This document shows positions 1-64,000 of a stretch of 64,000 nucleotides of DNA, in pieces (position 1 is the stretch's first letter; the number at the start of each line of letters is the position of its first letter). The stretch is taken from contig NZ_CP068439.1 of the NCBI RefSeq assembly GCF_016757735.1, positions 1,178,001 through 1,242,000 of the forward strand, in the 5' to 3' direction. The stretch comes from Aequorivita iocasae (GTDB lineage: Bacteria > Bacteroidota > Bacteroidia > Flavobacteriales > Flavobacteriaceae). The notes under the pieces were generated by a model. That model ran no database searches. It saw only the letters and a program-made list of their open reading frames with translations, and had not been told where the DNA came from. Made by a program: the position numbers and the translations under genes.

Positions 1-11
1 AAAAGCTAGCG

Positions 12-752
12 ATGGTAAAAAAACTACTCTTATTTGCTTCATTTTCAATACTTCTATTTTCCTGTAATAAAGTGATAGACGCTGTTGATGAGGTTCGGAT
101 GAATTCTAAACAGACAATAACTTACGATGATTTTGAGGTTGTTCGGAACGATTATGACATAAAACTTTATTATGACAATGATAAAGAATTGATGACCGGT
201 CATTATGTGGTTGTTTATCAGGGAAAACCTTCAGAGGAATTTCAAACCAAGCGCGGATTTTTAAATGGTGTATATGCTTCCTACAATGCCGATGGACAAC
301 TTACAAAAGGGTACAACTATAAAGACGGCAAGCAGGAAGGGCTTCAAAGGGAATTTTATGGGTCTGGCGAATTACTTTCTGAAGCTAGTTTTAAAAAAGG
401 AAAAATGGTTGGGGAGAAAGTGGTTTACGACCAACTGGGAGAAGTGAGGGCGAAACACAAAATAGAGAACGGAGTGGAATACAAACGCTATTTTAAAAAT
501 GGAAAGATGGCAATTGCCGAATTTAAAAGGAATTGGGAAGGAAAGGTCCTTGACATGATGGTTTATTATGATGCTTTTGAAAACATCCAGTTTGCCTTTG
601 GAAAAAGCAGTGACCCGAATGAGAAAAATATATTTTATGTTTTTGACGCCAATATGCAACTTTCCGATACCGTTGATATAACGATAGATCCGCAAAAAGC
701 ATCTTATTATATGGGTTTAATTCAACGGACAGCCATGGCAGTCATGGAATAG
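12..752 (+). CDS. lipoprotein with MORN/YwqK-like repeats
   Basis: A 246-residue protein with a lipoprotein signal: basic start, hydrophobic stretch and lipobox LLFSC with Cys18 as the probable lipidated residue. Residues about 60-165 hold degenerate G-x-Y-x-x-Y/G-x-L-x-x-x repeats (for example YNADGQLTKGYNYKDGK and FYGSGELLSEASFKKGK), the pattern of MORN/YwqK 'toxin-antitoxin antitoxin' annotated proteins. In Bacteroidetes such proteins are common envelope lipoproteins of unknown role, and the antitoxin label is doubtful. It is convergent with rsmI, 3 bases away. Only 11 bases lie upstream, so its promoter is not visible. Repeat family fairly certain, function unknown. Confidence 0.8.
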   Translation: MVKKLLLFASFSILLFSCNKVIDAVDEVRMNSKQTITYDDFEVVRNDYDIKLYYDNDKELMTGHYVVVYQGKPSEEFQTKRGFLNGVYASYNADGQLTKGYNYKDGKQEGLQREFYGSGELLSEASFKKGKMVGEKVVYDQLGEVRAKHKIENGVEYKRYFKNGKMAIAEFKRNWEGKVLDMMVYYDAFENIQFAFGKSSDPNEKNIFYVFDANMQLSDTVDITIDPQKASYYMGLIQRTAMAVME

Positions 753-755
753 ATT

Positions 756-1430
756 TTATTTCTTCCCTGAAACAACAACAACAATTTCCCCTTTCGGCGG
801 CTTATTTTCAAAATGTTTTAAAACCTCTTTGGAAGTGCCGCGAACGGTTTCTTCGTGAAGTTTTGTGAGTTCCCGTGAAACGGAAATTGGTCTATCTGCC
901 CCAAAATATTCTATAAACTGAGCGAGGGTTTTCAGTAGCTTGTGTGGTGATTCATAAAAAATAATGGTTCTGGTTTCTTCGGCTAAAAGTTCGAGTCGGG
1001 TTTGTCTGCCTTTTTTCACAGGAAGAAAGCCTTCAAATACAAATTTATCGTTTGGAAAACCACTGTTCACTAGTGCCGGTACAAAAGCTGTAGGGCCGGG
1101 TAAACAATCTACTTCTATGCCTGCTTCCACGCAGGCACGGGTCAATAAAAATCCGGGATCGCTAATGGCGGGGGTCCCCGCATCACTAATTAGCGCGATG
1201 TTTTCACCATTTTGAATTCGCTTTACAATACCTTCCACAGTTTTGTGTTCGTTGTGCATGTGGTGGGAATGCATTTGGGTGCCAATTTCAAAATGTTTTA
1301 AAAGCTTTCCGCTGTTGCGGGTGTCTTCGGCCAGAATTAAATCTACTTCTTTCAGCACTTCAACAGCGCGAAAGGTCATATCTTTTAAATTGCCGATAGG
1401 CGTGGGCACCAAATAGAGTTTTCCCGTCAT
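756..1430 (-). CDS. rsmI: 16S rRNA (cytidine(1402)-2'-O)-methyltransferase RsmI
   Basis: Tetrapyrrole-methylase-fold SAM-dependent enzyme that 2'-O-methylates C1402 in the decoding centre of 16S rRNA. Visible motifs: VPTPIGNL (8-15), AEDTR (34-38), the glycine-rich SAM loop SDAGTPAISDPG (82-93) and PGPTA (111-115). At 224 residues it is shorter than the E. coli enzyme (about 286); the C-terminal extension is missing, as in many Bacteroidetes RsmI. The downstream neighbour on the left is convergent; the DoxX-like gene ends 3 bases upstream of the start, so co-transcription with it is likely. Confidence 0.95.
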   Translation of the reverse strand: MTGKLYLVPTPIGNLKDMTFRAVEVLKEVDLILAEDTRNSGKLLKHFEIGTQMHSHHMHNEHKTVEGIVKRIQNGENIALISDAGTPAISDPGFLLTRACVEAGIEVDCLPGPTAFVPALVNSGFPNDKFVFEGFLPVKKGRQTRLELLAEETRTIIFYESPHKLLKTLAQFIEYFGADRPISVSRELTKLHEETVRGTSKEVLKHFENKPPKGEIVVVVSGKK

Positions 1431-1433
1431 AAT

Positions 1434-1790
1434 TTATGGACGTACCGTTTTTCCGAAGAAATATGAAACCAACAAAAATAAAATTCCCAATAAGGTAAGT
1501 GTAAAGCTTGAATCGCCCAAACGGTAATGCGCAAATGAGGCTAATACGAGGTCAAAGAACAAGCCGGCATAGGCCCATTCCATAACCCATTTTGGTTTTC
1601 GAAGCAATATAACTGCTATTGCAAAGATTTTCGCAATGGCCATGGGCACGACCAAATAGGAAGGATATTGATAGTCTTGATAATGGCCTTGAATAACGAG
1701 CGTGTCTGTTAAAAACAGGAATGCGGAATAGAGAAAGAGCGCGCTTAGCAGCCCTGTGGCTATCCAGTAGATTGTTTTTTGGGCTGTCAT
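1434..1790 (-). CDS. DoxX-like small membrane protein
   Basis: 118 residues with four predicted membrane segments (about 8-27, 43-62, 69-88, 95-114), the layout of the DoxX/DoxD-like family. The charged LRKPKW loop sits between helices 2 and 3. No catalytic residues can be named; relatives are linked to quinone or thiol redox or have no known role. It lies between a conserved hypothetical gene (11 bases upstream) and rsmI (3 bases downstream) on the same strand, so the three probably form one transcript. Confidence 0.7.
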   Translation of the reverse strand: MTAQKTIYWIATGLLSALFLYSAFLFLTDTLVIQGHYQDYQYPSYLVVPMAIAKIFAIAVILLRKPKWVMEWAYAGLFFDLVLASFAHYRLGDSSFTLTLLGILFLLVSYFFGKTVRP

Positions 1791-1801
1791 AAAAGCAAAG
1801 T

Positions 1802-2593
1802 TTAGTTGAAACGTTTTTCAATAATATTCATAAACCGCTCGGAATATTCTTCTTTATTGAGCCAGTGGTTATAGTCAGGTTTCACTTTAGTTTTTATGAA
1901 ATTTTGTGCTTCTTCAAAATTTTCCATCGTGTTTATCTGCGAAAGTACACGGGTGTAATCTTCGGTTTGCCCTTCAAAAAGGTGTTTTATAAATGCCAAA
2001 CGATCGTTCAACCCAATGTTAAGGCCTTTGTTTAACGTGTCGTTGATTGATCGTGCCCGCGATTCGGTCATGGTTTTGCTTGCTTCTTTTCCTTCGATGG
2101 ACTTGGGGAAAAGTGTTGCGGTTTTTCTTTCAAACTCGGGCATTTGCTGATATGCCGAAGCGAATTCTTCCAAATCGTTGTTAGTGTATTTCTGTGGGTG
2201 TTCTTTTGGTGCTTTTTGGGATTCTGTTTCGGTGTTTTTTGGGAGCATTTCATCCAAAAGCTCGTCTATGCGTTCGCTTTCTTCCGGCATTTGGGCGACA
2301 ATATCTTTTATTTTTTCCATCAGAGGTTCAATAAGATCTTCTTTGTGTTCGGGTTGCGGTACGGGCTCGGGCTCGGTAAACCAATTTTCTTCACGGAAGC
2401 TTTTCGAATCCAAGGAAGCCGCAATGGACTTTCCAGCAGGGTCTTCAATTTGATTTTCAAGATATTCAAGAACAGTAAGCTTTTCATAGAGCTTGCTCAC
2501 CAAACCCTTTACGGAAGCGGCTTTAAACGTTTTTTCTTCTTCAATTAATTGCTGTGCTAGCGCTGTTACCTGCTCACGGATTTTCTTCTTCAT
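1802..2593 (-). CDS. conserved hypothetical protein, helical and acidic
   Basis: A 263-residue soluble, highly charged, mostly helical protein without signal peptide or membrane segment. The N-terminal 45 residues (MKKKIREQVTALAQQLIEEE onward) look coiled-coil, followed by an acidic/proline-rich linker (about 70-140) and a C-terminal helical region ending NIIEKRFN. I recognise the pattern as a protein family conserved in Flavobacteriia but know of no assigned function. It is the first gene of the probable 1802-DoxX-rsmI transcript and is divergent from tdk, with 166 bases between them. Confidence 0.65.
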   Translation of the reverse strand: MKKKIREQVTALAQQLIEEEKTFKAASVKGLVSKLYEKLTVLEYLENQIEDPAGKSIAASLDSKSFREENWFTEPEPVPQPEHKEDLIEPLMEKIKDIVAQMPEESERIDELLDEMLPKNTETESQKAPKEHPQKYTNNDLEEFASAYQQMPEFERKTATLFPKSIEGKEASKTMTESRARSINDTLNKGLNIGLNDRLAFIKHLFEGQTEDYTRVLSQINTMENFEEAQNFIKTKVKPDYNHWLNKEEYSERFMNIIEKRFN

Positions 2594-2759
2594 ATCTTTT
2601 TAAATTAACCTGAATTTCTATTTTGTTTTTATAAATTTACGCATCCTTTATGTAAACGTCAACTATTTTTGTTTTCATGTTCAAAACCGCAAACAATCCT
2701 CAAGTTGAATACACTTTGTGGATAGCATTATTACTAAATGTCTCGCGTAAAATTAAACT

Positions 2760-3419
2760 ATGTTTCTTGAAAATACCGTAAATCAGAAAGAACAATTTGG
2801 CTGGATTGAGGTAATCTGTGGTTCTATGTTTTCAGGAAAGACCGAAGAACTTATCAGAAGGTTGAAACGTGCCCAATTTGCCCGTCAAAAGGTTGAGATT
2901 TTTACCCCTTCCTTAGACACAAGATATGCTGAAGATGCAGTAACCAGCCATGACAGTAACCAAATTCGTTCCACCCCCGTGCCAGCTGCGGCAAACATCC
3001 CAATTTTGGCTGATAACTGTGATGTGGTGGGCATAGACGAAGCCCAATTTTTTGATGATGAAATAGTAAAAGTTTGCAACGACCTTGCCAATCGTGGCGT
3101 TCGTGTTATTGTTGCTGGTTTGGATATGGATTACAAAGGCAACCCATTTGGTCCCATGCCCGCTTTAATGGCTACTGCCGAATACGTTACCAAAGTACAC
3201 GCCATTTGCACCCGTACTGGGAATCTTGCCAATTACAGCTACCGAAAAGCGAAAAGTGAAGCCCTCGTTTTACTCGGTGAAACAGAAGAATATGAGCCGT
3301 TAAGCCGCGCTGCATTTTTTAAGGCACAGTTACGGGACAAAGTAGTGAAACTGGAAGTGAAAGATGCCGAAGAAATAAGAGAAGACAAATCTTCTGAAAA
3401 AACCGGAAAACAAGCCTAG
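2760..3419 (+). CDS. tdk: thymidine kinase (type II)
   Basis: Phosphorylates thymidine with ATP in the pyrimidine salvage pathway. Walker A is [10 protein letters not shown] (about 21-30), the Walker B/catalytic segment is [10 protein letters not shown], and the lasso/thymidine-binding part is [14 protein letters not shown]. The zinc-binding cysteines of most type II kinases are largely absent: the first CxxC is reduced to CTRT and the second pair is replaced in [10 protein letters not shown]. The C-terminal tail (about 195-219) is lysine/glutamate-rich. The alr gene follows after one base, so the two are almost certainly one operon. Confidence 0.95.
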
Positions 3420-3420
3420 C

Positions 3421-4530
3421 ATGCCCAAAGCCACCGAAACTCTATTGGAGATAGACCTCAACGCGCTCGACAATAATTACAAATATCTTACCTCAAAATT
3501 AAAGCCCGACACTAAAGTTTTGGCAGTTGTGAAAGCCTTTGCCTACGGAAGCGATTCGGTGGTTATTGCAAAGGAATTAGTTGATTTGGGCGTGGATTAT
3601 TTCGCAGTTGCGTATGCCAATGAGGGCGAAACGCTAAGAAATGCACATATTGAAACGCCAATCTTAGTGCTCCATCCGTTACCCGTTAATTTTGAGCAGA
3701 TTGTAAACCGATGTTTAGAGCCCAGCATCTACTCTCGCAAAACTCTTGAAGAATTTATCACGTTCGCGGAAGAAAAAAAACAAAAAAATTATCCAATCCA
3801 TTTAAAATTCAACACCGGCTTGAACCGTTTGGGTTTCGTTGAAAGTGATCTAGCTTTTATTGCAAAAGCCCTTTCAAAAACCGAAAGCGTAAGGGTGAAA
3901 TCAGCTTTTTCGCACCTTGCCGCGAGCGAGGATTTAAAGTTGAAAGATTTCACTGCCGGGCAGATTGAAGCATTTCGAAAAATTTCAGAAGAATTAATTT
4001 CCAAAATCGGTTATAAACCATTGCTTCACTGTGCAAATACTTCAGGAATCATAAATTATCCCGAAGCACATTTTGATATGGTGCGAACGGGAATAGGTCT
4101 TTACGGTTTTGGAAATGATAAAGAGGAGAACAAACATTTAAAGCCTGTTGGCACTTTAAAAACGGTCATTTCACAAATTCATACGGTACAAAAAAATGAA
4201 AGCGTGGGCTACAACCGAGGTTTTATTGCCAAAAAAACTACAATGTCGGCAACACTTCCCATTGGGCACGCAGACGGAATTCCACGTTCCTATGGGAAAG
4301 GCAAAGGCTGGGTGACCATAAATGGAAAAAAAGCGCCCATTCTTGGTAATGTGTGTATGGATATGATTATGGTAGATGTGACCGATATTGATTGCGAAGA
4401 AGGGGACGAGGTAATTGTTTTTGGGCCTACGGCAACAGCTGATGAATTATCGGCTGCGATAAACTCTATTTCTTATGAATTGATAACCGCTGTTTCACAA
4501 AGGGTAAAACGGGTTGTTTGTAGGAATTAA
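3421..4530 (+). CDS. alr: alanine racemase
   Basis: PLP enzyme interconverting L- and D-alanine for peptidoglycan. The PLP lysine is in VVKAFAYGSD (Lys38), the catalytic tyrosine in SVGYNRGF (about Tyr264), and the C-terminal beta-domain motif is GNVCMDMIMVDVTD. At 369 residues it has the usual length, with an N-terminal TIM barrel and C-terminal beta domain. The start ATG is one base after the tdk stop, which supports both the chosen start and co-transcription. Confidence 0.95.
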   Translation: MPKATETLLEIDLNALDNNYKYLTSKLKPDTKVLAVVKAFAYGSDSVVIAKELVDLGVDYFAVAYANEGETLRNAHIETPILVLHPLPVNFEQIVNRCLEPSIYSRKTLEEFITFAEEKKQKNYPIHLKFNTGLNRLGFVESDLAFIAKALSKTESVRVKSAFSHLAASEDLKLKDFTAGQIEAFRKISEELISKIGYKPLLHCANTSGIINYPEAHFDMVRTGIGLYGFGNDKEENKHLKPVGTLKTVISQIHTVQKNESVGYNRGFIAKKTTMSATLPIGHADGIPRSYGKGKGWVTINGKKAPILGNVCMDMIMVDVTDIDCEEGDEVIVFGPTATADELSAAINSISYELITAVSQRVKRVVCRN

Positions 4531-4608
4531 TCCCTTTTGGGAAATTATTTGAGAAAATGAATTCTTTTTGAGTAAATTAGTGGCTATTAACTTCTAAAAC
4601 CAATCAAC

Positions 4609-5019
4609 ATGTTAAAAGAATTTAGGGATTTTATTATGACCGGCAATGTGGTAGACCTTGCCGTAGCTGTTCTACTTGCCGCTGCAGTAGGCACTGTTGT
4701 TTCAAGTTTCACCAATGATGTGATGATGCCCATAGTAGGTAATTTTACCGGAGGTGTTGACTTCGCCGATTTAAAAGTAGTGCTTTCAGAAGCTGTGGTT
4801 GCTCCAGACGGAGAGATTACCAAGCCGGAGAATGCCATTATGTACGGAAAATGGATAAACTCTATCATCAATTTAATTATTGTTGGTTTTGTATTGTTCT
4901 TGATAGTGAAGGCATACGGAAAAGTGCGCAAGAAAAAAGAAGAAGCCCCTGCGCCAGATCCGGGACCATCAGAAAAGGATTTACTGATGCAGATTCGCGA
5001 CGAACTCAGAAAAAAATAA
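4609..5019 (+). CDS. mscL: large-conductance mechanosensitive channel MscL
   Basis: Homopentameric inner-membrane channel that releases solutes on osmotic downshock. 136 residues. The N-terminal helix and TM1 (MLKEFRDFIMTGNVVDLAVA, then VLLAAAVGTVVSSF) match the family, TM2 is INSIINLIIVGFVLFLIV, and the C-terminal cytoplasmic helix ends in ELRKK. The periplasmic loop and the linker APAPDPGPSEKD vary in the family. A strong terminator follows, so it ends the transcript. Confidence 0.95.
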   Translation: MLKEFRDFIMTGNVVDLAVAVLLAAAVGTVVSSFTNDVMMPIVGNFTGGVDFADLKVVLSEAVVAPDGEITKPENAIMYGKWINSIINLIIVGFVLFLIVKAYGKVRKKKEEAPAPDPGPSEKDLLMQIRDELRKK

Positions 5020-5055
5020 TTTACAGCCACCGCTGCATTACATATTCTAACCTTA

Positions 5056-5086
5056 AACCCTCTTCAAAATGGAGAGGGTTCTTTTT
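5056..5086 (+). terminator. Rho-independent terminator after mscL
   Basis: Stem AACCCTCT (5056-5063) pairs with AGAGGGTT (5073-5080), with a 9-base loop, followed by C and six T. It lies 36 bases after the mscL stop. Confidence 0.9.
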
Positions 5087-5121
5087 TGCTTTTTATTCTG
5101 AAAAAATAAATTGGTATAAAC

Positions 5122-5129
5122 TACTTTTG
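5122..5129 (+). promoter_or_regulatory. Bacteroidetes-type -7 element upstream of asd
   Basis: TACTTTTG matches the TAnnTTTG -7 consensus of the Bacteroidetes housekeeping sigma factor, ending 17 bases before the asd ATG. No TTG is visible at the expected -33 spacing, so only half of the promoter is supported. The same TAnnTTTG shape occurs shortly before recA (19006), trpS (23243), the thioesterase (26453) and the MarC gene (45439). Confidence 0.5.
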
Positions 5130-5146
5130 CCTAAAATTTTAGAACT

Positions 5147-6136
5147 ATGAAATTAGCTTTGGTAGGTGCAACCGGAATGGTTGGCGAAGTAATGTTGAAA
5201 GTTTTACAGGAACGAAATTTCCCAATAGACGAACTGCTTTTGGTGGCTTCTGAAAAATCTGTTGGAAAGGAAATTTCCTTTAAGGGAAAAAACCATAAAG
5301 TAATTGGGTTAGAAGAAGCCGTTGCCGCAAAACCGAACATTGCCATTTTTTCCGCTGGTGGAAGCACTTCACTGGGATGGGCACCAAAATTCGCGGAAGT
5401 TGGTACTACAGTAATCGATAATTCTTCAGCATGGAGAATGGAAGCCGATAAGAAACTAATCGTTCCCGAAATTAATGCACATTTGTTGACCAAAGACGAT
5501 AAAATAATAGCAAACCCCAATTGCTCGACCATACAATTGGTAATGGCTTTGGCACCACTTCACAAGAAATATAGAATGAAGAGGGTTGTGGTTTCCACAT
5601 ACCAATCCGTTTCGGGAACTGGCCTTAAAGCCGTTCAACAAATGGAGAATGAAATGGCTGGAGTGAAAGGTGAAATGGCATATCCGTACCCAATCCACAA
5701 AAACGCATTGCCGCATTGTGATGTTTTTGAGGCAAATGGTTATACAAAGGAAGAGATGAAGCTGGCCCGCGAACCCCAAAAAATATTGGATGACCGTACC
5801 TTTTCAGTAACCGCAACAGCTGTTCGTATTCCCACTGCAGGAGGCCATAGTGAAGCTGTAAATGTCCAATTTGAAAATGATTTTGAATTAGGCGATATCC
5901 GTAGAATTCTGCACGAAACTCCGGGCATAATCGTTCAAGACAACCCAGATACAAACACCTACCCAATGCCAATGTATGCACACGATAAGGATGATGTTTT
6001 TGTGGGAAGGATTCGTCGTGATGAAACCCAGCCCAATACATTGAATATGTGGATAGTGAGCGATAATCTTCGTAAAGGCGCCGCTACCAATGCTGTTCAA
6101 ATAGCGGAATACTTAATTAATAACCAACTGCTTTAG
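5147..6136 (+). CDS. asd: aspartate-semialdehyde dehydrogenase
   Basis: Reduces aspartyl phosphate with NADPH to aspartate semialdehyde, the branch-point step to lysine/diaminopimelate, threonine and methionine. Visible: nucleotide-binding GATGMVGE (8-15), catalytic Cys126 in NPNCSTIQ, and the active-site histidine in GGHSEAV. 329 residues, normal length. It is a single gene between two terminators, with its own -7 box. Confidence 0.95.
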   Translation: MKLALVGATGMVGEVMLKVLQERNFPIDELLLVASEKSVGKEISFKGKNHKVIGLEEAVAAKPNIAIFSAGGSTSLGWAPKFAEVGTTVIDNSSAWRMEADKKLIVPEINAHLLTKDDKIIANPNCSTIQLVMALAPLHKKYRMKRVVVSTYQSVSGTGLKAVQQMENEMAGVKGEMAYPYPIHKNALPHCDVFEANGYTKEEMKLAREPQKILDDRTFSVTATAVRIPTAGGHSEAVNVQFENDFELGDIRRILHETPGIIVQDNPDTNTYPMPMYAHDKDDVFVGRIRRDETQPNTLNMWIVSDNLRKGAATNAVQIAEYLINNQLL

Positions 6137-6180
6137 ATTTTTAAGAAGAAAGGATAAAATATATTTAAAATTTTGTTAAA

Positions 6181-6211
6181 AAAATGCACTTTTAATAAAG
6201 GTGCATTTTTT
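6181..6211 (+). terminator. terminator after asd
   Basis: AAAATGCAC(TTT) pairs with (AAA)GGTGCATTTT around a short loop, followed by a T run. The A-run on the other side could make it work in both directions. Confidence 0.8.
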
Positions 6212-6254
6212 ATTTTTCAGTATCTTTAATGAGTTAATCTTAAAATTAAAGCTT

Positions 6255-6635
6255 ATGAATTCAACATTTACTAAAATCTTAAGAATTATTTTAGGCTTGG
6301 GATTACTTTTTTTTGGAATGAGCAAATTGATAAATTTTAGTATTATGCCCACCCATATCTATACTGGCGATGCAGCTATCTTTATCGACTCCCTTAGCAG
6401 TACGGGCTATATTCTAAAAGTTATTGGAATTTTTGAAATCTTCATAGGCGTGCTTTTGCTTATAAATAAGTGGGTTTCCTTTGCGTTGCTGTTATTGGCG
6501 CCTATAACGGTAAATATTTTACTGTTCCATTTGTTTTTGGACACTCCGGGCCTCATTGTGGCTTTGATAATAACCATTCTGAACGTTATATTAATCTATA
6601 AACATTGGAAGGTGTATAAACCCTTGTTTCATTGA
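6255..6635 (+). CDS. DoxX-like membrane protein
   Basis: 126 residues from the ATG at 6255 (MNSTFTKILRIILGLG). An upstream in-frame ATG at 6201 lies inside the asd terminator and is not a credible start. Four hydrophobic segments (about 8-25, 45-68, 73-92, 98-117) and the FGMSKL motif after helix 1 fit the DoxX-like family. Function unknown. It stands alone between two terminators. Confidence 0.7.
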   Translation: MNSTFTKILRIILGLGLLFFGMSKLINFSIMPTHIYTGDAAIFIDSLSSTGYILKVIGIFEIFIGVLLLINKWVSFALLLLAPITVNILLFHLFLDTPGLIVALIITILNVILIYKHWKVYKPLFH

Positions 6636-6659
6636 AATAAATTGCTGACCCACACATTA

Positions 6660-6691
6660 AAGGCTTCCTCACAGAAGCCTTATTATTTTTT
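6660..6691 (+). terminator. terminator after the DoxX-like gene
   Basis: AAGGCTTC (6660-6667) pairs with GAAGCCTT (6674-6681), with a 6-base loop, followed by ATTATTTTTT. Confidence 0.85.
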
Positions 6692-6749
6692 ATAAAGTTC
6701 TCTTTTTTTGCTAAAAACAGTACATTTACACTTCCAAAAAATCAATACT

Positions 6750-8912
6750 ATGAAATTTACAATTGTTCCAGCAATCCTTATACTCGCTTTTGTAGGCTGT
6801 AAGGAAGGACCAAAAAAAGAAGTTATTTCCGTGACCTATCCGCAAACAAAAAAAGTTGACACCGTTGACACCTACTTCGGTGTTGAGGTAAATGATCCAT
6901 ACCGATGGTTGGAAGATGACCGCAGTGAAGAAACCGCCGCCTGGGTTAAGGCTGAAAACGAAGTAACCTACGGATATTTAGAAAAAATACCTTTCCGGGA
7001 AGAATTGAAACAACGTCTTTCAGATCTTTGGAATTACGAAAAAGTGGGCCCTCCATTTAAGGAAGGCGATTATACCTATTTCTACAAAAACGATGGTTTA
7101 CAAAACCAATATGTTTTATATCGCTATAAAACAGGGGAAGACCCAAGTTCTGCCGAGGTATTTTTGGACCCCAATACTTTTAAGGAAGACGGGACCATTT
7201 CTTTGGGTGAAACAAGTTTTAGTAAAGACGGAAGTAAGTTGGCCTACAGTATTTCTGAAGGCGGAAGCGATTGGAGAAAAGTTCTTGTAATGAACACCGA
7301 AACCAAGGAATTGGTTGGGGATACCTTAAAAGATATCAAGTTTAGCGGTCTTTCATGGAAGGGTGAGGATGGTTTTTACTATTCCAGTTACGATAAGCCT
7401 AAAGGCAGCGAGCTTTCGGCAAAAACCGATCAGCACAAAGTGTATTACCATAAAATGGGGAGCCCCCAAAGTGAAGATAAGGTAATTTTTGGCGCTACCC
7501 CAGAGGAAAAGCATCGTTATATAAATGCAAGTGTTACAGAAGACAATAATTATTTGGTGGTAAGAGCAAGTACCTCAACTTCTGGTAATAAACTTTTTAT
7601 AAAGGACTTGACAAAACCTGGAGCACCCTTTGTAACTATTTTGGGCGATACGGATTCTGATACATCTATTTTAGAAAATGTAGGTTCAAAACTATATATT
7701 GTTACAAACAGAAATGCACCAAACAAAAAAGTTGTTACTGTTAATGCAAATAGCCCAACTCCTGATAATTGGGTAGACTTTATCCCAGAAACTGAAAACG
7801 TACTTTCGCCCAGTACAGGTGGTGGTTCTATTTTTGCCAATTATATGGTTGATGCAGTTTCCAAGGTATTGCAGTATGATTATGATGGAAAATTGATTCG
7901 TGAAGTAAAACTTCCGGGCGTTGGTTCGGCAGGTGGTTTTGGAACCAAAAAAGAGGAGAAGGAACTGTACTATTCTTTCACGAATTATGTTACGCCAGGT
8001 AGTATCTATAAATACGACATTGCAAGTGGTGATTCTGAATTATTTATAAAACCCGAAATAGATTTCAATCCAGAAAATTTTGAAAGCCACCAAGTTTTTT
8101 ACACCTCAAAGGATGGTACCAAAATACCAATGATAATCACCCATAAAAAAGGGTTGAAAATGGACGGAAAAAATCCAACAATTCTTTATGGTTATGGAGG
8201 GTTTAATATCAGCTTAACACCAGGTTTTAGTATTGCCAATGCTGTATGGATGGAGCAAGGAGGAGTTTATGCAGTACCCAATCTTCGCGGGGGTGGCGAA
8301 TATGGTAAAAAATGGCACGACGCGGGTACACAGATGAAAAAACAAAATGTATTTGATGATTTTATAGCAGCTGCTGAATACTTAATTAAAAACAACTACA
8401 CTTCCAGCGACTATCTCGCGGTTCGTGGAGGTTCAAACGGTGGATTACTCGTGGGAGCAACCATGACCCAAAGACCAGACTTGATGAAAGTGGCCCTTCC
8501 TGCTGTAGGCGTTTTAGATATGCTGCGCTACCATACATTCACTGCAGGAGCAGGTTGGGCTTATGACTACGGTACGGCCGAAGACAGTAAGGAAATGTTT
8601 GAATATTTAAAAGGCTATTCGCCATTGCACAATGTAAAGGAAGGCGTGGAATATCCAGCAACTTTAATCACTACCGGGGATCATGATGACAGGGTTGTAC
8701 CAGCGCATAGTTTTAAATTTGCTGCAGAGCTCCAGTCTAAACAAACAGGAAACAATCCTGTTTTAATTAGAATTGAAACCGATGCCGGTCATGGAGCGGG
8801 AACGCCAGTGAGCAAAACCATTGAGCAATATGCAGATATTTTTGGATTTACTCTTTTCAATATGGGTTATAAAGAATTGCCAGAAAATATCAATAAAGAA
8901 ATAAAACAATAA
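6750..8912 (+). CDS. prolyl oligopeptidase family lipoprotein (S9A)
   Basis: Serine peptidase that cuts short peptides after proline. 720 residues from the ATG at 6750, which begins a clear lipoprotein signal ending AFVGC (Cys17); the ATG at 6708 would add 14 residues before it. Seven-bladed beta-propeller region (about 80-440), then an alpha/beta-hydrolase domain with nucleophile Ser562 in RGGSNGG, Asp in GDHDDRVVP and His in DAGHGAG. The lipobox predicts anchoring in the envelope, probably periplasm-facing. Monocistronic, with a strong shared terminator downstream. Confidence 0.92.
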
Positions 8913-8915
8913 TTG

Positions 8916-8948
8916 AAAAAGCCCCTCAAATTTGAGGGGCTTTTTTTT
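8916..8948. terminator. bidirectional terminator between the S9 peptidase and gpsA
   Basis: Perfect palindrome AAGCCCCTCAAA/TTTGAGGGGCTT (8919-8942) flanked by A and T runs, serving both convergent genes. It overlaps the gpsA stop by two bases. Confidence 0.93.
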
Positions 8949-9951
8949 AATCCAACTTTTCAGTTAACTTTTTAAATGTTTTCTTGGGGTCTTTATTTTC
9001 ATAGAGCACTTCATACACTGCATTTATTATTGGCGTCTTGGCTTTTTTCTTTCCTTTTTGTTGGTTCAGTTTGTAGGCGCTCTTAGTTGCATAATACCCT
9101 TCCGCAATCATACTCATTTCAAGCTGGGCACTTTTTACTGTGTATCCTTTACCGATCATTGTTCCAAAAAGTCTATTTCGGCTAAATACGGAATAACCCG
9201 TTACCAATAAATCTCCCAAATAAGCTGAATCGTTAATGTCACGCTTCATTTTGTGAACCTTCTTTACATACTTCTTCATCTCACGAATGGCGTTGCTCAT
9301 CAGAACACTTTGAAAGTTGTCTCCATAGCCTAATCCATGCGCAATTCCAGCGGCCACAGCATATATATTTTTGAGCATTGCGGCGTATTCTATCCCCAAA
9401 ACATCGTCGCTGGTAGTGCAAGTAATATAGTCGCTACTTAAAACATTTGCTATAAGCTTCGCCTTTTCATCATCAGCACTTGCTATAGTGAGGTATGACA
9501 ACCTTTCCAACGCAACTTCTTCCGCATGGCATGGACCCGAAATGACTCCAATATTGTTGAAAGGAACTTTATAATGCGTATTAAAATGGTCGCCCACTAT
9601 AAGACTGGTTTCGGGAACAATTCCCTTAATGGCGGAAAAAACTATTTTGTCTTCCAAAGAAACTGTCAGTTTTTCAAGTTCCTTTTGAAGAAAAGCGGAA
9701 GGTATTACAAATATGAGGCAGTCTGCACAGCTTATCGTTTCATTAATATCATTGCTTAATTTAAGCTGTTTTAAATTGAATTCTACAGAACTTAAATAAT
9801 TAGGGTTGTGGCCGTGCTTTTTAATGTGCTCAAGTGCGTAATTGCTGCGCATATACCAACATACTTCATCTAAGTTTTCGCAGAGCATTTTAACAATGGC
9901 CGTCGCCCAGCTTCCACCACCAAAGACCGCAAATTTTGGTTTTTCTTGCAT
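8947..9951 (-). CDS. gpsA: glycerol-3-phosphate dehydrogenase (NAD(P)+)
   Basis: Makes sn-glycerol 3-phosphate from dihydroxyacetone phosphate for phospholipid synthesis. The N-terminal Rossmann motif is FGGGSWATA (8-16) and the catalytic lysine lies in the region AAMLKNIYAVAAGIAHGLGY. The substrate-binding C-terminal domain is complete (334 residues, usual size). It is followed by the shared terminator. Confidence 0.93.
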   Translation of the reverse strand: MQEKPKFAVFGGGSWATAIVKMLCENLDEVCWYMRSNYALEHIKKHGHNPNYLSSVEFNLKQLKLSNDINETISCADCLIFVIPSAFLQKELEKLTVSLEDKIVFSAIKGIVPETSLIVGDHFNTHYKVPFNNIGVISGPCHAEEVALERLSYLTIASADDEKAKLIANVLSSDYITCTTSDDVLGIEYAAMLKNIYAVAAGIAHGLGYGDNFQSVLMSNAIREMKKYVKKVHKMKRDINDSAYLGDLLVTGYSVFSRNRLFGTMIGKGYTVKSAQLEMSMIAEGYYATKSAYKLNQQKGKKKAKTPIINAVYEVLYENKDPKKTFKKLTEKLD

Positions 9952-10189
9952 TTATTAAAATTATGGATTCAAAAGTAAACAATTCTTATGTTATCAAAAC
10001 ATTTAACAGTAGCTTAAGATTGTGCATACAATCTTTTGCTGCCTGTTTGCGTTATTGGCATTGATTATTGAAATTTAGGTAGTTTCAATGATTTTGGTTG
10101 GTTATTTAGTTGAAGCCGCTCCCCAAGTGTTAATTTGGTGGGGCGGTCTTTCATTTCCGTAAAACCTGGATTTTAAATGTAAACCGGAA

Positions 10190-10780
10190 TTATTTATAAA
10201 AATTCATCTCATCCAAATACTTCCAAACCTCAGCCGAAAGCATAGGCTGAATATTTTTTCCAGATTTTATTCCTTTTCTGATAAAAGTGGAAGAAAGCTC
10301 AATAATAGGCGCATCAACTTTCTTTATCTTTTGGTGATTGTCAAATTGCGTTTCACCAGTTCCTTCGGAAATTCTCGGATAAACGTAGATGGAATAGCGT
10401 TCTAAAATTACTTCGTAGTTTTTCCACTTGTGAAGACTTTTTAAATTGTCCTCACCCATAATCAAACAGAAACTCTTTTCAGGATATTTTTCTTCCAAAT
10501 GCGCCAAAGTATTCACCGTATAATTGGGCTGCGGAAGATCGAACTCAGCATTGCTTGCTTGCAATTTTGGATATTCTTCCACGGCAATCCGCACCATTGC
10601 CAAACGGTGGTGGTCTTCCAAAAGCGTTTTTTTCTTTTTATGTGGATTGTGTGGCGTAACCACGAACCAAACTTCATCCAAATCGCTGAACTCCACCATG
10701 TGGTTCGCAATAATCAAATGACCCACGTGAATGGGGTTAAAGGTGCCAAAATAGAGCCCTATTTTTTTTGAAGTCTTCAA
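10190..10780 (-). CDS. nadD: nicotinate-nucleotide adenylyltransferase
   Basis: Adenylates nicotinate mononucleotide in NAD biosynthesis. Nucleotidyltransferase motifs: GTFNPIHVGHL (12-22) and SSTFIRKGI near the C-terminus (the ISSTxIR signature). 196 residues. It follows gmk by 13 bases and yicC before that, a conserved Bacteroidetes order yicC-gmk-nadD. In the 238 bases beyond its stop I see only a weak hairpin (10016-10035) and a GC-rich imperfect hairpin near 10120-10155. Confidence 0.94.
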   Translation of the reverse strand: MKTSKKIGLYFGTFNPIHVGHLIIANHMVEFSDLDEVWFVVTPHNPHKKKKTLLEDHHRLAMVRIAVEEYPKLQASNAEFDLPQPNYTVNTLAHLEEKYPEKSFCLIMGEDNLKSLHKWKNYEVILERYSIYVYPRISEGTGETQFDNHQKIKKVDAPIIELSSTFIRKGIKSGKNIQPMLSAEVWKYLDEMNFYK

Positions 10781-10793
10781 AATTTAAAACTGT

Positions 10794-11366
10794 TTATTTT
10801 TTGATGAAATCTTCTACCAAATCGTGCGCTTCCTTTAAAGCGGTATCCAAATCGTGGTTTTTAATGATTTTGTCGAATTGCGGCGCAGTAGCCAATTCCA
10901 CCGAAGCCTTTGCAATACGCATATTGATGCGTTCATCACTTTCGGTCTTGCGTTTTTTAAGCCGGATTTTCAGCTCGTCGATGCTGGGTGGTTTTACGAA
11001 AACTGCTAGTGTTTTTTCGGGATATTTCTTTTTAATCCGGAGTCCGCCAACAACATCGATGTCAAAAATCACGTTTTTCCCGTGGCTCCAAATGCGTTCC
11101 ACTTCACTTTTCAGCGTCCCGTAAAAATTGTCGCGGTACACTTCTTCCCACTCTAAAAAATCACCATTTTTAATGTGCTGCTTAAAATCTTTCAATGAGA
11201 TGAAATAATAATTCTCGCCGTGCTTTTCATCGCCACGGGGCTCGCGACTTGTGCACGAAACCGAAAATTCCAAGTTGAGGTCCTCCTGTTTCAACAAATG
11301 TTGTACGATGGTGGTTTTTCCACTGCCGGAAGGAGCCGAAAAAACAATCAATTTTCCTCCTTCCAT
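10794..11366 (-). CDS. gmk: guanylate kinase
   Basis: Phosphorylates GMP to GDP. The P-loop is SAPSGSGKTTI (9-19), the GMP-binding region is SCTSREPRGDEKHGENY, and the lid contains RLKKRKTESDERI. 190 residues, normal. Its ATG directly abuts the stop of the yicC gene (11367), so the two are translationally close-coupled. Confidence 0.95.
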   Translation of the reverse strand: MEGGKLIVFSAPSGSGKTTIVQHLLKQEDLNLEFSVSCTSREPRGDEKHGENYYFISLKDFKQHIKNGDFLEWEEVYRDNFYGTLKSEVERIWSHGKNVIFDIDVVGGLRIKKKYPEKTLAVFVKPPSIDELKIRLKKRKTESDERINMRIAKASVELATAPQFDKIIKNHDLDTALKEAHDLVEDFIKK

Positions 11367-12224
11367 CTATAAAACGTTTAGCGCTTGTTCCTTAATTTTT
11401 TCAAGCTCATCCTTCATTCGCACCACCACTTGCTGCATAGGCGCATAATTTGCCTTACTCCCAATGGTGTTGATTTCACGGCCAATTTCCTGTGTAATGA
11501 AGCCCAATTTCTTTCCGTTGGAATCGTGCGATTTTAAGGATTCCTCAAAATATTCCAAATGGTTTTTTAGTCGAACCTTTTCTTCGGTGATGTCGTATTT
11601 TTCGAGGTAATAGATCAATTCCTGCTCAAAGCGGTTTTCGTCCACTTTTTCCTTTAAATCTGCAACCGCCTTGCGCAATCTTTCCTTTACGCCGTCAATT
11701 CTTTCGGGATCTAAGGCGATCACTTCTTCCAACAATTTTGAAATGGTTTGGGAACGCTCCAAAAAGTCGTTTTCCAAAACCAAACCTTCATCGGTTCTGT
11801 ATTTGTTTATGGCTTCCAGCGCTTTGTCAATTCCGTTTAAAATAGCCTTATATTCTTTCTCGTCAATTTCCTCACGCTCTGTTTTTAGGGCATCAGGCAT
11901 ACGAACCGCCATTTTTAATAGTTCCACGGGGTCGCCGTTTACCACGCTTGCCAATTGCTTTATATATTGCTTTACAACGCCTTCATTCAGTTGGGTGGTA
12001 ACTTCCTCGCCCGTTACTTCAATATAAAGGGAAAAATCCACTTTTCCACGTTGTAATGATTTTGCAAGCAGATCACGGATTTCAAGCTCCTTTTCGCGGT
12101 AAGCCGAAGGCACGCGCGTGTTGAGGTCGAGCCCTTTGCTGTTTAAGGATTTTATTTCGATGGTAATGGTTTTCGATGGCAACTGAACAACTTCTTTGCC
12201 GTAGCCCGTCATGGATTGGATCAT
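11367..12224 (-). CDS. YicC family protein (endoribonuclease family)
   Basis: 285 residues. The start MIQSMTGYGK and the C-terminus QEIGREINTIGSKAN with terminal DELEKIKEQ are diagnostic of YicC/YloC. E. coli YicC has been reported to act in RNA decay. Long helical middle region (about 150-230), with an acidic, mostly alpha-helical C-terminal domain. First gene of the yicC-gmk-nadD transcript. Confidence 0.93.
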   Translation of the reverse strand: MIQSMTGYGKEVVQLPSKTITIEIKSLNSKGLDLNTRVPSAYREKELEIRDLLAKSLQRGKVDFSLYIEVTGEEVTTQLNEGVVKQYIKQLASVVNGDPVELLKMAVRMPDALKTEREEIDEKEYKAILNGIDKALEAINKYRTDEGLVLENDFLERSQTISKLLEEVIALDPERIDGVKERLRKAVADLKEKVDENRFEQELIYYLEKYDITEEKVRLKNHLEYFEESLKSHDSNGKKLGFITQEIGREINTIGSKANYAPMQQVVVRMKDELEKIKEQALNVL

Positions 12225-12285
12225 ATTCCTGTTTTTGTGAAGGGCAAAGGTAATTAATTCTGATTTCTTAATTCTGAATTAAGGA

Positions 12286-13251
12286 TTATAACGAAGTGTT
12301 GTTTAAAAACTCCAAACTTCTAGTTTCACTGTAATACAGTTTATTGGTTTGGTGAAAACCTACGTGCCCGCCGTATTTTGGCGTTTCGAGAAAAAGGTTT
12401 TTCATTTTTGAAGCCAATTCCGTTGGGTAACATTCCGAAGATAGAAAGCTATCGTTTTCGGCGTTTAAAACTAGGACGGGAATCTGAATATTCGGGAGAA
12501 ACTGCAGGCTGCTGTTCTTTTCGTAATAATCAAACGCATCCTTAAAACCGTGGGCCGGCGCGGTGTAAACGTTGTCAAATTCCAAAAGCGAAGTGATTTT
12601 TTTATAATATGAAACCGTCATTTTTTCGGGAAAATCCTTCATTTTGGTTTTATATTTTTTCCGAAGATCTATCAAAAAGGAATTTCTATACACCCAATTG
12701 TAGAATTGGTTCAAAGATTCCAAAGAACCTTTCAAACTCAGCGGTGTGGAAATAGCGACGGCTTTTTTTATTTCCTTCGGAAATGATTTGCGCTCGCCCA
12801 AATATTTCAAAAGTAAATTCCCGCCCAAACTGAAACCTATTAAACAGATTTCGGAATATTTATTTTTTTTCAGAATAAAATTTATAACAGCTTCCAAATC
12901 GTCCGTTTTCCCTGCATTGTACGATTGATACGAAAGATTGGCCTGCCCACTGCAACCGCGAAAATTTACGGCCGCTACGTCCCAACCGTTTTGGTTCAGG
13001 ATTTTTGCCTGTCCTTTCATATACGTTCGTTGGGCATTACCTTCCAGACCGTGGAGCAGGATTGCAACTTTTTGTGAAGATTTTTCCGAAAACGACCAGT
13101 CGATATCCATAAAATCGCCATCGGGCAATTGCAGGCGTTCACGCTGTTGCATCAATTTTGGCGACGGACGGAGTTTCGCGGAATAAATAGTAGCGAAGTG
13201 TGCGTTTTTAAAAGGAAAATTTGGTTTATAATTGGTTTTTACGAGCGGCAT
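12286..13251 (-). CDS. alpha/beta hydrolase, YheT family
   Basis: 321 residues. The nucleophile elbow GFSLGGN (about 140-146), the oxyanion region LLHGLEGNA and the acid/histidine parts VLNAENDSF and YGGHVGF give a complete Ser-Asp-His set. The start PLVKTNYKPNFPFKNAHFAT is typical of the YheT/embryogenesis-associated EMB8 esterases. Substrate unknown. It is divergent from the thioesterase gene, with an 86-base gap. Confidence 0.88.
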   Translation of the reverse strand: MPLVKTNYKPNFPFKNAHFATIYSAKLRPSPKLMQQRERLQLPDGDFMDIDWSFSEKSSQKVAILLHGLEGNAQRTYMKGQAKILNQNGWDVAAVNFRGCSGQANLSYQSYNAGKTDDLEAVINFILKKNKYSEICLIGFSLGGNLLLKYLGERKSFPKEIKKAVAISTPLSLKGSLESLNQFYNWVYRNSFLIDLRKKYKTKMKDFPEKMTVSYYKKITSLLEFDNVYTAPAHGFKDAFDYYEKNSSLQFLPNIQIPVLVLNAENDSFLSSECYPTELASKMKNLFLETPKYGGHVGFHQTNKLYYSETRSLEFLNNTSL

Positions 13252-13337
13252 TTCTTTGGAAAAGTTTTAACAGAAACTAAACATATTTACTATGCTTGCA
13301 TAACAAAGTTACTTTAAATTTGCATAAAAGTTTGAAA

Positions 13338-13811
13338 ATGTACACAAAACAATTTGAAATACGCTGGAGCGATGTGGATGCCAACCGCCACCTGCGCAAC
13401 AGTGCCTATATAGATTATATGAGCCACACCCGAATGAGTTTTATGCTAGAGAATGGTATGGACCAAAAGCATTTGGCTGAATACAATTTGGGTCCGGTAG
13501 CATTTTACGAGCACATGTATTATTTCCGAGAGTTTTTTCCCGGCCAGCCCGTTACGGTTTCATTGCAATTGAAAGGTCTTTCGGAAGACGGAATGTATTT
13601 TGAATTCCTTCACAATTTTTATGATGAAAAGGGTAAAAACTATGCCCGTTGCGAAATGATGGGGGCGTGGATTGATCTAACGGAAAGAAAACTGGTAGGC
13701 CTTCCGAAGAAATTTTACCAAATATTCAATGCGCTGGAAAAGACGGACGATTTCAGAATTCTCACCAAAGAAAACACCCGAAAGTACAGCCAGCGGCCGC
13801 ATGACCTTTAA
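13338..13811 (+). CDS. acyl-CoA thioesterase, 4HBT hotdog family
   Basis: 157 residues from the ATG at 13338; the longer reading from 13296 adds 14 residues that do not look like protein. The motif RWSDVDANRHLRNSAYIDY (9-27) is the catalytic Asp-containing helix of 4-hydroxybenzoyl-CoA-type thioesterases. Probably a cytosolic thioesterase of unknown acyl specificity. It overlaps the end of the convergent EamA gene by four bases. Confidence 0.85.
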   Translation: MYTKQFEIRWSDVDANRHLRNSAYIDYMSHTRMSFMLENGMDQKHLAEYNLGPVAFYEHMYYFREFFPGQPVTVSLQLKGLSEDGMYFEFLHNFYDEKGKNYARCEMMGAWIDLTERKLVGLPKKFYQIFNALEKTDDFRILTKENTRKYSQRPHDL

Positions 13812-14710
13812 TCAATATATTTTTTGGCATGTTTTAAAGTGGAAAGATAAACCCCCAAAAATATTAAAGCAGCTGCGCCTATGCGCAAGGCAGTGAGGCT
13901 GTCTGCGCCCACCAGTACTGCAAAAAGTACGGCAATTACGGGTTGCAAATATATAAAGGCGCCTATGGTTGACGGACTCAATTGTTTTAGCGCATATATG
14001 TTTAAAAGATAAGTCATAACCGTAGTGCAGATAACCACAAAGGCCATTTTCCAAATATCGCCAAACGCAAGACTGTCCCAAGATACTTCCGTAAATTCTG
14101 AAATACCAATAGGTAGGTTTATTAAAAACGCAAAAAGGAAAAGAAATTTCATCAAAGTGATGGAACTGTATTTTCCGACCAATGGTTTTACCAAAATCAA
14201 ATAGATGGAATAAGAGGTTGCGTTTACAATAAATAACAAGTTTCCCACGGGTATGTTTGGTGCATTGGCTTGCTCCTTGATTCCAAAGAGAATCAAAACC
14301 AAAGCTCCGCTAAGGCCTAAAAAGATACCGAGACTTTTCACCCAAGTTATCCGTTCCCGTAAGATAAAAGCTGAGAGTATTAATAATAACAATGGCGAAA
14401 GCGTGATTATTACCGAACTGTTGATGGGAGTGGAAAGGCTCAATCCTTTGAAAAAGGCGAGCATATTTAAAGCCATTCCAAAGAATGCGCAAGCCATAAA
14501 CCGAAACCAATCGCGGCGCTCAACTTTTTCCGAAGGGAAGAAAAGGCTAATAATCCAAAAAACCAATGCTGCGCCAGACACTCGCAACAATATAAAACCA
14601 AAAGGTTTAATTACATCTGGCATCAATCCTTTGGCGATGGTGTGGTTTATACCATAGATGGTACTCGCCGTAGTTGCGGCCAAAAGCGCAAAAATGCGTT
14701 GGTTGGTCAA
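13808..14710 (-). CDS. EamA/DMT family transporter
   Basis: 300 residues with ten predicted membrane helices in two EamA repeats (about 5-140 and 155-290). Typical family motifs are GINHTIAK in helix 1 and the repeat-2 end TIGAFIYLQPVIAVLFAV. Substrate cannot be told from the sequence. It overlaps the upstream ArsC-like gene by four bases (ATGA-type coupling), suggesting one transcript. Confidence 0.88.
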   Translation of the reverse strand: MTNQRIFALLAATTASTIYGINHTIAKGLMPDVIKPFGFILLRVSGAALVFWIISLFFPSEKVERRDWFRFMACAFFGMALNMLAFFKGLSLSTPINSSVIITLSPLLLLILSAFILRERITWVKSLGIFLGLSGALVLILFGIKEQANAPNIPVGNLLFIVNATSYSIYLILVKPLVGKYSSITLMKFLFLFAFLINLPIGISEFTEVSWDSLAFGDIWKMAFVVICTTVMTYLLNIYALKQLSPSTIGAFIYLQPVIAVLFAVLVGADSLTALRIGAAALIFLGVYLSTLKHAKKYID

Positions 14711-15063
14711 TTGTTATGAATGGATTTTTTTGCAGCGGCAACTGTTTTTGGGCTGCTGCCTATAAATATTTCGTCATTGTTGACTATCACCGGGCGCTTC
14801 AGAAAAGTGTAATGTTCCAAAATGAGCCCTTTGTAATCCTCTTCCAATAGCTCTTCTTCTTTCAAATTTCGTTCTTGATAAAGCTTTGCCCGGCGGCTGA
14901 ATAGCTTTTCGTAACTATCGGTGAGGTTGAACAGTTCGTCTAATTCTTCTTCAGTAATTCCCTGTACTTTGATATCCTGTTTTATGAACGATGAGGGAAT
15001 TTCTATTTCGTCCATCACTCTTTTACAGGTATCACAACTGGATAAATAATATACTTTTTGCAT
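14707..15063 (-). CDS. ArsC/Spx-family thioredoxin-fold protein
   Basis: 118 residues. The N-terminal LSSCDTCKRVMDE (8-20) carries the CxxC typical of the arsenate reductase/Spx family, and RPVIVNDE-like RPVIVNNDEIFIGS near the C-terminus fits the ArsC fold. Whether it reduces arsenate or is a regulatory Spx/YffB-like protein cannot be decided; no ars genes are near. It is coupled with the EamA transporter gene downstream. Confidence 0.8.
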   Translation of the reverse strand: MQKVYYLSSCDTCKRVMDEIEIPSSFIKQDIKVQGITEEELDELFNLTDSYEKLFSRRAKLYQERNLKEEELLEEDYKGLILEHYTFLKRPVIVNNDEIFIGSSPKTVAAAKKSIHNN

Positions 15064-15072
15064 AGTTCAAAA

Positions 15073-15831
15073 TTAATGAATACTGAGGAAAGGCTTGGCT
15101 TCTTTCATTGCAATTTTTAGCTCGATGGGGCCATCGGCATAACTGGCAATATCGTATTGGTTGTAAATGAAAATAAGGCTATCCTGTGTAAAACCCACAC
15201 TTTCGGGAAGGTAAAATTCACCATTTTCAAACCAAAACTTGGTGTCGTTGATTGCTTGTTCTGCCGTAATTTTTTGTTGGCTACGGAATTTCTTTTCAGC
15301 AAAGGCAATAAATTTTTTATGGTCTGTAAATAGCTCTTTCTGTGAAAGTTCTTCACCCGTTTGTGGATTTATGTTCATAAAGGAAGTAGTGCCGTAACCG
15401 TGCGCACCGCCGGTGAAGAGATATTGGCGCATTTCAAGACACAGAAGCTCTTTGGAACTGTAAATTTCATTCACCGATATTTCGGCAAAGTATTCCCCGG
15501 CCATGTCAGGAAATTGGGCTTTATCTGCTTGGTAGGCTTCAATGAAACCGGTTGCGGCTTCCTGTATGGTTTTGGCGGTGGGGATTGTGTCTTCCCCCAT
15601 CAATAAAGATGAAAATATAAAGTTTTTTATTTTCTTATTTATTTTTTCTGAAATTTCAGGATCACCAAATAGCGCTACATAATTGATGGTCACTTCAGGA
15701 CATTTACTGTTTTCGCACATTTTAAGGTCCTTTTCAGTAAAACTTTCCGAAGCAGTCTCAATGTTCTTTTCTTGGTTGCAACCCACGCCTAGCAGCGCGA
15801 TTAATGCTACGACCGTAATTTTGTAATTCAT
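15073..15831 (-). CDS. DUF4163/DUF3298 lipoprotein
   Basis: 252 residues with a lipoprotein signal (LLGVGC, Cys18). The N-terminal half (about 35-150) fits DUF4163 and the C-terminal half (about 160-250, ending near YNQYDIASYADGPIELKI) fits DUF3298, the periplasmic RsiV-like domain pair. RsiV binds lysozyme in Bacillus; here there is no linked sigma factor, so a general envelope role is all that can be inferred. Confidence 0.8.
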   Translation of the reverse strand: MNYKITVVALIALLGVGCNQEKNIETASESFTEKDLKMCENSKCPEVTINYVALFGDPEISEKINKKIKNFIFSSLLMGEDTIPTAKTIQEAATGFIEAYQADKAQFPDMAGEYFAEISVNEIYSSKELLCLEMRQYLFTGGAHGYGTTSFMNINPQTGEELSQKELFTDHKKFIAFAEKKFRSQQKITAEQAINDTKFWFENGEFYLPESVGFTQDSLIFIYNQYDIASYADGPIELKIAMKEAKPFLSIH

Positions 15832-15988
15832 ACGTTAAAAGGAATAGATGGTTAGCTATCACAAACGAAACACTTACATTTGAATTTCAAAAGTAATAAC
15901 TTTAAAATCAGCTATTGTGAAAGTTATATTAAAACCTGAAATATAGTTTTGGCGTTTCGGATTCTTACTTTAAAAAAGACCTTTTCTT

Positions 15989-17131
15989 ATGAAATTCAAC
16001 ACAAAAGCAATACACGGCGGGCAGCACAATGTAGATCCAGCCTATGGTTCGGTAATGCCACCTATTTACCAAACTTCCACCTATTCACAAACTACGCCCG
16101 GCGGGCATAAAGGTTTTCAGTATTCGCGAAGCGGAAACCCCACACGTGCGGCTTTGGAGCGTGCTGTTGCAAGTTTAGAAAACGGGGAATTTGGCCTGGC
16201 CTTCGGAAGTGGTCTCGCAGCAATTGATGCGGTAATGAAACTATTAAAACCCGGCGATGAGGTAATCTCGACCAACGATTTGTACGGCGGAACCTATCGG
16301 TTGTTTACCAAGATTTTTGAGGGCTTTGGAATAAAATTTCACTTTGTAGGAATGGAAAACGCCGATAAAATTGAAGACTACGTAACCAATAAAACCAAAC
16401 TCATTTGGGTGGAAACACCAACCAACCCAATGATGAATATTATAGACATTAAAAAGGCAGTTTCCATTGCCAAAAAGCACAATGTTCTTCTCGCAGTTGA
16501 TAACACATTTGCAACACCCTATTTGCAACAACCGTTGGAAATGGGTGCTGATATTGTGATGCACAGCGCCACAAAATATCTTGGTGGACATAGCGATGTG
16601 GTAATGGGCGCTTTGGTTGTAAAGGATAAAGCACTTGCAGAAAAGTTATACTTCATCCAAAACGCCAGTGGCGCCATTTGCGGACCACAGGATTGCTTTT
16701 TGGTTTTGCGTGGTTTGAAAACACTTCACATACGAATGCAGCGCCATTGTGAAAATGGAAAAGCCGTTGCTAAGTATTTAGAGAAACATCCAAAAATTGA
16801 AAAAGTGTATTGGCCAGGGTTGGAAGGCCATCCCAATCATTCAATAGCTAAAGAACAAATGAGGGATTTTGGAGGAATGCTTTCGTTTGTTACAAAAGGA
16901 AACAATTACGAAGATGCCATTAAAATAATAGAGAACCTGAAAATTTTTACATTGGCAGAAAGCCTTGGCGGCGTGGAAAGCCTTGCAGGCCATCCCGCAA
17001 GTATGACGCACGCCAGCATTCCAAAAGAGGAACGTGAAAAAATAGGTGTAGTTGATTCGTTGATCCGTCTTTCAGTAGGTATTGAAGATGTAGGTGATTT
17101 AATTGCAGATTTGGAACAGGCAATAGGGTAG
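15989..17131 (+). CDS. cystathionine gamma-synthase/lyase family PLP enzyme
   Basis: 380 residues of the Cys/Met metabolism PLP family. The PLP lysine is in SATKYLGGHSD, the substrate/PLP loop motif is YSRSGNPTR, and the C-terminal LSVGIED (arginine-carboxylate region) is present. The family includes gamma-synthase, gamma-lyase and homocysteine-forming enzymes, which cannot be separated by eye; cystathionine gamma-synthase/lyase is the usual annotation in flavobacteria. A TAGTTTTG -7-like box lies at 15944-15951. Confidence 0.9.
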   Translation: MKFNTKAIHGGQHNVDPAYGSVMPPIYQTSTYSQTTPGGHKGFQYSRSGNPTRAALERAVASLENGEFGLAFGSGLAAIDAVMKLLKPGDEVISTNDLYGGTYRLFTKIFEGFGIKFHFVGMENADKIEDYVTNKTKLIWVETPTNPMMNIIDIKKAVSIAKKHNVLLAVDNTFATPYLQQPLEMGADIVMHSATKYLGGHSDVVMGALVVKDKALAEKLYFIQNASGAICGPQDCFLVLRGLKTLHIRMQRHCENGKAVAKYLEKHPKIEKVYWPGLEGHPNHSIAKEQMRDFGGMLSFVTKGNNYEDAIKIIENLKIFTLAESLGGVESLAGHPASMTHASIPKEEREKIGVVDSLIRLSVGIEDVGDLIADLEQAIG

Positions 17132-17165
17132 TTTTTCATTGTAAGAAAAGGACTTCATAAAAACA

Positions 17166-17205
17166 GGGGGAATCCCCCTTAAAAAAACAGGGAAAATCCT
17201 GTTTT
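17166..17205 (+). terminator. tandem hairpins after the gamma-synthase gene
   Basis: First GGGGG-AAT-CCCCC (17166-17178), then AAAACAGGG/TCCTGTTTT (17184-17205) ending in T's. The second has terminator shape. Confidence 0.65.
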
Positions 17206-17262
17206 ATAGTTAAATATTTTGGCATAATTTTAAGAAATCAACTAACTGTAATCGCTTAAAGT

Positions 17263-17622
17263 ATGACAATAACTGCCCACATGCCGGAAGTTACAAAAAC
17301 CTATAAACTTGAAATTATAACAGATACCGATGGCTATAAAGATTATGACGAAGTACAGGTTACCGTAAATCCGTACAAACTGGAAAGCATAATACCCAAT
17401 CCAGCATCATCACAGGTCACCGTAAATTATATTGCCGATGAAGCTTCTTCAGCATGCCTAATGGTGGTTAGCACCGTTACGGGCATTTCAAACAATTATA
17501 TTTTGGACGTTAATGCAACAGCCATAAATTTGGATGTTTCCACATATACTTCAGGCCTCTATTCCGTAGCGCTTGTATGTGATGGCACTATTGTCGACTC
17601 TAAAAATCTTGCTAAACAATAA
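17263..17622 (+). pseudogene. fragment of a type IX secreted protein (sorting domain)
   Basis: A 119-residue open frame without a signal peptide. The first 35 residues resemble the end of a PKD-like domain (YKLEIITDTDGYKDYDE). The rest (ESIIPNPASSQVTVNY ... DVSTYTSGLYSVALV) is a type IX C-terminal sorting domain. A secreted-protein tail without its body cannot work, so I read it as a gene remnant; the ATG may be fortuitous. Confidence 0.7.
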
Positions 17623-17656
17623 CCCTTAAATCGATACATTATAAAAAAATTCTTAT

Positions 17657-17808
17657 ACATATTGAAGGCAAACTGTTAAGCGTCCAAAATGTAACACTCG
17701 AAAATCAAACCTCCATAGATGTTTCAAACCTAACAAGCGGCATCTATTTTCTAAACATTGAAGATGAAAATGGCAATACCACCACCAAAAAGTTCATAAA
17801 ACAATAAC
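17657..17808 (+). pseudogene. second type IX sorting-domain remnant
   Basis: Directly after the previous fragment, another frame reads YIEGKLLSVQNVTLENQ, then DVSNLTSGIYFLNIED and ends TTTKKFIKQ followed by a stop. This is the end of a second type A sorting domain (GIYFL..., TKKFIK). No start codon or upstream gene body remains. Two decayed tails side by side suggest a degraded array of secreted-protein genes. Confidence 0.7.
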
Positions 17809-17812
17809 CCAA

Positions 17813-17853
17813 TTCACAAATTCACACATTCACAAACTCATAAACTCACAAAC
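17813..17853. repeat. low-complexity octamer-like repeat
   Basis: About five degenerate copies of ATTCACAA/ACTCATAA units in a row, in the non-coding gap between two broken genes. Confidence 0.6.
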
Positions 17854-17901
17854 CCAAGAACTAAAACTCAATACTCAATACTAACATCTAAATACTAAAA
17901 A

Positions 17902-18632
17902 ATGGCATCAAATTCAGAAGTAGGCCACGCTAAAAATGTAGCGAATTTCCAAGACCTTATCGCCTTTGTAGAAGGCTATGGCCCCACCACCCCTCAAAAA
18001 CCAGCCTCACCGCAGAGCAGCTCACCGCCCTGCACACCACGGCAAACGCCAGCCTCCAAAACGTAATAAACCTAAACACGGCGTATAATGATGCCGTAAA
18101 CAGCCGCCGGATAGCCTTTTCAGATTTGCGCCCATTAAGCACCCGTCTTATCAATGCCTTGGAGGCCACAGACGCATCCCAAGAAAAAATTGACGATGCA
18201 AAAGGCTTCAACCGCAAACTACAGGGCCAGCGCGCTTCAAAAACTGAAGAAGAACCACAGGACCCGCCCCAACCAGCACCACGTAGAATCAGCGCCAGCC
18301 AGCAATCCTACGATCAGCTCATCCAACACTTTGAAGGCCTAATAGCTGTCCTGGCATCAGAACCAAGCTACGCCCCAAACGAAACAGAACTGCAAATTAC
18401 CAGCCTACAGGCAAAGGCACAGGACCTAAAGGACAAAAACAACCAAGTGGCCACCACCTACACAGCAGTAAGCAACGCCCGCCTTGAAAGAAACAGGATT
18501 CTCTATCAAGAAAACACAGGCCTGGTAGATACCGCCCTAGATGTAAAAAAATACGTCAAGTCCGTCTACGGAGCCTCCAGCCCAGAGTACAACCAAATAA
18601 AAGGCATAAAATTTAAAAAGGAGAAGGATTAA
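17902..18632 (+). pseudogene. frameshifted conserved flavobacterial hypothetical gene
   Basis: Starts MASNSEVGHAKNVANFQDL in one frame up to about 17990 and continues in another frame (LTAEQLTALHTTANASLQNV...) to the stop at 18632. Together they make one protein family I remember from flavobacteria (about 230 residues, helical, ending VKSVYGASSPEYNQIKGIKF). The switch lies near the C-rich stretch at 17981-18000, consistent with an indel. Function of intact members is unknown. Sequencing error is the other explanation. Confidence 0.7.
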
Positions 18633-18721
18633 CCCCTCTCTTGCTCGGGCAATAATAAGCTCCAAAACGTAAGCAGAAAACAGAATTTTTATACATAGAG
18701 CACGAGTTTTTTATATTCTAG

Positions 18722-18912
18722 TTGCAACTTTTATAAATATTGCTTCCGATTTAACAAATATGCTCCCCGCTTTGTATATAATGGCGTCCGCATTAACAAA
18801 TCTTGCGTCCCGTCATTTATATTTTAGCCTCAGCTTTAATAAATATCCCTTCCTATTTAACAATTCTCACGTCCGCTTTAACAAATCTAATGTCCGTATT
18901 TATAATTTTAGC
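18722..18912. repeat. degenerate 21-bp tandem repeat array
   Basis: About nine units spaced 20-22 bases (18722, 18743, 18763, 18785, 18806, 18828, 18849, 18870, 18891), each around TCCGctTTaacAAATcttgcg. The T-C-C and T/A-rich core recur while other positions drift. Fills most of the 443-base gap before recA. An open frame over it (18760-18981) is a by-product of the 7-codon period. Confidence 0.75.
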
Positions 18913-19075
18913 TACCCATCAAAAATTTTAAAGATGTCTTGGTTCAAAAAGTCTTGGTTCTTGTTTCCATTTATTTGTTAACAAAAATACCTTCCCCCCA
19001 CATTTTACTTTTGCCCCAAGCACAAAGAAATAGTATCTTAGCTATTTAAAATTTCCATCATAAAACATACTGAAA

Positions 19076-20083
19076 ATGAGCACTGAAAAAGACGCAAAAC
19101 TAAAAGCATTAAAGCTTACTCTCGATAAACTAGACAAAACCTACGGCAAGGGAACCGTAATGAAAATGGGCGATAGCGCCGTGGAAGATGTGGATGTAAT
19201 TCCCACCGGTTCACTTGGTCTGGATGTTGCCCTCGGTGTGGGCGGTTACCCGAGAGGAAGAGTAATAGAAATATACGGCCCGGAATCTTCAGGTAAAACT
19301 ACATTAACGCTTCACGCAATGGCAGAGGCACAGAAAAAAGGAGGAATAGCAGCTTTTATTGATGCGGAACACGCTTTCGATCGTGGCTATGCTGAAAAGC
19401 TTGGGGTGGATATTGAAAACCTAATCATTTCGCAACCAGATAACGGTGAGCAAGCTTTGGAAATCGCTGATAATTTAATTAGAAGTGGCGCCATAGACAT
19501 TGTAATTATTGACTCCGTTGCGGCCTTGACCCCAAAAAGCGAAATAGAAGGCGAAATGGGCGACAGCAAAATGGGGCTACACGCACGATTGATGAGCCAG
19601 GCCTTGCGAAAACTTACAGGCTCCATTAGCAAAACAAAATGTACCGTAATCTTCATTAACCAATTGCGAGAAAAGATAGGCGTAATGTTCGGAAACCCAG
19701 AAACCACAACAGGTGGAAATGCATTGAAATTTTATGCTTCCGTACGCTTGGACATTCGCCGTTCCACACAAATTAAAGATACCGAAAGCAATGCAACGGG
19801 AAATAAAACTCGCGTAAAAGTGGTAAAAAACAAAGTAGCTCCACCTTTTAAACAAGTAGAGTTTGATATTATGTACGGCGAAGGAATCTCAAAAGTAGGT
19901 GAAATAATAGACCTCGGCGTTGATTTTGAAATCATTAAAAAAGCAGGTTCTTGGTTCAGTTATGACGATACTAAACTTGGGCAAGGCCGCGATGCTGTAA
20001 AAACACTTCTTTTGGACAATCCAGAATTAATGGAAGAGCTTGAAAAGAAAATAAAAGATGCTATTGCCGCAATAAACCAATAA
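19076..20083 (+). CDS. recA: recombinase RecA
   Basis: ATP-dependent strand-exchange protein and SOS co-protease. Walker [11 protein letters not shown] (about 68-77), Walker [16 protein letters not shown]2 region [17 protein letters not shown], and the C-terminal domain ending KDAIAAINQ. 335 residues, near the flavobacterial norm. A TACTTTTG -7-like box at 19006-19013 is the likely promoter half; I see no LexA-type operator. Confidence 0.97.
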
Positions 20084-20211
20084 TCTTTCGGCAAACCACG
20101 CAACCCTTTTAATAATGTGGTATCTACAAAATGTAGGAGCCTTGATTATTACGGTTGCCCTCTACAATAAAGGAGGTATTTACAACGGAACAATAACTCA
20201 CGGTACCGCAT

Positions 20212-20751
20212 TTGACATTAGATAAGCTCATAGAATTATGCAAAAAGCAGGATGCAACGGCGCAGGGCGAAGTGTACAAACAGTATAACAGAATCCTTTT
20301 CGCCATTTGCCTTCGATATTCACCTAATTATACCGAGGCTGAAGACAATTTGCAAGATGCTTTTATAACTATTTTTAAAAAAGTTGAGCAGTATAATGGC
20401 AAAGGTTCTTTTGAAGGCTGGATGAAACGGGTTACCGTAAACACAGTTCTTCAAAAATACAGAAAACAGCGCACCTTTGAAATTGTTGATGAAGGACAGA
20501 TTGAGGATGAAGCGGAGTTAGAAATTGAAAGTGAGGAAATCCCATTGGATTTTCTGCTGAAAATTGTACAGGAACTGCCTGATAGATACCGATTGGTTTT
20601 CAGTATGTATGTAATGGACGGCTACCAGCATAAAGAGATAGCAGAGATGTTAGGAATCAGCGATGGAACGTCTAAATCAAACCTGGCCCGCGCCAGAATG
20701 ATTTTGAAAAATAAAATTGAAGAGTATAATGCTACAAATTATAACACTTAA
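20212..20751 (+). CDS. ECF RNA polymerase sigma factor
   Basis: 179 residues with sigma-2 (about 20-90; YNRILFAICLRYSPNYTEAE ... LQDAFITIFKK) and sigma-4 (about 115-170; YQHKEIAEMLGISDGTSKSN). No ATG fits; a TTG at 20212 gives the family-typical start TLDKLIELCKK. It is followed by a weak terminator and then a gene with one membrane helix and a beta-barrel, the common Bacteroidetes arrangement of sigma factor plus envelope-linked partner. Confidence 0.9.
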   Translation: MTLDKLIELCKKQDATAQGEVYKQYNRILFAICLRYSPNYTEAEDNLQDAFITIFKKVEQYNGKGSFEGWMKRVTVNTVLQKYRKQRTFEIVDEGQIEDEAELEIESEEIPLDFLLKIVQELPDRYRLVFSMYVMDGYQHKEIAEMLGISDGTSKSNLARARMILKNKIEEYNATNYNT

Positions 20752-20776
20752 AGCATTATGAATTGTTTAGATTGAA

Positions 20777-20810
20777 TAAAACTCCCCTGCTTATGGGTAG
20801 GGGTTTTTTA
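20777..20810 (+). terminator. terminator/attenuator between sigma factor and partner gene
   Basis: CCCCT/AGGGG stem with flanking A and T runs (20777-20810), 26 bases upstream of the next start. It may reduce rather than stop read-through into the partner gene. Confidence 0.7.
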
Positions 20811-20835
20811 AAAATTTCCCTTTTGAAGGGTAAGA

Positions 20836-22368
20836 ATGAAAGAAAAGAAAAACATAGACAACATTTTTAACGAAGGCTTCAAGAATTTTGAGGCCACTCC
20901 TTCGCCGCACGTTTGGGAAAACATTCAGGCAGAGCTCAAAAAGGATAAAAAGGAACGCAAGGTTATCCCATTATGGGTAAAACTTGGAGGTGTTGCTGCA
21001 TTACTTGCACTTTTGCTTACCGTGGGCAATTCACTTTACAACTCTTCTGATATTGTTACTCCCAAAATTACCGATGGGAATGTACAGCAAACGGAAAATC
21101 AATTACAAGAAAATAAACCTGAAATTAAAAAACGTGCTATAGATTCGCAAGTAGCTTCAGAAAACAAAACGCTTGATAATGAATCTACTGAAGGCCGCGA
21201 TTCTTCCAATAAAAATGCTTCAGAAACTAAAGTCGAAATAAAATCTTCAAATAAAGTTTTCAAAAACAATTCTGAAAAAAACAGCGAAACTGTAATTGCC
21301 TCCCAAAATTCCTCAAAAATAAAAGACAACGCAACGAAAGATCGGCTTGAAAAGAATACTTCTAAAAATGACTTGAACGAGGGCATAGCTACTTCAAAAA
21401 ATAATTCTGAAAAGAAAAGTATTGAAAACAGCGCTAAAGAAACAGATAAGGATATTATAGATAAGGGGAAAGTTTTTGATTCCAAAAAAGAAGCGGTCGT
21501 TGATGTGAACGAAAGTTTAGAAAAAAACTTGGTAAAAACAGAGGAAGAAATAACACAAGAGCTAAACAACAAAAAATCAATCTTTGACGCTATTGCGGAA
21601 AAGGACGAAGAAATTGTTTCTGAAAAGAAAAAGAAAGAAAAGCCAGAACATCGTTGGAATGTAGCCCCAAATGTAGCCCCCGTTTATTACAGCAGCCTTG
21701 GCAATGGTTCTTCCATAGATCCCTCTTTTGCTGATAACCCACAGGATGGAGATGTTAATATGAGTTATGGTCTGCAAGTAAGTTATGCAATAAGCAATCG
21801 ATTGAGTGTGCGTACTGGAGTCAACAATGTAGATTTGGGTTATAGCACCTCTGGCATTGAGGTTGGTACTGGGCCAGTGGCCGTGGCTTTGAGTTCAGTA
21901 GATTATGGTTCAAGACAAATAGTAGTTACCGCCGCAGATAAAGGCTCCTTTACAAGTGGAGCGCCTTCTAATGGATTTGGGAATGTTACACCAAAATCTA
22001 CAAAGGGTGACGCAAAGCTTATTCAAAATATAAATTATTATGAAGTCCCCGTAGAGCTCAAATATGCTGTTATTAATAGCAGGTTTGGTGTAAATTTGAT
22101 TGGTGGGGTAAGTACTTTGCTTTTAGGAAATAATGAAATTTCGGTGAAAGCTGATAACTTCAATAGTGTATTGGGGGAGGCTAATAATCTCTCCACAGTA
22201 AGTTTTTCAACTAACATCGGGCTGGGACTGGACTATAAACTGTCCAAAAAATTTACGTTTAATATTGAGCCAATGTTTAAATACCAGCTCAACCCTTATA
22301 CCGATTCATCTGTAAACTTCAACCCATATATCTTGGGCGTTTACAGTGGATTGAGTTTCAAGTTTTAG
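20836..22368 (+). CDS. single-span membrane protein with outer-membrane beta-barrel domain (sigma partner)
   Basis: 510 residues in three parts. The N-terminal cytosolic segment FNEGFKNFEATPSPHVWENI (about 12-31) and one membrane helix (VAALLALLLTVGNSLY, about 54-70) look like a Bacteroidetes anti-sigma region. A Ser/Lys/Glu/Asn-rich low-complexity linker runs about 80-270. The C-terminal half (NVAPVYYSSLGNGSSIDP ... GVYSGLSFKF) is an outer-membrane-type beta-barrel. Directly behind the ECF sigma gene, so probably its regulator or effector. The fusion of both membrane topologies is typical for the phylum but mechanistically unexplained. Confidence 0.8.
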   Translation: MKEKKNIDNIFNEGFKNFEATPSPHVWENIQAELKKDKKERKVIPLWVKLGGVAALLALLLTVGNSLYNSSDIVTPKITDGNVQQTENQLQENKPEIKKRAIDSQVASENKTLDNESTEGRDSSNKNASETKVEIKSSNKVFKNNSEKNSETVIASQNSSKIKDNATKDRLEKNTSKNDLNEGIATSKNNSEKKSIENSAKETDKDIIDKGKVFDSKKEAVVDVNESLEKNLVKTEEEITQELNNKKSIFDAIAEKDEEIVSEKKKKEKPEHRWNVAPNVAPVYYSSLGNGSSIDPSFADNPQDGDVNMSYGLQVSYAISNRLSVRTGVNNVDLGYSTSGIEVGTGPVAVALSSVDYGSRQIVVTAADKGSFTSGAPSNGFGNVTPKSTKGDAKLIQNINYYEVPVELKYAVINSRFGVNLIGGVSTLLLGNNEISVKADNFNSVLGEANNLSTVSFSTNIGLGLDYKLSKKFTFNIEPMFKYQLNPYTDSSVNFNPYILGVYSGLSFKF

Positions 22369-22412
22369 GTTAGTTTTTAGTTGGATGTGTTTGATATACT
22401 TCAAACAAAAAT

Positions 22413-22446
22413 GAAAAACCGTTCTGCGCCATAGGACGGTTTTTTA
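22413..22446. terminator. bidirectional terminator
   Basis: AAAAACCGT (22414-22422) pairs with ACGGTTTTT (22436-22444); serves the convergent beta-barrel and acyltransferase genes. Confidence 0.9.
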
Positions 22447-22453
22447 TTGGAGA

Positions 22454-23197
22454 TTATACAGTTGGATTAATCAATTCATTTAAAATTACCTTTCGTGCTT
22501 CGTTTTTCAATTCTTTTCTATTTTCCAAAGTCATGCTTGTGGTGGGGATCAGCTTATGGACTTTGACCCGCATCTTGCCTGGGCCACCCTTGAAAAAGGA
22601 ATACGGAAATCGTTTTTTATTGTCGTGAAAGGTCATAGGTGCAATAGGAATTTGATGCTCAATGGAAAGCCTGAAAGCGCCGTCCTTAAATTCATCCAAC
22701 AGCAGTGAAAGATCATCCGGCACGCCGCCTTCCGGAAAAATACATACACTCAAACCTTCATTGAGACGTATTTCCGCTCTTCGGAAAGCCTCTACCCGGC
22801 TTTTCGTGTTTCCACGATCCACCAAAATACAGGTGCGTTTGTAAATATATCCGAACAGTGGAATCTTTGCCAATTCCTTTTTTCCTACAAAAACAAATGG
22901 ATTTTTTGTTGCGTAAAACATCAGCATAATATCGGTCATAGAGGTGTGGTTGGCAACAAACATGTAGCTTTTGCCCTTTTTATAAGCTATTTCGCGCTTT
23001 ATGATAGGGTAACAGCCTATGCCGTAAATGATAAATGCAGACCAAGTTCGTGCAACCTTAAAGAAAAAAGGGTACCAGGAATACTTTAAAATGCTAATAA
23101 CGAGAAAGGGAAAAAGTAAAATTGTAGCCAATGCTATAACCAAATAGAACCAAATACGGTAAAATGCCGCAAATATTTGTTTTAGTAATTTCATCAA
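22454..23197 (-). CDS. 1-acyl-sn-glycerol-3-phosphate acyltransferase family protein
   Basis: 247 residues of the PlsC family: catalytic NHTSMTD (HX4D, about 82-88) and the glycerol-phosphate-binding FPEGGVPDD (about 152-160). An N-terminal membrane segment (FYLVIALATILLFPFLVISI, about 17-36) places it at the inner membrane. Probably lysophosphatidic acid acylation; exact acceptor not determinable. Divergent from trpS. Confidence 0.9.
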   Translation of the reverse strand: MMKLLKQIFAAFYRIWFYLVIALATILLFPFLVISILKYSWYPFFFKVARTWSAFIIYGIGCYPIIKREIAYKKGKSYMFVANHTSMTDIMLMFYATKNPFVFVGKKELAKIPLFGYIYKRTCILVDRGNTKSRVEAFRRAEIRLNEGLSVCIFPEGGVPDDLSLLLDEFKDGAFRLSIEHQIPIAPMTFHDNKKRFPYSFFKGGPGKMRVKVHKLIPTTSMTLENRKELKNEARKVILNELINPTV

Positions 23198-23270
23198 GAT
23201 TCAAAAGTACTAATTTGAATGATGGGAATAAATCAAAAAAAGTACCTTTGCAAAAATTTTTTTAATCACC

Positions 23271-24239
23271 ATGTCTAGAATACTCACAGGAATACAAAGT
23301 ACAGGCACACCCCATCTCGGAAATCTTTTGGGAGCAATAGTTCCTGCCATTGAAATGGCCAACGATCCTAATAACGATTCTTTTCTTTTTATTGCAGATA
23401 TGCACTCGTTGACGCAGATTAAAAATGCAGATACCCTTCGTGCAAACACTTACAGTGTAGCCGCAACCTGGTTGGCTTTTGGGTTGGATATTAACCGTGC
23501 GGTTTTTTACCGCCAAAGCGATGTGCCGCAAACTACCGAGCTTTCCTGGTATTTAAGCTGTTTTTTTCCGTTTCAAAGGTTAACGTTGGCCCATTCCTTT
23601 AAAGATAAGGCAGACCGTTTGGAAGACGTGAATGCAGGACTTTTTACCTATCCAATGCTAATGGCAGCCGATATATTACTGTACGATGCCGAAATTGTTC
23701 CCGTGGGGAAGGACCAAATGCAGCATATTGAAATAACCCGTGACGTGGCTTCACGTTTTCACGCACAGATGGGTGAGACCTTTGTGATGCCCGCTGGAAA
23801 AGTGCAAGAGGAAACAATGTATATTCCTGGAACAGACGGCACCAAAATGAGCAAGTCCAAAGGCAATATTATCAATATATTTCTGGATGATAAAAAACTG
23901 CGGAAGCAGATCATGGGCATTGAGACGGATAGTACACCACTGGAAGATCCTAAAAATCCTGATACTTGTAATGTATTTGCGCTTTATAAAATTTTGGGCA
24001 CAAAAGAAGAAGTTGGCCAAATGCGAAAAAACTACGAGGCTGGAAACTATGGTTACGGCCACGCAAAGCAAGCCTTGTTTGAATTGATAACCGAAAAATT
24101 TTCGGAAGAACGAATTCGCTATAATTATTTTATGGAAAACCTTACTGAAATTGATGCCGCATTGGCAACTGGTGCTGAAAAAGCCCGAAAAGTTGCAGAT
24201 GGGGTTTTAAAAAGGGTTCGGGATAAAGTAGGATATTAA
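23271..24239 (+). CDS. trpS: tryptophanyl-tRNA synthetase
   Basis: Class I synthetase, 322 residues. The HIGH-like motif is TPHLGNLLG (11-19) and the KMSKS loop is GTKMSKSKGN (about 190-199). Normal length for bacterial TrpRS. A TACCTTTG -7-like box ends 20 bases before the ATG. It ends overlapping the convergent dprA stop by four bases. Confidence 0.96.
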   Translation: MSRILTGIQSTGTPHLGNLLGAIVPAIEMANDPNNDSFLFIADMHSLTQIKNADTLRANTYSVAATWLAFGLDINRAVFYRQSDVPQTTELSWYLSCFFPFQRLTLAHSFKDKADRLEDVNAGLFTYPMLMAADILLYDAEIVPVGKDQMQHIEITRDVASRFHAQMGETFVMPAGKVQEETMYIPGTDGTKMSKSKGNIINIFLDDKKLRKQIMGIETDSTPLEDPKNPDTCNVFALYKILGTKEEVGQMRKNYEAGNYGYGHAKQALFELITEKFSEERIRYNYFMENLTEIDAALATGAEKARKVADGVLKRVRDKVGY

Positions 24240-25339
24240 ACCAATTGAAACAATTTCCCAGGCAACGGGCGAACAACTCCTTTCAGTTCCATATTCATCA
24301 AAACGCTTGCAGTTTTATAAGCTGGAATTTTACATTCCAAAGCAATTATATCTAAAAGTTCTTTTTCCTTTTCCTTTAAATAACGGAAGACTACTTTTTC
24401 ATCTTCGTCCAATTCTACAAAAAGTTGGGTCTGTTTGGGTTTTTGGACTTTCTCCAATTCCCAGCCCAACATATAAATTATATCTGCAGCACTGGTGAGC
24501 AATTGGGCCTTTTGTTGTTTTATCAAATTATTGCAACCCCGACTTTGGTTGTCTGTGGCTCTTCCGGGAACTGCAAAGACTTCACGGTTGTATGAATTTG
24601 CAATGTCTGCCGTTACCAAACTTCCCCCTCTTTCGGCAGATTCAATAACAATTGTTGCCTCGGAAAGCCCAGCGATGATTCGGTTGCGTTTTAAAAAATT
24701 GTTTCTATCAAAGGCATCACTGCTCCAAAACTCAGTAATCAATCCGCCATTGCTTTCAATTTCCTGAATATATTTTTTGTGGGTTTTTGGATATATTTGA
24801 TTAAGTCCGTGAGCCAAACAGGCTATGGTTTGCAGTTTGTTGTCGATTGCTGCCTTGTGCGCACAGATGTCAACCCCGTAAGCTAAGCCTGAAACAATTA
24901 CGGGGTTTAGGGGTGCAATTTCTTCAATTAAATTTTCGCAAAAAGCGTTGCCATAACTGGTAATTTTTCGGGTGCCAACGATGCTTATTATTTTCTTTCC
25001 TGCCAAATCTATATTTCCGCTGTGAAAGAAAAGTATGGGTCCATCCAAACAATGCTTTAATTTTTCGGGATAATCTTTGTCTTTGAAATAACAAAATTGA
25101 ATATTATTTTGTTCAATAAACTGAAGTTCTTCATCTGCTTCCTCCAACTGTTTATTTAGATTGATATCCTTTAGACGCAAAAGACCGATGCCGTCAATTT
25201 TGGCAAGGTTGCTTTTTTTCTCCTTGAAAATTGCTTCCGCAGCGCCCATTTTCCGCAGTAATTTTTTCGCTGAAATATCACCCAGATTTGGAATGCGCTG
25301 CAAAGCAAGCGTATAGCGTAATTCGTTTTTCGAAAGCAT
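24236..25339 (-). CDS. dprA: DNA-processing protein DprA
   Basis: Loads RecA on incoming single strands in natural transformation. 367 residues: N-terminal HhH-like region (NLGDISAKKLLRKMG), Rossmann-like domain with SIVGTRKITSYG, VSGLAYGVD and RNRIIAGLS, and a C-terminal winged helix (ALECKIPAYKTASVLMNMEL). All parts intact, so the cell probably can take up DNA. Confidence 0.95.
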   Translation of the reverse strand: MLSKNELRYTLALQRIPNLGDISAKKLLRKMGAAEAIFKEKKSNLAKIDGIGLLRLKDINLNKQLEEADEELQFIEQNNIQFCYFKDKDYPEKLKHCLDGPILFFHSGNIDLAGKKIISIVGTRKITSYGNAFCENLIEEIAPLNPVIVSGLAYGVDICAHKAAIDNKLQTIACLAHGLNQIYPKTHKKYIQEIESNGGLITEFWSSDAFDRNNFLKRNRIIAGLSEATIVIESAERGGSLVTADIANSYNREVFAVPGRATDNQSRGCNNLIKQQKAQLLTSAADIIYMLGWELEKVQKPKQTQLFVELDEDEKVVFRYLKEKEKELLDIIALECKIPAYKTASVLMNMELKGVVRPLPGKLFQLV

Positions 25340-25415
25340 GGTTTAGAAATTAAAAACGGGGGAGATTTTAAAAATACGAAATTTTTAAGTTGTTAATAAA
25401 TTACCAAAGCAAAAA

Positions 25416-25445
25416 TTGGATTACCCTCAAAAAAAGCTAATTTTG
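25416..25445 (+). promoter_or_regulatory. complete Bacteroidetes promoter (TTG-N19-TAATTTTG)
   Basis: TTG at 25416-25418, 19 bases, then TAATTTTG at 25438-25445, matching the -33/-7 consensus. The ATG of the next gene is at 25451, only 5 bases after the -7 box, so the transcript would be leaderless or nearly so. Confidence 0.75.
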
Positions 25446-25450
25446 TTTAT

Positions 25451-26389
25451 ATGCAACTTACAACCTACATAGCCGACCTGCTTTACCGATACGAATGTGT
25501 TATTGTTCCTGGGTTTGGGGCGTTTTTAACCCGCTATAAATCTGCCCAGATTGATGATGCTACAAATACGTTTCATCCTCCTTCCAAAATTGTTTCGTTC
25601 AACAAACAATTGCAGGCGAACGATGGTCTGTTTGCCAATTATGTTGCTTCTGTAGAAAAATGCAGTTACGAAACTGCATTGCAAAGAATTCGGAATTTTA
25701 CAGCTGAAATTTCAATGGCGCTTTCAGAAGGAAAAACCATTTCTTTTAAAAATATAGGAACGTTTTCCTTGAACGAAGAAAAATCCCTTCAGTTTGAACC
25801 ATTACCGCAACAGAATTTCAGCACTTCCGCTTTTGGTCTATCATCTTTTGTCTCGCCACAAATAAGTCGCGAAGTTTACAAGGAAACTGTGGATGCTTTT
25901 GAAGAAAAGGCACCGATACACTTTACGCCCGAAGGAAGGGAAGTCAAACCTTACCTTAAATATGCCGCTATTGCAGTTTTAGCTATATCAGCAATAGGTT
26001 TTGGAAGTTTAAAGCTTTATGAAAATCAGGTTCAAAAATTCAACTATGCGGAAAGGGAAAAGGCTAATAGCTTAGTTGAAAACCAAATACAGGAGGCAAC
26101 ATTTGTAATTGAAAATCCCCTGCCGGTGGTGAACCTACAAGTTCCAAAACATACCGGATTGTACCATATTGTTGCTGGAGCCTACCGCATGGAAGAAAAT
26201 GCTGAAAAGAAGGTTTCACAATTGCGCGAAAAGGGCTATTCTCCTTTAAAAATGGAGGTTAATAGATACGGGCTTCATCAAGTTCTTTATGCAAGTTTTA
26301 ATGATAAGTTAGAAGCACAGCGAAAACTTTATGAAATTCAGAAATCTGAAAATCCGGATGCTTGGCTATTAGTTCAGGAAATTCATTAA
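25451..26389 (+). CDS. HU/CCDC81-like and SPOR domain membrane protein
   Basis: 312 residues. The N-terminal ~130 residues (YIADLLYRYECVIVPGFGAF) fit the CCDC81/HU-like domain of Bacteroidetes SPOR proteins. One membrane helix (about 174-190), then a periplasmic SPOR domain (GLYHIVAGAYRMEENAEKKV to the end) that binds denuded peptidoglycan. A DNA/chromosome-to-septum link has been proposed for such proteins; here it is inference. Strong promoter upstream. Confidence 0.88.
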   Translation: MQLTTYIADLLYRYECVIVPGFGAFLTRYKSAQIDDATNTFHPPSKIVSFNKQLQANDGLFANYVASVEKCSYETALQRIRNFTAEISMALSEGKTISFKNIGTFSLNEEKSLQFEPLPQQNFSTSAFGLSSFVSPQISREVYKETVDAFEEKAPIHFTPEGREVKPYLKYAAIAVLAISAIGFGSLKLYENQVQKFNYAEREKANSLVENQIQEATFVIENPLPVVNLQVPKHTGLYHIVAGAYRMEENAEKKVSQLREKGYSPLKMEVNRYGLHQVLYASFNDKLEAQRKLYEIQKSENPDAWLLVQEIH

Positions 26390-26475
26390 AATTTCTTCCA
26401 CATCCCTTTTTTTCTTTCCTCATTTTTCACTCCCCATTGTTTGGAACTTAGGTATCTTTGCAAAAATTTTTACAG

Positions 26476-26985
26476 ATGCAATCTAAGACACCGCAACAAT
26501 CTTTAACCGTTTATACAGATATGGTATTGCCCAGCGAAACAAATCCTATTGGGAATATGTTTGGGGGTGAATTGCTGGCAAGGATGGACCGTGCCGCAAG
26601 CATTGCTGCTCGTCGCCATAGCCGTAGAATTGTAGTTACTGCATCTGTAAACCACGTGGCGTTCAATAAAATGATCCCCTTGGGGAGTGTTGTAACAGTT
26701 GAAGCAAAGGTTTCCAGGGCTTTTAGCAGTTCCATGGAAGTTTATATGGATGTTTTTATTGAAGACCGTGAAAGTGGCGAAAGAAGCCTTTCAAACGAAG
26801 CTATTTACACGTTTGTAGCTGTGGATGAAATGGGCAATCCTGTTCGGGTTCCAGAGCTTGTTCCCGAGACAGAACTGGAAAAAAAACGTTTTGAGGCGGC
26901 CCTTCGCCGAAAACAATTGAGCCTTGTACTTGCAGGAAAAATGAAACCAAAAGATGCTACAGAGTTGAAGGCACTATTTCAATAA
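26476..26985 (+). CDS. acyl-CoA thioesterase (hotdog, BACH-like)
   Basis: 169 residues from the ATG at 26476; an upstream TTG at 26458 lies inside the -7 box TATCTTTG (26453-26460), so it is not the start. Hotdog motif NPIGNMFGGELLARMD with catalytic Asn/Asp region and VNHVAFNKMIPLGS. Hydrolyses long-chain acyl-CoA in the cytosol; chain preference not visible. Confidence 0.9.
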   Translation: MQSKTPQQSLTVYTDMVLPSETNPIGNMFGGELLARMDRAASIAARRHSRRIVVTASVNHVAFNKMIPLGSVVTVEAKVSRAFSSSMEVYMDVFIEDRESGERSLSNEAIYTFVAVDEMGNPVRVPELVPETELEKKRFEAALRRKQLSLVLAGKMKPKDATELKALFQ

Positions 26986-27179
26986 TTAATATATCATTTC
27001 ATAAACCATTGATTGTGTTGATTTTTCGCTGGAATGATTTTATGTTAAAATGTAATATTTTCCCCAATTCATGATTATTTTAAAGTAGGTATTAAATATA
27101 TTTGGAAACATTTCTTGAAAAATTCTCAGAAATTTTTGAAAAAAGATGCATCTAAATATATGTTCAAATCTATCAAATC

Positions 27180-30100
27180 ATGAAAAAAACTACTTTCCCG
27201 ACTCTCCGGAGTATCTGCTTTTTGGCAATTGTGCTTATATTTTCAAGTACATTTGGCCAAAATCCAAACAATATTAAATTTCAGGACGAAACGTATGCAA
27301 TGCCTGAAAACATTAATACATTCCAATGGAGTTCAATGCCAGAATCAGCAGAACTTCAAAACGGTTACATAGGCTGGGTCCAATTTTACGAAACTCCAAG
27401 CCAAGCGGTTCAAGATCTTTTTAAGCAAAATAAGATGGAATTGCTGGAGTATATTCCACATCAAACCTATCTTTTTTATTTCCCTAAAAACACTTCGGTG
27501 AGTTTTTTAAGGAATAAAGGGGTTCGAAGTATTGTACCCGTATACGGAAACTCAAAGCTTTCGCGAGATTTAAAAAATCCTCCTTTTGATAGTTGGGCGA
27601 TGGACGGCAATAATATTTTAGTGACGTTGCAATTTCACAAATATGTATCTGCAGATTATGTGATCCAGCAATTGGCAGAAAAGCAAATAGCTGTAAAGCA
27701 GACCTACAAGGGCTCAAATAATATAGATCTATCCATCCCCAATAATTGCTTGGAAGACCTCTCAAACCTTCCTTTTGTGAAATGGGTTGAACTTATCGTG
27801 GCGCCCTCTGTGCCGGATGATACAAGAGGCAGAAGCTTGCACCGTTCCAGTAACTTGGACACTCAAACCTCTGCAGGAAGAAACTATACCGGATTAAATA
27901 TTGGCGTACTTTGCCGTGATGATGGCATAGTAGGGCCCCACATTGATTTTCAGGGAAGAATAGACAATTCCATGGCTAGTGGAACTGGACAGTCCCATGG
28001 TGATGGTGTTTCTGGAATTATGGCTGGTGCGGGCAACCTAAACCCTTCCAATAGGGGAATGGCTGCGGGCTCTTTGTTATATGTTTCAAATTACGAACCT
28101 TCTTTTTTAGATTCTCCTACTGTTACCTTAATTAATAGTGGAGATGTAGTGATAACCAATTCATCATACAGTAATGGTTGTAACGCAGGTTATACTACTA
28201 TTACCCAAACAGTAGATACGCAGGCGCAAACATTACCAAATCTTCAACATACTTTTTCCGCTGGTAATTCCAATGGAAACAATTGTGGATATGGTGCAGG
28301 CAATCAATGGGGAAATATTACCGGCGGCCATAAGCAGGGTAAAAACGTAATAGCGACCGCAAACGTATTTTTTGATGGTTCGTTGGTTAACTCTAGTAGC
28401 CGTGGCCCTGCCCACGATGGTAGAATAAAGCCGGACATTGCTGCAAATGGCCAAAACCAAATTTCGACCAATGAGAACAACACCTATCAATCATTTGGCG
28501 GCACCTCTGGTGCTTCTCCAGGTATTGCAGGTGTTGCTGCACAATTGTATCAAGCATATTCTGAAGCAAATAGCAATGTATTGCCTCCAGCAGCACTCAT
28601 TAAAGCTACTCTATTAAATACCGCCAATGAAGCTGGCAACATAGGGCCAGACTTTAAATTTGGGTGGGGTATTGTAAACGGTCTTCGAGCTGCAAAACTT
28701 ATTGAGGATGAACGATATTTATCTAGTTCAATCTCACAAGGAGTTTCTAATAATCATATTATAAATGTACCCTCAGGTACTAAGCAAGTGCGCTTTATGG
28801 TATATTGGAGTGATGCTCCGGCTACTCCTGGCGCAAATCCAGCTTTGGTAAATGATTTGGACCTTGTTGTAACTGGTCCTTCCAGTAACAATTATCTACC
28901 GTGGATATTGGATGAAACCCCAGACCCTATTACACTTAATAACCCAGCTACCAATGGTCCCGACCATTTAAATAATATGGAACAGGTTCTTATAAATAAT
29001 CCTGCATCTGGAAATTACACCATCAATATTAATGGATTTAATGTGCCAATGGGACCACAGGAGTACTTTGTGGTTTATGAAATTATTGAAGATAACGTAA
29101 CGGTTACTTACCCAAATGCGGGGGAAAGCTTTGTTCCCGGTGAAACTGAATCCATTCATTGGGATGCTGTGCCGGCAAACACTACTTCAAATTTTGTTTT
29201 GGAATATTCTACAGACAATGGTAGCAGTTGGAATCCTATTGCAACAGTTTCAAACACTACCACTAATTACGGTTGGAATGTGCCAAATTCAGTAACGGGA
29301 GATGCATTAATTAGGGTTAGCAATGGGGCTTCACAAGATATTAGTGATGAAAATTTCTCTATAGCTCCTTTGGTAACCAATGTTCAAGTTACGCAGGTTT
29401 GTCCAGACGAAGCAACCTTTTCATGGAACGCTGTAACTGGTGCAGAATCTTATGACTTATATCTATTGGGAGAAAAATATATGGAAGTGGTTGGCACTTC
29501 TTCAACAACTACCATAACTGTACCCATAGCAAATGAAACTGATCCTCTTTGGGCAGCAGCAGTTGCGAAAAATGCAACTAATGGTTGGGAAAGCAGAAGA
29601 ACTATTGCTACGTTTTATCCAGGAGGATTGTTAAACTGTTCATTAACAAATGATGTTTCTATACAAAATAATAATGAGCCTAGTGATTTCAACCTAATTT
29701 GTAATCCTGACCCAGCAATTGTTTCTGCAATAATAATGAACTCAGGTGTTGCGCCACAAAGCAATTTTGAAGTTTCATATCAATTGGATAGCAATCCCGC
29801 GGTTACTGAAACTTATGCCGGAACGCTTAATTCAGGCCAACAAGTTACTTTTGATTTTGTGGAGCCTTTAGGCATTTCTTCTTCCGGTACATATACCCTT
29901 ACTGTATCTGTTGATTTATCGGGCGATGAAAATCCAAATAACGATACTGACTCCTTAACATTCTTTGCAGCTACTGAAGCTACTCCGTTAGATTTTGAGG
30001 AGCCTTTTGATGTAAATGGAATGCCACCTCCAGGGTGGAATATATTAAACCCTGATACCGAGGATACTTGGGTTGAGAGAGACAATATTACTGGAAGTGA

Positions 30101-30782
30101 TGGCTCGCAAACAGTAACAGCTTATATTGACAATTTTTCATATAATGCTGCAGGTGAAGAAGATATAATTGCGACTGAATACTTTGACCTTGTATCTGCA
30201 AATTCCGCACAATTGGATTTTGATTTGGCGAAAGCTCAATATTCTGCTGGTTTTTCGGACGCTTTTAGAGTAGATATATCTACAGATTGCGGAGCTACTT
30301 TCACCCAAATATATTATAAGGATGGTTTGGATCTTTCCACCTTGCCAGGATATGAAACGGGGAACTGGACTCCAAATTCCGCTTCTGACTGGCGAACAGA
30401 AACAATAGATCTTGCGGCCTATTTGGGAGAATACATACAGTTGCGTTTTGTGAATATTAACGGTTATGGAAACAGTACGTTCATTGACAATATCAATGTA
30501 AGGGGTGTACTGAGCGTTGCCCAGGCAGATTTGAACAATATTAGAATGTATCCTAACCCTGCTACAAGTGAAGTATTCATCAATTTCAACAATGTTTTAC
30601 TTAATAATGTTTCCATTACATTATTTAATAGCTTGGGACAGCGATTGAGCTATATTTCAGAAGCTGAAATGGCGGGAAAAACTCAAACTGTCCTAAACGT
30701 TTCAGGCTTCACCAGTGGAATTTATTTTGTGAAAATAAAAGCAGGAAATAATACTACAACCAAAAAACTAATAGTAAAATAA
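27180..30782 (+). CDS. secreted S8 serine protease with type IX sorting domain
   Basis: 1200 residues. Sec signal (residues 1-26), then a pro-region, then a subtilisin-like domain: catalytic Asp near CRDDGIVGPHIDFQGR (about 245), His in SHGDGVSGIMAGAG, Ser in GGTSGASPGIAGVA (about 440-453). Next Ig/FN3-like beta modules (about 640-1000), a MAM/jelly-roll-like region (about 930-1110) and a type A C-terminal sorting domain (MYPNPATSEVFINF ... KKLIVK). It should be exported across the outer membrane by type IX secretion. Monocistronic; a TATATTTG -7-like box lies at 27097-27104. Confidence 0.92.
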   Translation: MKKTTFPTLRSICFLAIVLIFSSTFGQNPNNIKFQDETYAMPENINTFQWSSMPESAELQNGYIGWVQFYETPSQAVQDLFKQNKMELLEYIPHQTYLFYFPKNTSVSFLRNKGVRSIVPVYGNSKLSRDLKNPPFDSWAMDGNNILVTLQFHKYVSADYVIQQLAEKQIAVKQTYKGSNNIDLSIPNNCLEDLSNLPFVKWVELIVAPSVPDDTRGRSLHRSSNLDTQTSAGRNYTGLNIGVLCRDDGIVGPHIDFQGRIDNSMASGTGQSHGDGVSGIMAGAGNLNPSNRGMAAGSLLYVSNYEPSFLDSPTVTLINSGDVVITNSSYSNGCNAGYTTITQTVDTQAQTLPNLQHTFSAGNSNGNNCGYGAGNQWGNITGGHKQGKNVIATANVFFDGSLVNSSSRGPAHDGRIKPDIAANGQNQISTNENNTYQSFGGTSGASPGIAGVAAQLYQAYSEANSNVLPPAALIKATLLNTANEAGNIGPDFKFGWGIVNGLRAAKLIEDERYLSSSISQGVSNNHIINVPSGTKQVRFMVYWSDAPATPGANPALVNDLDLVVTGPSSNNYLPWILDETPDPITLNNPATNGPDHLNNMEQVLINNPASGNYTININGFNVPMGPQEYFVVYEIIEDNVTVTYPNAGESFVPGETESIHWDAVPANTTSNFVLEYSTDNGSSWNPIATVSNTTTNYGWNVPNSVTGDALIRVSNGASQDISDENFSIAPLVTNVQVTQVCPDEATFSWNAVTGAESYDLYLLGEKYMEVVGTSSTTTITVPIANETDPLWAAAVAKNATNGWESRRTIATFYPGGLLNCSLTNDVSIQNNNEPSDFNLICNPDPAIVSAIIMNSGVAPQSNFEVSYQLDSNPAVTETYAGTLNSGQQVTFDFVEPLGISSSGTYTLTVSVDLSGDENPNNDTDSLTFFAATEATPLDFEEPFDVNGMPPPGWNILNPDTEDTWVERDNITGSDGSQTVTAYIDNFSYNAAGEEDIIATEYFDLVSANSAQLDFDLAKAQYSAGFSDAFRVDISTDCGATFTQIYYKDGLDLSTLPGYETGNWTPNSASDWRTETIDLAAYLGEYIQLRFVNINGYGNSTFIDNINVRGVLSVAQADLNNIRMYPNPATSEVFINFNNVLLNNVSITLFNSLGQRLSYISEAEMAGKTQTVLNVSGFTSGIYFVKIKAGNNTTTKKLIVK

Positions 30783-30790
30783 CCATTAAA

Positions 30791-30818
30791 TTAAGGGAGC
30801 TGTTTGGCTCCCTTTTTT
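30791..30818 (+). terminator. terminator after the S8 protease
   Basis: AAGGGAGC/GCTCCCTT stem with a short TGTTTG loop and T6. It overlaps the last bases of the convergent EnvC-like gene. Confidence 0.9.
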
Positions 30819-32109
30819 ACATCCTATAAATCCAATCGGCGGGGTTTATCTTGGTTTTGTTCTGATAGATGTAGAATTTTAAGACCGTTCTTCCTTCAGT
30901 AGCACTCTTTGCAACAGTTCCAATAGTTTGTTTTGTGGATACTTTGTCACCTTTTTTTACAGAAACAGTAGCCAAGTTACTATACACTGAAATGTAGTCT
31001 CCGTGTTGAATAAAAACAACTTTATTTGCCCCTTTTATTATTTGGATAGACATTACCTGGCCTTCAAAAATAGACCGTACCTCCGCATTATCTTCGGTAG
31101 CAATCTCGACCCCACTACTATTGGTTGTTACATTTGGAAACTGTGGGTGCTGGTGTGTCCCAAAACTTTTTACTACCATTCCTTTTTCAACGGGCCAGGG
31201 CAATTTTCCTTTGTTATTGGTAAAGCTTGCGGCAAGCGCCCGGTCTTCAGCAGTTAATGCAAATTCTTCAGACTTTGCGGGTTTGGTTATGGTATTTTTT
31301 GTTGTGGTCGTTATAGTTGTGTTACCCTTTGCTTTTTCAGCTGCAAGCGCCTTTTCACGCGCTATTCTATTTGCCTCTTCTATTGCGGCTTTTATAAGTG
31401 CGTCAATTTGGCGGTCTATTTCGTCTGCTTGTTTCTGTTTTGTTCTAATTTGTGCTGTAAATTTGCTTTCATCCTTTTTCAAGGTAGCCACGAGTGCTTG
31501 TTGATCTTTTCGCTCACTGGTCAATTGAGATTTTGCCACTTCGTTTTCAGCAATCAACTTTTGCTTGGTCTTTTTCTGTTCAATCAAATCTGCATTTAGT
31601 TTTTGAAGCTCTTCGGTTTTTGCTTTGATGCTCTCGCCTTGTTTCTTTCTAAACTTGGCATATTGCTTCATGTATTGCACCCGTTTATAGGCCTGTAGAA
31701 AATTCTGGGAGGACAACAAAAACATAATCCTACTCTGTTGGTTTTTGCTTTTGTATGATTTGCGAACCATTTCTGCATAATCTGCCTTCATTACCTTAAG
31801 CTCTTCACGTAGTGTGCTTATCTTATCAATGTTGTCATTAATGTTTCGGGTAAGTAAATTGGCTTGCTGGTTGGTAACACGAATAAGGTTTTCGCTGGCA
31901 GCAATGCGCTGGTTGAGATCTTCAACTTGCGAAAGCACTGATTTTTCCTCCTTTTTTGTTTTAAAAAGAAGCGAATTTATCTGCTTTATTTCTTCCAGAA
32001 TGGCCTGTCTTTTTTCCTCAAGTTCCTTTTGTTTGTCAACTTGCGCAGAAACTGTTGAAATCGTAATTAAACCAATAAATAAAAAAAGATATGTGCGGAA
32101 ATGCTTCAT
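30817..32109 (-). CDS. EnvC-like murein hydrolase activator with degenerate LytM domain
   Basis: 430 residues: Sec signal (1-22), long coiled coil (about 25-260) and a C-terminal M23/LytM fold (about 305-430). The zinc ligands are altered: the HxxxD part reads NSSGVEIA, and the HxH part reads IQHGDYISVYSNL with only the first histidine. This fits EnvC/NlpD-type activators of amidases, not an enzyme. It likely works at the division septum in the periplasm. Followed upstream in the cluster by a DUF4292 lipoprotein and a TPR protein, one base and a few bases apart. Confidence 0.88.
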   Translation of the reverse strand: MKHFRTYLFLFIGLITISTVSAQVDKQKELEEKRQAILEEIKQINSLLFKTKKEEKSVLSQVEDLNQRIAASENLIRVTNQQANLLTRNINDNIDKISTLREELKVMKADYAEMVRKSYKSKNQQSRIMFLLSSQNFLQAYKRVQYMKQYAKFRKKQGESIKAKTEELQKLNADLIEQKKTKQKLIAENEVAKSQLTSERKDQQALVATLKKDESKFTAQIRTKQKQADEIDRQIDALIKAAIEEANRIAREKALAAEKAKGNTTITTTTKNTITKPAKSEEFALTAEDRALAASFTNNKGKLPWPVEKGMVVKSFGTHQHPQFPNVTTNSSGVEIATEDNAEVRSIFEGQVMSIQIIKGANKVVFIQHGDYISVYSNLATVSVKKGDKVSTKQTIGTVAKSATEGRTVLKFYIYQNKTKINPADWIYRM

Positions 32110-32874
32110 TTAGTTAAGTTGGATTTCTTCGTAGCCTTGTGGAATTTCAAACGGAAAACTCACGTCTGCATTCAAATCTATTTTTTTGAAATTCATTTCT
32201 ATTTTTGTTTTTGAGCCTTTTTCCGAAGTGTCTATTGAAATTATTGATGGAAAATATTGCCCGCCAATCTCTTGGTAATCGCCATAACGGATGCTCAATA
32301 ATCTATCCGCATTGGGCTGGGATAGGGTTTCCAAAGCAATTTTGAAATTTTCTGGGTTCAAAAATAGTGAATGTATAAAATCTTGCGGTTGCTGTTTGGG
32401 CTGCATTTTAAATTTATTCTGAAAAACCTCTGATTTATACTCTGAGGGATTCAACGTAAATATGGATTGCCCCAAAAGCAGATTCTGGGCCTGTTGAAAA
32501 TTTATCGGAGTACCGATCCATTCGCCCAACAAAGCAAAATCACCTTCAAAGTACGTGTTGCCAACAGTTTCATAATAGCGCACGCTTGTGGGCGTTATCA
32601 GGACCTTTGCGATTGTAATTCCCAAAATCGAAGCTTTTACCCAAATGTGCTTGTCTTTTTCCATACGCAGGCTCACGGTAATACTCTGCAATTTTTCATC
32701 GGTTTCATACACCAATTGTACCCTTCCCGCCAGTGTTTTAAAATCTGGGGCAGCAGCTTTGTGGGCAGCAATTATCTCCTTGGCAGAAGCATTTTCGATA
32801 TTTGAAATGTTCTTGGCACCACCGCAGGATGAAAGTACCAGTAGCAACAAAATGTAATAGGGTTTCAGTTTCAT
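32110..32874 (-). CDS. DUF4292 lipoprotein
   Basis: 254 residues from the ATG at 32874, where a lipoprotein signal (YYILLLLVLSSC) begins; the reading from 32937 adds 21 residues without signal character. The beta-rich body with YYETVGNTYFEGDFALLGEW is the DUF4292 fold, distantly like LolB/LolA-type lipoprotein carriers. That role is inference. Sits between the EnvC-like gene (0 bases) and a TPR gene (4 bases): one operon. Confidence 0.85.
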   Translation of the reverse strand: MKLKPYYILLLLVLSSCGGAKNISNIENASAKEIIAAHKAAAPDFKTLAGRVQLVYETDEKLQSITVSLRMEKDKHIWVKASILGITIAKVLITPTSVRYYETVGNTYFEGDFALLGEWIGTPINFQQAQNLLLGQSIFTLNPSEYKSEVFQNKFKMQPKQQPQDFIHSLFLNPENFKIALETLSQPNADRLLSIRYGDYQEIGGQYFPSIISIDTSEKGSKTKIEMNFKKIDLNADVSFPFEIPQGYEEIQLN

Positions 32875-32878
32875 AAAA

Positions 32879-34246
32879 TTAATTCGGCATTTTAGTTGCG
32901 GCAGCTTTATCGGAATACATTTTGGCTTTTTTGTCATCGCCTTTGGTACTGTAGGCCAAGCTTAATTGTTGGTAAAAATCACGCTCCATTTTTGGATCTT
33001 CCAAAATAAAATCCAGACCAATTTCCAGACTTTCAATTGCGGCGTCACTTTTTTGAAGTCCGTTGTTTGCAACACCATTCAATAAATATAAAAGTGCTTG
33101 TGAGGGAAAAATTTCAAGGCCTTCAGCACTCAGTTTTACTGCGGCATCATATTTTTTGAAATCTATTTGAAACAAAAGTGTATTCTTCAAAAGATGGTAA
33201 TTATCAGGGTCTTGGGCTATTCCTTTTTCATATGCGGTAAGGGCGTCTTCCTTTCGGTTTTTTGCAGCGTAATAATCTCCCAGTTTTTCGTAAACACGAC
33301 CGTTTTCAATTGAAAATTGACTTACTATTTCTGCCAATTGCGTTTCGTATTCTGGGTTTTCATTCACATACTGAATAAAATCGCCCAGGACTTTATACTT
33401 TGTTTCCTTATCAACCTCTTCCGAAGCAAAAACAATTTTCATAGATTTTATTGCTTCCACGGCATTGCCCTCATCCAGATAAAATTTATAAAGCGCCAAA
33501 TGTACCAATTGTGAATTTGGATTGCTTTCCAACAGGTTTTTTGCAGCTTCAAATGCTTTTTCTTTATTGCCCTGCTCACTGTAGAGAAAGATGAGATTCA
33601 GATATTCTTTTTCGTTTTTTGGATTGTTGTCAATTTTCTGTTCTAGATTTTCTATTGCTCCTTCGGTATTGCCGCTGGCACGATAAATTTGGGCACGCAA
33701 GGCATTTCTTATATCACTCTCGCCCCAAATTTGATCAAGGTTGTCCAATTGCTCCAAAGCTTTGTCATATTGCTTTGTAAGTGTATAAAGATTGGCTAAA
33801 TCTTCTTTGTAATCTTCATCAAAAGGTATAAGCTTTTGTACCAAAGGAATGGCTTTTTCATAGTCTTTCTGTTGATAGTACAATTCATAAAACTGCTCCA
33901 AAACATCCAGTTTATCGCCTTGGCTTTTCAATACTTTGTTGAAATTTTCTTCAGCTTGAGCATATTGTTTTAGATAGGTGTGGTTTTTCCCCATTTCAAA
34001 ATAAACCACGGCTTTGTTCTCTTCGCTTTTTGCTGCCTTTTCGGCTTTGTTTAAAGCGATGAGCGCTAGTTCATAATTCTCAATGCCCTTTTGTTTTAAC
34101 GCTTCAAAAAAGTTTTCCTGAAACGCATCAGTAACATTTTCCGGTTCTGCATTTGGCAGATTTTCGGTTTCTTGAGACCATGCATCGTTTGGCAGAAGCA
34201 GTATTCCGAAGAAAATTAGAAGTATGTGTTTTATTATTATCCTCAA
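32879..34246 (-). CDS. secreted TPR protein
   Basis: 455 residues with a Sec signal (IIIKHILLIFFGILLLPNDA, cut near WSQ) and about eleven TPR repeats along the whole mature part (for example YEKAIPLVQKLIPFDEDYKE, AVEAIKSMKIVFAS). A periplasmic or outer-membrane scaffold; partners unknown. First gene of the TPR-DUF4292-EnvC set, which suggests a common envelope role. Confidence 0.87.
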   Translation of the reverse strand: MRIIIKHILLIFFGILLLPNDAWSQETENLPNAEPENVTDAFQENFFEALKQKGIENYELALIALNKAEKAAKSEENKAVVYFEMGKNHTYLKQYAQAEENFNKVLKSQGDKLDVLEQFYELYYQQKDYEKAIPLVQKLIPFDEDYKEDLANLYTLTKQYDKALEQLDNLDQIWGESDIRNALRAQIYRASGNTEGAIENLEQKIDNNPKNEKEYLNLIFLYSEQGNKEKAFEAAKNLLESNPNSQLVHLALYKFYLDEGNAVEAIKSMKIVFASEEVDKETKYKVLGDFIQYVNENPEYETQLAEIVSQFSIENGRVYEKLGDYYAAKNRKEDALTAYEKGIAQDPDNYHLLKNTLLFQIDFKKYDAAVKLSAEGLEIFPSQALLYLLNGVANNGLQKSDAAIESLEIGLDFILEDPKMERDFYQQLSLAYSTKGDDKKAKMYSDKAAATKMPN

Positions 34247-34277
34247 ATTATGAAATTTCTGCCTTAAAAGGAATAGG

Positions 34278-35294
34278 TTATTTTAACTCTGAATAATCAC
34301 CGATGCTCACATTGGTGAATTTGCCATCAAAAGTAGCATAATTGCCAATCATGGCGTTATCCAAATGTGCGTTCTTTATTTTTGAATGCTTTTGGATAAT
34401 ACTGTTTTTTACGGCACTATCCTCAATTACCGTGCCCTCGCCAATAGAGGCGTATGGGCCAACAGTGCTGTTTTTTAAAATTACACTTTCACCAATAAAG
34501 CAAGGTTCAATTATTTTTGAATTTTCATTGCTGATGTTTTCAGAAATCAAAGGATAATTTGCTTCAGAAAGAAAACCCAACATTTTTTGATTGGTTTCCA
34601 CGGTAACTTCTTTATTTCCGCAATCCATCCATTCATCTACCGTTCCGGTTTTAAAAATTTTTCCTTTGGCCATCATTTGTTTTATACCGTCGTTTATTTG
34701 GTATTCGCCGCCATTGATAATGTTGTTTTCTAAAACAAATTGTAATTCATCTTTAAGTTGCGAAACATCCTTAAAATAGTAAATACCTATAACGGCTTGG
34801 TCGCTCACATATTCTTTTGGTTTTTCAACCAGTTCAATAATCTCGTTTTTATCGTTAAGGTTTACAACGCCGTAGGCTTCGGGATTTTCAACTTTTTTGG
34901 TCCAAATTACAGCATCTGCATCTTTGTCCAAATCAAAATCTGCACGTATCAAAGTATCTGCATAAGCGATTACTGCCGGTCCCGAAAGTGAATCCTTGGC
35001 ACACATAATTGCATGGCCTGTTCCCTTTGGATCGAGTTGGCGATAAATAGTAGGCTTTGCATTTAAACTTGTTGCAAGTGCTTTTAAACTTTCCACCACA
35101 TCATCACCAAAAAAAGCGGGATCGCCGAGAATGAATGCGATTTCATCAATCTTTTCATTCAAAACTCCAACAATATCTTCCACCAAACGGTGCACGATTG
35201 GTTTTCCTGCAACGGGAATCAATGGTTTTGGAACGGTAAGTGTATGTGGGCGAAGTCGGCTGCCGCGGCCTGCCATTGGGACTATTATTTTCAT
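34278..35294 (-). CDS. sugar-nucleotide pyrophosphorylase (glucose-1-phosphate thymidylyltransferase-like)
   Basis: 338 residues. N-terminal nucleotidyltransferase with PMAGRGSRLRPHTLTVPKPL (6-25) and VEKPKEY, then a left-handed beta-helix tail of hexapeptides (about 250-335; GPYASIGEGTVIEDSAVKNS). Makes an activated sugar for surface polysaccharide; which one is unclear. Next to dut and a polysaccharide flippase on the same strand. Confidence 0.88.
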   Translation of the reverse strand: MKIIVPMAGRGSRLRPHTLTVPKPLIPVAGKPIVHRLVEDIVGVLNEKIDEIAFILGDPAFFGDDVVESLKALATSLNAKPTIYRQLDPKGTGHAIMCAKDSLSGPAVIAYADTLIRADFDLDKDADAVIWTKKVENPEAYGVVNLNDKNEIIELVEKPKEYVSDQAVIGIYYFKDVSQLKDELQFVLENNIINGGEYQINDGIKQMMAKGKIFKTGTVDEWMDCGNKEVTVETNQKMLGFLSEANYPLISENISNENSKIIEPCFIGESVILKNSTVGPYASIGEGTVIEDSAVKNSIIQKHSKIKNAHLDNAMIGNYATFDGKFTNVSIGDYSELK

Positions 35295-35319
35295 TTTTTT
35301 TTAAATTGAATTCAAATTC

Positions 35320-35754
35320 TTATTTCACGCCAGTACTTCCAAAACCTCCCGCTCCGCGTGAAGTATCGGTTAATTCTTCAACTTCTTCCCAAACGGCGCG
35401 TTCGTGTTTTGCGATTACCAATTGCGCAATTCGTTCGCCGTGTTCAATAGTAAAGTCTTCGTTGGAAAGGTTTACCAAAATCACCCCGATTTCTCCGCGA
35501 TAATCGGCATCAATGGTTCCGGGGGAATTTAAAACAGTGATTCCTTTTTTTGCTGCCAAACCGCTTCGTGGGCGCACTTGTGCTTCGTAACCGATTGGCA
35601 ATTCAATGAAAAGCCCTGTTTTTACAATGGCACGTTGCAAGGGTTTTAATGTTGAAGGTCCGTCAACGCAGGCGCGTAAATCCATTCCGGCGGAAGCTAT
35701 TGTTTCGTAGGAAGGCAATGGGTGGTTTGATTTGTTGATTATTTTAATTGTCAT
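35320..35754 (-). CDS. dut: dUTP diphosphatase
   Basis: 144 residues with all five trimeric dUTPase motifs: [39 protein letters not shown] and the C-terminal [10 protein letters not shown] that closes over the active site. Removes dUTP and supplies dUMP. 25 bases upstream of the nucleotidyltransferase gene, 6 bases after the flippase gene. Confidence 0.96.
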
Positions 35755-35760
35755 TGAAAA

Positions 35761-37215
35761 TTATTTTCGGATGATTTTTAAAAATTCCTTCTTTTCAGAA
35801 TAGAACATAATTACGGCAAATACAATTAACAACGCAGTTCCTATCAATATATTTCCGTTGAAAGCGTAAAAGGAAATTGCCGAAAAACCAATGGCCAAAA
35901 GCAAATAACCGCTTATTTTTTTCGCTTCGTAAGGCACGTCATAATACTTGCGGCCGTAAAGATACGAAAGCACCATCATACTGCCATAGGCGGCAAGCGT
36001 TGCGATTGCGGAACCCATATAACCTATAATAGGAATCAAAACATAGTTCAAAACTAAAGTTACAATTGCCGCAAAAATTGAAATATAGGCCCCGAATTTT
36101 GTGCGGTCCGTAACTTTGTACCATACCGAAAGGTTGTGGTAAATTCCCAAAAAAAGATTCGCCAAAAGTATGAGTGGAACTATTTTTAACGCCTCCCAAT
36201 ATTGACTGTTTGGGATTAAAATTCGTTTGAAAATGTCTATATACACAACTACGACCAAAAGAATGAGGCAGCCGAAAAGCGTGAAATATTTGGTAATGGT
36301 GGCATACGTATTTTTTGCATTTTCGTGACCGGAATGGTTGAAGAAAAATGGTTCGATGCCCAATCGGAAAGCCATAACGAAAAGCGTCATAAACATTCCC
36401 AATTTATAGCAGGCAGAATAAAGACCAACCTGAACCTCCGCAATATTTTCGGGTAAAAGATATTTCAGAAGAATTCTGTCAAAAGCTTCGTTTATACTGA
36501 AAGCAATTCCTGCAATCAATACGGGAATGGCGTATTTCATCATCTGTTGCCAAATGGTTTTGCTGAAACCGAAACCAATTTTCGCATAAAGCGGAAGCAG
36601 TACCAAAAGCGTTACTGCACTCGCAATTAAGTTCGCGATGAAAACATACGCTACTTTATTTTCGGGAAACCAAAGGGAATTCCAATAACCGCTGCTTTTA
36701 GCAAGTTTCGGAAGCATTAAAAGGAAAAATAAATTGAATGCGAGATTTATAACTACGTTGAAAATTTTGACCGTAGCATATTTCATGGGTTTTTCGTTGG
36801 CGCGGAACCATACGAATGGTAATACCACCAAAGCGTCCAAAGCTAAAATTAAAAGTCCGTAGGTTACGTATTCAGGTTTAAAATCTGAAACCTCAGCGAT
36901 GAAATTTCTGAAAAGCAACGTTATTCCCAAAAATATTAATGTGGAAACCGTAAGCGAGGTAAGCGTTGTGGACTGAACGATTTTTTGTTGTGAAGCGTCT
37001 TTGGTAACAAATCTGAAAAAAGCGGTTTCCATTCCGTAGCTCAACAAAACATTTCCCAAAATAAGGAACGCCATCACGGTGGAATAGATTCCGTATTCCT
37101 CGGGCAACAAAACTTTCACATAAAGCGGCACTAAAATTACCGAGAGCACGCGCGGCAAAACCGTGGCGAGGCCGTAAATAAATGTCTGTTTAAAAAGTTT
37201 TTTGAAAACGCTCAA
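35761..37215 (-). CDS. polysaccharide flippase (Wzx/MVF-type)
   Basis: 484 residues, about 14 membrane helices, beginning FKQTFIYGLATVLPRVLSVI, the usual start of the oligosaccharide flippase (polysaccharide biosynthesis C) family. It would move lipid-linked oligosaccharide across the inner membrane. With dut and the nucleotidyltransferase it forms a short operon. Confidence 0.88.
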   Translation of the reverse strand: MSVFKKLFKQTFIYGLATVLPRVLSVILVPLYVKVLLPEEYGIYSTVMAFLILGNVLLSYGMETAFFRFVTKDASQQKIVQSTTLTSLTVSTLIFLGITLLFRNFIAEVSDFKPEYVTYGLLILALDALVVLPFVWFRANEKPMKYATVKIFNVVINLAFNLFFLLMLPKLAKSSGYWNSLWFPENKVAYVFIANLIASAVTLLVLLPLYAKIGFGFSKTIWQQMMKYAIPVLIAGIAFSINEAFDRILLKYLLPENIAEVQVGLYSACYKLGMFMTLFVMAFRLGIEPFFFNHSGHENAKNTYATITKYFTLFGCLILLVVVVYIDIFKRILIPNSQYWEALKIVPLILLANLFLGIYHNLSVWYKVTDRTKFGAYISIFAAIVTLVLNYVLIPIIGYMGSAIATLAAYGSMMVLSYLYGRKYYDVPYEAKKISGYLLLAIGFSAISFYAFNGNILIGTALLIVFAVIMFYSEKKEFLKIIRK

Positions 37216-37286
37216 TGCGGTGCAGTTTTATAGCGCAAAAGTATTGAAAATAATAGTTTTGAAGGCTACTTCCCTAACTTCATATT

Positions 37287-37682
37287 TTAAATGAAAAGGT
37301 TTGAAATTTCCTCCGTAATTTTTGTGGGCCGAAATGTTTTCGCATCCAAAAAGCACCAAAGCGTGGTAGCTTCAACGATAATTTTTCCATCAGAAGGACG
37401 GATTATTTTGTAATGTCGTTCACTTTTTACGCCTTCGTAATTATCAATCCAGGTCTGGGTTTCAAGTTCTTCGCCTAAAAAGGAAGGATTTTTATAGGAA
37501 ATGAAATGATTCAAAACTACCCAAACATATTGCTCACGCTGTGCTTCGGTAGTTTTTGAAATCCAATGCGCTTTCGCAGCATCAAGGCACCATTGCAAAT
37601 AAGTAACATTATTTACGTGATTCAAACCATCAATAGCTGAAGCGGGAACGGTGAAGCGCTGTTTGAAAATTTCAGATTTCAA
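37287..37682 (-). CDS. acyl-CoA thioesterase, 4HBT family
   Basis: 131 residues. FTVPASAIDGLNHVNNVTYLQW is the hotdog active-site region with the catalytic Asp in the family pattern (D-x-x-N/H-V-N-N). It overlaps the mgtE start by four bases, so it is coupled to it. Substrate not known. Confidence 0.85.
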   Translation of the reverse strand: MKSEIFKQRFTVPASAIDGLNHVNNVTYLQWCLDAAKAHWISKTTEAQREQYVWVVLNHFISYKNPSFLGEELETQTWIDNYEGVKSERHYKIIRPSDGKIIVEATTLWCFLDAKTFRPTKITEEISNLFI

Positions 37683-39031
37683 AAGCCTAAAATTAATTTC
37701 GCAATAAGAAAATAGGTAAGTATTCCGAAAATATCATTGCTTGTGGTTATAAACGGACCCGTTGCTACGGCAGGATCAATTCCTCTTTTATCTAAAAGAA
37801 TGGGAATGAATGTGCCAATCAAAGCCGCAAGAATAATAACAGTTATAATTGCGATACCAATACTGATGGATTCGAGATAAGAAGTAAAGAAAAAAAAATG
37901 GCTAATAACCAAAACAACCAAAGCGATGGCAATGCCGTTAACAAGTGCTAGCAAAGATTCTTTCAATAATCGCGTTATAATATTTCCTTTTATGGTATCG
38001 TTCGCGAGTCCCTGCACCACAATTGCGCTGGACTGTACGCCAACATTTCCTGCGGTTGCTTGAATTAGCGGTACAAAAATTATGATTTTTGGAAAAGTGG
38101 TCATCATGGATTGGAAACCAGTAATTATGCTAGCAGCTCCCAAACCGCCCAACATTCCAATCATCAGCCAAGGTAAGCGGGCTCTTGTAAGCTTAAAAAT
38201 ACTATCGTCTGCCTCTACATCCTGTGATATACCGGCAGCCATTTGGTAATCTTTTTCAGCTTCTTCTTTTATGAAATCTACAATATCATCAATGGTAATT
38301 CTACCTACCAAAACACCTTCTTCATCAACTACCGGGATGGCTTCCAAATCGTATTTCTGCATAATTCGCGCCACGTCCTCAGCTTCGGTATGTACATTTA
38401 CGTAATCTACTTTTGGAATGTAAATTTCGCTAATATGTGCTTTACTGGGTGCCGTAAGCAAATCTTTCAGCGAAAGCCTGCCCTTTAGTTTTCCTTCTTT
38501 ATCAGTAACGTAAATGGAATGTACACGGGTAACATTTTCCGCCTGTCGGCGCATTTCGCGTACGCAACCGGCCACGGTCCAGGTTTCTTTTACGCGAACC
38601 AATTCTTTCGCCATCAACCCTCCGGCTGTATCCTCATCATAACGTAAAAGGTCAACAATATCTGCGGCGTGGTCTTCGTCTTCAATGTGGCCAATAACCT
38701 GCTTTTGAACATCGTCATCGAGCTCTGCGATTATATCTGCCGCGTCATCGGTGTCCATTTCGTCAAGCTCGTCGGCAATTTCGGAAGGGGAAAGATTGTC
38801 GAGAATGCGTTCCCTAAAATCGTCATCCAACTCCATTAACGCTTCACTGGTAATCTCGCTATCGAGAAGTTTGACCAAATACGTGGCTTCTTCGTGGTTC
38901 AGCTCCTGTAGTAGCTCTGCCACATCGGCAAAGTGAAAATCGTGCAAGAGGCCTTTCAGCGCATCGCCATCATTATTGGCAATGTACTGTTCAATCTGCT
39001 CTATAAACTCTTCAGTCAGTTCAAATTGCAT
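37679..39031 (-). CDS. mgtE: magnesium transporter MgtE
   Basis: 450 residues: N-terminal superhelical domain with acidic repeats ([16 protein letters not shown]), two CBS domains (about 140-260; [20 protein letters not shown]), a plug helix and five membrane helices (about 285-450). The conserved pore region [15 protein letters not shown] is present. Mg2+ channel gated by cytosolic Mg2+. Overlaps rsmA by 11 bases. Confidence 0.94.
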
Positions 39032-39803
39032 CGGTTTCCAGTTTTTGTGTGAGGGCTATAAATTGTGTAACAGAAAGTTGTTCAGGGCGTTTGCCAAAGA
39101 TAGCATCTTCTTTTATTTTATCGGATAGATTAAAGGATTTTAAACTGTTTCGAAGTGTTTTTCTACGTTGCTGAAAAGCTGTTTTCACAACTTTATAGAG
39201 CATTTTTTCATCGCAGGGAAGGGTGTAATTTTCTTTTCTTCGGAGCCGAAGGACGCCGCTGTCTACTTTTGGAGGGGGGTTAAAGACTGATGGTGGCACA
39301 GTGAACAAATATTCGGCATCGTAAAATGCTTGTGCCAAAACCGAAAGAATTCCATAAGCTTTGCTGCCTTCCTTTTCACAGATTCTTTCAGCCACTTCCT
39401 TTTGGAACATACCTGTAAACTCTGGAATTTGCTCTTTCCAATCCAACAATTTAAAAACAATCTGCGTTGAAATATTATAGGGAAAATTGCCCGTTATGGC
39501 GAATTGTTCTTCCCCGAAAAGCTGTGAAATATCATACTTCAAAAAATCCGCTTCAAGGATTTTAAGGTTTTTATCGGGATAATTTTCCTCTAAATATGCA
39601 ATAGATTCCGTGTCGAGATCCATTGCGATAACTTCAATATTTTTTTTAATTAAATATTTGGTCAGTACGCCCATGCCGGGACCTATTTCCAAAACGTTTT
39701 TATAGCCTTCAAGAGACAATGTATCGCCAATTTTTTCGGCAATAGTTTCGTCTTTTAGAAAGTGTTGGCCTAAGTGTTTTTTTGCGCGTACTTCTTTTCC
39801 CAT
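39021..39803 (-). CDS. rsmA: 16S rRNA (adenine(1518)-N6/adenine(1519)-N6)-dimethyltransferase
   Basis: KsgA family, 260 residues. SAM motif [14 protein letters not shown] (about 39-52), catalytic NFPYNIS (the NLPY variant with Phe) and the C-terminal helical domain ([16 protein letters not shown]). Overlaps the next gene's start by one base (DUF4286 stop/ATG), part of the DUF4286-rsmA-mgtE-thioesterase run. Confidence 0.95.
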
Positions 39804-40111
39804 CAGTGTTCGCTTACAATTTCAAGTTCTGTGCGGAATGCTACAAACTTGCCTTCAAAAGGTTTACTTTGTGCACGAAGTTCGGCAGCGTTTTCGGCAT
39901 AATATTTTTGAAGTGTTTCCTTGCTGTCGGTTGTATATTGAACCGAATAGGTAATTCCGCCCATTTCTTCCTCAACCACTACCCGTGTCATCAAGGCTTT
40001 GCTGAATTTTCCGGTAGCGAGCATCGCTGGTATGTGTTCGGCCTTCATCCATTGCAGCCAACGCTCGTGAATGGTTTCTTCTATGTTTAAGGTTACGTTG
40101 TAGATGTACAT
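39803..40111 (-). CDS. DUF4286 family protein
   Basis: 102 residues, beta-alpha ferredoxin-like small protein ([20 protein letters not shown] ... SYSVQYTTD). Conserved next to rsmA in Bacteroidetes, function unknown. First gene of this run. Confidence 0.85.
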
Positions 40112-40138
40112 GTTTTTTTAAATTCCAATTTTCAAGTA

Positions 40139-40189
40139 CCAAATTCCAAAATCATTTAATCTAAATACAAATTCCTATTTGGAATTTGG
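40139..40189. repeat. inverted repeat CCAAATTCCAAA / TTTGGAATTTGG
   Basis: Perfect 12-bp arms (40139-40150 and 40178-40189) in the 99-base gap between two minus-strand genes; further imperfect copies of AATTCCAATTTT-like words flank it. It looks like a dispersed intergenic palindrome of flavobacterial genomes. Confidence 0.65.
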
Positions 40190-40210
40190 GATTTGAAATT
40201 TGGTGCTTTT

Positions 40211-41992
40211 TTAATTTATAGCATCCCCCCGCAAGGCACGGTACTTCTTCCGTGAATCCACAAAATAAATACTGTCCGCAAAGTTGAAAATGATCGCTTC
40301 GTATTGTGCTTTTGCCTTATCGGGTTGGTCTAATTTTTCTTCATAGATTTTTGCGAGGCGGTAATGGGCATCATCGGCCAAAATATCTTCATTATAAAAT
40401 TCTATGATTTTTATGTAGTTAGATTCGGCTTTATTATACTGGCCAGTTTTCTCGTAAATCATTCCTTGTTTTAATAAAGCCTCGTCCTCTATTTTTTCGC
40501 CTTTGTGGTTTGTTAAAATATCTTCCAACGCATTAATAGCTTCTGAGTTTCTATCTTGAAAAGCTAATAGATCTGCTCGGGCATATTTTTTCAGAGCTGT
40601 TTGGGTAGAGTCTTCCAATGAGTTGTCGCGAATCAACAAACTAAGCTGCATGGCATCGTTCGCCATTAATTGCGATGTAGATTTTTTCAGCACGTCCAGC
40701 TGTACTTGCGCCCATTCAAAATCACCTTTAAAATAACTGGTTCGGGCTACTTTAAATCGCGCTTCCTGGGCAAGGACGTCGCTTTGTACTTTTTTCTGGA
40801 TTTGGGAATAATAGATGAGTGCTTCATTGAATTTTTCATCAAAGACCAAAATATCTGCCAGCTCCATTTTTACCCGGGCTTCTTGATAGGAAGTTAAATT
40901 TTGTTTGGCTAAATTCTTCAGGTTTTCTATGGCGACTTCTTTTTTATTGTTTTGAAAGGCCAAAAAATGATTGTAGTCTATTTGCAGCAAATAGGTCTCG
41001 CGGTTTCGTCCAAATTCATCCAAAAGGCTTTCAAACTTTTTTTCAACTTCAGCATATTGTTTGGGAGTGGCGGTTTTTACTTCCATCTTCATCAAAATTT
41101 GATTGCCCTGAAGCTTGTTTTGGGGAGTGAATGAATTCTCAATTATGTAATTTACTATTTCTCTTCCCACTTCATAATCTTCATCGGCAATAGCAATGTA
41201 GGCAAGTTCCGTAATTCCACCAAGGTCTTCGCCTATACGTTTATAAATAGCTTTTTCTTGTATAAATGCTTTTTTATATTCTTTTTGTTGAATAAACAAC
41301 CAACTGAGCAATTCGTTATATAGAAGGTCGGGATTTTGCTGTGACCGCTGTAATAGTGCTTTTTTGAGTTGCAAATTTGCCTCGTTGTCGGGGTCTTCAT
41401 TTATGTAAAGGCTAAAATAGCGCTGTGCGGAACCTTTAAATGCCTGGTTCTTTTCCACCAGGCCCAAATAGCGGTCAAACATTTTTTCAAGTTTTCCCTG
41501 TTCGCCATAGATCTGCGCGAGTTGCATGTTGAAATCCAATTTATCGCTAAGCGCCATTGCTTTTTCATAAGCAGCTACAGCTTCGTCCAAAAGGCTGTAT
41601 TTTTCAAAAGTATTGCCGATACTGTAGGAATAATTAGGGTTTAAGTCAATGGACTCTATTGCTTTGTTATAATTTTGAGCCGCTATTTCTGGTTTATTTT
41701 GAAGTGAATAGTTATAGCCCAATTCTATATACAGCTGCGGAAAATTTTTGCCGTTGCCCAATTTTTCTTTTATGAGACGTTCCGCCTCGGAATAATTTTC
41801 AAGTTGTTGGTTGCTTTGTACAACGCCCATAAAAAAGTCTAGCCTGTATGGGTTTTCTTTGTTCAGCTTTTCATAAATGCGCAAAGATTTTTCAAACTGA
41901 CCTTGTTCAAAATAATTTTTTGCCAATGCATCGCTTTGTGAAAAGCTTGCCATGGCATTAAAAAAGAAGAGTATTAAAAAAATAGTACGCAT
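40211..41992 (-). CDS. secreted TPR repeat protein
   Basis: 593 residues. Sec signal (IFLILFFFNAMASFSQS), then TPR repeats across almost the full length (for example YSEAERLIKEKLGNGKNFPQ, YNKAESNYIKIIEFYNEDIL). The last ~130 residues resemble YbgF/BamD-like TPRs (ALLKQGMIYEKTGQYNKAES). Envelope scaffold, partners unknown. Confidence 0.85.
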   Translation of the reverse strand: MRTIFLILFFFNAMASFSQSDALAKNYFEQGQFEKSLRIYEKLNKENPYRLDFFMGVVQSNQQLENYSEAERLIKEKLGNGKNFPQLYIELGYNYSLQNKPEIAAQNYNKAIESIDLNPNYSYSIGNTFEKYSLLDEAVAAYEKAMALSDKLDFNMQLAQIYGEQGKLEKMFDRYLGLVEKNQAFKGSAQRYFSLYINEDPDNEANLQLKKALLQRSQQNPDLLYNELLSWLFIQQKEYKKAFIQEKAIYKRIGEDLGGITELAYIAIADEDYEVGREIVNYIIENSFTPQNKLQGNQILMKMEVKTATPKQYAEVEKKFESLLDEFGRNRETYLLQIDYNHFLAFQNNKKEVAIENLKNLAKQNLTSYQEARVKMELADILVFDEKFNEALIYYSQIQKKVQSDVLAQEARFKVARTSYFKGDFEWAQVQLDVLKKSTSQLMANDAMQLSLLIRDNSLEDSTQTALKKYARADLLAFQDRNSEAINALEDILTNHKGEKIEDEALLKQGMIYEKTGQYNKAESNYIKIIEFYNEDILADDAHYRLAKIYEEKLDQPDKAKAQYEAIIFNFADSIYFVDSRKKYRALRGDAIN

Positions 41993-42098
41993 GCCGTAAA
42001 TATAAGCAAATGACCCGATGCTATAAAGTTCTTTGGGAATTTATCAAAAACAAGGCCGCAACACTTACTTACCGTCTTTGATTTTAAATTTTTTCAAT

Positions 42099-42130
42099 AA
42101 AAAAGGGACCGCTATTAGGCAGGTCCCCTC
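42099..42130 (-). terminator. terminator after the type IX secreted protein
   Basis: GGGACC (42105-42110)/GGTCCC (42122-42127) stem; on the minus strand it is followed by six T. Confidence 0.88.
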
Positions 42131-42154
42131 TTTTCAACATTAAACAACCTCCTC

Positions 42155-43870
42155 TTATTGTTTAATGATTCTGTATATACTGGATTGTCCATCAATATTT
42201 ACCTTCATCAAGTATATTCCTGCTGTAATTGATGAAATGTTGATTGACGGGTTGTTTTGCTGCGGAGAAGTTTCAAGAACCTTTTGCCCTAACAATGAAT
42301 AAATTTTAACATTATCAATAGTTTGGGTAGCCGATAAGTTTAGAATTTCATGTGCTGGATTTGGATAAAAGGCAAATCCTAAAAAATTGTTTTCTTCTGT
42401 TGAAGCTGTAGCGTTTTGTGCATCAAAATAAAGCCCATATCCAAACGAACCGCCTGCACTAGTACCTGCAAAAGCCATACATGGGTTGTCGTCAGGGGTT
42501 TCTGCCACAGCAGAGGCAAATCCATCAAATACATCTACGTCGCTATCGTTCACTGCTTCAAAAGGGCCAAAGGAAGTGCCATCATATCTATGTGAGCGGT
42601 TTACATCATTGTCAGAATTATCGATAATATCACGTACATAAGAAGTTTCCATGATTTCACTATTGTTCACTTTCTGCATCCAAGAATCTATGTGTGCAAT
42701 GTTATATCCTGCAGAGGTGGTTACATAACCTGTGGGTGCATAGGCCGCTCCATTTTCCCGGCGGTATGCTTGGCCGTCAAACTTATCGGTACTTCCCGCT
42801 GCCCGCGAAGATGCAATTATCAACACCTCATCGCTGGCTATCCCTTTTCGAGCAGCACATATGGTTGGGTTTAGTGATTCTATGCTAGCGCCATCAGTAA
42901 CGGTTTCGTTACTACCCCATGAGGCTGGATCATTATAGTCGGTATTTACATTGGCTCGTATACTTCTAGAATTAAAGCCTATAAAGGTAGTGTAGCAGCC
43001 GCCAAGGTAACCATATGCGAATTCAACTTGCTCTCCAACAATTCCGAGCGAGTTTTCGTCGGCCCAGTCAAACCCGAAACTACCCGACGTACTTCTGGCC
43101 GAATATATATTATGGTCAGATTTTTCATAAGTAGCAAAACTTCTTTGTGTCCCTACACCTGGGTAGTTGGTGCCAACTCCAAAATCCACTACATCGCTAG
43201 CTATCACTTGTGCGTCAAACACGCCAGTATTTGTGTCCCATCTCCATGCTTGGAAATTTTTACTTTCTGTTACCAAATAAGCTATAAGGTAGCTATCATC
43301 ATAAGTTATAAGTTGCATTTTTCGCATAGGGGCGGTCACGCCAACTTTTTTCCACTCATCAAAGGATAGTCCACCATCTTGGGAACGATAAATAAATATG
43401 GAATCGAAAGTTCCTCCAAATTCAATTAGGTTCTCATAGATGCCAATATAGATATTGTCAGAAATCCTGTCTTTATCCATATCTACACCATCTACATAAT
43501 CATCACGTAATAGTTGGTCATTGCCCCATTCAGGGATTAATCCTTCCCCATCGCGTTCCAAAATTTTACTCGGGACAAATGCACCATTAATAGGTAAATT
43601 TTCCACGGTTTCTGGCAACCTATTAGTAACAATTGGCTTGTACAGTGCAGCTACGTTGGGGTCAATGGCTTGCCATGCATTTTTAATGGCAAGTCTATTT
43701 GCATTAATTTCTGACGCAGTGCCGTTTTCTTCAAGATTTTTGGCTTGTTGGTAAAGAGCCTGAAGTTCTGGCGTTCTGTTTGGGACGATAGTATTCCCGA
43801 TTAAATCTGTTTGTGCTATGCCTGTGATGATACAAAGTGAGCACATTAAAAAGGTAATTGCATTTTTCAT
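42155..43870 (-). CDS. secreted beta-propeller-like protein with type IX sorting domain
   Basis: 571 residues. Sec signal (FLMCSLCIITGIAQ), a helical stretch (about 30-80), then a beta-rich region with sialidase/BNR-like SQDGGLSFDEWKKVG, and a C-terminal type A sorting domain (FYPNPAHEILNLSA ... GIYLMKVNIDGQSS). Probably exported to the surface by type IX secretion. No catalytic residues recognised. Confidence 0.82.
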   Translation of the reverse strand: MKNAITFLMCSLCIITGIAQTDLIGNTIVPNRTPELQALYQQAKNLEENGTASEINANRLAIKNAWQAIDPNVAALYKPIVTNRLPETVENLPINGAFVPSKILERDGEGLIPEWGNDQLLRDDYVDGVDMDKDRISDNIYIGIYENLIEFGGTFDSIFIYRSQDGGLSFDEWKKVGVTAPMRKMQLITYDDSYLIAYLVTESKNFQAWRWDTNTGVFDAQVIASDVVDFGVGTNYPGVGTQRSFATYEKSDHNIYSARSTSGSFGFDWADENSLGIVGEQVEFAYGYLGGCYTTFIGFNSRSIRANVNTDYNDPASWGSNETVTDGASIESLNPTICAARKGIASDEVLIIASSRAAGSTDKFDGQAYRRENGAAYAPTGYVTTSAGYNIAHIDSWMQKVNNSEIMETSYVRDIIDNSDNDVNRSHRYDGTSFGPFEAVNDSDVDVFDGFASAVAETPDDNPCMAFAGTSAGGSFGYGLYFDAQNATASTEENNFLGFAFYPNPAHEILNLSATQTIDNVKIYSLLGQKVLETSPQQNNPSINISSITAGIYLMKVNIDGQSSIYRIIKQ

Positions 43871-44019
43871 GATTACTTGTTTTAATTAATACTTGTCTAT
43901 TCACTTTATAATCGAGGAGTTTACTAATGAGTAAGTAATAAACTTAGGCAAATCTAAGCCAGGGTCATTTATTGGGTTATAATTATTGTACCAAATTCTA
44001 TAACAAATGTAACATGTAT

Positions 44020-44053
44020 AAAAAAGCCGAAAACACAGGTGTTTTCGGCTTAA
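44020..44053 (-). terminator. terminator after the lipoprotein gene 44077-44679
   Basis: AAGCCGAAAACA (44024-44035) pairs with TGTTTTCGGCTT (44040-44051), with a T run on the minus strand. Confidence 0.92.
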
Positions 44054-44076
44054 ATAAAATTATTGAAAGAAGGTCT

Positions 44077-44679
44077 TTAGCCTAATTTTTCTAGATTTAG
44101 CTCTTCAATAGCGTCCCAGGTTTCATCTAAATCCATATTGGCGCCTTTGGCTTCCAGATAAAAACGGTTGCTTTCCATGAGTTGGATTTTACTTCTGTTG
44201 TTGCCAGTGCGATATTCCTCAATGGCTTTTGCCCCATTCTTAGTGACAGTTCTTCGGAAACCGTTTTCATCTTCTTCTTCAAAATCTTGCGACATTACCA
44301 TTCTAACTCCTGCTGTTGCAGCTGCGCCCACTTGGCCAGCGCCATCAATTATACTGATTGAGAATTTCTTTGATTTGTCTTCATTTGCATAAACGGCTTC
44401 AATTGAAGATATATTCATCATGCCCGCTTGGCCCGCCTTGTAGCTTATGCGCTTCAATCCCTCCACTTCTTCCGGAAGCCAAGATTTTAATTCTTCATTG
44501 GTTAACGGTGTAGTTGCCTGTAATTCTTTAATATCTTCCTGCATATTGGTCATTTCCTGAACTGCGTTGGTAGAATTGGAAACAGCGTCTTTGGTTTCCT
44601 TAATTTTTTTGCTTACAGGGTTGTCCTTACAGCTCATAAAAACCGAACAGACTACTAAGGCAAGTACATACTTTTTCAT
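44077..44679 (-). CDS. small lipoprotein, unknown function
   Basis: 200 residues. Lipobox VFMSC (Cys17), followed by a Ser/Asn/Lys-rich linker and a compact domain (about 75-195; LPEEVEGLKRISYKAGQAG ... EYRTGNNRSKIQLMESNRFY). The latter resembles envelope lipoprotein domains in Bacteroidetes with no assigned role. Monocistronic with a strong terminator. Confidence 0.75.
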   Translation of the reverse strand: MKKYVLALVVCSVFMSCKDNPVSKKIKETKDAVSNSTNAVQEMTNMQEDIKELQATTPLTNEELKSWLPEEVEGLKRISYKAGQAGMMNISSIEAVYANEDKSKKFSISIIDGAGQVGAAATAGVRMVMSQDFEEEDENGFRRTVTKNGAKAIEEYRTGNNRSKIQLMESNRFYLEAKGANMDLDETWDAIEELNLEKLG

Positions 44680-44783
44680 AATTGAAAATTTTAGTTAGTA
44701 AATAATTTTGTTGAATTATAGCACTAATATAATCAATATCAGAAAAATAAGCAGTGTTTAAAAAGAAGAAGATATTGTGAGGA

Positions 44784-45347
44784 TTATATTTCCGCGGCCA
44801 CTTTTTCTAGTTCTGAATACCAATTTTCACCAAACTTTCGGATAAGGGCGGTTTTTACGAATTTGTAAACGGGTACTTTAAGTTCCTTGCCTAAAGTGCA
44901 TGCATCATCACATATGGGCCAGCGATGATAGTTTACGGCGGCAAATTCACTGTAGTCCTGAACGCGAACAGGGTAGAGGTGACAAGATATTGGTTTTCTG
45001 AAATCAATTGCACCCGCATTAAATGCATCTTCAATGCCGCAGCTGGCAATACCTCTGTCTGTAAAAGTAACATAAGCGCATTCTTTACCATCAACCAAAG
45101 GTGTTTCCAATTCGTCAAGATCTGTTTTGATGTGTGCGCCTTGTTGTTCAATGGCGGCAATCCCTTCTGGTCGAAGAAAAGGTTTCACTTTGGGGTATAT
45201 TTCCTGAAGAATTGCTACTTCTTCTTCAGTGACAGGAGCCCCCGCTTCGCCTTCAATACAACACGCTCCCTTACAGGCATTGAGGTTGCAAACAAAATCT
45301 TTTTTGATAATGTCTTCAGAAACGATTGTTTTTCCCAGTTGAAACAT
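44784..45347 (-). CDS. DUF3109 family cysteine-rich protein
   Basis: 187 residues with the DUF3109 pattern of eight or so conserved cysteines: FVCNLNACKGACCIEGEAG near the N-terminus, then YVTFTDRGIASCGIED, ISCHLYPVRV and ICDDACTLGK. A metal/Fe-S-binding YkgJ-like protein is probable; its target is unknown. Divergent from the MarC gene. Confidence 0.85.
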   Translation of the reverse strand: MFQLGKTIVSEDIIKKDFVCNLNACKGACCIEGEAGAPVTEEEVAILQEIYPKVKPFLRPEGIAAIEQQGAHIKTDLDELETPLVDGKECAYVTFTDRGIASCGIEDAFNAGAIDFRKPISCHLYPVRVQDYSEFAAVNYHRWPICDDACTLGKELKVPVYKFVKTALIRKFGENWYSELEKVAAEI

Positions 45348-45464
45348 GCGGCAAATATAGCGTGTTTGCGTATTTTATTTGGTTTAAATTATACTTTTAT
45401 TAACGATAATGAAGGGTATTTCATCAAATTTAATTGCCTAATTTTGCGCCCTTAAATAAAAGCT

Positions 45465-46046
45465 ATGGTTTTAAATTTTAAGGAGATAGTTACGGCCACG
45501 ATGGTTCTTTTTGCAGTTATTGATATAATAGGTAATATTCCTATTATAATTGGGCTACGCGAAAAAGCTGGTCATATAAACTCGGGCAAAGCCTCTGTAA
45601 TTGCAGCCATAGTGATGATTGTTTTTCTCTTTTTGGGAGAAAGCATTTTAAAATTGATTGGCGTTAACGTAAATGAATTTGCAGTAGCGGGCGCACTTAT
45701 ACTTTTCTTTATTGCCCTAGAAATGATTCTCGGCGTCACACTTTTTAAGGAAGAAGACACCAGTCCAGATTTGGCCTCTATATTTCCATTGGCCTTTCCG
45801 CTATTGGCGGGCCCCGGAAGTTTGACCACGCTGCTTTCTTTGCGTGCAGAATATGCCATTCAAAATATAATTGTAGCAATTTTGGTAAATATCGTTATCA
45901 TTTTTGTGGTGCTGAAAACATCTGGAAGATTACAACGTTTTTTAGGAAAGAACGGAATTGCAGTGATTCAAAAAATATTTGGTGTAATTTTGCTGGCGAT
46001 TGCTGTGAAGCTTTTTACCTCAAATATCCAAGAATTGTTTAATTAA
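45465..46046 (+). CDS. MarC/UPF0056 family membrane protein
   Basis: 193 residues with six membrane helices. FAVIDIIGNIPIIIGL in helix 1, the FPLAFPLLAGPGSLTTLL motif and the C-terminal GVILLAIAVKLF are characteristic of MarC. Function of the family is unsettled; the old multidrug-resistance link is not supported. A TAATTTTG -7-like box ends 18 bases before the start. Confidence 0.88.
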   Translation: MVLNFKEIVTATMVLFAVIDIIGNIPIIIGLREKAGHINSGKASVIAAIVMIVFLFLGESILKLIGVNVNEFAVAGALILFFIALEMILGVTLFKEEDTSPDLASIFPLAFPLLAGPGSLTTLLSLRAEYAIQNIIVAILVNIVIIFVVLKTSGRLQRFLGKNGIAVIQKIFGVILLAIAVKLFTSNIQELFN

Positions 46047-46052
46047 TTTATA

Positions 46053-46250
46053 ATGAAGATATTTATTTCCATATTGATCGCCTTGGCCACAGGATTGGTG
46101 ATTTTTAACGCCACTAAACTAGATTTCGACAATTTATTTGAAGGCGACAGTGCCGTGGCTACCATCAGTATTCTGGCAGGACTTTGTGCAATTTTAATGC
46201 TAAGTATATTGTTGGTTTCCAAAACCATCGCTAGCCGTACTAAAAAGTAG
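46053..46250 (+). CDS. small two-helix membrane protein
   Basis: 65 residues, two hydrophobic segments (about 3-20 and 35-57), with a basic C-terminus SRTKK. Six bases after the MarC gene, so probably co-transcribed. Unknown function; I recognise similar small proteins next to MarC in flavobacteria only as hypotheticals. Confidence 0.65.
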   Translation: MKIFISILIALATGLVIFNATKLDFDNLFEGDSAVATISILAGLCAILMLSILLVSKTIASRTKK

Positions 46251-46254
46251 ACCG

Positions 46255-47856
46255 TTAATTTTTTTCCAAATGGTTGCTGGCCTCCAGTTCCAGAACTTTT
46301 AGAAGCATTGGGTCATTTTCGTTAAGAATAATTTCGTACTCATTTGGGCCAAAAAGCTGCTGTGCAATGTTTGCCTTGAGTGTTCTTTTCAAATCTTCGG
46401 TGTAATTTGATAAGTCTATTTGCGCCTCGTTGAATTTTGCGTACTCAATAAATTCTTTTGAAAGCTTCTCGTCCACGATAAAATTTTTTCTGAAATCGTC
46501 AAATTTTATTCCTTTAAACATATCTCGGTTTTTTTCGAGATACTCAAAGATGAAATAGCTCATAAACCCGCTTCTAGAAACATATTGAAGGGTTTCATTT
46601 TCCACGCTTGTGTCTTTTGGGACAAAAACGTCTGGTATAATTCCGCCGCCGCCATACACTACCTTTCCTTTTGGGGTTTTATATTTTAAAGAATCGGCCA
46701 CTTTTATACTATCAGCGTGAATTAATTCACCATTTCGGTACCTTTTTTCATAATCGCTATAATAGGTTTCATTTCCATTTCCGTACGGACGCTGTATGGA
46801 ACGGCCCGTGGGTGTATAGTAGCGTGCAATGGTTAAACGTACCGCACTGCCATCGCCTAGGGACATTTCACGCTGTACAAGTCCTTTCCCGAAGGAGCGG
46901 CGGCCAATAATGGTTCCCTTGTCGTTATCCTGTAACGCGCCTGCTACAATTTCACTGGCAGAGGCTGAATTTTCATTGATTAGAACATACAATTTTCCGT
47001 GTTCAAAATCACCACGGCGGGTGGCGTAGGTTTTGTTTATATCGCCACTTTTGTTTTTTGTGATGAGGACTAATTTGTCATCTTCCAAAAATTCATCTAC
47101 CACACGTTCCGCTGTTGAAATGTATCCGCCTGGATTGTTGCGGAGGTCCAGAACCAATTTTTTGATGCCTTGGTCTTTAAGTTTGTCTAGTGCAGTTTCA
47201 AATTCCTTAAAAGTTGTTTCAGAAAAACGGTTTATTTTTATGTAGCCCAGATCTTCATCTAATTTATAGGAAGCATCCACGCTCACAAGAGGCACTTGTT
47301 TTCTTCTTACTTTTAATTCCAAAACTTTCTTTTGACTAGGACGGTAAACATCTAAGGATACTTTGCTGTTTATTTCGCCTTTTAAGTAATTGGAAATGCT
47401 ATCGCGATTGACCAACTCGCCAAAAAGTTTTTTGCCATCGGCATATAAAATTCTGTCACCCCCTTTTATACCTGCCTTTTCTGCGGGTCCTCCTTCAATG
47501 GAGCGAATAACGGCAATAGTATCTTTATAAATGTAAAAACTTACGCCGATGCCCGTAAAGGCACCGCGCATATCATCAGCGTTGTGCTGGTATTCGCTTT
47601 TTGGAATATATACGGAGTGCGGATCGAGGTTTTCAAGGATTCCGTTTACGGTAACATCAACAATACTATCGGTATTTACATTGTCAACATATTCATAATC
47701 TATATAGTCAATAAGACGGTTGAGCTTATCTTTTTTGGAATTTGTTGCAAATATTTTTTCAGTATTGTCATTAAAATTGAGTTTCGACCCAATAAAAACA
47801 CCTGCGGCAAGCGCCAGTCCAATCCACAAAGGCAAGTATTTTTTATAATTTCCCAT
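46255..47856 (-). CDS. C-terminal processing peptidase, S41 family
   Basis: 533 residues. N-terminal membrane anchor (LPLWIGLALAAGVFIGSKL), PDZ domain (about 85-170; GIGVSFYIYKDTIAVIRSIE) and S41 protease with Ser in ENSASASEIVAGAL and Lys in RRSFGKGLVQ. Periplasmic Tsp/CtpA-type protease for protein quality control or maturation. One-base overlap with the deaminase gene upstream. Confidence 0.92.
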   Translation of the reverse strand: MGNYKKYLPLWIGLALAAGVFIGSKLNFNDNTEKIFATNSKKDKLNRLIDYIDYEYVDNVNTDSIVDVTVNGILENLDPHSVYIPKSEYQHNADDMRGAFTGIGVSFYIYKDTIAVIRSIEGGPAEKAGIKGGDRILYADGKKLFGELVNRDSISNYLKGEINSKVSLDVYRPSQKKVLELKVRRKQVPLVSVDASYKLDEDLGYIKINRFSETTFKEFETALDKLKDQGIKKLVLDLRNNPGGYISTAERVVDEFLEDDKLVLITKNKSGDINKTYATRRGDFEHGKLYVLINENSASASEIVAGALQDNDKGTIIGRRSFGKGLVQREMSLGDGSAVRLTIARYYTPTGRSIQRPYGNGNETYYSDYEKRYRNGELIHADSIKVADSLKYKTPKGKVVYGGGGIIPDVFVPKDTSVENETLQYVSRSGFMSYFIFEYLEKNRDMFKGIKFDDFRKNFIVDEKLSKEFIEYAKFNEAQIDLSNYTEDLKRTLKANIAQQLFGPNEYEIILNENDPMLLKVLELEASNHLEKN

Positions 47857-48290
47857 TATTCTATATCCAAATCTGAAATGTGCTGTATGCTAACTCCTGC
47901 TTTTTCCAAAAAAGCAATCCCAGAGTTGTCTTTATATTCGTTATAATATACCATTCTCTTTATGCCCGCTTGATGTATTAATTTGCTACATTCCTTGCAG
48001 GGAGACATTGTGATATAAAGTGTTGCTCCCTGGCAGGCCTGTGTACTTGAAGCTACTTTTAAAATTGCATTTGCTTCTGCATGGAGCACGTACCACTTTG
48101 TAAAACCTTCGTCATCCTCACAAATGTTTTCAAAACCGGTGGGGGTGCCGTTATAACCATCACTAATAATCATTTTGTCTTTTACAATAAGTGCGCCAAC
48201 CTGTCTTCGCTTGCAATAAGAAAGTTTGCTCCATTCTTGGGCCATTCGTAGATACGCAATATCGTACTTGCGTTGTTTGCTGTCCTTCAT
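47856..48290 (-). CDS. dCMP deaminase family protein
   Basis: 144 residues with the zinc site HAEANAI and PCKECSK of the cytidine/deoxycytidylate deaminase family, ComEB-like. Supplies dUMP from dCMP, which fits the presence of dut. Coupled to the S41 peptidase gene (stop/start overlap). Confidence 0.9.
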   Translation of the reverse strand: MKDSKQRKYDIAYLRMAQEWSKLSYCKRRQVGALIVKDKMIISDGYNGTPTGFENICEDDEGFTKWYVLHAEANAILKVASSTQACQGATLYITMSPCKECSKLIHQAGIKRMVYYNEYKDNSGIAFLEKAGVSIQHISDLDIE

Positions 48291-48421
48291 ACTTTTAAAT
48301 AGACAACGAAATTACTTGGAAGTTACGCCACTGCCAAAAAAAATGTTGTTAAGTTATTGCCAAAGTGAAATTGGAAGAATAGACACCTCAATGTGAAACC
48401 CCAAAGAATAACAATTGCTTT

Positions 48422-49000
48422 CTAAAAAATCCAGTTGTCGATGAGCATGGGAATTATCATCCCAATAACTAATGAAGAAACCACCAAAACCCAATCCCGC
48501 TTGTTGAAACGAAAAATAGTTTGGAAGATGAATGCGATGATTAAAATTATTATCACCACAATAATTTGCGCCGCTTCTATACCGAGAGCAAATTCCAGCA
48601 AGGGCAAAATTTCTCCGCTCCTGTCCAATGCTTTATAGAAAGAAGCAAAGCCTAACCCATGTATCAATCCAAAGAAAATGGTAACGATATAAAAAATCCC
48701 CATTTTTTCCACTTTCTTTTCTTTCCCGGCAGTAAAGAGATTGAAAAGTGCCGCAACTAAAATAGTTACAGGAATTAAAAACTCAATAACCTTACTCGAA
48801 ACACTTACCACATTATAACTGGCCAAAAGCAATGAAAGTGTGTGGCCAATGGTAAACATGGTTACCAAAAGCAGTAATTTTTTCCACGAAGAAAAAGTGT
48901 AAGCTGCACAGAGCACAATTAAAAAGAGAACGTGATCGTAGGCCTTCCAATCCAACACGTGGTGGAGACCAAGGTTAAAATACAACCAGAAATCAGACAT
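48422..49000 (-). CDS. HupE/UreJ family membrane protein
   Basis: 192 residues, six membrane helices. LGLHHVLDWKAYDHVLFLIV and TIGHTLSLLLA carry the histidines and acidic residue of the HupE/UreJ family, metal (nickel/cobalt) permease-like proteins. No urease or hydrogenase genes are near, so the substrate is open. Last core gene before the island. Confidence 0.88.
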   Translation of the reverse strand: MSDFWLYFNLGLHHVLDWKAYDHVLFLIVLCAAYTFSSWKKLLLLVTMFTIGHTLSLLLASYNVVSVSSKVIEFLIPVTILVAALFNLFTAGKEKKVEKMGIFYIVTIFFGLIHGLGFASFYKALDRSGEILPLLEFALGIEAAQIIVVIIILIIAFIFQTIFRFNKRDWVLVVSSLVIGMIIPMLIDNWIF

Positions 49001-49072
49001 TGGGGATAGTGGTTTTCAAGGTTTGCCCAAATATAGTGATTGTGGGGAAGATTTCTAATTAATTGGAAAAAT

Positions 49073-49103
49073 AAAAACCCCAACATTGCTGTTGGGGTTT
49101 TTT
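49073..49103. terminator. strong hairpin at the tRNA-Leu 3' end
   Basis: AAAAACCCCAAC (49073-49084)/GTTGGGGTTTTT (49091-49102); bidirectional shape, directly after the tRNA-Leu 3' end read on the minus strand. Confidence 0.88.
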
Positions 49104-49106
49104 CTG

Positions 49107-49164
49107 TACTCGAGGTGGGAATCGAACCCACACTCCCGAAAGAACTGGATTTTGAATCCAGCGC
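49107..49164 (-). tRNA. tRNA-Leu(CAA) 3' fragment; left attachment site of the island
   Basis: Read on the minus strand: anticodon arm CTGGA-TTCAAAA-TCCAG (anticodon CAA), a long variable arm TTCTTTCGGGAGT, T-arm GTGGG-TTCGATT-CCCAC and acceptor 3' strand CTCGAGT plus discriminator A. The D-arm and the 5' acceptor strand are missing: homology stops after CGC at 49162-49164 and AT-rich island DNA begins. The tRNA cannot be functional. This is what an integrase leaves opposite the restored tRNA, i.e. attL. Confidence 0.88.
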
Positions 49165-49260
49165 ATTTGTATTCAAATTTCATTAAGTCTATTCATAATC
49201 AATTGTTTATAAGATATTTAATTTTTATTGATTTCATTTAATATGGCTTAAAATCAAAAA

Positions 49261-49281
49261 ATGTTGTACCTATGTTGTACC
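49261..49281. repeat. tandem ATGTTGTACC direct repeat upstream of the integrase
   Basis: Two exact copies (49261-49270, 49272-49281) with 11-bp period, between the attachment site and the integrase start. The spacing of one helical turn suggests integrase/excisionase arm-type binding sites; inference. Confidence 0.6.
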
Positions 49282-49318
49282 AAATTTTATTATCTTTATA
49301 GCGTAAAATCAATATGTT

Positions 49319-50530
49319 ATGTCTTCGAATACAAAAATAGTTTTGAGAAAAAAAGCGAATAAAGAGGGGGAGTTTCCATTGGCAATTCGCATTACCAAAA
49401 ATAGACGTTCAAACTATCATTATGTTGGGCATTATATAAACGAAAAGTTCTGGGACATTAAAAATGGTAGGGTTAAGAACACGCATCCCAATGCGTTAAA
49501 ACTGAATAATCTTTTACTATCAGAGTTGTCCCTAGCGAACCAAACTCTTATCGATTTACAATCCCAGAAAAAGGACTTGTCTGCTAATCAAATTAAAAAT
49601 GAGATATATTCATCCAATGCGAACTCAAATTTTTTCACGCTTGCCGAAGTTTATCTTGATGAAATGAAACACAATAATAAACTCGCTCGGCTATCATCCG
49701 ATAAACCACGTGTGAAACATGTTTTGGAATTCTCAAAATCAAAACAACTTACTTTTCAAGAAATAGATGAAAGTTTTCTTAAAAAGTTTATTCTGTATTT
49801 AAGAAAGCGTCCTATGTCCGAAAGATCAATCGCAAATACTCTTATTGTTGTTCGAACAATTTATAATAGAGCTATAAAATTAGGGGTGGTGGACAGAAAA
49901 CTTTATCCATTTGGGTCTGGTAAGATTAGAATAAAATTCCCTGAAACTGAGAAAATAGGATTATCAAAAAATGAAATCAAATCATTGGAATCTGTTGAAA
50001 ATCTTACCAAAAATGAAATACACGCTAGAAACGTTTGGTTGTTCAGCTTTTATTTTGCTGGAATAAGAGCTGCTGACATTCTTAAAATTAGGTGGTCTGA
50101 CATTTATGACAAAAGACTCCACTACCGTATGAACAAAAATTCAAAACTTCTTTCTCTTAAGATACCGGATAAAGTTTTACCAATACTTGATTACTATAAG
50201 CCAGGAAAACTTAATGAAAATGATTTTGTTTTTCCAGAATTAAAAAAAGCCGATTTGAAAAATGCCAAAGATGTATATGCTAAGACGAAAACAGCTACCA
50301 AAAAATTCAACAAGTACTTAGTAGAGGTGGCGAAAAAAGCAAAAATCAAGAAAAAATTTACAATGCATATTGCCAGACATAGCTTTGGTCATATATCAGA
50401 AGACAAGATTCCCATTAAAATGCTTCAAAAACTTTACAGGCACTCTTCTATTACAACTACTATACAATATCAAGCTAATTTTATTCATAAAGATGCCGAT
50501 GAAGCTTTAGAAAGTGTGATTAATTTTTAA
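49319..50530 (+). CDS. tyrosine recombinase/integrase
   Basis: 403 residues of the Bacteroidetes phage/CTn-type integrase family. N-terminal arm-binding region, SAM-like core-binding domain (about 110-200) and catalytic domain. The Arg is in FAGIRAADIL (about 248), HxxR in HIARHSFG (about 351) and the nucleophilic Tyr in TTIQYQ (about 383). It reads away from the tRNA-Leu fragment and would catalyse integration there. The following 166 bases to the next gene are AT-rich and show nothing clear. Confidence 0.93.
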   Translation: MSSNTKIVLRKKANKEGEFPLAIRITKNRRSNYHYVGHYINEKFWDIKNGRVKNTHPNALKLNNLLLSELSLANQTLIDLQSQKKDLSANQIKNEIYSSNANSNFFTLAEVYLDEMKHNNKLARLSSDKPRVKHVLEFSKSKQLTFQEIDESFLKKFILYLRKRPMSERSIANTLIVVRTIYNRAIKLGVVDRKLYPFGSGKIRIKFPETEKIGLSKNEIKSLESVENLTKNEIHARNVWLFSFYFAGIRAADILKIRWSDIYDKRLHYRMNKNSKLLSLKIPDKVLPILDYYKPGKLNENDFVFPELKKADLKNAKDVYAKTKTATKKFNKYLVEVAKKAKIKKKFTMHIARHSFGHISEDKIPIKMLQKLYRHSSITTTIQYQANFIHKDADEALESVINF

Positions 50531-50696
50531 TTTGACATTTATTCAATTCTTTATTTCAAATAATCATGTGATCATAGAAATATTCCTGGCAAATATTTAT
50601 GCGAACATCCTAGAAGTGTTGACTTTTAAAGAGAGATGTATGTCAAAATTATAGTAAAATATTAGATGTTAATTTAGATCTTGTTAAGTTTACTTT

Positions 50697-53600
50697 TTAT
50701 TCAATTTTATTTTTATTTCTCTCAGGTAGAATATCATTAGAAACTTTTGCAACAGTGCCTGGTCCGGGCATTAAACTACCCTTGTTATGTTTTGCCCAAC
50801 AGGCCTTAATTAAGTATTCAGTATCCCTCTGTTCTGCCGAATTTAAAAATTTTGTAGAATAATTACTGCGGAGATTAGAATACAAATTTCCTAAATAAAA
50901 TGAGTTTTTATTTAATTTGGACATGTAAGTTAATATGGAATCTTTCCATCCTTGGGGTCTAGCAGAAATTTCCATTAAAGCAAGGATATGTCTAACTGTT
51001 TCGTCATCTTCTTCCAATCTGTGTTCACGAAAAAGCATTCTTAATTTATCGGAGAAAAGATCATCCTTAAACCAAATATTGAGATTTGAAGGCATGGCAA
51101 TTATGATGCTTTTCAAACATTCATTAAACTCCTTTGGAAAATCATCAGTTAACTTAAATCTTGCCCCTCCAACACCGCCAAATCCATTTTTCGCAAGAAC
51201 GGGGGCAATTAGATAAAGAGCTCTCATCAGCTCTTTCCATGCCTTTGCAATATTTTTTAGTAGTTCCTTTTTATGTTCAGGTTTAATGAATTCACTGTTT
51301 CTAAGTGCACGAGAACTGGATTTAATCAGCTCCATGAGATTTTTTACATCATACTCTTCCAGGTAATTATCAATTGTTTGAGTATATGGTTTTATACTAT
51401 CGTAATTTTTGTCGGCAACGATGTCTTTTATTTCATCAGATACCTTTGATTCTTTGATATTTTGTTCAAGCTGATGCTGTGTCATTCCTTTTTCAGTCTC
51501 ATTTAAGGACCATTTTATTTCCTTAAATAGATTTATGTCATCTGATAACCCAATTTTAGAATGTACTTTATCTGAAAGTTTTGAAATATCATTTATCAAC
51601 ATCTTCACTATATCCTCAGCTCTTCCATCTATGCCAGTATAAAATTCAATTACCTCCGGATAATATAGTGAGTGCTTATCTTTGAGCATATAAACTTTAA
51701 ATTCTTCCGAATCTTTCATTCTGATGGCTGCGAAATAATAAATCCAATAAGAAAATCTAAATCGTAACTCACCGTTCAAACCAATTACAATTTGGTTGTT
51801 TTTTAAAACTTGTAATAAATCTGAAACGTTCGATGGGTTATATTCTCTCTCACAAAAAGGCCTTGTAATTTTGTAAAATTCTTCTTCAGTAAAAGATTCT
51901 TTGTTCTTACGTAGAAGATATTCGCTAAAAAAACCTACTATAAATCCACAGTTCTCTTCATCAAGAGTGTCCCCATAGAATAAATTACCTGGATTATCAA
52001 AAATCACTTTTAATACGTATTTAAAAACTTTCGATCGATTAATCGGCCTATCTTCAAAGTCATTCAAAAACGCAATCAACAATTGAATGCAATTAATGGG
52101 AGTACGGTGAATATTTAAATCAACTAAATCTATATCTAATCGTTCAAGAACACGATTTTCTTCTGCTATTTCATACAGTGAATTGAAATCACTTACTAAA
52201 TTCCGCAGTCCTTTACGATTAAGTTCACGCAAAAATATTTGATCAAAACCTTCGTGACTTTCTTCAGAATCCAAACCTTCCAAAACAATATTATCATGAT
52301 AGTTAGAAAAAATTATTATTGGAATATTTAGGAATTTTCCTCGAATATTATTTAAGATTTTTTGAGAATCTTTTGTATTGTTTTTCCAATGATCCAATAA
52401 GATGCATTTAACAGCGTTATTCTGAATTCTAAGATCTTGTACTGTGTCTTCAAGATCGGAATGATATTTACCATATGTCCAATTGTGGGCATCCAAATAA
52501 ATCCAACATTCTTTTTTAATTTCCCAAGCCTTCATTGCTAAATAGTGAGCATAGCATGTTAGCCCAAATTGAGGAGCAGCAATTAAATGGTAATTCTTGG
52601 GTTCGTTTATTATGCTTATATAATCTATAATTTTTGAATTTTCTTTTTTAGTTGGGTTATTTGGAGAATCCGTTGTGCAAATCCGTTCAACCCAAGTCGG
52701 AGATTTTGAGTATGATTTCATTGCTTTTTGAAAATTCGACTGAAGTTTTAATGAGATAAAATCATCTGCAGTTATTTCTGAACGAATAAAATTCCAGATG
52801 CCACTTTCCGTACCAGAAAAGTTCTGCCCTCTCATGAATTTTCTCTGTCTGAGAACCCATTCTCTGTATTCAACTGAATCGATTTTCCCGTCTTCAAATT
52901 TAATTATTGCATATCCGTTGAGGTCTGATTTGGCTGAGAACAACTGTGGTGACCCCAATTTTACGACACCTTGATTTTCTGATATAAAAGAATGGTCTAA
53001 ATCTTGATCATGAATGTGACCAGATATAAGTATATCTATCCCGTTTTTAAGCATTCCTTTTATTTCTTTTCTGGCATAATTAGTAAGAAATTCTAAAGGG
53101 TGATGCATTACTAGCATTTTAGTACGACCTTTATTATCCTGAATCCATTGATTTAAACCGGAGGTGTCAATTTTCAACACACCTTTATCGTTAATGCCAT
53201 TAAACCCTCCAGAGCAAAGCATTGAACAATTGAGGAAGTAAATGGATAATTCTGGAATTAATAATTCTGCATATCCAGTCAAATTGAAATTAGATTTGTG
53301 CATTGTATTTTTACAAAACTGTTCATAAAACTTGAACTTATTTTGTATTAGGTTGTTTTCAGTTTTCGCAAATTCATTGAACTCTGTTTCCTCAAATTTT
53401 TGTGCAATTAGATTATTGTGCTCTTCAAAATTTTTTTCAACAATGTTTCTATTTAAATCATGATTTCCTGGTGAACAGAAAATATTCTGAAGGGAAATTA
53501 GTTTTGTCAATTTCTGAATAAAGTTGTCGTAAAATTCATTAAATATCTTTTCTGAGTTTCCCTTGTTAACTAGGTCACCAGAGATTATACAATATGTGTT

Positions 53601-53729
53601 GGCCGCATCAGATTTATTTAATTTAGACTCAAGGTCATCGAAAAAAGAACTTATTACTAGCCCTTGATTTTCAGGCTCATTATTTTCATAATGAATGTCA
53701 GAAATATGAATTATTGTTATCTCGCTCAT
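50697..53729 (-). CDS. metallophosphoesterase fused to a degenerate P-loop NTPase (defence candidate)
   Basis: 1010 residues from the ATG at 53729; a longer reading to 53771 would add MAIKIIQLKEIHKL before a phosphoesterase core that starts SEITIIHISDIHY. Calcineurin-like phosphoesterase: D11/H13 (SDIHY), GDLV 51-54, GNHD 88-91, MHH 208-210, GHIH 237-240, so all metal ligands are present. Residues about 380-560 look like a STAND-type NTPase, but Walker A reads AAPQFGLT (384-391) with Lys replaced by Leu; ILLD (443-446) is the Walker B. Residues 560-1010 are helical, sensor-like. No transmembrane segment. It has a conserved 55-bp repeat upstream. Similar architecture (effector plus STAND) occurs in anti-phage proteins; the activity here is inference. 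Confidence 0.8.
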   Translation of the reverse strand: MSEITIIHISDIHYENNEPENQGLVISSFFDDLESKLNKSDAANTYCIISGDLVNKGNSEKIFNEFYDNFIQKLTKLISLQNIFCSPGNHDLNRNIVEKNFEEHNNLIAQKFEETEFNEFAKTENNLIQNKFKFYEQFCKNTMHKSNFNLTGYAELLIPELSIYFLNCSMLCSGGFNGINDKGVLKIDTSGLNQWIQDNKGRTKMLVMHHPLEFLTNYARKEIKGMLKNGIDILISGHIHDQDLDHSFISENQGVVKLGSPQLFSAKSDLNGYAIIKFEDGKIDSVEYREWVLRQRKFMRGQNFSGTESGIWNFIRSEITADDFISLKLQSNFQKAMKSYSKSPTWVERICTTDSPNNPTKKENSKIIDYISIINEPKNYHLIAAPQFGLTCYAHYLAMKAWEIKKECWIYLDAHNWTYGKYHSDLEDTVQDLRIQNNAVKCILLDHWKNNTKDSQKILNNIRGKFLNIPIIIFSNYHDNIVLEGLDSEESHEGFDQIFLRELNRKGLRNLVSDFNSLYEIAEENRVLERLDIDLVDLNIHRTPINCIQLLIAFLNDFEDRPINRSKVFKYVLKVIFDNPGNLFYGDTLDEENCGFIVGFFSEYLLRKNKESFTEEEFYKITRPFCEREYNPSNVSDLLQVLKNNQIVIGLNGELRFRFSYWIYYFAAIRMKDSEEFKVYMLKDKHSLYYPEVIEFYTGIDGRAEDIVKMLINDISKLSDKVHSKIGLSDDINLFKEIKWSLNETEKGMTQHQLEQNIKESKVSDEIKDIVADKNYDSIKPYTQTIDNYLEEYDVKNLMELIKSSSRALRNSEFIKPEHKKELLKNIAKAWKELMRALYLIAPVLAKNGFGGVGGARFKLTDDFPKEFNECLKSIIIAMPSNLNIWFKDDLFSDKLRMLFREHRLEEDDETVRHILALMEISARPQGWKDSILTYMSKLNKNSFYLGNLYSNLRSNYSTKFLNSAEQRDTEYLIKACWAKHNKGSLMPGPGTVAKVSNDILPERNKNKIE

Positions 53730-53870
53730 TAATTTATGTATTTCTTTTAATTGTATTATTTTAATTGCCACTACATGTGTTTAGATGGCAGATTAATTGC
53801 TGCTATACAGCTAATGTTCGCGATTATTTTTCTAAAACTTCAAATATAAAATTATGCTTTTATATGTAAT

Positions 53871-53925
53871 TACGGAAAACCGTAACAGTGAGCATATTAA
53901 TTGGGGAGAATACCAAATATAATGA
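53871..53925. repeat. 55-bp direct repeat, copy 1 (promoter/leader-like)
   Basis: 52 of 55 bases identical to 56643-56697. It lies 142 bases upstream of the phosphoesterase start. On the minus strand it contains TATATTTG (53914-53921, TAnnTTTG -7 shape) and, downstream of it, a hairpin TTACGG-TTTT-CCGTAA. The rest of the 316-base gap is AT-rich without other signal. Confidence 0.85.
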
Positions 53926-54045
53926 AATAATTTTAACAATCGAATAGGCATTTGCAAGCTTAAAGATTGGCTGCCATTAATGAGAAATTAATATCCATAT
54001 TAAAGAAAAAGGTTAGCTAGTAACTTCGATATTTGTTGGAAATAG

Positions 54046-55194
54046 TTAATTTTGATCAAGCAATTCCGAAACGTTCCAAGCCAATCTTACTAATTCATTT
54101 TCCTGTTGTGATTCGGTTAATGTACTTAGCGGTTTGTCAGGAGAATTTACAGCTTGAAACTCAGACAGGTTTTTATCTTTAGTAAATAAGCATGGCCTCA
54201 CTATCAATGGCAAAATCCTAGTTCCGTGTTCTCTTGCATTCCGCAATAAGGTTGGAAGTTCATCATTGCGAATGAAATCGGATGCTAAAAAATCAGTTGA
54301 AATAATCAAAATTGCAATTCCAGCATCTTTCAAAGCATTTGCAATCTCAATTTTCCAGTTATCTCCTGCTTTTATTCGAGTATCATCCCACAAATCAAAA
54401 CTTTTGTCATTATGCATCAAAACCTTTAAGTTAGTCTGTACTTTTTTTAACCAAGCTGAATCTATGTGAGAATAACTAATGAAAATTTTGTTTTTATTTA
54501 TGGTAATATCTGTACTTATTTTTGGTTTTTTTTCCACTGTCTTATGTTCATTTATTGCTCTATTTATTTCAATGAGACCATTTAAACAATTCCCTTTTAA
54601 ATGACTTAATTTAAAATATTTTGCATCAATAGATTTTTGGCTTTTCAACGTCAACGCACCGAAACAATAAAGAGCTTCTATGTTTTTAAAATTACTGAGA
54701 ATATCTTTATGCGGAAATGAATTTAAAATCAAATTATTTAACCATAAATGAGTAATTGATTGGACGGATAATATTTCTAATGGAAAATTTTGAATGTAGT
54801 TATTTGAGATATTTAATTTCTGTAAATTTTTTAGGTTAGAAAAGGACTTTGGAAGACTGGTTAAATTATTTTTCGCTATTTGCAAGTTTTTTAATGACTC
54901 CAAATTTTCAATTTGAATCGGAATTGATTTAATTCTATTATTGTTCAAATTAAGAACTTTAAGTTTTTTTAAGGAACATATTTTAGAATAAAAGTTGTTA
55001 ATATCATTATTTGAAATGTCGAGAACCTCCAAATTTCTTAATTCTTCAATTTCCTTGGGTATTTTCTTAATTTTATTGTGGCTTAAGTTAAGTTTTCTTA
55101 AATTTTTTAGATATAAAACTTCTTCCGGAAAATTGGTTAATCCTTTTCTTGACAGGTCTAGTTTTGATATATGTTTTGAAGGAATTTCGACCAT
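54046..55194 (-). CDS. leucine-rich repeat protein with C-terminal TIR domain
   Basis: 382 residues. Residues about 8-180 are LRRs of the bacterial 23-residue type (LRKLNLSHNKIKKIPKEIEE, LKNLQKLNISNNYIQNFPLE), six to seven units. A short linker follows (about 190-235). Residues 236-375 form a TIR domain: KIFISYSHIDSAWLKK, LWDDTRIKAGDNW, IAILIISTDFLASDF and the probable catalytic Glu312 in NDELPTLL. No NTPase domain in between. Bacterial TIRs often cleave NAD+ or make signalling nucleotides on infection; LRRs are ligand sensors. Divergent from a small RNA gene, 55 bases away. Confidence 0.88.
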   Translation of the reverse strand: MVEIPSKHISKLDLSRKGLTNFPEEVLYLKNLRKLNLSHNKIKKIPKEIEELRNLEVLDISNNDINNFYSKICSLKKLKVLNLNNNRIKSIPIQIENLESLKNLQIAKNNLTSLPKSFSNLKNLQKLNISNNYIQNFPLEILSVQSITHLWLNNLILNSFPHKDILSNFKNIEALYCFGALTLKSQKSIDAKYFKLSHLKGNCLNGLIEINRAINEHKTVEKKPKISTDITINKNKIFISYSHIDSAWLKKVQTNLKVLMHNDKSFDLWDDTRIKAGDNWKIEIANALKDAGIAILIISTDFLASDFIRNDELPTLLRNAREHGTRILPLIVRPCLFTKDKNLSEFQAVNSPDKPLSTLTESQQENELVRLAWNVSELLDQN

Positions 55195-55236
55195 AACTTA
55201 ATTAAACTTTTAAATTTAAAGATAGTTTAATTTAAT

Positions 55237-55244
55237 ATATTTGA
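55237..55244 (+). promoter_or_regulatory. -7 element of the small RNA gene
   Basis: TATATTTG fits TAnnTTTG; a transcript would start near 55250. The -33 TTG is not clear in the AT-rich upstream DNA. Confidence 0.55.
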
Positions 55245-55249
55245 GCGTC

Positions 55250-55424
55250 CCTTCGGAGGTAAGGGGATTAATAAATTAAGCATAGGAGACGACGCGCACT
55301 CGGAACACAGGGTTACCTGTAGAGTGACAGAGTAGTCGGATGACTAATGCTGCTACGGCATCCTCACGAATATTAACTATAGTTATTAGACCCGAGCCGG
55401 CAAAGATGCCACTCGGGTTTTTTA
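55250..55424 (+). ncRNA. structured small RNA gene, about 175 nt, unknown family
   Basis: Stands between two minus-strand genes, with a -7 box upstream and a terminator at its end. Hairpins visible in order: TCCCT/AGGGGA with inner CCT-TCGG-AGG (55249-55268); CACTC/GAGTG enclosing ACAGG-GTTA-CCTGT (about 55297-55326); AGTC-GGAT-GACT (about 55335-55346); ATGCTG-CTA-CGGCAT (about 55349-55363); then the terminator. Two short open stretches contain no credible coding frame. It does not match 6S, tmRNA, RNase P or SRP RNA by the motifs I know. Strand is given by the terminator T-run. Possible roles: guide/antitoxin-type RNA or regulator of a neighbouring defence gene. Confidence 0.7.
55390..55423 (+). 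terminator. terminator of the small RNA
   Basis: ACCCGAG (55390-55396)/CTCGGGT (55412-55418) with inner GGCA/TGCC, then six T. Confidence 0.92.
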
Positions 55425-55498
55425 ATTACTGCCAAGGTTTTTGTATATGAGCTGTGGTTTATTTTGGCCCAGACCTTTCCAAATAAAACTGACTTTTT

Positions 55499-55575
55499 AA
55501 AATCCGCCTGGCTCTGCCCCAGGACCTCCCATTTAGATATGAGTGTGCTATCTAATTACACCACAGTTGGATTTT
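55499..55575 (-). tRNA. tRNA-like element (degenerate, anticodon uncertain)
   Basis: Exactly 77 bases between a perfect 7-bp acceptor-like pair AAAATCC/GGATTTT on the minus strand. In between: D-arm TGTG...CACA, anticodon-like arm CTCAT-ATCTAA-ATGGG with a 6-base loop containing CTA, and T-arm CCTGG-GGCAGAG-CCAGG whose loop lacks TTCGA. The long-range fit is tRNA, but the loop errors argue against a normal charged tRNA. It could be a decayed tRNA, a mimic or a remnant of an integration site. Confidence 0.4.
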
Positions 55576-55586
55576 AAAACCCTGAT

Positions 55587-55615
55587 GGTAAACTTGGCAA
55601 TAATGCCAAGTTACC
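55587..55615. other. hairpin AACTTGGCA-ATAA-TGCCAAGTT
   Basis: Perfect 9-bp stem extended by GGT/ACC with one bulged base, lying between the Ntn hydrolase stop and the tRNA-like element. No T-run on either strand, so not a standard terminator; possible processing or 3'-end structure. Confidence 0.55.
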
Positions 55616-55676
55616 AGACACCTCGACCTCCCCAGAATAATAAATTCAATTTAGTGGAGAGTCAGGGAGTTGCTTC

Positions 55677-56480
55677 TTAAATCGGTTGCCTTTGGGCTCC
55701 CGATAATATTTTTAATGTTTCAGGATTCATTCGTTCGAAGTTTTCATTCCTCCATTCAATTCTGTTAGAATTAATGTCCTCTGAACTTTCCTTTCCGTAA
55801 ATATACTTTTTATCATTCTCAACTATACCAAATAAGCGAAAATTTTCAATTCTATAAAGACCTACAATTTGTGGTAAACCGCCAGTCATTGGGTCTTTGA
55901 TTGTTTTTAATGTTTCGCTTAAACAATGGAAAACTCCTCTGCTGGTTCTGTAATTGTTATGTCGTTCTCTTTCCCATTCTTGAAAATTAGTGTCAAACTC
56001 TTTTTTACCAGAACCTTCGCTACAAATTTTAGTGGAAATGTTTGGAAGGTGTATTTGTTCATTTTTTAATCCATTGACTTTGTCAAAAGTTGTTTTAAAA
56101 CAAGAGAATTCCTTTCCACTTCTTGTTCCGTGTAAAATTGTAAATGAACCAGTTGATTGACCCTTTGGATAATTTTCTATTGATGTGGATATAAAATCTA
56201 ATATTTTATTGTTCTTTTCATTACCATTATCTAAATCGTTAAGAATTATTCCCGAATCAATTTGTGGTAATAATTGTCCCATAATAATACTGGGTATTAA
56301 GACATCTCCACAAAATCCAAAAATTTCTGGAAATCGTGAAGAACCAAAAACCTTAATTCCATGGTCATATTTATCAGCTTTTCCCCAGCTATACCTACTG
56401 TCGGATGCAATGTATAAGGATGCAGGTTTTTTACCTTCTTTATTATCGTCTACTCCAATCCAAGATATTATTAACGTCAT
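55677..56480 (-). CDS. proteasome-like Ntn hydrolase family protein
   Basis: 267 residues. It begins MTLIISWIGV; removing Met would expose Thr2 as N-terminal nucleophile, as in HslV/proteasome-beta proteins. SLYIASDSRYSWG (21-33) matches the conserved (A/G)-x-D-S-R segment after strand 2, and IFGFCGDVL fits the next strand pair. The rest is longer than HslV (about 175), with an insert around 85-200. Autoprocessing and substrate are not known. It carries the second copy of the 55-bp repeat 163 bases upstream. Confidence 0.7.
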   Translation of the reverse strand: MTLIISWIGVDDNKEGKKPASLYIASDSRYSWGKADKYDHGIKVFGSSRFPEIFGFCGDVLIPSIIMGQLLPQIDSGIILNDLDNGNEKNNKILDFISTSIENYPKGQSTGSFTILHGTRSGKEFSCFKTTFDKVNGLKNEQIHLPNISTKICSEGSGKKEFDTNFQEWERERHNNYRTSRGVFHCLSETLKTIKDPMTGGLPQIVGLYRIENFRLFGIVENDKKYIYGKESSEDINSNRIEWRNENFERMNPETLKILSGAQRQPI

Positions 56481-56642
56481 TCTTTTTTAATGTTTGCCAA
56501 CTTGTTTATACACGTTACTTTTATTCCTTTTATATTATTATTTGGCATGCTACGCGCTAGTTTTAATATAAAAACATTCATTATAATACATTTATGCGGC
56601 AATTAGTTTATGTAAATTTAAATCAAAATAAAATTCCTGCCT

Positions 56643-56697
56643 TATGGAAACCCGTAACAGCGAGCATATTAATTGGGGAGAATACCAAATATAATGA
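56643..56697. repeat. 55-bp direct repeat, copy 2
   Basis: Same as copy 1 except three bases (C/T, A/C, T/C). TATATTTG on the minus strand at 56686-56693. It lies upstream of the Ntn hydrolase. The hairpin pairing is kept on the plus strand with one G-U (TTATGG-AAAC-CCGTAA). Confidence 0.85.
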
Positions 56698-56776
56698 TTT
56701 TATGGTATGAATGGGAAAATGTTAGAAATAGTTCGTTGATAATAATTTAATTTATAAATTCTCACAGAACTATTAT

Positions 56777-57010
56777 TCAACAACTCAATTTTTTAAAAAA
56801 GTCTGATAGACTAATACCCCTAGCGTCGCAAATTCTCTTTAAGGTTTCAACCGGTAATCGATATTCTTTAGTACTTTTTATTTTCCGTACCGTACTTTCG
56901 TCGATATTGTGAGTGAGGGCGAAAGAGTTTTGTGATTTTCCTTCATTCAACCAAGGATGTAACCATTCCTCAGTTATATAGCTACAAATTTGAATATTAA
57001 TATTAGTCAT
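56777..57010 (-). CDS. small XRE-type helix-turn-helix regulator
   Basis: 77 residues. SQNSFALTHNIDESTVRKIK (26-45) is a helix-turn-helix of the XRE/Cro type, followed by VETLKRICDARGISLSDFF, the usual helix-4/5 ending. Divergent from the sigma/Cas12f-like operon across a 401-base gap containing several palindromes, so it is a likely regulator of itself and perhaps of that operon. Confidence 0.82.
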   Translation of the reverse strand: MTNINIQICSYITEEWLHPWLNEGKSQNSFALTHNIDESTVRKIKSTKEYRLPVETLKRICDARGISLSDFFKKLSC

Positions 57011-57059
57011 ATTAACAAAGGAAATATATGACTAACAAAATAATTCGGTCGTTCGACCG
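57003..57059. promoter_or_regulatory. operator-like inverted repeats at the HTH gene start
   Basis: TTAGTCATAT (57003-57012) and ATATGACTAA (57026-57035) are perfect 10-bp inverted arms spanning the start codon. A second palindrome CGGTCG-TT-CGACCG sits at 57046-57059. Good candidates for autoregulation by the HTH protein. Confidence 0.6.
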
Positions 57060-57097
57060 TAATTTAAGTTTTATTTATTATATTAGCGATGTATTTA

Positions 57098-57105
57098 TAA
57101 ATTTG
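57098..57105 (+). promoter_or_regulatory. -7-like element of the sigma/Cas12f operon
   Basis: TAAATTTG fits TAnnTTTG. A transcript starting near 57112 would carry a ~300-base leader containing the structure at 57121-57290. No -33 TTG seen. Confidence 0.45.
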
Positions 57106-57120
57106 CGATACTTCTTAAAG

Positions 57121-57290
57121 TAAAATAGTAGAAGCATTCGCTTTGAATCTCGGTTCGAAAACTGGTACTTTTTAAACACACGAGAGGATAAGTGTAAATG
57201 CTCACGACCCGGGGCGTGGGCTTACTTATTGTGTGTGGGTATACCAGTACCTCGAACCGGTAAGTTGAGACTCCACGCCCTTTTTGTTTG
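57121..57290 (+). promoter_or_regulatory. long structured leader with attenuator-like pairing
   Basis: A nested imperfect hairpin: CGGTTCGA/TCGAACCG (57151-57158/57252-57259), ACTGGT/ACCAGT (57161-57166/57243-57248), ACACAC/GTGTGT (57176-57181/57231-57236), ATAAGT/ACTTAT (57188-57193/57224-57229), GCTCACG/CGTGGGC (57200-57206/57215-57221). The apical GGGCGTGG (57212-57219) can instead pair with CCACGCCC (57273-57280), which is followed by five T. This gives alternative, terminator-like pairing. It could be an attenuator of the sigma gene or an independent RNA. Confidence 0.65.
57255..57279 (-). promoter_or_regulatory. candidate self-target of the guide RNA with 5'-G
   Basis: The minus strand reads GCGTGGAGTCTC at 57278-57267, matching the first 12 bases of the candidate guide (GCGTGGACTCTC) at 11 of 12. 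The adjacent 5' base is G (complement of C57279). The match ends after base 12. Read in guide direction, it points toward the HTH gene start at 57010. Confidence 0.45.
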
Positions 57291-57348
57291 TCAGAAAAGG
57301 CAAAATTCTCAACGCTTCAAAGTCATCTTCTCTTAATTATATAAAAGA

Positions 57349-57399
57349 ACTCGCTTTACATTCATTTAAATTATTACTCGTGAAATTATTAGCGAGTAA
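57349..57399. promoter_or_regulatory. three ACTCG-type half-sites upstream of the sigma gene
   Basis: ACTCGCT (57349-57355), TTACTCG (57374-57380) and AGCGAGTAA (57391-57399). The last is an inverted partner of both others (7-bp perfect arms). It ends 12 bases before the ATG; candidate operator. Confidence 0.5.
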
Positions 57400-57411
57400 A
57401 ATAAAGAGTTT

Positions 57412-58188
57412 ATGTCCGAAGACATCTTTATACAATTAAAAAAAGGTTGTCCCGCCGCCTTTGCGCACATACACGCAAAGTACAGCAGGAACATCTTCTG
57501 GGTGGGCAAGCGGCTTATTGAGGATGAGTTCGTAATAGAAACCCTGGTACAGGATGCCTTCTTAAAACTGTGGCTCCATAGGGACACGGTGGAAACACCC
57601 AAGCACGTCTTCTTTTTCCTGAGGTTCGTGATGAAGCGGGAATGCATTTCCTACTACACCCGTCCCAAGAACAAATTTTCTCGGAACGTCCATTCGTTGG
57701 AACGCTTCGAGAACTATCAGGACTATATGGCGGGCTATGACCCTCTTGCCGAGGAAGAAAATCTACACCTCCAAAATATATCCCAAGAGTACTTTGAAAG
57801 GCTCGAAAAGGTATTGCCCCTATTGGATGCCGAAAGCGGTCGTTTCATAGAACTCTGCCTAAAGTACGGCTTCCAGTACAAGGCGATCGCCGAAGCGATG
57901 GGAATGAACATTAAGGAAACAAGCGTCAAGATAAAAAAGGCAATTTCCGAAATCAAAGATATCATCCAAAAGGAAACGGTAATGGAAAAGCCAACCGTAA
58001 CATTGAAAGCCGAGCGAACCATTACAGAACAACAGACAGAGGTATTGAAACTACGCTGTGAGGGGAAACTCTCCTTTGCGGAGATCGCCACGGCGCTCGA
58101 CCTTTCCCAAAGGGAAGTCCACGAAGAGTTTATGGCCGCCTACAAGCTATCCCGAGACAAGCACCAACCACAACCACAATCCGCATGA
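57412..58188 (+). CDS. ECF sigma factor paired with a Cas12f-like protein
   Basis: 258 residues. Sigma-2 about 16-84 (YSRNIFWVGKRLIEDEFVIE, LVQDAFLKLWLH) and sigma-4 about 129-186 (YGFQYKAIAEAMGMNIKETS). A C-terminal extension (about 203-247; ITEQQTEVLKLRCEGKLSFA, EIATALDLSQREVHEEF) looks like a second sigma-4/LuxR-type HTH, unusual for ECF factors of about 170-200 residues. The next gene, Cas12f-like, starts one base after its stop (TGA-C-ATG), so they are co-translated. About half G+C, clearly above the island around it. Expected role: bring RNA polymerase to a site chosen by the Cas12f-like protein and its guide RNA; no promoter motif need be recognised. Confidence 0.9.
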   Translation: MSEDIFIQLKKGCPAAFAHIHAKYSRNIFWVGKRLIEDEFVIETLVQDAFLKLWLHRDTVETPKHVFFFLRFVMKRECISYYTRPKNKFSRNVHSLERFENYQDYMAGYDPLAEEENLHLQNISQEYFERLEKVLPLLDAESGRFIELCLKYGFQYKAIAEAMGMNIKETSVKIKKAISEIKDIIQKETVMEKPTVTLKAERTITEQQTEVLKLRCEGKLSFAEIATALDLSQREVHEEFMAAYKLSRDKHQPQPQSA

Positions 58189-58189
58189 C

Positions 58190-59287
58190 ATGGAAAAGGA
58201 GACAATGAAACTGACACGGAAGATACAGCTATTGGTCGACCTCCCCACCAAGGAAGAACGGAAGGAGGCACTGGACACCCTCTACCAATGGCAGAACAGG
58301 TGCTTCCGTGCGGCCAACCTCATCGTTACCCATCTGTACGTACAGGAAATGATAAAGGAATTCCTCTACCTATCCGCAGGGGTGCAATATAAACTGGCGG
58401 ATGAGAAAAAGGACGAATTGGGTCTACTGCAACGCTCACGTATCAACACCACCTATCGCGTGGTCTCGGACCGCTTCAAAGGTGAGATCCCCACGAATAT
58501 ACTGTCCACGCTCAACAACGCCCTCATAAGCGCCTTCAACAAGAACAGGCCGGAATACTGGCGGGGCGAATGCTCCCTCAAGAATTTCAAACGGGATATG
58601 GCCTTTCCGTTCAGTATGGAACTGGTCAGTGGGCTGCATTATGACGATGGGAAAAATGCCTTCTGCTTCAGCCTGTTCCAGATCCCCTTCCGCACCTATC
58701 TCGGAAAGGACTTTACCGACAAGAAAAAACTGTTGGAACGGGTCGTCGCCGGGGAGACCAAGCTCTGTACCTCCCATATCAAACTCAGGGACGGGAAGAT
58801 CTTCTGGCTCCCTGTCTTTGAGATCGAAAAGGAAGAGCATCATTTGAGGCCCGATGTGATTGCGGAGGCCTCACTTTCCCTTGAATATCCAATTATAGTC
58901 AAAACGGGCAACAACAAGCTCACCATTGGCAGCAAGGAGGAATTTATGTACCGTAGGCTGGCCATACAGGCAGCCAGAAGACGCGCACAAGCAGGAGCCA
59001 CCTTTTCCAAATCGGGCAAGGGGACCAAAAGAAAATTGAAGTCCGTGCGCTTCTTCTACCAGAAGGAGAACAGATACATACGGCACCGTATCCATGTGTA
59101 CAGCAAAAAGCTGATCGACTTTTGCATCAAGCACCAGGTGGGCACGTTGATATTGGTAGGCCAACAGGACAAGATTGGGATCGCCAAGGCGGAGAAATTC
59201 GTCCTGAGGAACTGGAGCTATTATGATCTGATAATTAAAATAAGGTATAAGGCCGAAAAGGCGGGCATCGAGCTTTTGGTCGAATGA
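58190..59287 (+). CDS. nuclease-dead Cas12f/TnpB-like RNA-guided protein (dCas12f)
   Basis: 365 residues from the ATG at 58190, one base after the sigma stop; the next ATG (58205) would give 360. Residues 7-220 show the Cas12f/TnpB WED/REC-like layout (KLTRKIQLLVDLPTKEERKE, TLYQWQNRCFRAANLIVTHL; KNRPEYWRGECSLKNFKRDM). The RuvC-like part starts about 224: in place of G-[IV]-D-x-G is EASLSLEYPI, so Asp is Ser228. IGSKEEFMYRRLAIQAARRR (246-265) is typical bridge-helix/linker. In RuvC-II GTLILVGQQ, Glu is replaced (about Val323). The protein ends KAGIELLVE, exactly before the CxxC zinc finger and RuvC-III Asp. So all three catalytic acids are absent, and DNA cleavage is not expected. No TnpA, inverted ends or cas1/2 nearby. 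Confidence 0.9.
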   Translation: MEKETMKLTRKIQLLVDLPTKEERKEALDTLYQWQNRCFRAANLIVTHLYVQEMIKEFLYLSAGVQYKLADEKKDELGLLQRSRINTTYRVVSDRFKGEIPTNILSTLNNALISAFNKNRPEYWRGECSLKNFKRDMAFPFSMELVSGLHYDDGKNAFCFSLFQIPFRTYLGKDFTDKKKLLERVVAGETKLCTSHIKLRDGKIFWLPVFEIEKEEHHLRPDVIAEASLSLEYPIIVKTGNNKLTIGSKEEFMYRRLAIQAARRRAQAGATFSKSGKGTKRKLKSVRFFYQKENRYIRHRIHVYSKKLIDFCIKHQVGTLILVGQQDKIGIAKAEKFVLRNWSYYDLIIKIRYKAEKAGIELLVE

Positions 59288-59294
59288 TAAACTG

Positions 59295-59394
59295 ATTGCG
59301 AAACGAGGGTGCTTGTACACCCGTAAGGTGGGGCCACTTTAGCGCACACACTAAATGTAAAGAGCATATACAACGCGTGGACTCTCTTATTTAA
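59295..59394 (+). ncRNA. candidate guide RNA (scaffold plus guide) of the dCas12f
   Basis: Directly after the dCas12f stop. Stem-loop 1 GGGTG-CTTGTA-CACCC (59307-59322), then GTAAG, closely resembles the Cas12f tracrRNA stem (from memory, GGCTGCTTGCATCAGCC then TAATG in Un1Cas12f1). Stem-loop 2 AAGGTG-GGGC-CACTTT (59325-59340), with the alternative TTTAG/CTAAA (59338-59342/59351-59355). GCATATACAAC ends at 59374 and resembles the Cas12f repeat end ATGCAAC. The guide would then start at 59375: GCGTGGACTCTCTTATTTAA. 5' start and 3' end of the RNA are not determined. Confidence 0.7.
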
Positions 59395-60373
59395 ATGGGG
59401 GCCAAAATTTAGGGAATTTAAAAAAGACGTTGGGGATTGTTGGTCAATTTCCGAGGGGGCCGAAACGGGAATTTTACTAAAAAATTCGTGAAAGATTTGC
59501 CTGTTAATGGGTGGTTTGAAGCTTTTTCACGGAAAATTACTAAAAAACAAATTTGCAAACTTTTATAAAACGCTAAAAGCAAATGATTTATAAAACATAA
59601 CATCGCGCAGCGTGTTATCCTCTTGCTTTACAAATTTTTTCCGCTCCGCTCCAAAAAAGTAAACTTTTATAAAACAAAAACAAACATAAATTTATAGCCA
59701 AACATTTTATTTTTTTAATATCAATTTCCTTTTAACTTTAAGGAATCATCAAGGAAAGGGTATTTTATTTTAGCTCAGACCCAAACGATTTACTTATTAT
59801 ATCCTGAGCGTTTTCCTTTCCTTTTCGAATAAGTGCAGAATTTCCAATCCAGTACAAATCGCCCCCACAGAACAGACACTATCCTCATCCCATTATCGAT
59901 TTACTTCCCATAGCGCCATCGCGTTACCTTTCCGATACTGCTCCATTTTAAAATTTGAAATTGGAAAAGAACTTATAAAAGGGAGCTTGCGACCGGTTAT
60001 GCAGTTCTCCAATTTTAAATTTTGCATCTTTAATCGGAAAGGTAATGGGATGGTGGGGTTTATAAATTTGATTGGGAATGTTTTGGAATGCTCTTTAGAA
60101 ATTCATCACTTCAATAGCAGCAGGATCAAGCGGACTCAATCTCAAAATTTATATTCCGGAATTTATTCTTTCAACAGTAAAATTAAATTTTGGGATTGTG
60201 TCCAAGAAAATGTAGTGACGCGCATTTCCCGAAATGCAATGGAGTGGGAATGGGCTGGAATGAGATGTATTCAAAAAATCCAAATTATATCAAATGACAT
60301 AATTAGATGGAAAAAAGTTACGATAGTGCTAAAAAAATTCTCATTTAGATATTATAAATGATAATTTTACAAA
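59395..60373. other. non-coding stretch after the guide RNA
   Basis: About 980 bases without a credible gene. It holds AT-rich DNA with two partial GGGGGCC...GGGAATTT repeats (59397, 59455), a GAATTTT/AAAATTC hairpin near 59470-59487, two copies of AAACTTTTATAAAAC (59557-59571, 59661-59675), the hairpin ATAACA-t-CGC-gca-GCG-TGTTAT (59597-59618), and the long inverted repeat at 59886-60052. A 124-codon frame (59987-60361) has no protein character. Confidence 0.6.
59886..60052. repeat. long imperfect inverted repeat
   Basis: Nested arms: CATCCCATTA (59886-59895)/TAATGGGATG (60043-60052), TTACCTTTCCGAT (59924-59936)/ATCGGAAAGGTAA (60033-60045), and AAATTTGAAATTGG/CCAATTTTAAATTT with one mismatch in the middle. 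May be a MITE-like remnant or an RNA structure. Confidence 0.65.
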
Positions 60374-61258
60374 ATGTTTTATAGAAGGAAAATTGTATTC
60401 GCATTGTTGGAGAATTTTGAAGAAGGATTGGAAAGTACTCGTCTTCAAAAAATGGTGTTTCTGTTAACCAGAATGCAGAAAGAAGCTAATTACGACTTTG
60501 TACCATACCGGTATGGCTGTTACTCCTATTCTTTGAATGCAGATCTCCGAGCAATGGTCAAACGGGAATGGCTTTCAGAAAATGAAAAAGCATACCGCCC
60601 CAAAATCAAAAAAAAGTACTTTAAAGAGCTTACCCCAGAAGATCAAAAATTGGTTACTAAAACTATTGCTCGATACGGGAATATGAAAACAGATGCCATA
60701 ACAAAGCACACCTATCTCAATTTTCCATATTATGCGACTAAAAGTATTATTGCTGAAAGATTGCTGCCAGAGCAATACTTTGAAAAAGTTATTATTGCTA
60801 GGCCAAGTGATGATAGCATAACTCTTTTTACCATCGGTTATGAGGGTATTTCTCTAGAAGAATATCTTAATCGATTAATCAAAAACAATGTAAAGTTATT
60901 AGTAGATGTGCGTAAGAATCCGTTGAGTCAAAAATATGGGTTTAGCAAAACGACTCTAAGTAGCTTTTGTGGCCGTTTGGGTATTGATTATATTCACATA
61001 CCAGAAGTCGGTATTGATTCTAGTAAGCGTAGAGAATTAAACTCGCAAGCAGATTATGACGAACTCTTTAAAGAATATCGAGAAACGGTATTAAACAATA
61101 CAGCGCATAGTCAGAATACTATTTTTGAATTGCTTTTGCGATACAAAAGAATTGCACTCACCTGCTTTGAAGCTGACACTTGCCAGTGCCACCGAACCCA
61201 TCTAGCCGAAAAATTAAAAAAATTGCCTAATTTTAAATATCCATTAATGCATATATAA
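60374..61258 (+). CDS. YwgA-like N-domain fused to DUF488
   Basis: 294 residues. Residues 1-130 (STRLQKMVFLLTRMQ, FVPYRYGCYSYSLNADL) resemble the YwgA/Panacea-like winged-helix domain. Residues 150-294 are DUF488: TIGYEG (153-158), DVRKNPLSQKYGF (178-190), IHIPEVGI, and the Cys-rich CFEADTCQCHR near the end. DUF488 genes recur in bacterial defence islands; biochemical role unknown. First of three tightly packed genes (3 bases, then 0 bases). Confidence 0.8.
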   Translation: MFYRRKIVFALLENFEEGLESTRLQKMVFLLTRMQKEANYDFVPYRYGCYSYSLNADLRAMVKREWLSENEKAYRPKIKKKYFKELTPEDQKLVTKTIARYGNMKTDAITKHTYLNFPYYATKSIIAERLLPEQYFEKVIIARPSDDSITLFTIGYEGISLEEYLNRLIKNNVKLLVDVRKNPLSQKYGFSKTTLSSFCGRLGIDYIHIPEVGIDSSKRRELNSQADYDELFKEYRETVLNNTAHSQNTIFELLLRYKRIALTCFEADTCQCHRTHLAEKLKKLPNFKYPLMHI

Positions 61259-61261
61259 AAT

Positions 61262-62083
61262 ATGGCCCTCACTAAAGTTCTGATTACCGTAAAGACTTAC
61301 CCGACTTTCTCATCTACCTACGGCGAATTAGTATGTACAGCAGGATTTCTTGAAGATGGATCTTGGATCAGACTTTATCCCATTCCTTTTAGAAAATTGA
61401 AACAAGACGAACGCTATAAAAAATATCAATGGATAGAATTGGATATTGTAAAAAATGACAAGGATTTTAGACCAGAAAGTTATCGCCCGGCAACCATCGA
61501 TACACCTATTAACCTTTTAGAGACCATTGATACTAAGAATAATTGGTTTTTAAGAAAACAGTTTGTTCTAAATAATGTACATACGGATATGAAAGCTTTG
61601 ATAGCAAGTGCACACGACAAAGATATCTGTACGTCATTGGCAGTTTTTAAACCTACAGTCATAAAGAATTTTAAAATTGAGCAAATTGCTGGCGAATATG
61701 ACAAAAAGAAATTGGATCAACTACAAGCGTTGAATGATCAACAAAATCTTTTCGAAATGGACGATCTTAAGTTCGAGCTTGCCGAAAAACTTCCTTATAA
61801 ATTTTCATATGAACTCGAAGATGAAAACGGCGTGCCCAGTACGATGATGATTGAAGATTGGGAAATAGGACAATTATACAGGAATACTCTTGCCGCATCA
61901 GAAGGCAATCAGTCGGTAGCTACAGCTAAAGTTAAAGAAAAATACTTTGATGATTTTGCCAAAACAAAGGATTTACACTTATTCCTGGGAACAACGAAAT
62001 CATTTCACTATCGTTCCAGAAATCCATTTATGATAATAGGAACTTTTACCCCTAAAATTGATACACAAACCAGCCTCTTCTAA
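61262..62083 (+). CDS. DUF488-associated protein, unknown
   Basis: 273 residues, no signal or membrane segment. Start TKVLITVKTYPTFSSTYGEL, then TAGFLEDGSWIRLYPIPFR and a C-terminal YRSRNPFMIIGTF. I recognise it only as a frequent neighbour of DUF488 genes, without assigned function. The close spacing to both neighbours suggests that the three products act together. Confidence 0.65.
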   Translation: MALTKVLITVKTYPTFSSTYGELVCTAGFLEDGSWIRLYPIPFRKLKQDERYKKYQWIELDIVKNDKDFRPESYRPATIDTPINLLETIDTKNNWFLRKQFVLNNVHTDMKALIASAHDKDICTSLAVFKPTVIKNFKIEQIAGEYDKKKLDQLQALNDQQNLFEMDDLKFELAEKLPYKFSYELEDENGVPSTMMIEDWEIGQLYRNTLAASEGNQSVATAKVKEKYFDDFAKTKDLHLFLGTTKSFHYRSRNPFMIIGTFTPKIDTQTSLF

Positions 62084-62890
62084 ATGCGCTGTATTTTCTG
62101 CAAACAAATATCAGATTTATCTAAAAGTGTCCAGCATATAATTCCTGAATCATTGGGAAACAAGGATTTGATTCTTTCCTATGGGACGGTATGTGATTCT
62201 TGTAATCAATATTTTGCGATTAAAATAGAAAAGCCGATGTTAGAAATGAACTATTTTCAAAATGTCAGGTTCAGGAATCAAATTAAAAGTAAAAAAGGTA
62301 GAAATATTACTTACAAAACTCTCTTCCCTCATAAAGATGGTGGTTGGTTCGATATGTATATTCAGGATGACAGCCTTGCATTCAGTGGCGATGATTCAAA
62401 AATTATCAATTTAATTAAAGAAAAAAAAGTAAATAAAATGATGTTTGAAGTGGTTGACCAGCCAGTATATCCCAACATCAATGTCTCACGTTTCCTTGCA
62501 AAAACAGCTATTGAAGCCTTTGCTATAAAATTTGAAGACGATAGGAAATTACTAAATGAAATGATTGATATGCCTCAATTAGATCCATTAAGAGAATTTG
62601 CTCGATATGGAAAAGGAAAATTTTGGAACTATCACCAACGTCGCATTTATTCTGAGGAAACTCGTTTTGAAGACCCTCTACACCATCCAGAACCTTATGA
62701 AGTACTACACGAATTGGATTTCTTGATACTTAAGCCGGGTATATATTATTTCGTTTTGGTAATTATGGGTATTGAGTATGTTATCAATTGTGGCGCTTCT
62801 GAATTGGATTTATATAAACATTGGTTATTGAAAAATGATGATATTTCACCCATTAGAAGATTTTCGGAAAGAATAATAAATAAAAAATGA
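62084..62890 (+). CDS. HNH endonuclease family protein
   Basis: 268 residues. N-terminal MRCIFCKQ ... SVQHIIPESLGNKD ... TVCDSCNQYF gives the two CxxC zinc knuckles around an HNH-like H-I-I-P-E-S-L-G-N motif. The rest (about 60-268) is unknown, possibly recognising the target. It starts right at the stop of the previous gene. Probably a DNA- or RNA-cutting effector of the DUF488 operon. Confidence 0.8.
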   Translation: MRCIFCKQISDLSKSVQHIIPESLGNKDLILSYGTVCDSCNQYFAIKIEKPMLEMNYFQNVRFRNQIKSKKGRNITYKTLFPHKDGGWFDMYIQDDSLAFSGDDSKIINLIKEKKVNKMMFEVVDQPVYPNINVSRFLAKTAIEAFAIKFEDDRKLLNEMIDMPQLDPLREFARYGKGKFWNYHQRRIYSEETRFEDPLHHPEPYEVLHELDFLILKPGIYYFVLVIMGIEYVINCGASELDLYKHWLLKNDDISPIRRFSERIINKK

Positions 62891-62949
62891 AGCAATTTAG
62901 ATAATTTCTTATTAAAATTTTACATCCTGCCTATTTACTCCAAAAAAAT

Positions 62950-63537
62950 TCAATGTGTTATAAATCTATTGTAATAATGTAGTTTTAACTGTAATGCGAC
63001 ATACACTTCAAATAAGTAAAGCTCTGTTGAGCCTTGTATGGGCAAAAAGGATACCTGGCAATCTTCTCTCAAAATCTTTTTAAATGGTCCTGAAAACTGT
63101 TCAAAATTAAGTTCCTTTCTCGTTCCTGTGTGCTTTATTCCCAAAACCTCATTATGGTATTCTCTACCCATGGTGTAACTCAAAGAAGATGAGAAATGAT
63201 TTGATCCTTTTATATGTTGATGTATACGTTTAATAACACCGCGGGATATTCCTGTGTAAAATGGTTCATCATCTAACCAAAAGAGATAAATACCCTTAAA
63301 ATCTTTGGATTGCTCTAATTGAGGGATTAGGGCTTTTAAGGAATTGCGAGACGTCCCCTTTCCAACTCCTATTTTACCAAAGTTCTCAAATATACTAATC
63401 ACCCTTGACCTATTTGTAAGCTTAGTGAGCATTGCAGGAAAATTTTCAATTATATCCTTAAATTCCCGAGTTTCATCAGGCAAGAAATTTGGTGGCCAAT
63501 ACTTTTGAAGTTTTACGGTTGGTTTTGCATCTGTCAT
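62950..63537 (-). CDS. GIY-YIG nuclease-domain protein
   Basis: 195 residues. GIYLFWLDDEPFYTGISRGV (about 81-100) is the GIY...YIG pair (here YTG), followed by the conserved Arg/His region IKRIHQHIKGSNH. The catalytic Glu may be the one in TELYLFEVYVAL. 8 bases after the DUF3800 gene on the same strand, forming a pair convergent with the DUF488 operon. Confidence 0.78.
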   Translation of the reverse strand: MTDAKPTVKLQKYWPPNFLPDETREFKDIIENFPAMLTKLTNRSRVISIFENFGKIGVGKGTSRNSLKALIPQLEQSKDFKGIYLFWLDDEPFYTGISRGVIKRIHQHIKGSNHFSSSLSYTMGREYHNEVLGIKHTGTRKELNFEQFSGPFKKILREDCQVSFLPIQGSTELYLFEVYVALQLKLHYYNRFITH

Positions 63538-63545
63538 TGTGAATA

Positions 63546-64000
63546 CTAATCTTTAAAAGCTTGCGGAAAATTGTGAACTAAAAAATCAAGTGGGTTAATA
63601 CCTTCTCCTTTCTCTAAACCCAATGCTGTTGGCGACACATCGTCTGTTGGCCATAGGCAATGAGAATTCGACAATTGGAATAGCTTACTTTCTTTAATTT
63701 GTTTTGAAAACTTTTCCATTTTACCTTTTTCATTATTATAAGCAAATGCAATTGCGCTGGCAATTAAATCAGCACATTGAACACCCATTTCATCAGTAGA
63801 GCTAACCAATTCAACAGATGAGATTTGATGAGGAAAACTCATAGTACGATTGTCATATCCTATTTCTATGGTTTTGCTGGTATTTACCACAAGTTCAAGA
63901 GTTTTCTCGATGTACGTGTTGTAATGTTCAATTTGTTTTGACTGATCAAATCTTACATCAATTTTATCATTAATCTGTTTTGCCCATTTATCACAAAGAA
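63546..64000 (-). CDS. DUF3800 family protein, partial (continues past the window)
   Basis: The frame is open to the window edge (LCDKWAKQINDKIDV, then FDQSKQIEHYNTYIEKTLEL), so the GTG at 63890 is not a start and only the C-terminal ~150 residues are seen. SSTDEMGVQCADLIASAIAF is the conserved DUF3800 C-terminal motif (RNase H-like fold predicted for the family). Likely co-transcribed with the GIY-YIG gene. Confidence 0.75.
   Translation of the reverse strand, partial: LCDKWAKQINDKIDVRFDQSKQIEHYNTYIEKTLELVVNTSKTIEIGYDNRTMSFPHQISSVELVSSTDEMGVQCADLIASAIAFAYNNEKGKMEKFSKQIKESKLFQLSNSHCLWPTDDVSPTALGLEKGEGINPLDFLVHNFPQAFKD

Follow-up and report, generated by a model that had tools for sequence, protein, structure and literature searches.

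A dCas12f and sigma factor pair of Aequorivita iocasae and its probable address, a structured RNA element before SusC-SusD operons

The closest described relatives of the locus analysed here are the solved chains 9n9c, 9n9m, 9n9o and 9n9q, named nuclease-deactivated Cas12f, which we take to be the dCas12f-sigmaE RNA-guided transcription system of Flagellimonas (Allomuricauda) taeanensis. This system was reportedly published by Hoffmann et al. in 2025 from the Sternberg and Chang groups; no paper with a dCas12f plus a sigma factor as its subject was among the matches listed in our literature search. Its targets are reportedly marked by a 5'-G motif, with transcription starting some tens of bases away. 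RNA-guided activation by dCas12f and a sigma factor is a natural counterpart of CRISPR activation, and to our knowledge the natural purpose of such activators is an open question. On the RNA side, riboswitches and attenuators, such as the cobalamin riboswitch, precede genes of TonB-dependent transporters. A further relative is TldR, a nuclease-dead TnpB repressor described in PMC13418256 as repressing flagellin.

The window, that is, the whole stretch of 64,000 nucleotides analysed (C1:1178001-1242000 of a single-contig genome of 3.35 Mb), carries on its + strand an ECF sigma factor gene (57412-58188, 258 aa) and a Cas12f/TnpB-like gene (58190-59287, 365 aa). According to the ORF list and the sequence, a single base separates the stop codon of the first from the ATG of the second, just as the sequence-only reading had it. 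The sigma factor exceeds the Pfam cut-offs for sigma-70 regions 2 and 4 and the cut-off of TIGR02937 (sigma70-ECF), with a TIGR02985 match (E 2.3e-21) below cut-off, and has an extra region-4-like stretch at its C-terminus (residues about 204-240). It is homologous to the solved RpoE (9n9q chain C, E 2.5e-89). Residues 1-364 of its neighbour align with residues 1-364 of 9n9c_A (E 5.8e-186), and the PADLOC Cas12f profile matches at E 7.1e-50; the scores of OrfB_IS605 (Pfam) and of guided_TnpB NF040570 (E 7e-16) stay below their cut-offs. The dCas12f of A. taeanensis (L043) is 73% identical to the window protein and shares with it the gene order and the downstream guide RNA. With both proteins aligning nearly full length to the solved nuclease-deactivated Cas12f and RpoE, the precedent of a nuclease-dead Cas12f working with a sigma-E, on which the sequence-only reading had drawn, is supported. 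The features of that family found here are a dCas12f, an adjacent RpoE-like sigma factor, the loss of RuvC acids, a downstream scaffold and, from sequence only, the 5'-G.

The Cas12f nucleases (9nzo, 7c7l and others) are homologous to the window protein in sequence, which in alignment differs from them and from the Type V-F CRISPR nuclease in lacking the RuvC acids and the zinc ribbon. The Asp of VDLG in 9nzo_B, another Cas12f chain, which we take to hold the first RuvC acid, faces a Ser in the window protein, and the ERL following AIQM, presumably carrying the second, lies opposite a gap. The match ends at residue 414 of 506 in 9nzo_B, as the window protein stops before the zinc ribbon and the last RuvC acid; a Pfam search gave no zinc-ribbon match at E up to 10. 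This agrees with the loss of RuvC acids and zinc finger noticed earlier, and, judged by its alignment, the second protein is a nuclease-dead Cas12f deprived of its RuvC acids.

The sequence-only reading had staked itself on the adjacency recurring in related genomes, and a sigma gene indeed lies beside dCas12f at all 73 full-length loci fetched (64 once duplicates are removed), the gap being 1 or 2 bp in 68 of the 73. The nearest named loci belong to Aequorivita, with Cas12f-like proteins 93 and 91% identical. Among 397 genomes of the family sampled, 21 gave a dCas12f match, full length in 16 of them; sampling of kin inflates counts of this sort. Like TldR, the window protein is of the nuclease-dead TnpB lineage and would act with a guide RNA, although for the window pair this is read from sequence; unlike TldR, a repressor without a sigma factor, it has an RpoE-like partner, which suggests activation rather than repression.

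Downstream of the dCas12f gene lies a conserved guide RNA scaffold with a predicted fold (59305-59374, + strand), followed by the guide GCGTGGACTCTCTTATTT (59375-59392, + strand, for an assumed length of 18 nt); the predicted guide RNA consists of the scaffold and the end GCGTGGACTCTCTTAT. An alignment of 27 sequences (the window and 26 relatives chosen by us) shows the conserved motifs GAGGGTGCTTGTACACCC...CACTCACTAAATG...CATATACAAC and three helices, 4 of whose 17 pairs have changed on both sides, in keeping with the structured RNA first noticed behind the Cas12f gene. What follows the scaffold varies as guides do. Several relatives have arrays holding different guides, and the guides of the Flagellimonas, Echinicola, Robertkochia and Salegentibacter types are entirely different. 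Nevertheless, in 45 of the 64 distinct dCas12f loci the guide has GCGTG(G/A) at or near its start, and 20 of these 45 R-like guides, named after the element R described below, go on close to CTCTCTTAT across many genera; at 17 loci the guide is not R-like, and in two no guide was found by the pattern used. In 14 of the 45, from Chryseobacterium and its kin, the match covers only 8-9 nt before the sequence turns mostly T-rich, so the effective guide may be short. A guide conserved across many genera calls for a conserved target.

Tandem arrays of guide-RNA units stand behind dCas12f at L062 (7107-7524), L063 (7112-7536), L015 (2614-3136) and L081 (7325-8227), and in L062 and L063 a further unit stands after a duplicate of the final ~25 dCas12f codons. 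There are also six fragments of dCas12f genes that retain a guide-RNA unit (L017, L018, L025, L084, L085 and L086, of which L018 and L084 are the same place); five of the six have an R-like guide, as if they were stand-alone guide genes or relics.

A second structured RNA, which the sequence-only reading had not picked out, lies upstream of the sigma gene. This element, R (57105-57285, + strand, about 180 nt), is a structured RNA gene or leader composed of a 5' hairpin, a core (57141-57279) and a U-tract (57281-57285). It scores 146.4 bits with the covariance model R1, whose training set included the window copy. Six helices, one of them a pseudoknot, are supported by covariation over all 61 distinct rows of alignment A2, with 95.5% of cells paired and 21 of 36 pairs changed on both sides; A2 was fitted to R1, which holds parts of the helices counted (Palt, described below, excepted) and so biases the count towards them. 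None of 500 shuffles reached as high on any of five measures, and slid controls were far lower. The weakest pairing is the outer pair of the pseudoknot, present in 33 of the 61 rows; one separate analysis of A2 omitted the two weakest rows (L036 and L045:4245).

R contains GGCGTGGGCTTACTTATT with a G in front, and in the window the G and the guide-like segment (GCGTGGGCTTACTTATTG, 57213-57231, + strand) differ from the guide at 4 of 18 positions. This segment lies in a strand that can pair in two ways. It takes part in helix P4 and also in the alternative helix Palt, in which GGCGTGG pairs with CCACGCC just before the U-tract. Over the same 61 rows Palt is paired in 98.4% of cells and has two-sided changes in 4 of 7 pairs; among 500 shuffles 0 to 4 did as well, and energy minimisation folds the window copy into the Palt form (57212-57219 with 57273-57280, z -2.95). 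As judged by covariation, R has two mutually exclusive helices with one common strand, hereafter the switch strand. Two exclusive states on one shared strand are the usual build of a terminator switch, and we infer that R may work as one. A terminator scan of 56950-57420 gave two calls against 0.3 expected, one being the P4 hairpin and the other the putative operator palindrome described below, while Palt was not called because its loop is longer than the scan allows; a promoter scan of the same segment gave two sigma-70-like sites against 1.7 expected. Of the traits of riboswitches looked for, a conserved structure and alternative helices before a gene are present. As in the riboswitches before TonB-dependent transporters, R precedes SusC in 36 of 64 copies and has two exclusive helices, one of them followed by a U-tract; it differs from them in having no overlapping Rfam match and in standing beside a divergent small gene.

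Within 50000-64000 an Rfam search (E up to 5) gave no match overlapping R or the guide RNA, and R was not seen in the portions of PMC13418256 and PMC9723704 that were covered. Elsewhere in the searched segment two matches below the gathering score, snoU36a (62386-62464, E 0.03) and a flavivirus stem-loop (57783-57829, E 0.32), lie apart from both RNAs and were set aside. A tRNA/tmRNA scan of the whole window gave none.

The covariance model finds three copies of R, each about 140 bp, in the 3.35 Mb of the host genome, and the two outside the window precede SusC-SusD-S9 peptidase operons. R is commoner than dCas12f, occurring in 67 of the 397 genomes of the family against 21 with any dCas12f match, and in a phylum-wide sample it was found in 33 of 345 genomes, 14 of them outside the family. 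All 16 genomes with a full-length dCas12f have R, versus 51 of the 381 others; when only copies away from the genome's own dCas12f locus are counted, 12 of 16 stand against 51 of 381 (Fisher p 1e-7, kinship not corrected). From 115 places, 64 copies were chosen non-randomly (dCas12f genomes and high scorers) for a closer look. Downstream of them lies a SusC-like gene in 36 (called by BLAST to one SusC), a sigma gene in 13, with dCas12f in 12 of these, and something else or the contig end in 15. Behind each of the two SusC-SusD-S9 peptidase operons of the host genome (L093 7510-14870; L127) comes a small convergent ORF, 86 aa long and in L093 identified as DUF6520. Two genomes of one genus, G019 and G248, have some R copies (L135, L144, L180, L181 and L183) that stand before a small ORF of ~110 aa and not before SusC.

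A small divergent ORF lies just upstream of R in 60 of the 64 copies. Among five of its products tested as HTH proteins, three pass the Pfam cut-off, one is a weak match and one has none; the window copy is a Cro/C1-type HTH gene for a putative local regulator (56777-57010, - strand, 77 aa; HTH_26 26.3 bits, cut-off 22). Between it and R lie the palindrome CGGTCGTTCGACCG (57046-57059), a putative HTH operator whose arms of 6 are below the length of 7 counted across copies, and TATATTAG (57079-57086, + strand), a putative promoter element for R, presumably of the Bacteroidetes -7 type, which fits the widened motif pattern and not the first one. Immediately ahead of R, 40 of 64 copies have a palindrome whose arms reach at least 7, compared with about 12 in base shuffles, and a TATATTTG-like motif stands 55-75 bp before the R core in 51 of 64, a count made without a control. 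The palindromes and this motif together suggest that the divergent small regulator controls the promoter of R. In L093, L154, L158, L170 and L185 the palindrome CGGTACG..CGTACCG lies upstream of R where the divergent gene is of 105-109 aa, so the type of regulator and its operator may go together.

The guide of the window reproduces the switch strand of R. Its best non-self match in the host genome has 2 of 18 mismatches and a 5'-G and lies inside R before a SusC-SusD-S9 peptidase operon (R copy C1:3101133-3101270, predicted target C1:3101205-3101222, SusCD from C1:3101509), which makes this the strongest predicted site. At up to 3 mismatches over 18 nt there are four non-self matches, two of them in R copies, versus one for the reversed-pattern control; the third R of the genome can be matched only by allowing a gap or a C instead of the G. 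Two expectations of the sequence-only reading fit the outcome of these searches: that a genome-wide search with the guide would find sites upstream of genes, with one or a few genes turned on (there is one good non-self match, before a SusCD operon), and that a G would precede the target, as it does the predicted one in 62 of 64 R copies, given a loose motif and sequence only. An R-like guide together with a copy of R elsewhere than at the dCas12f locus is found in nine of the genomes. Six of these show a match at 0-1 mismatch of 16 and one (G257) at 2, preceded by C. In G144 an unusual guide matches an unusual R in 9 of 9 seed positions (GCGTGACAT); the guide of G309 fits the distant R poorly, and the guides of the third dCas12f locus of G094 stand at 6-9 mismatches of 16 from every R copy tested.

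We consider it likely that the locus is an RNA-guided transcription initiator whose natural address is R before SusCD operons, and that a start past the switch strand bypasses R. What is new here is the probable address, the pair itself being of a known kind. The dCas12f would load the guide RNA made just downstream of its gene, find DNA composed of a 5'-G followed by GCGTGG(A/G)CTCTCTTAT, and bring the ECF sigma factor paired with it, along with RNA polymerase, to the target. The address would be the R lying between the divergent small (HTH-type) regulator gene and the SusC-SusD uptake operon. By analogy with the solved system, dCas12f would open the DNA of R where the switch strand lies, and polymerase recruited by the sigma factor would begin tens of bases past the target, beyond the switch strand but still within the R core. 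In 61 of the 64 copies the core ends 65-70 bases from the target start, just before the U-tract. A transcript begun past the switch strand would lack one strand of Palt, could not form the terminator-like helix and would read into SusCD, so that transcription of the operon may bypass both R and the local regulator. In some species, the copy of R that precedes the sigma gene itself would provide feedback.

The same resemblance could be read at the level of RNA, the guide pairing with CCACGCC of nascent R as a trans antiterminator or a decoy. It is the switch strand that the guide resembles, and the covariation of Palt (98.4% of cells paired, two-sided changes in 4 of 7 pairs) ties that strand to CCACGCC. 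Nevertheless, we think this unlikely, since the sigma partner of the solved relatives points to DNA, a G ahead of the target in 62 of 64 R copies is what a DNA target motif would leave, and the guides of Flagellimonas match a different element. Equally doubtful is that the system serves mainly autoregulation, with the guide targeting the R before its own operon and the likeness to SusCD sites being a by-product of shared R ancestry. In 48 of 66 cases the sequence ahead of the sigma gene does hold an R motif with up to one mismatch, and the own R of G322 matches its guide in 16 of 16 positions; however, the SusCD copy matches better than the own copy in the host genome (G000) and in G370 (1 versus 3 mismatches of 16), and at six loci with R-like guides (L002, L051, L054, L055, L080 and L083) the fetched DNA contains no match to R.

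The GCGTGG... following the scaffold might instead be no guide, belonging to the scaffold itself or marking a 3' end, which would account for its strong conservation across genera and for the T-rich tail in Chryseobacterium. We regard this as very improbable, as the same scaffold is followed in relatives by wholly different sequence, arrays hold several such sequences, and the one in G144 follows its R variant. A degenerate, inactive transposon gene that happens to lie beside a sigma factor, as the lost catalytic residues and the gene fragments in relatives might hint, is hardly credible for a full-length open frame adjacent to a sigma gene at 73 of 73 loci and with a solved homologue.

Returning to the initiator directed to R, a wider proposal can be drawn from the same data, which we hold tentatively and with slightly more doubt than confidence. 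R would be an undescribed class of structured RNA, present in Flavobacteriia and some other Bacteroidota, which is transcribed under a matched local HTH regulator and closes with a switchable terminator before SusCD. A single guide that copies the switch strand, held by RNA structure across genera, would address the R-controlled uptake operons as a set, restart transcription past the switch and override both layers of local control. The constraint of RNA structure on the target may be the reason why the guide stays the same across genera.

The A. taeanensis system differs from that of the window in that its guide addresses another element before SusC. In Allomuricauda an inverted repeat unrelated to R, GTTGTGGGATA...TCCCACAA, lies about 260 bp before SusC (L210, L213 and L212, around position 1501). 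A guide of the Flagellimonas type matches one arm of this element. In A. abyssi such a guide, not R-like, matches 14 of 14 positions, with a G in front, at sites some 260 bp ahead of two SusC genes, both cut by contig ends, and in A. taeanensis a site with 1 mismatch precedes one SusC (SusC genes of these two species being identified by tblastn); in A. aurea, the other of the three Allomuricauda genomes searched, there is no site at 0-1 mismatch before SusC. These sites were kept, at 0-1 mismatch and with SusC, from a search of the three genomes with a 15-nt pattern including the G, which gave 44 matches at up to 2 mismatches versus 38 for controls; two further 1-mismatch sites (L214 and L216) lie away from SusC. 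An 18-nt search with the A. taeanensis guide returned the guide itself and two 3-mismatch matches, as against two for the control, and with guides of the CCTTCCC type the matches to possible targets numbered 59 versus 49 for the reversed control in G329 and 51 versus 61 in G100, on the whole no excess over the control. Taken together, the guide matches in R before SusCD and the Allomuricauda sites before SusC indicate that SusCD cassettes are likely the regulon of many dCas12f-sigma systems. The evidence thus points to a concrete regulon, outer-membrane uptake operons of the SusCD type, with named target sites.

The operon lies among defence-like genes found with PADLOC (window 50697-55194 and 60374-62083), the matches near it including PDC-S60 (E 1.2e-46), a ThsB-like TIR protein (E 4.4e-17) and a PDC-M19A/B pair (E 4e-126 and 5.6e-122).
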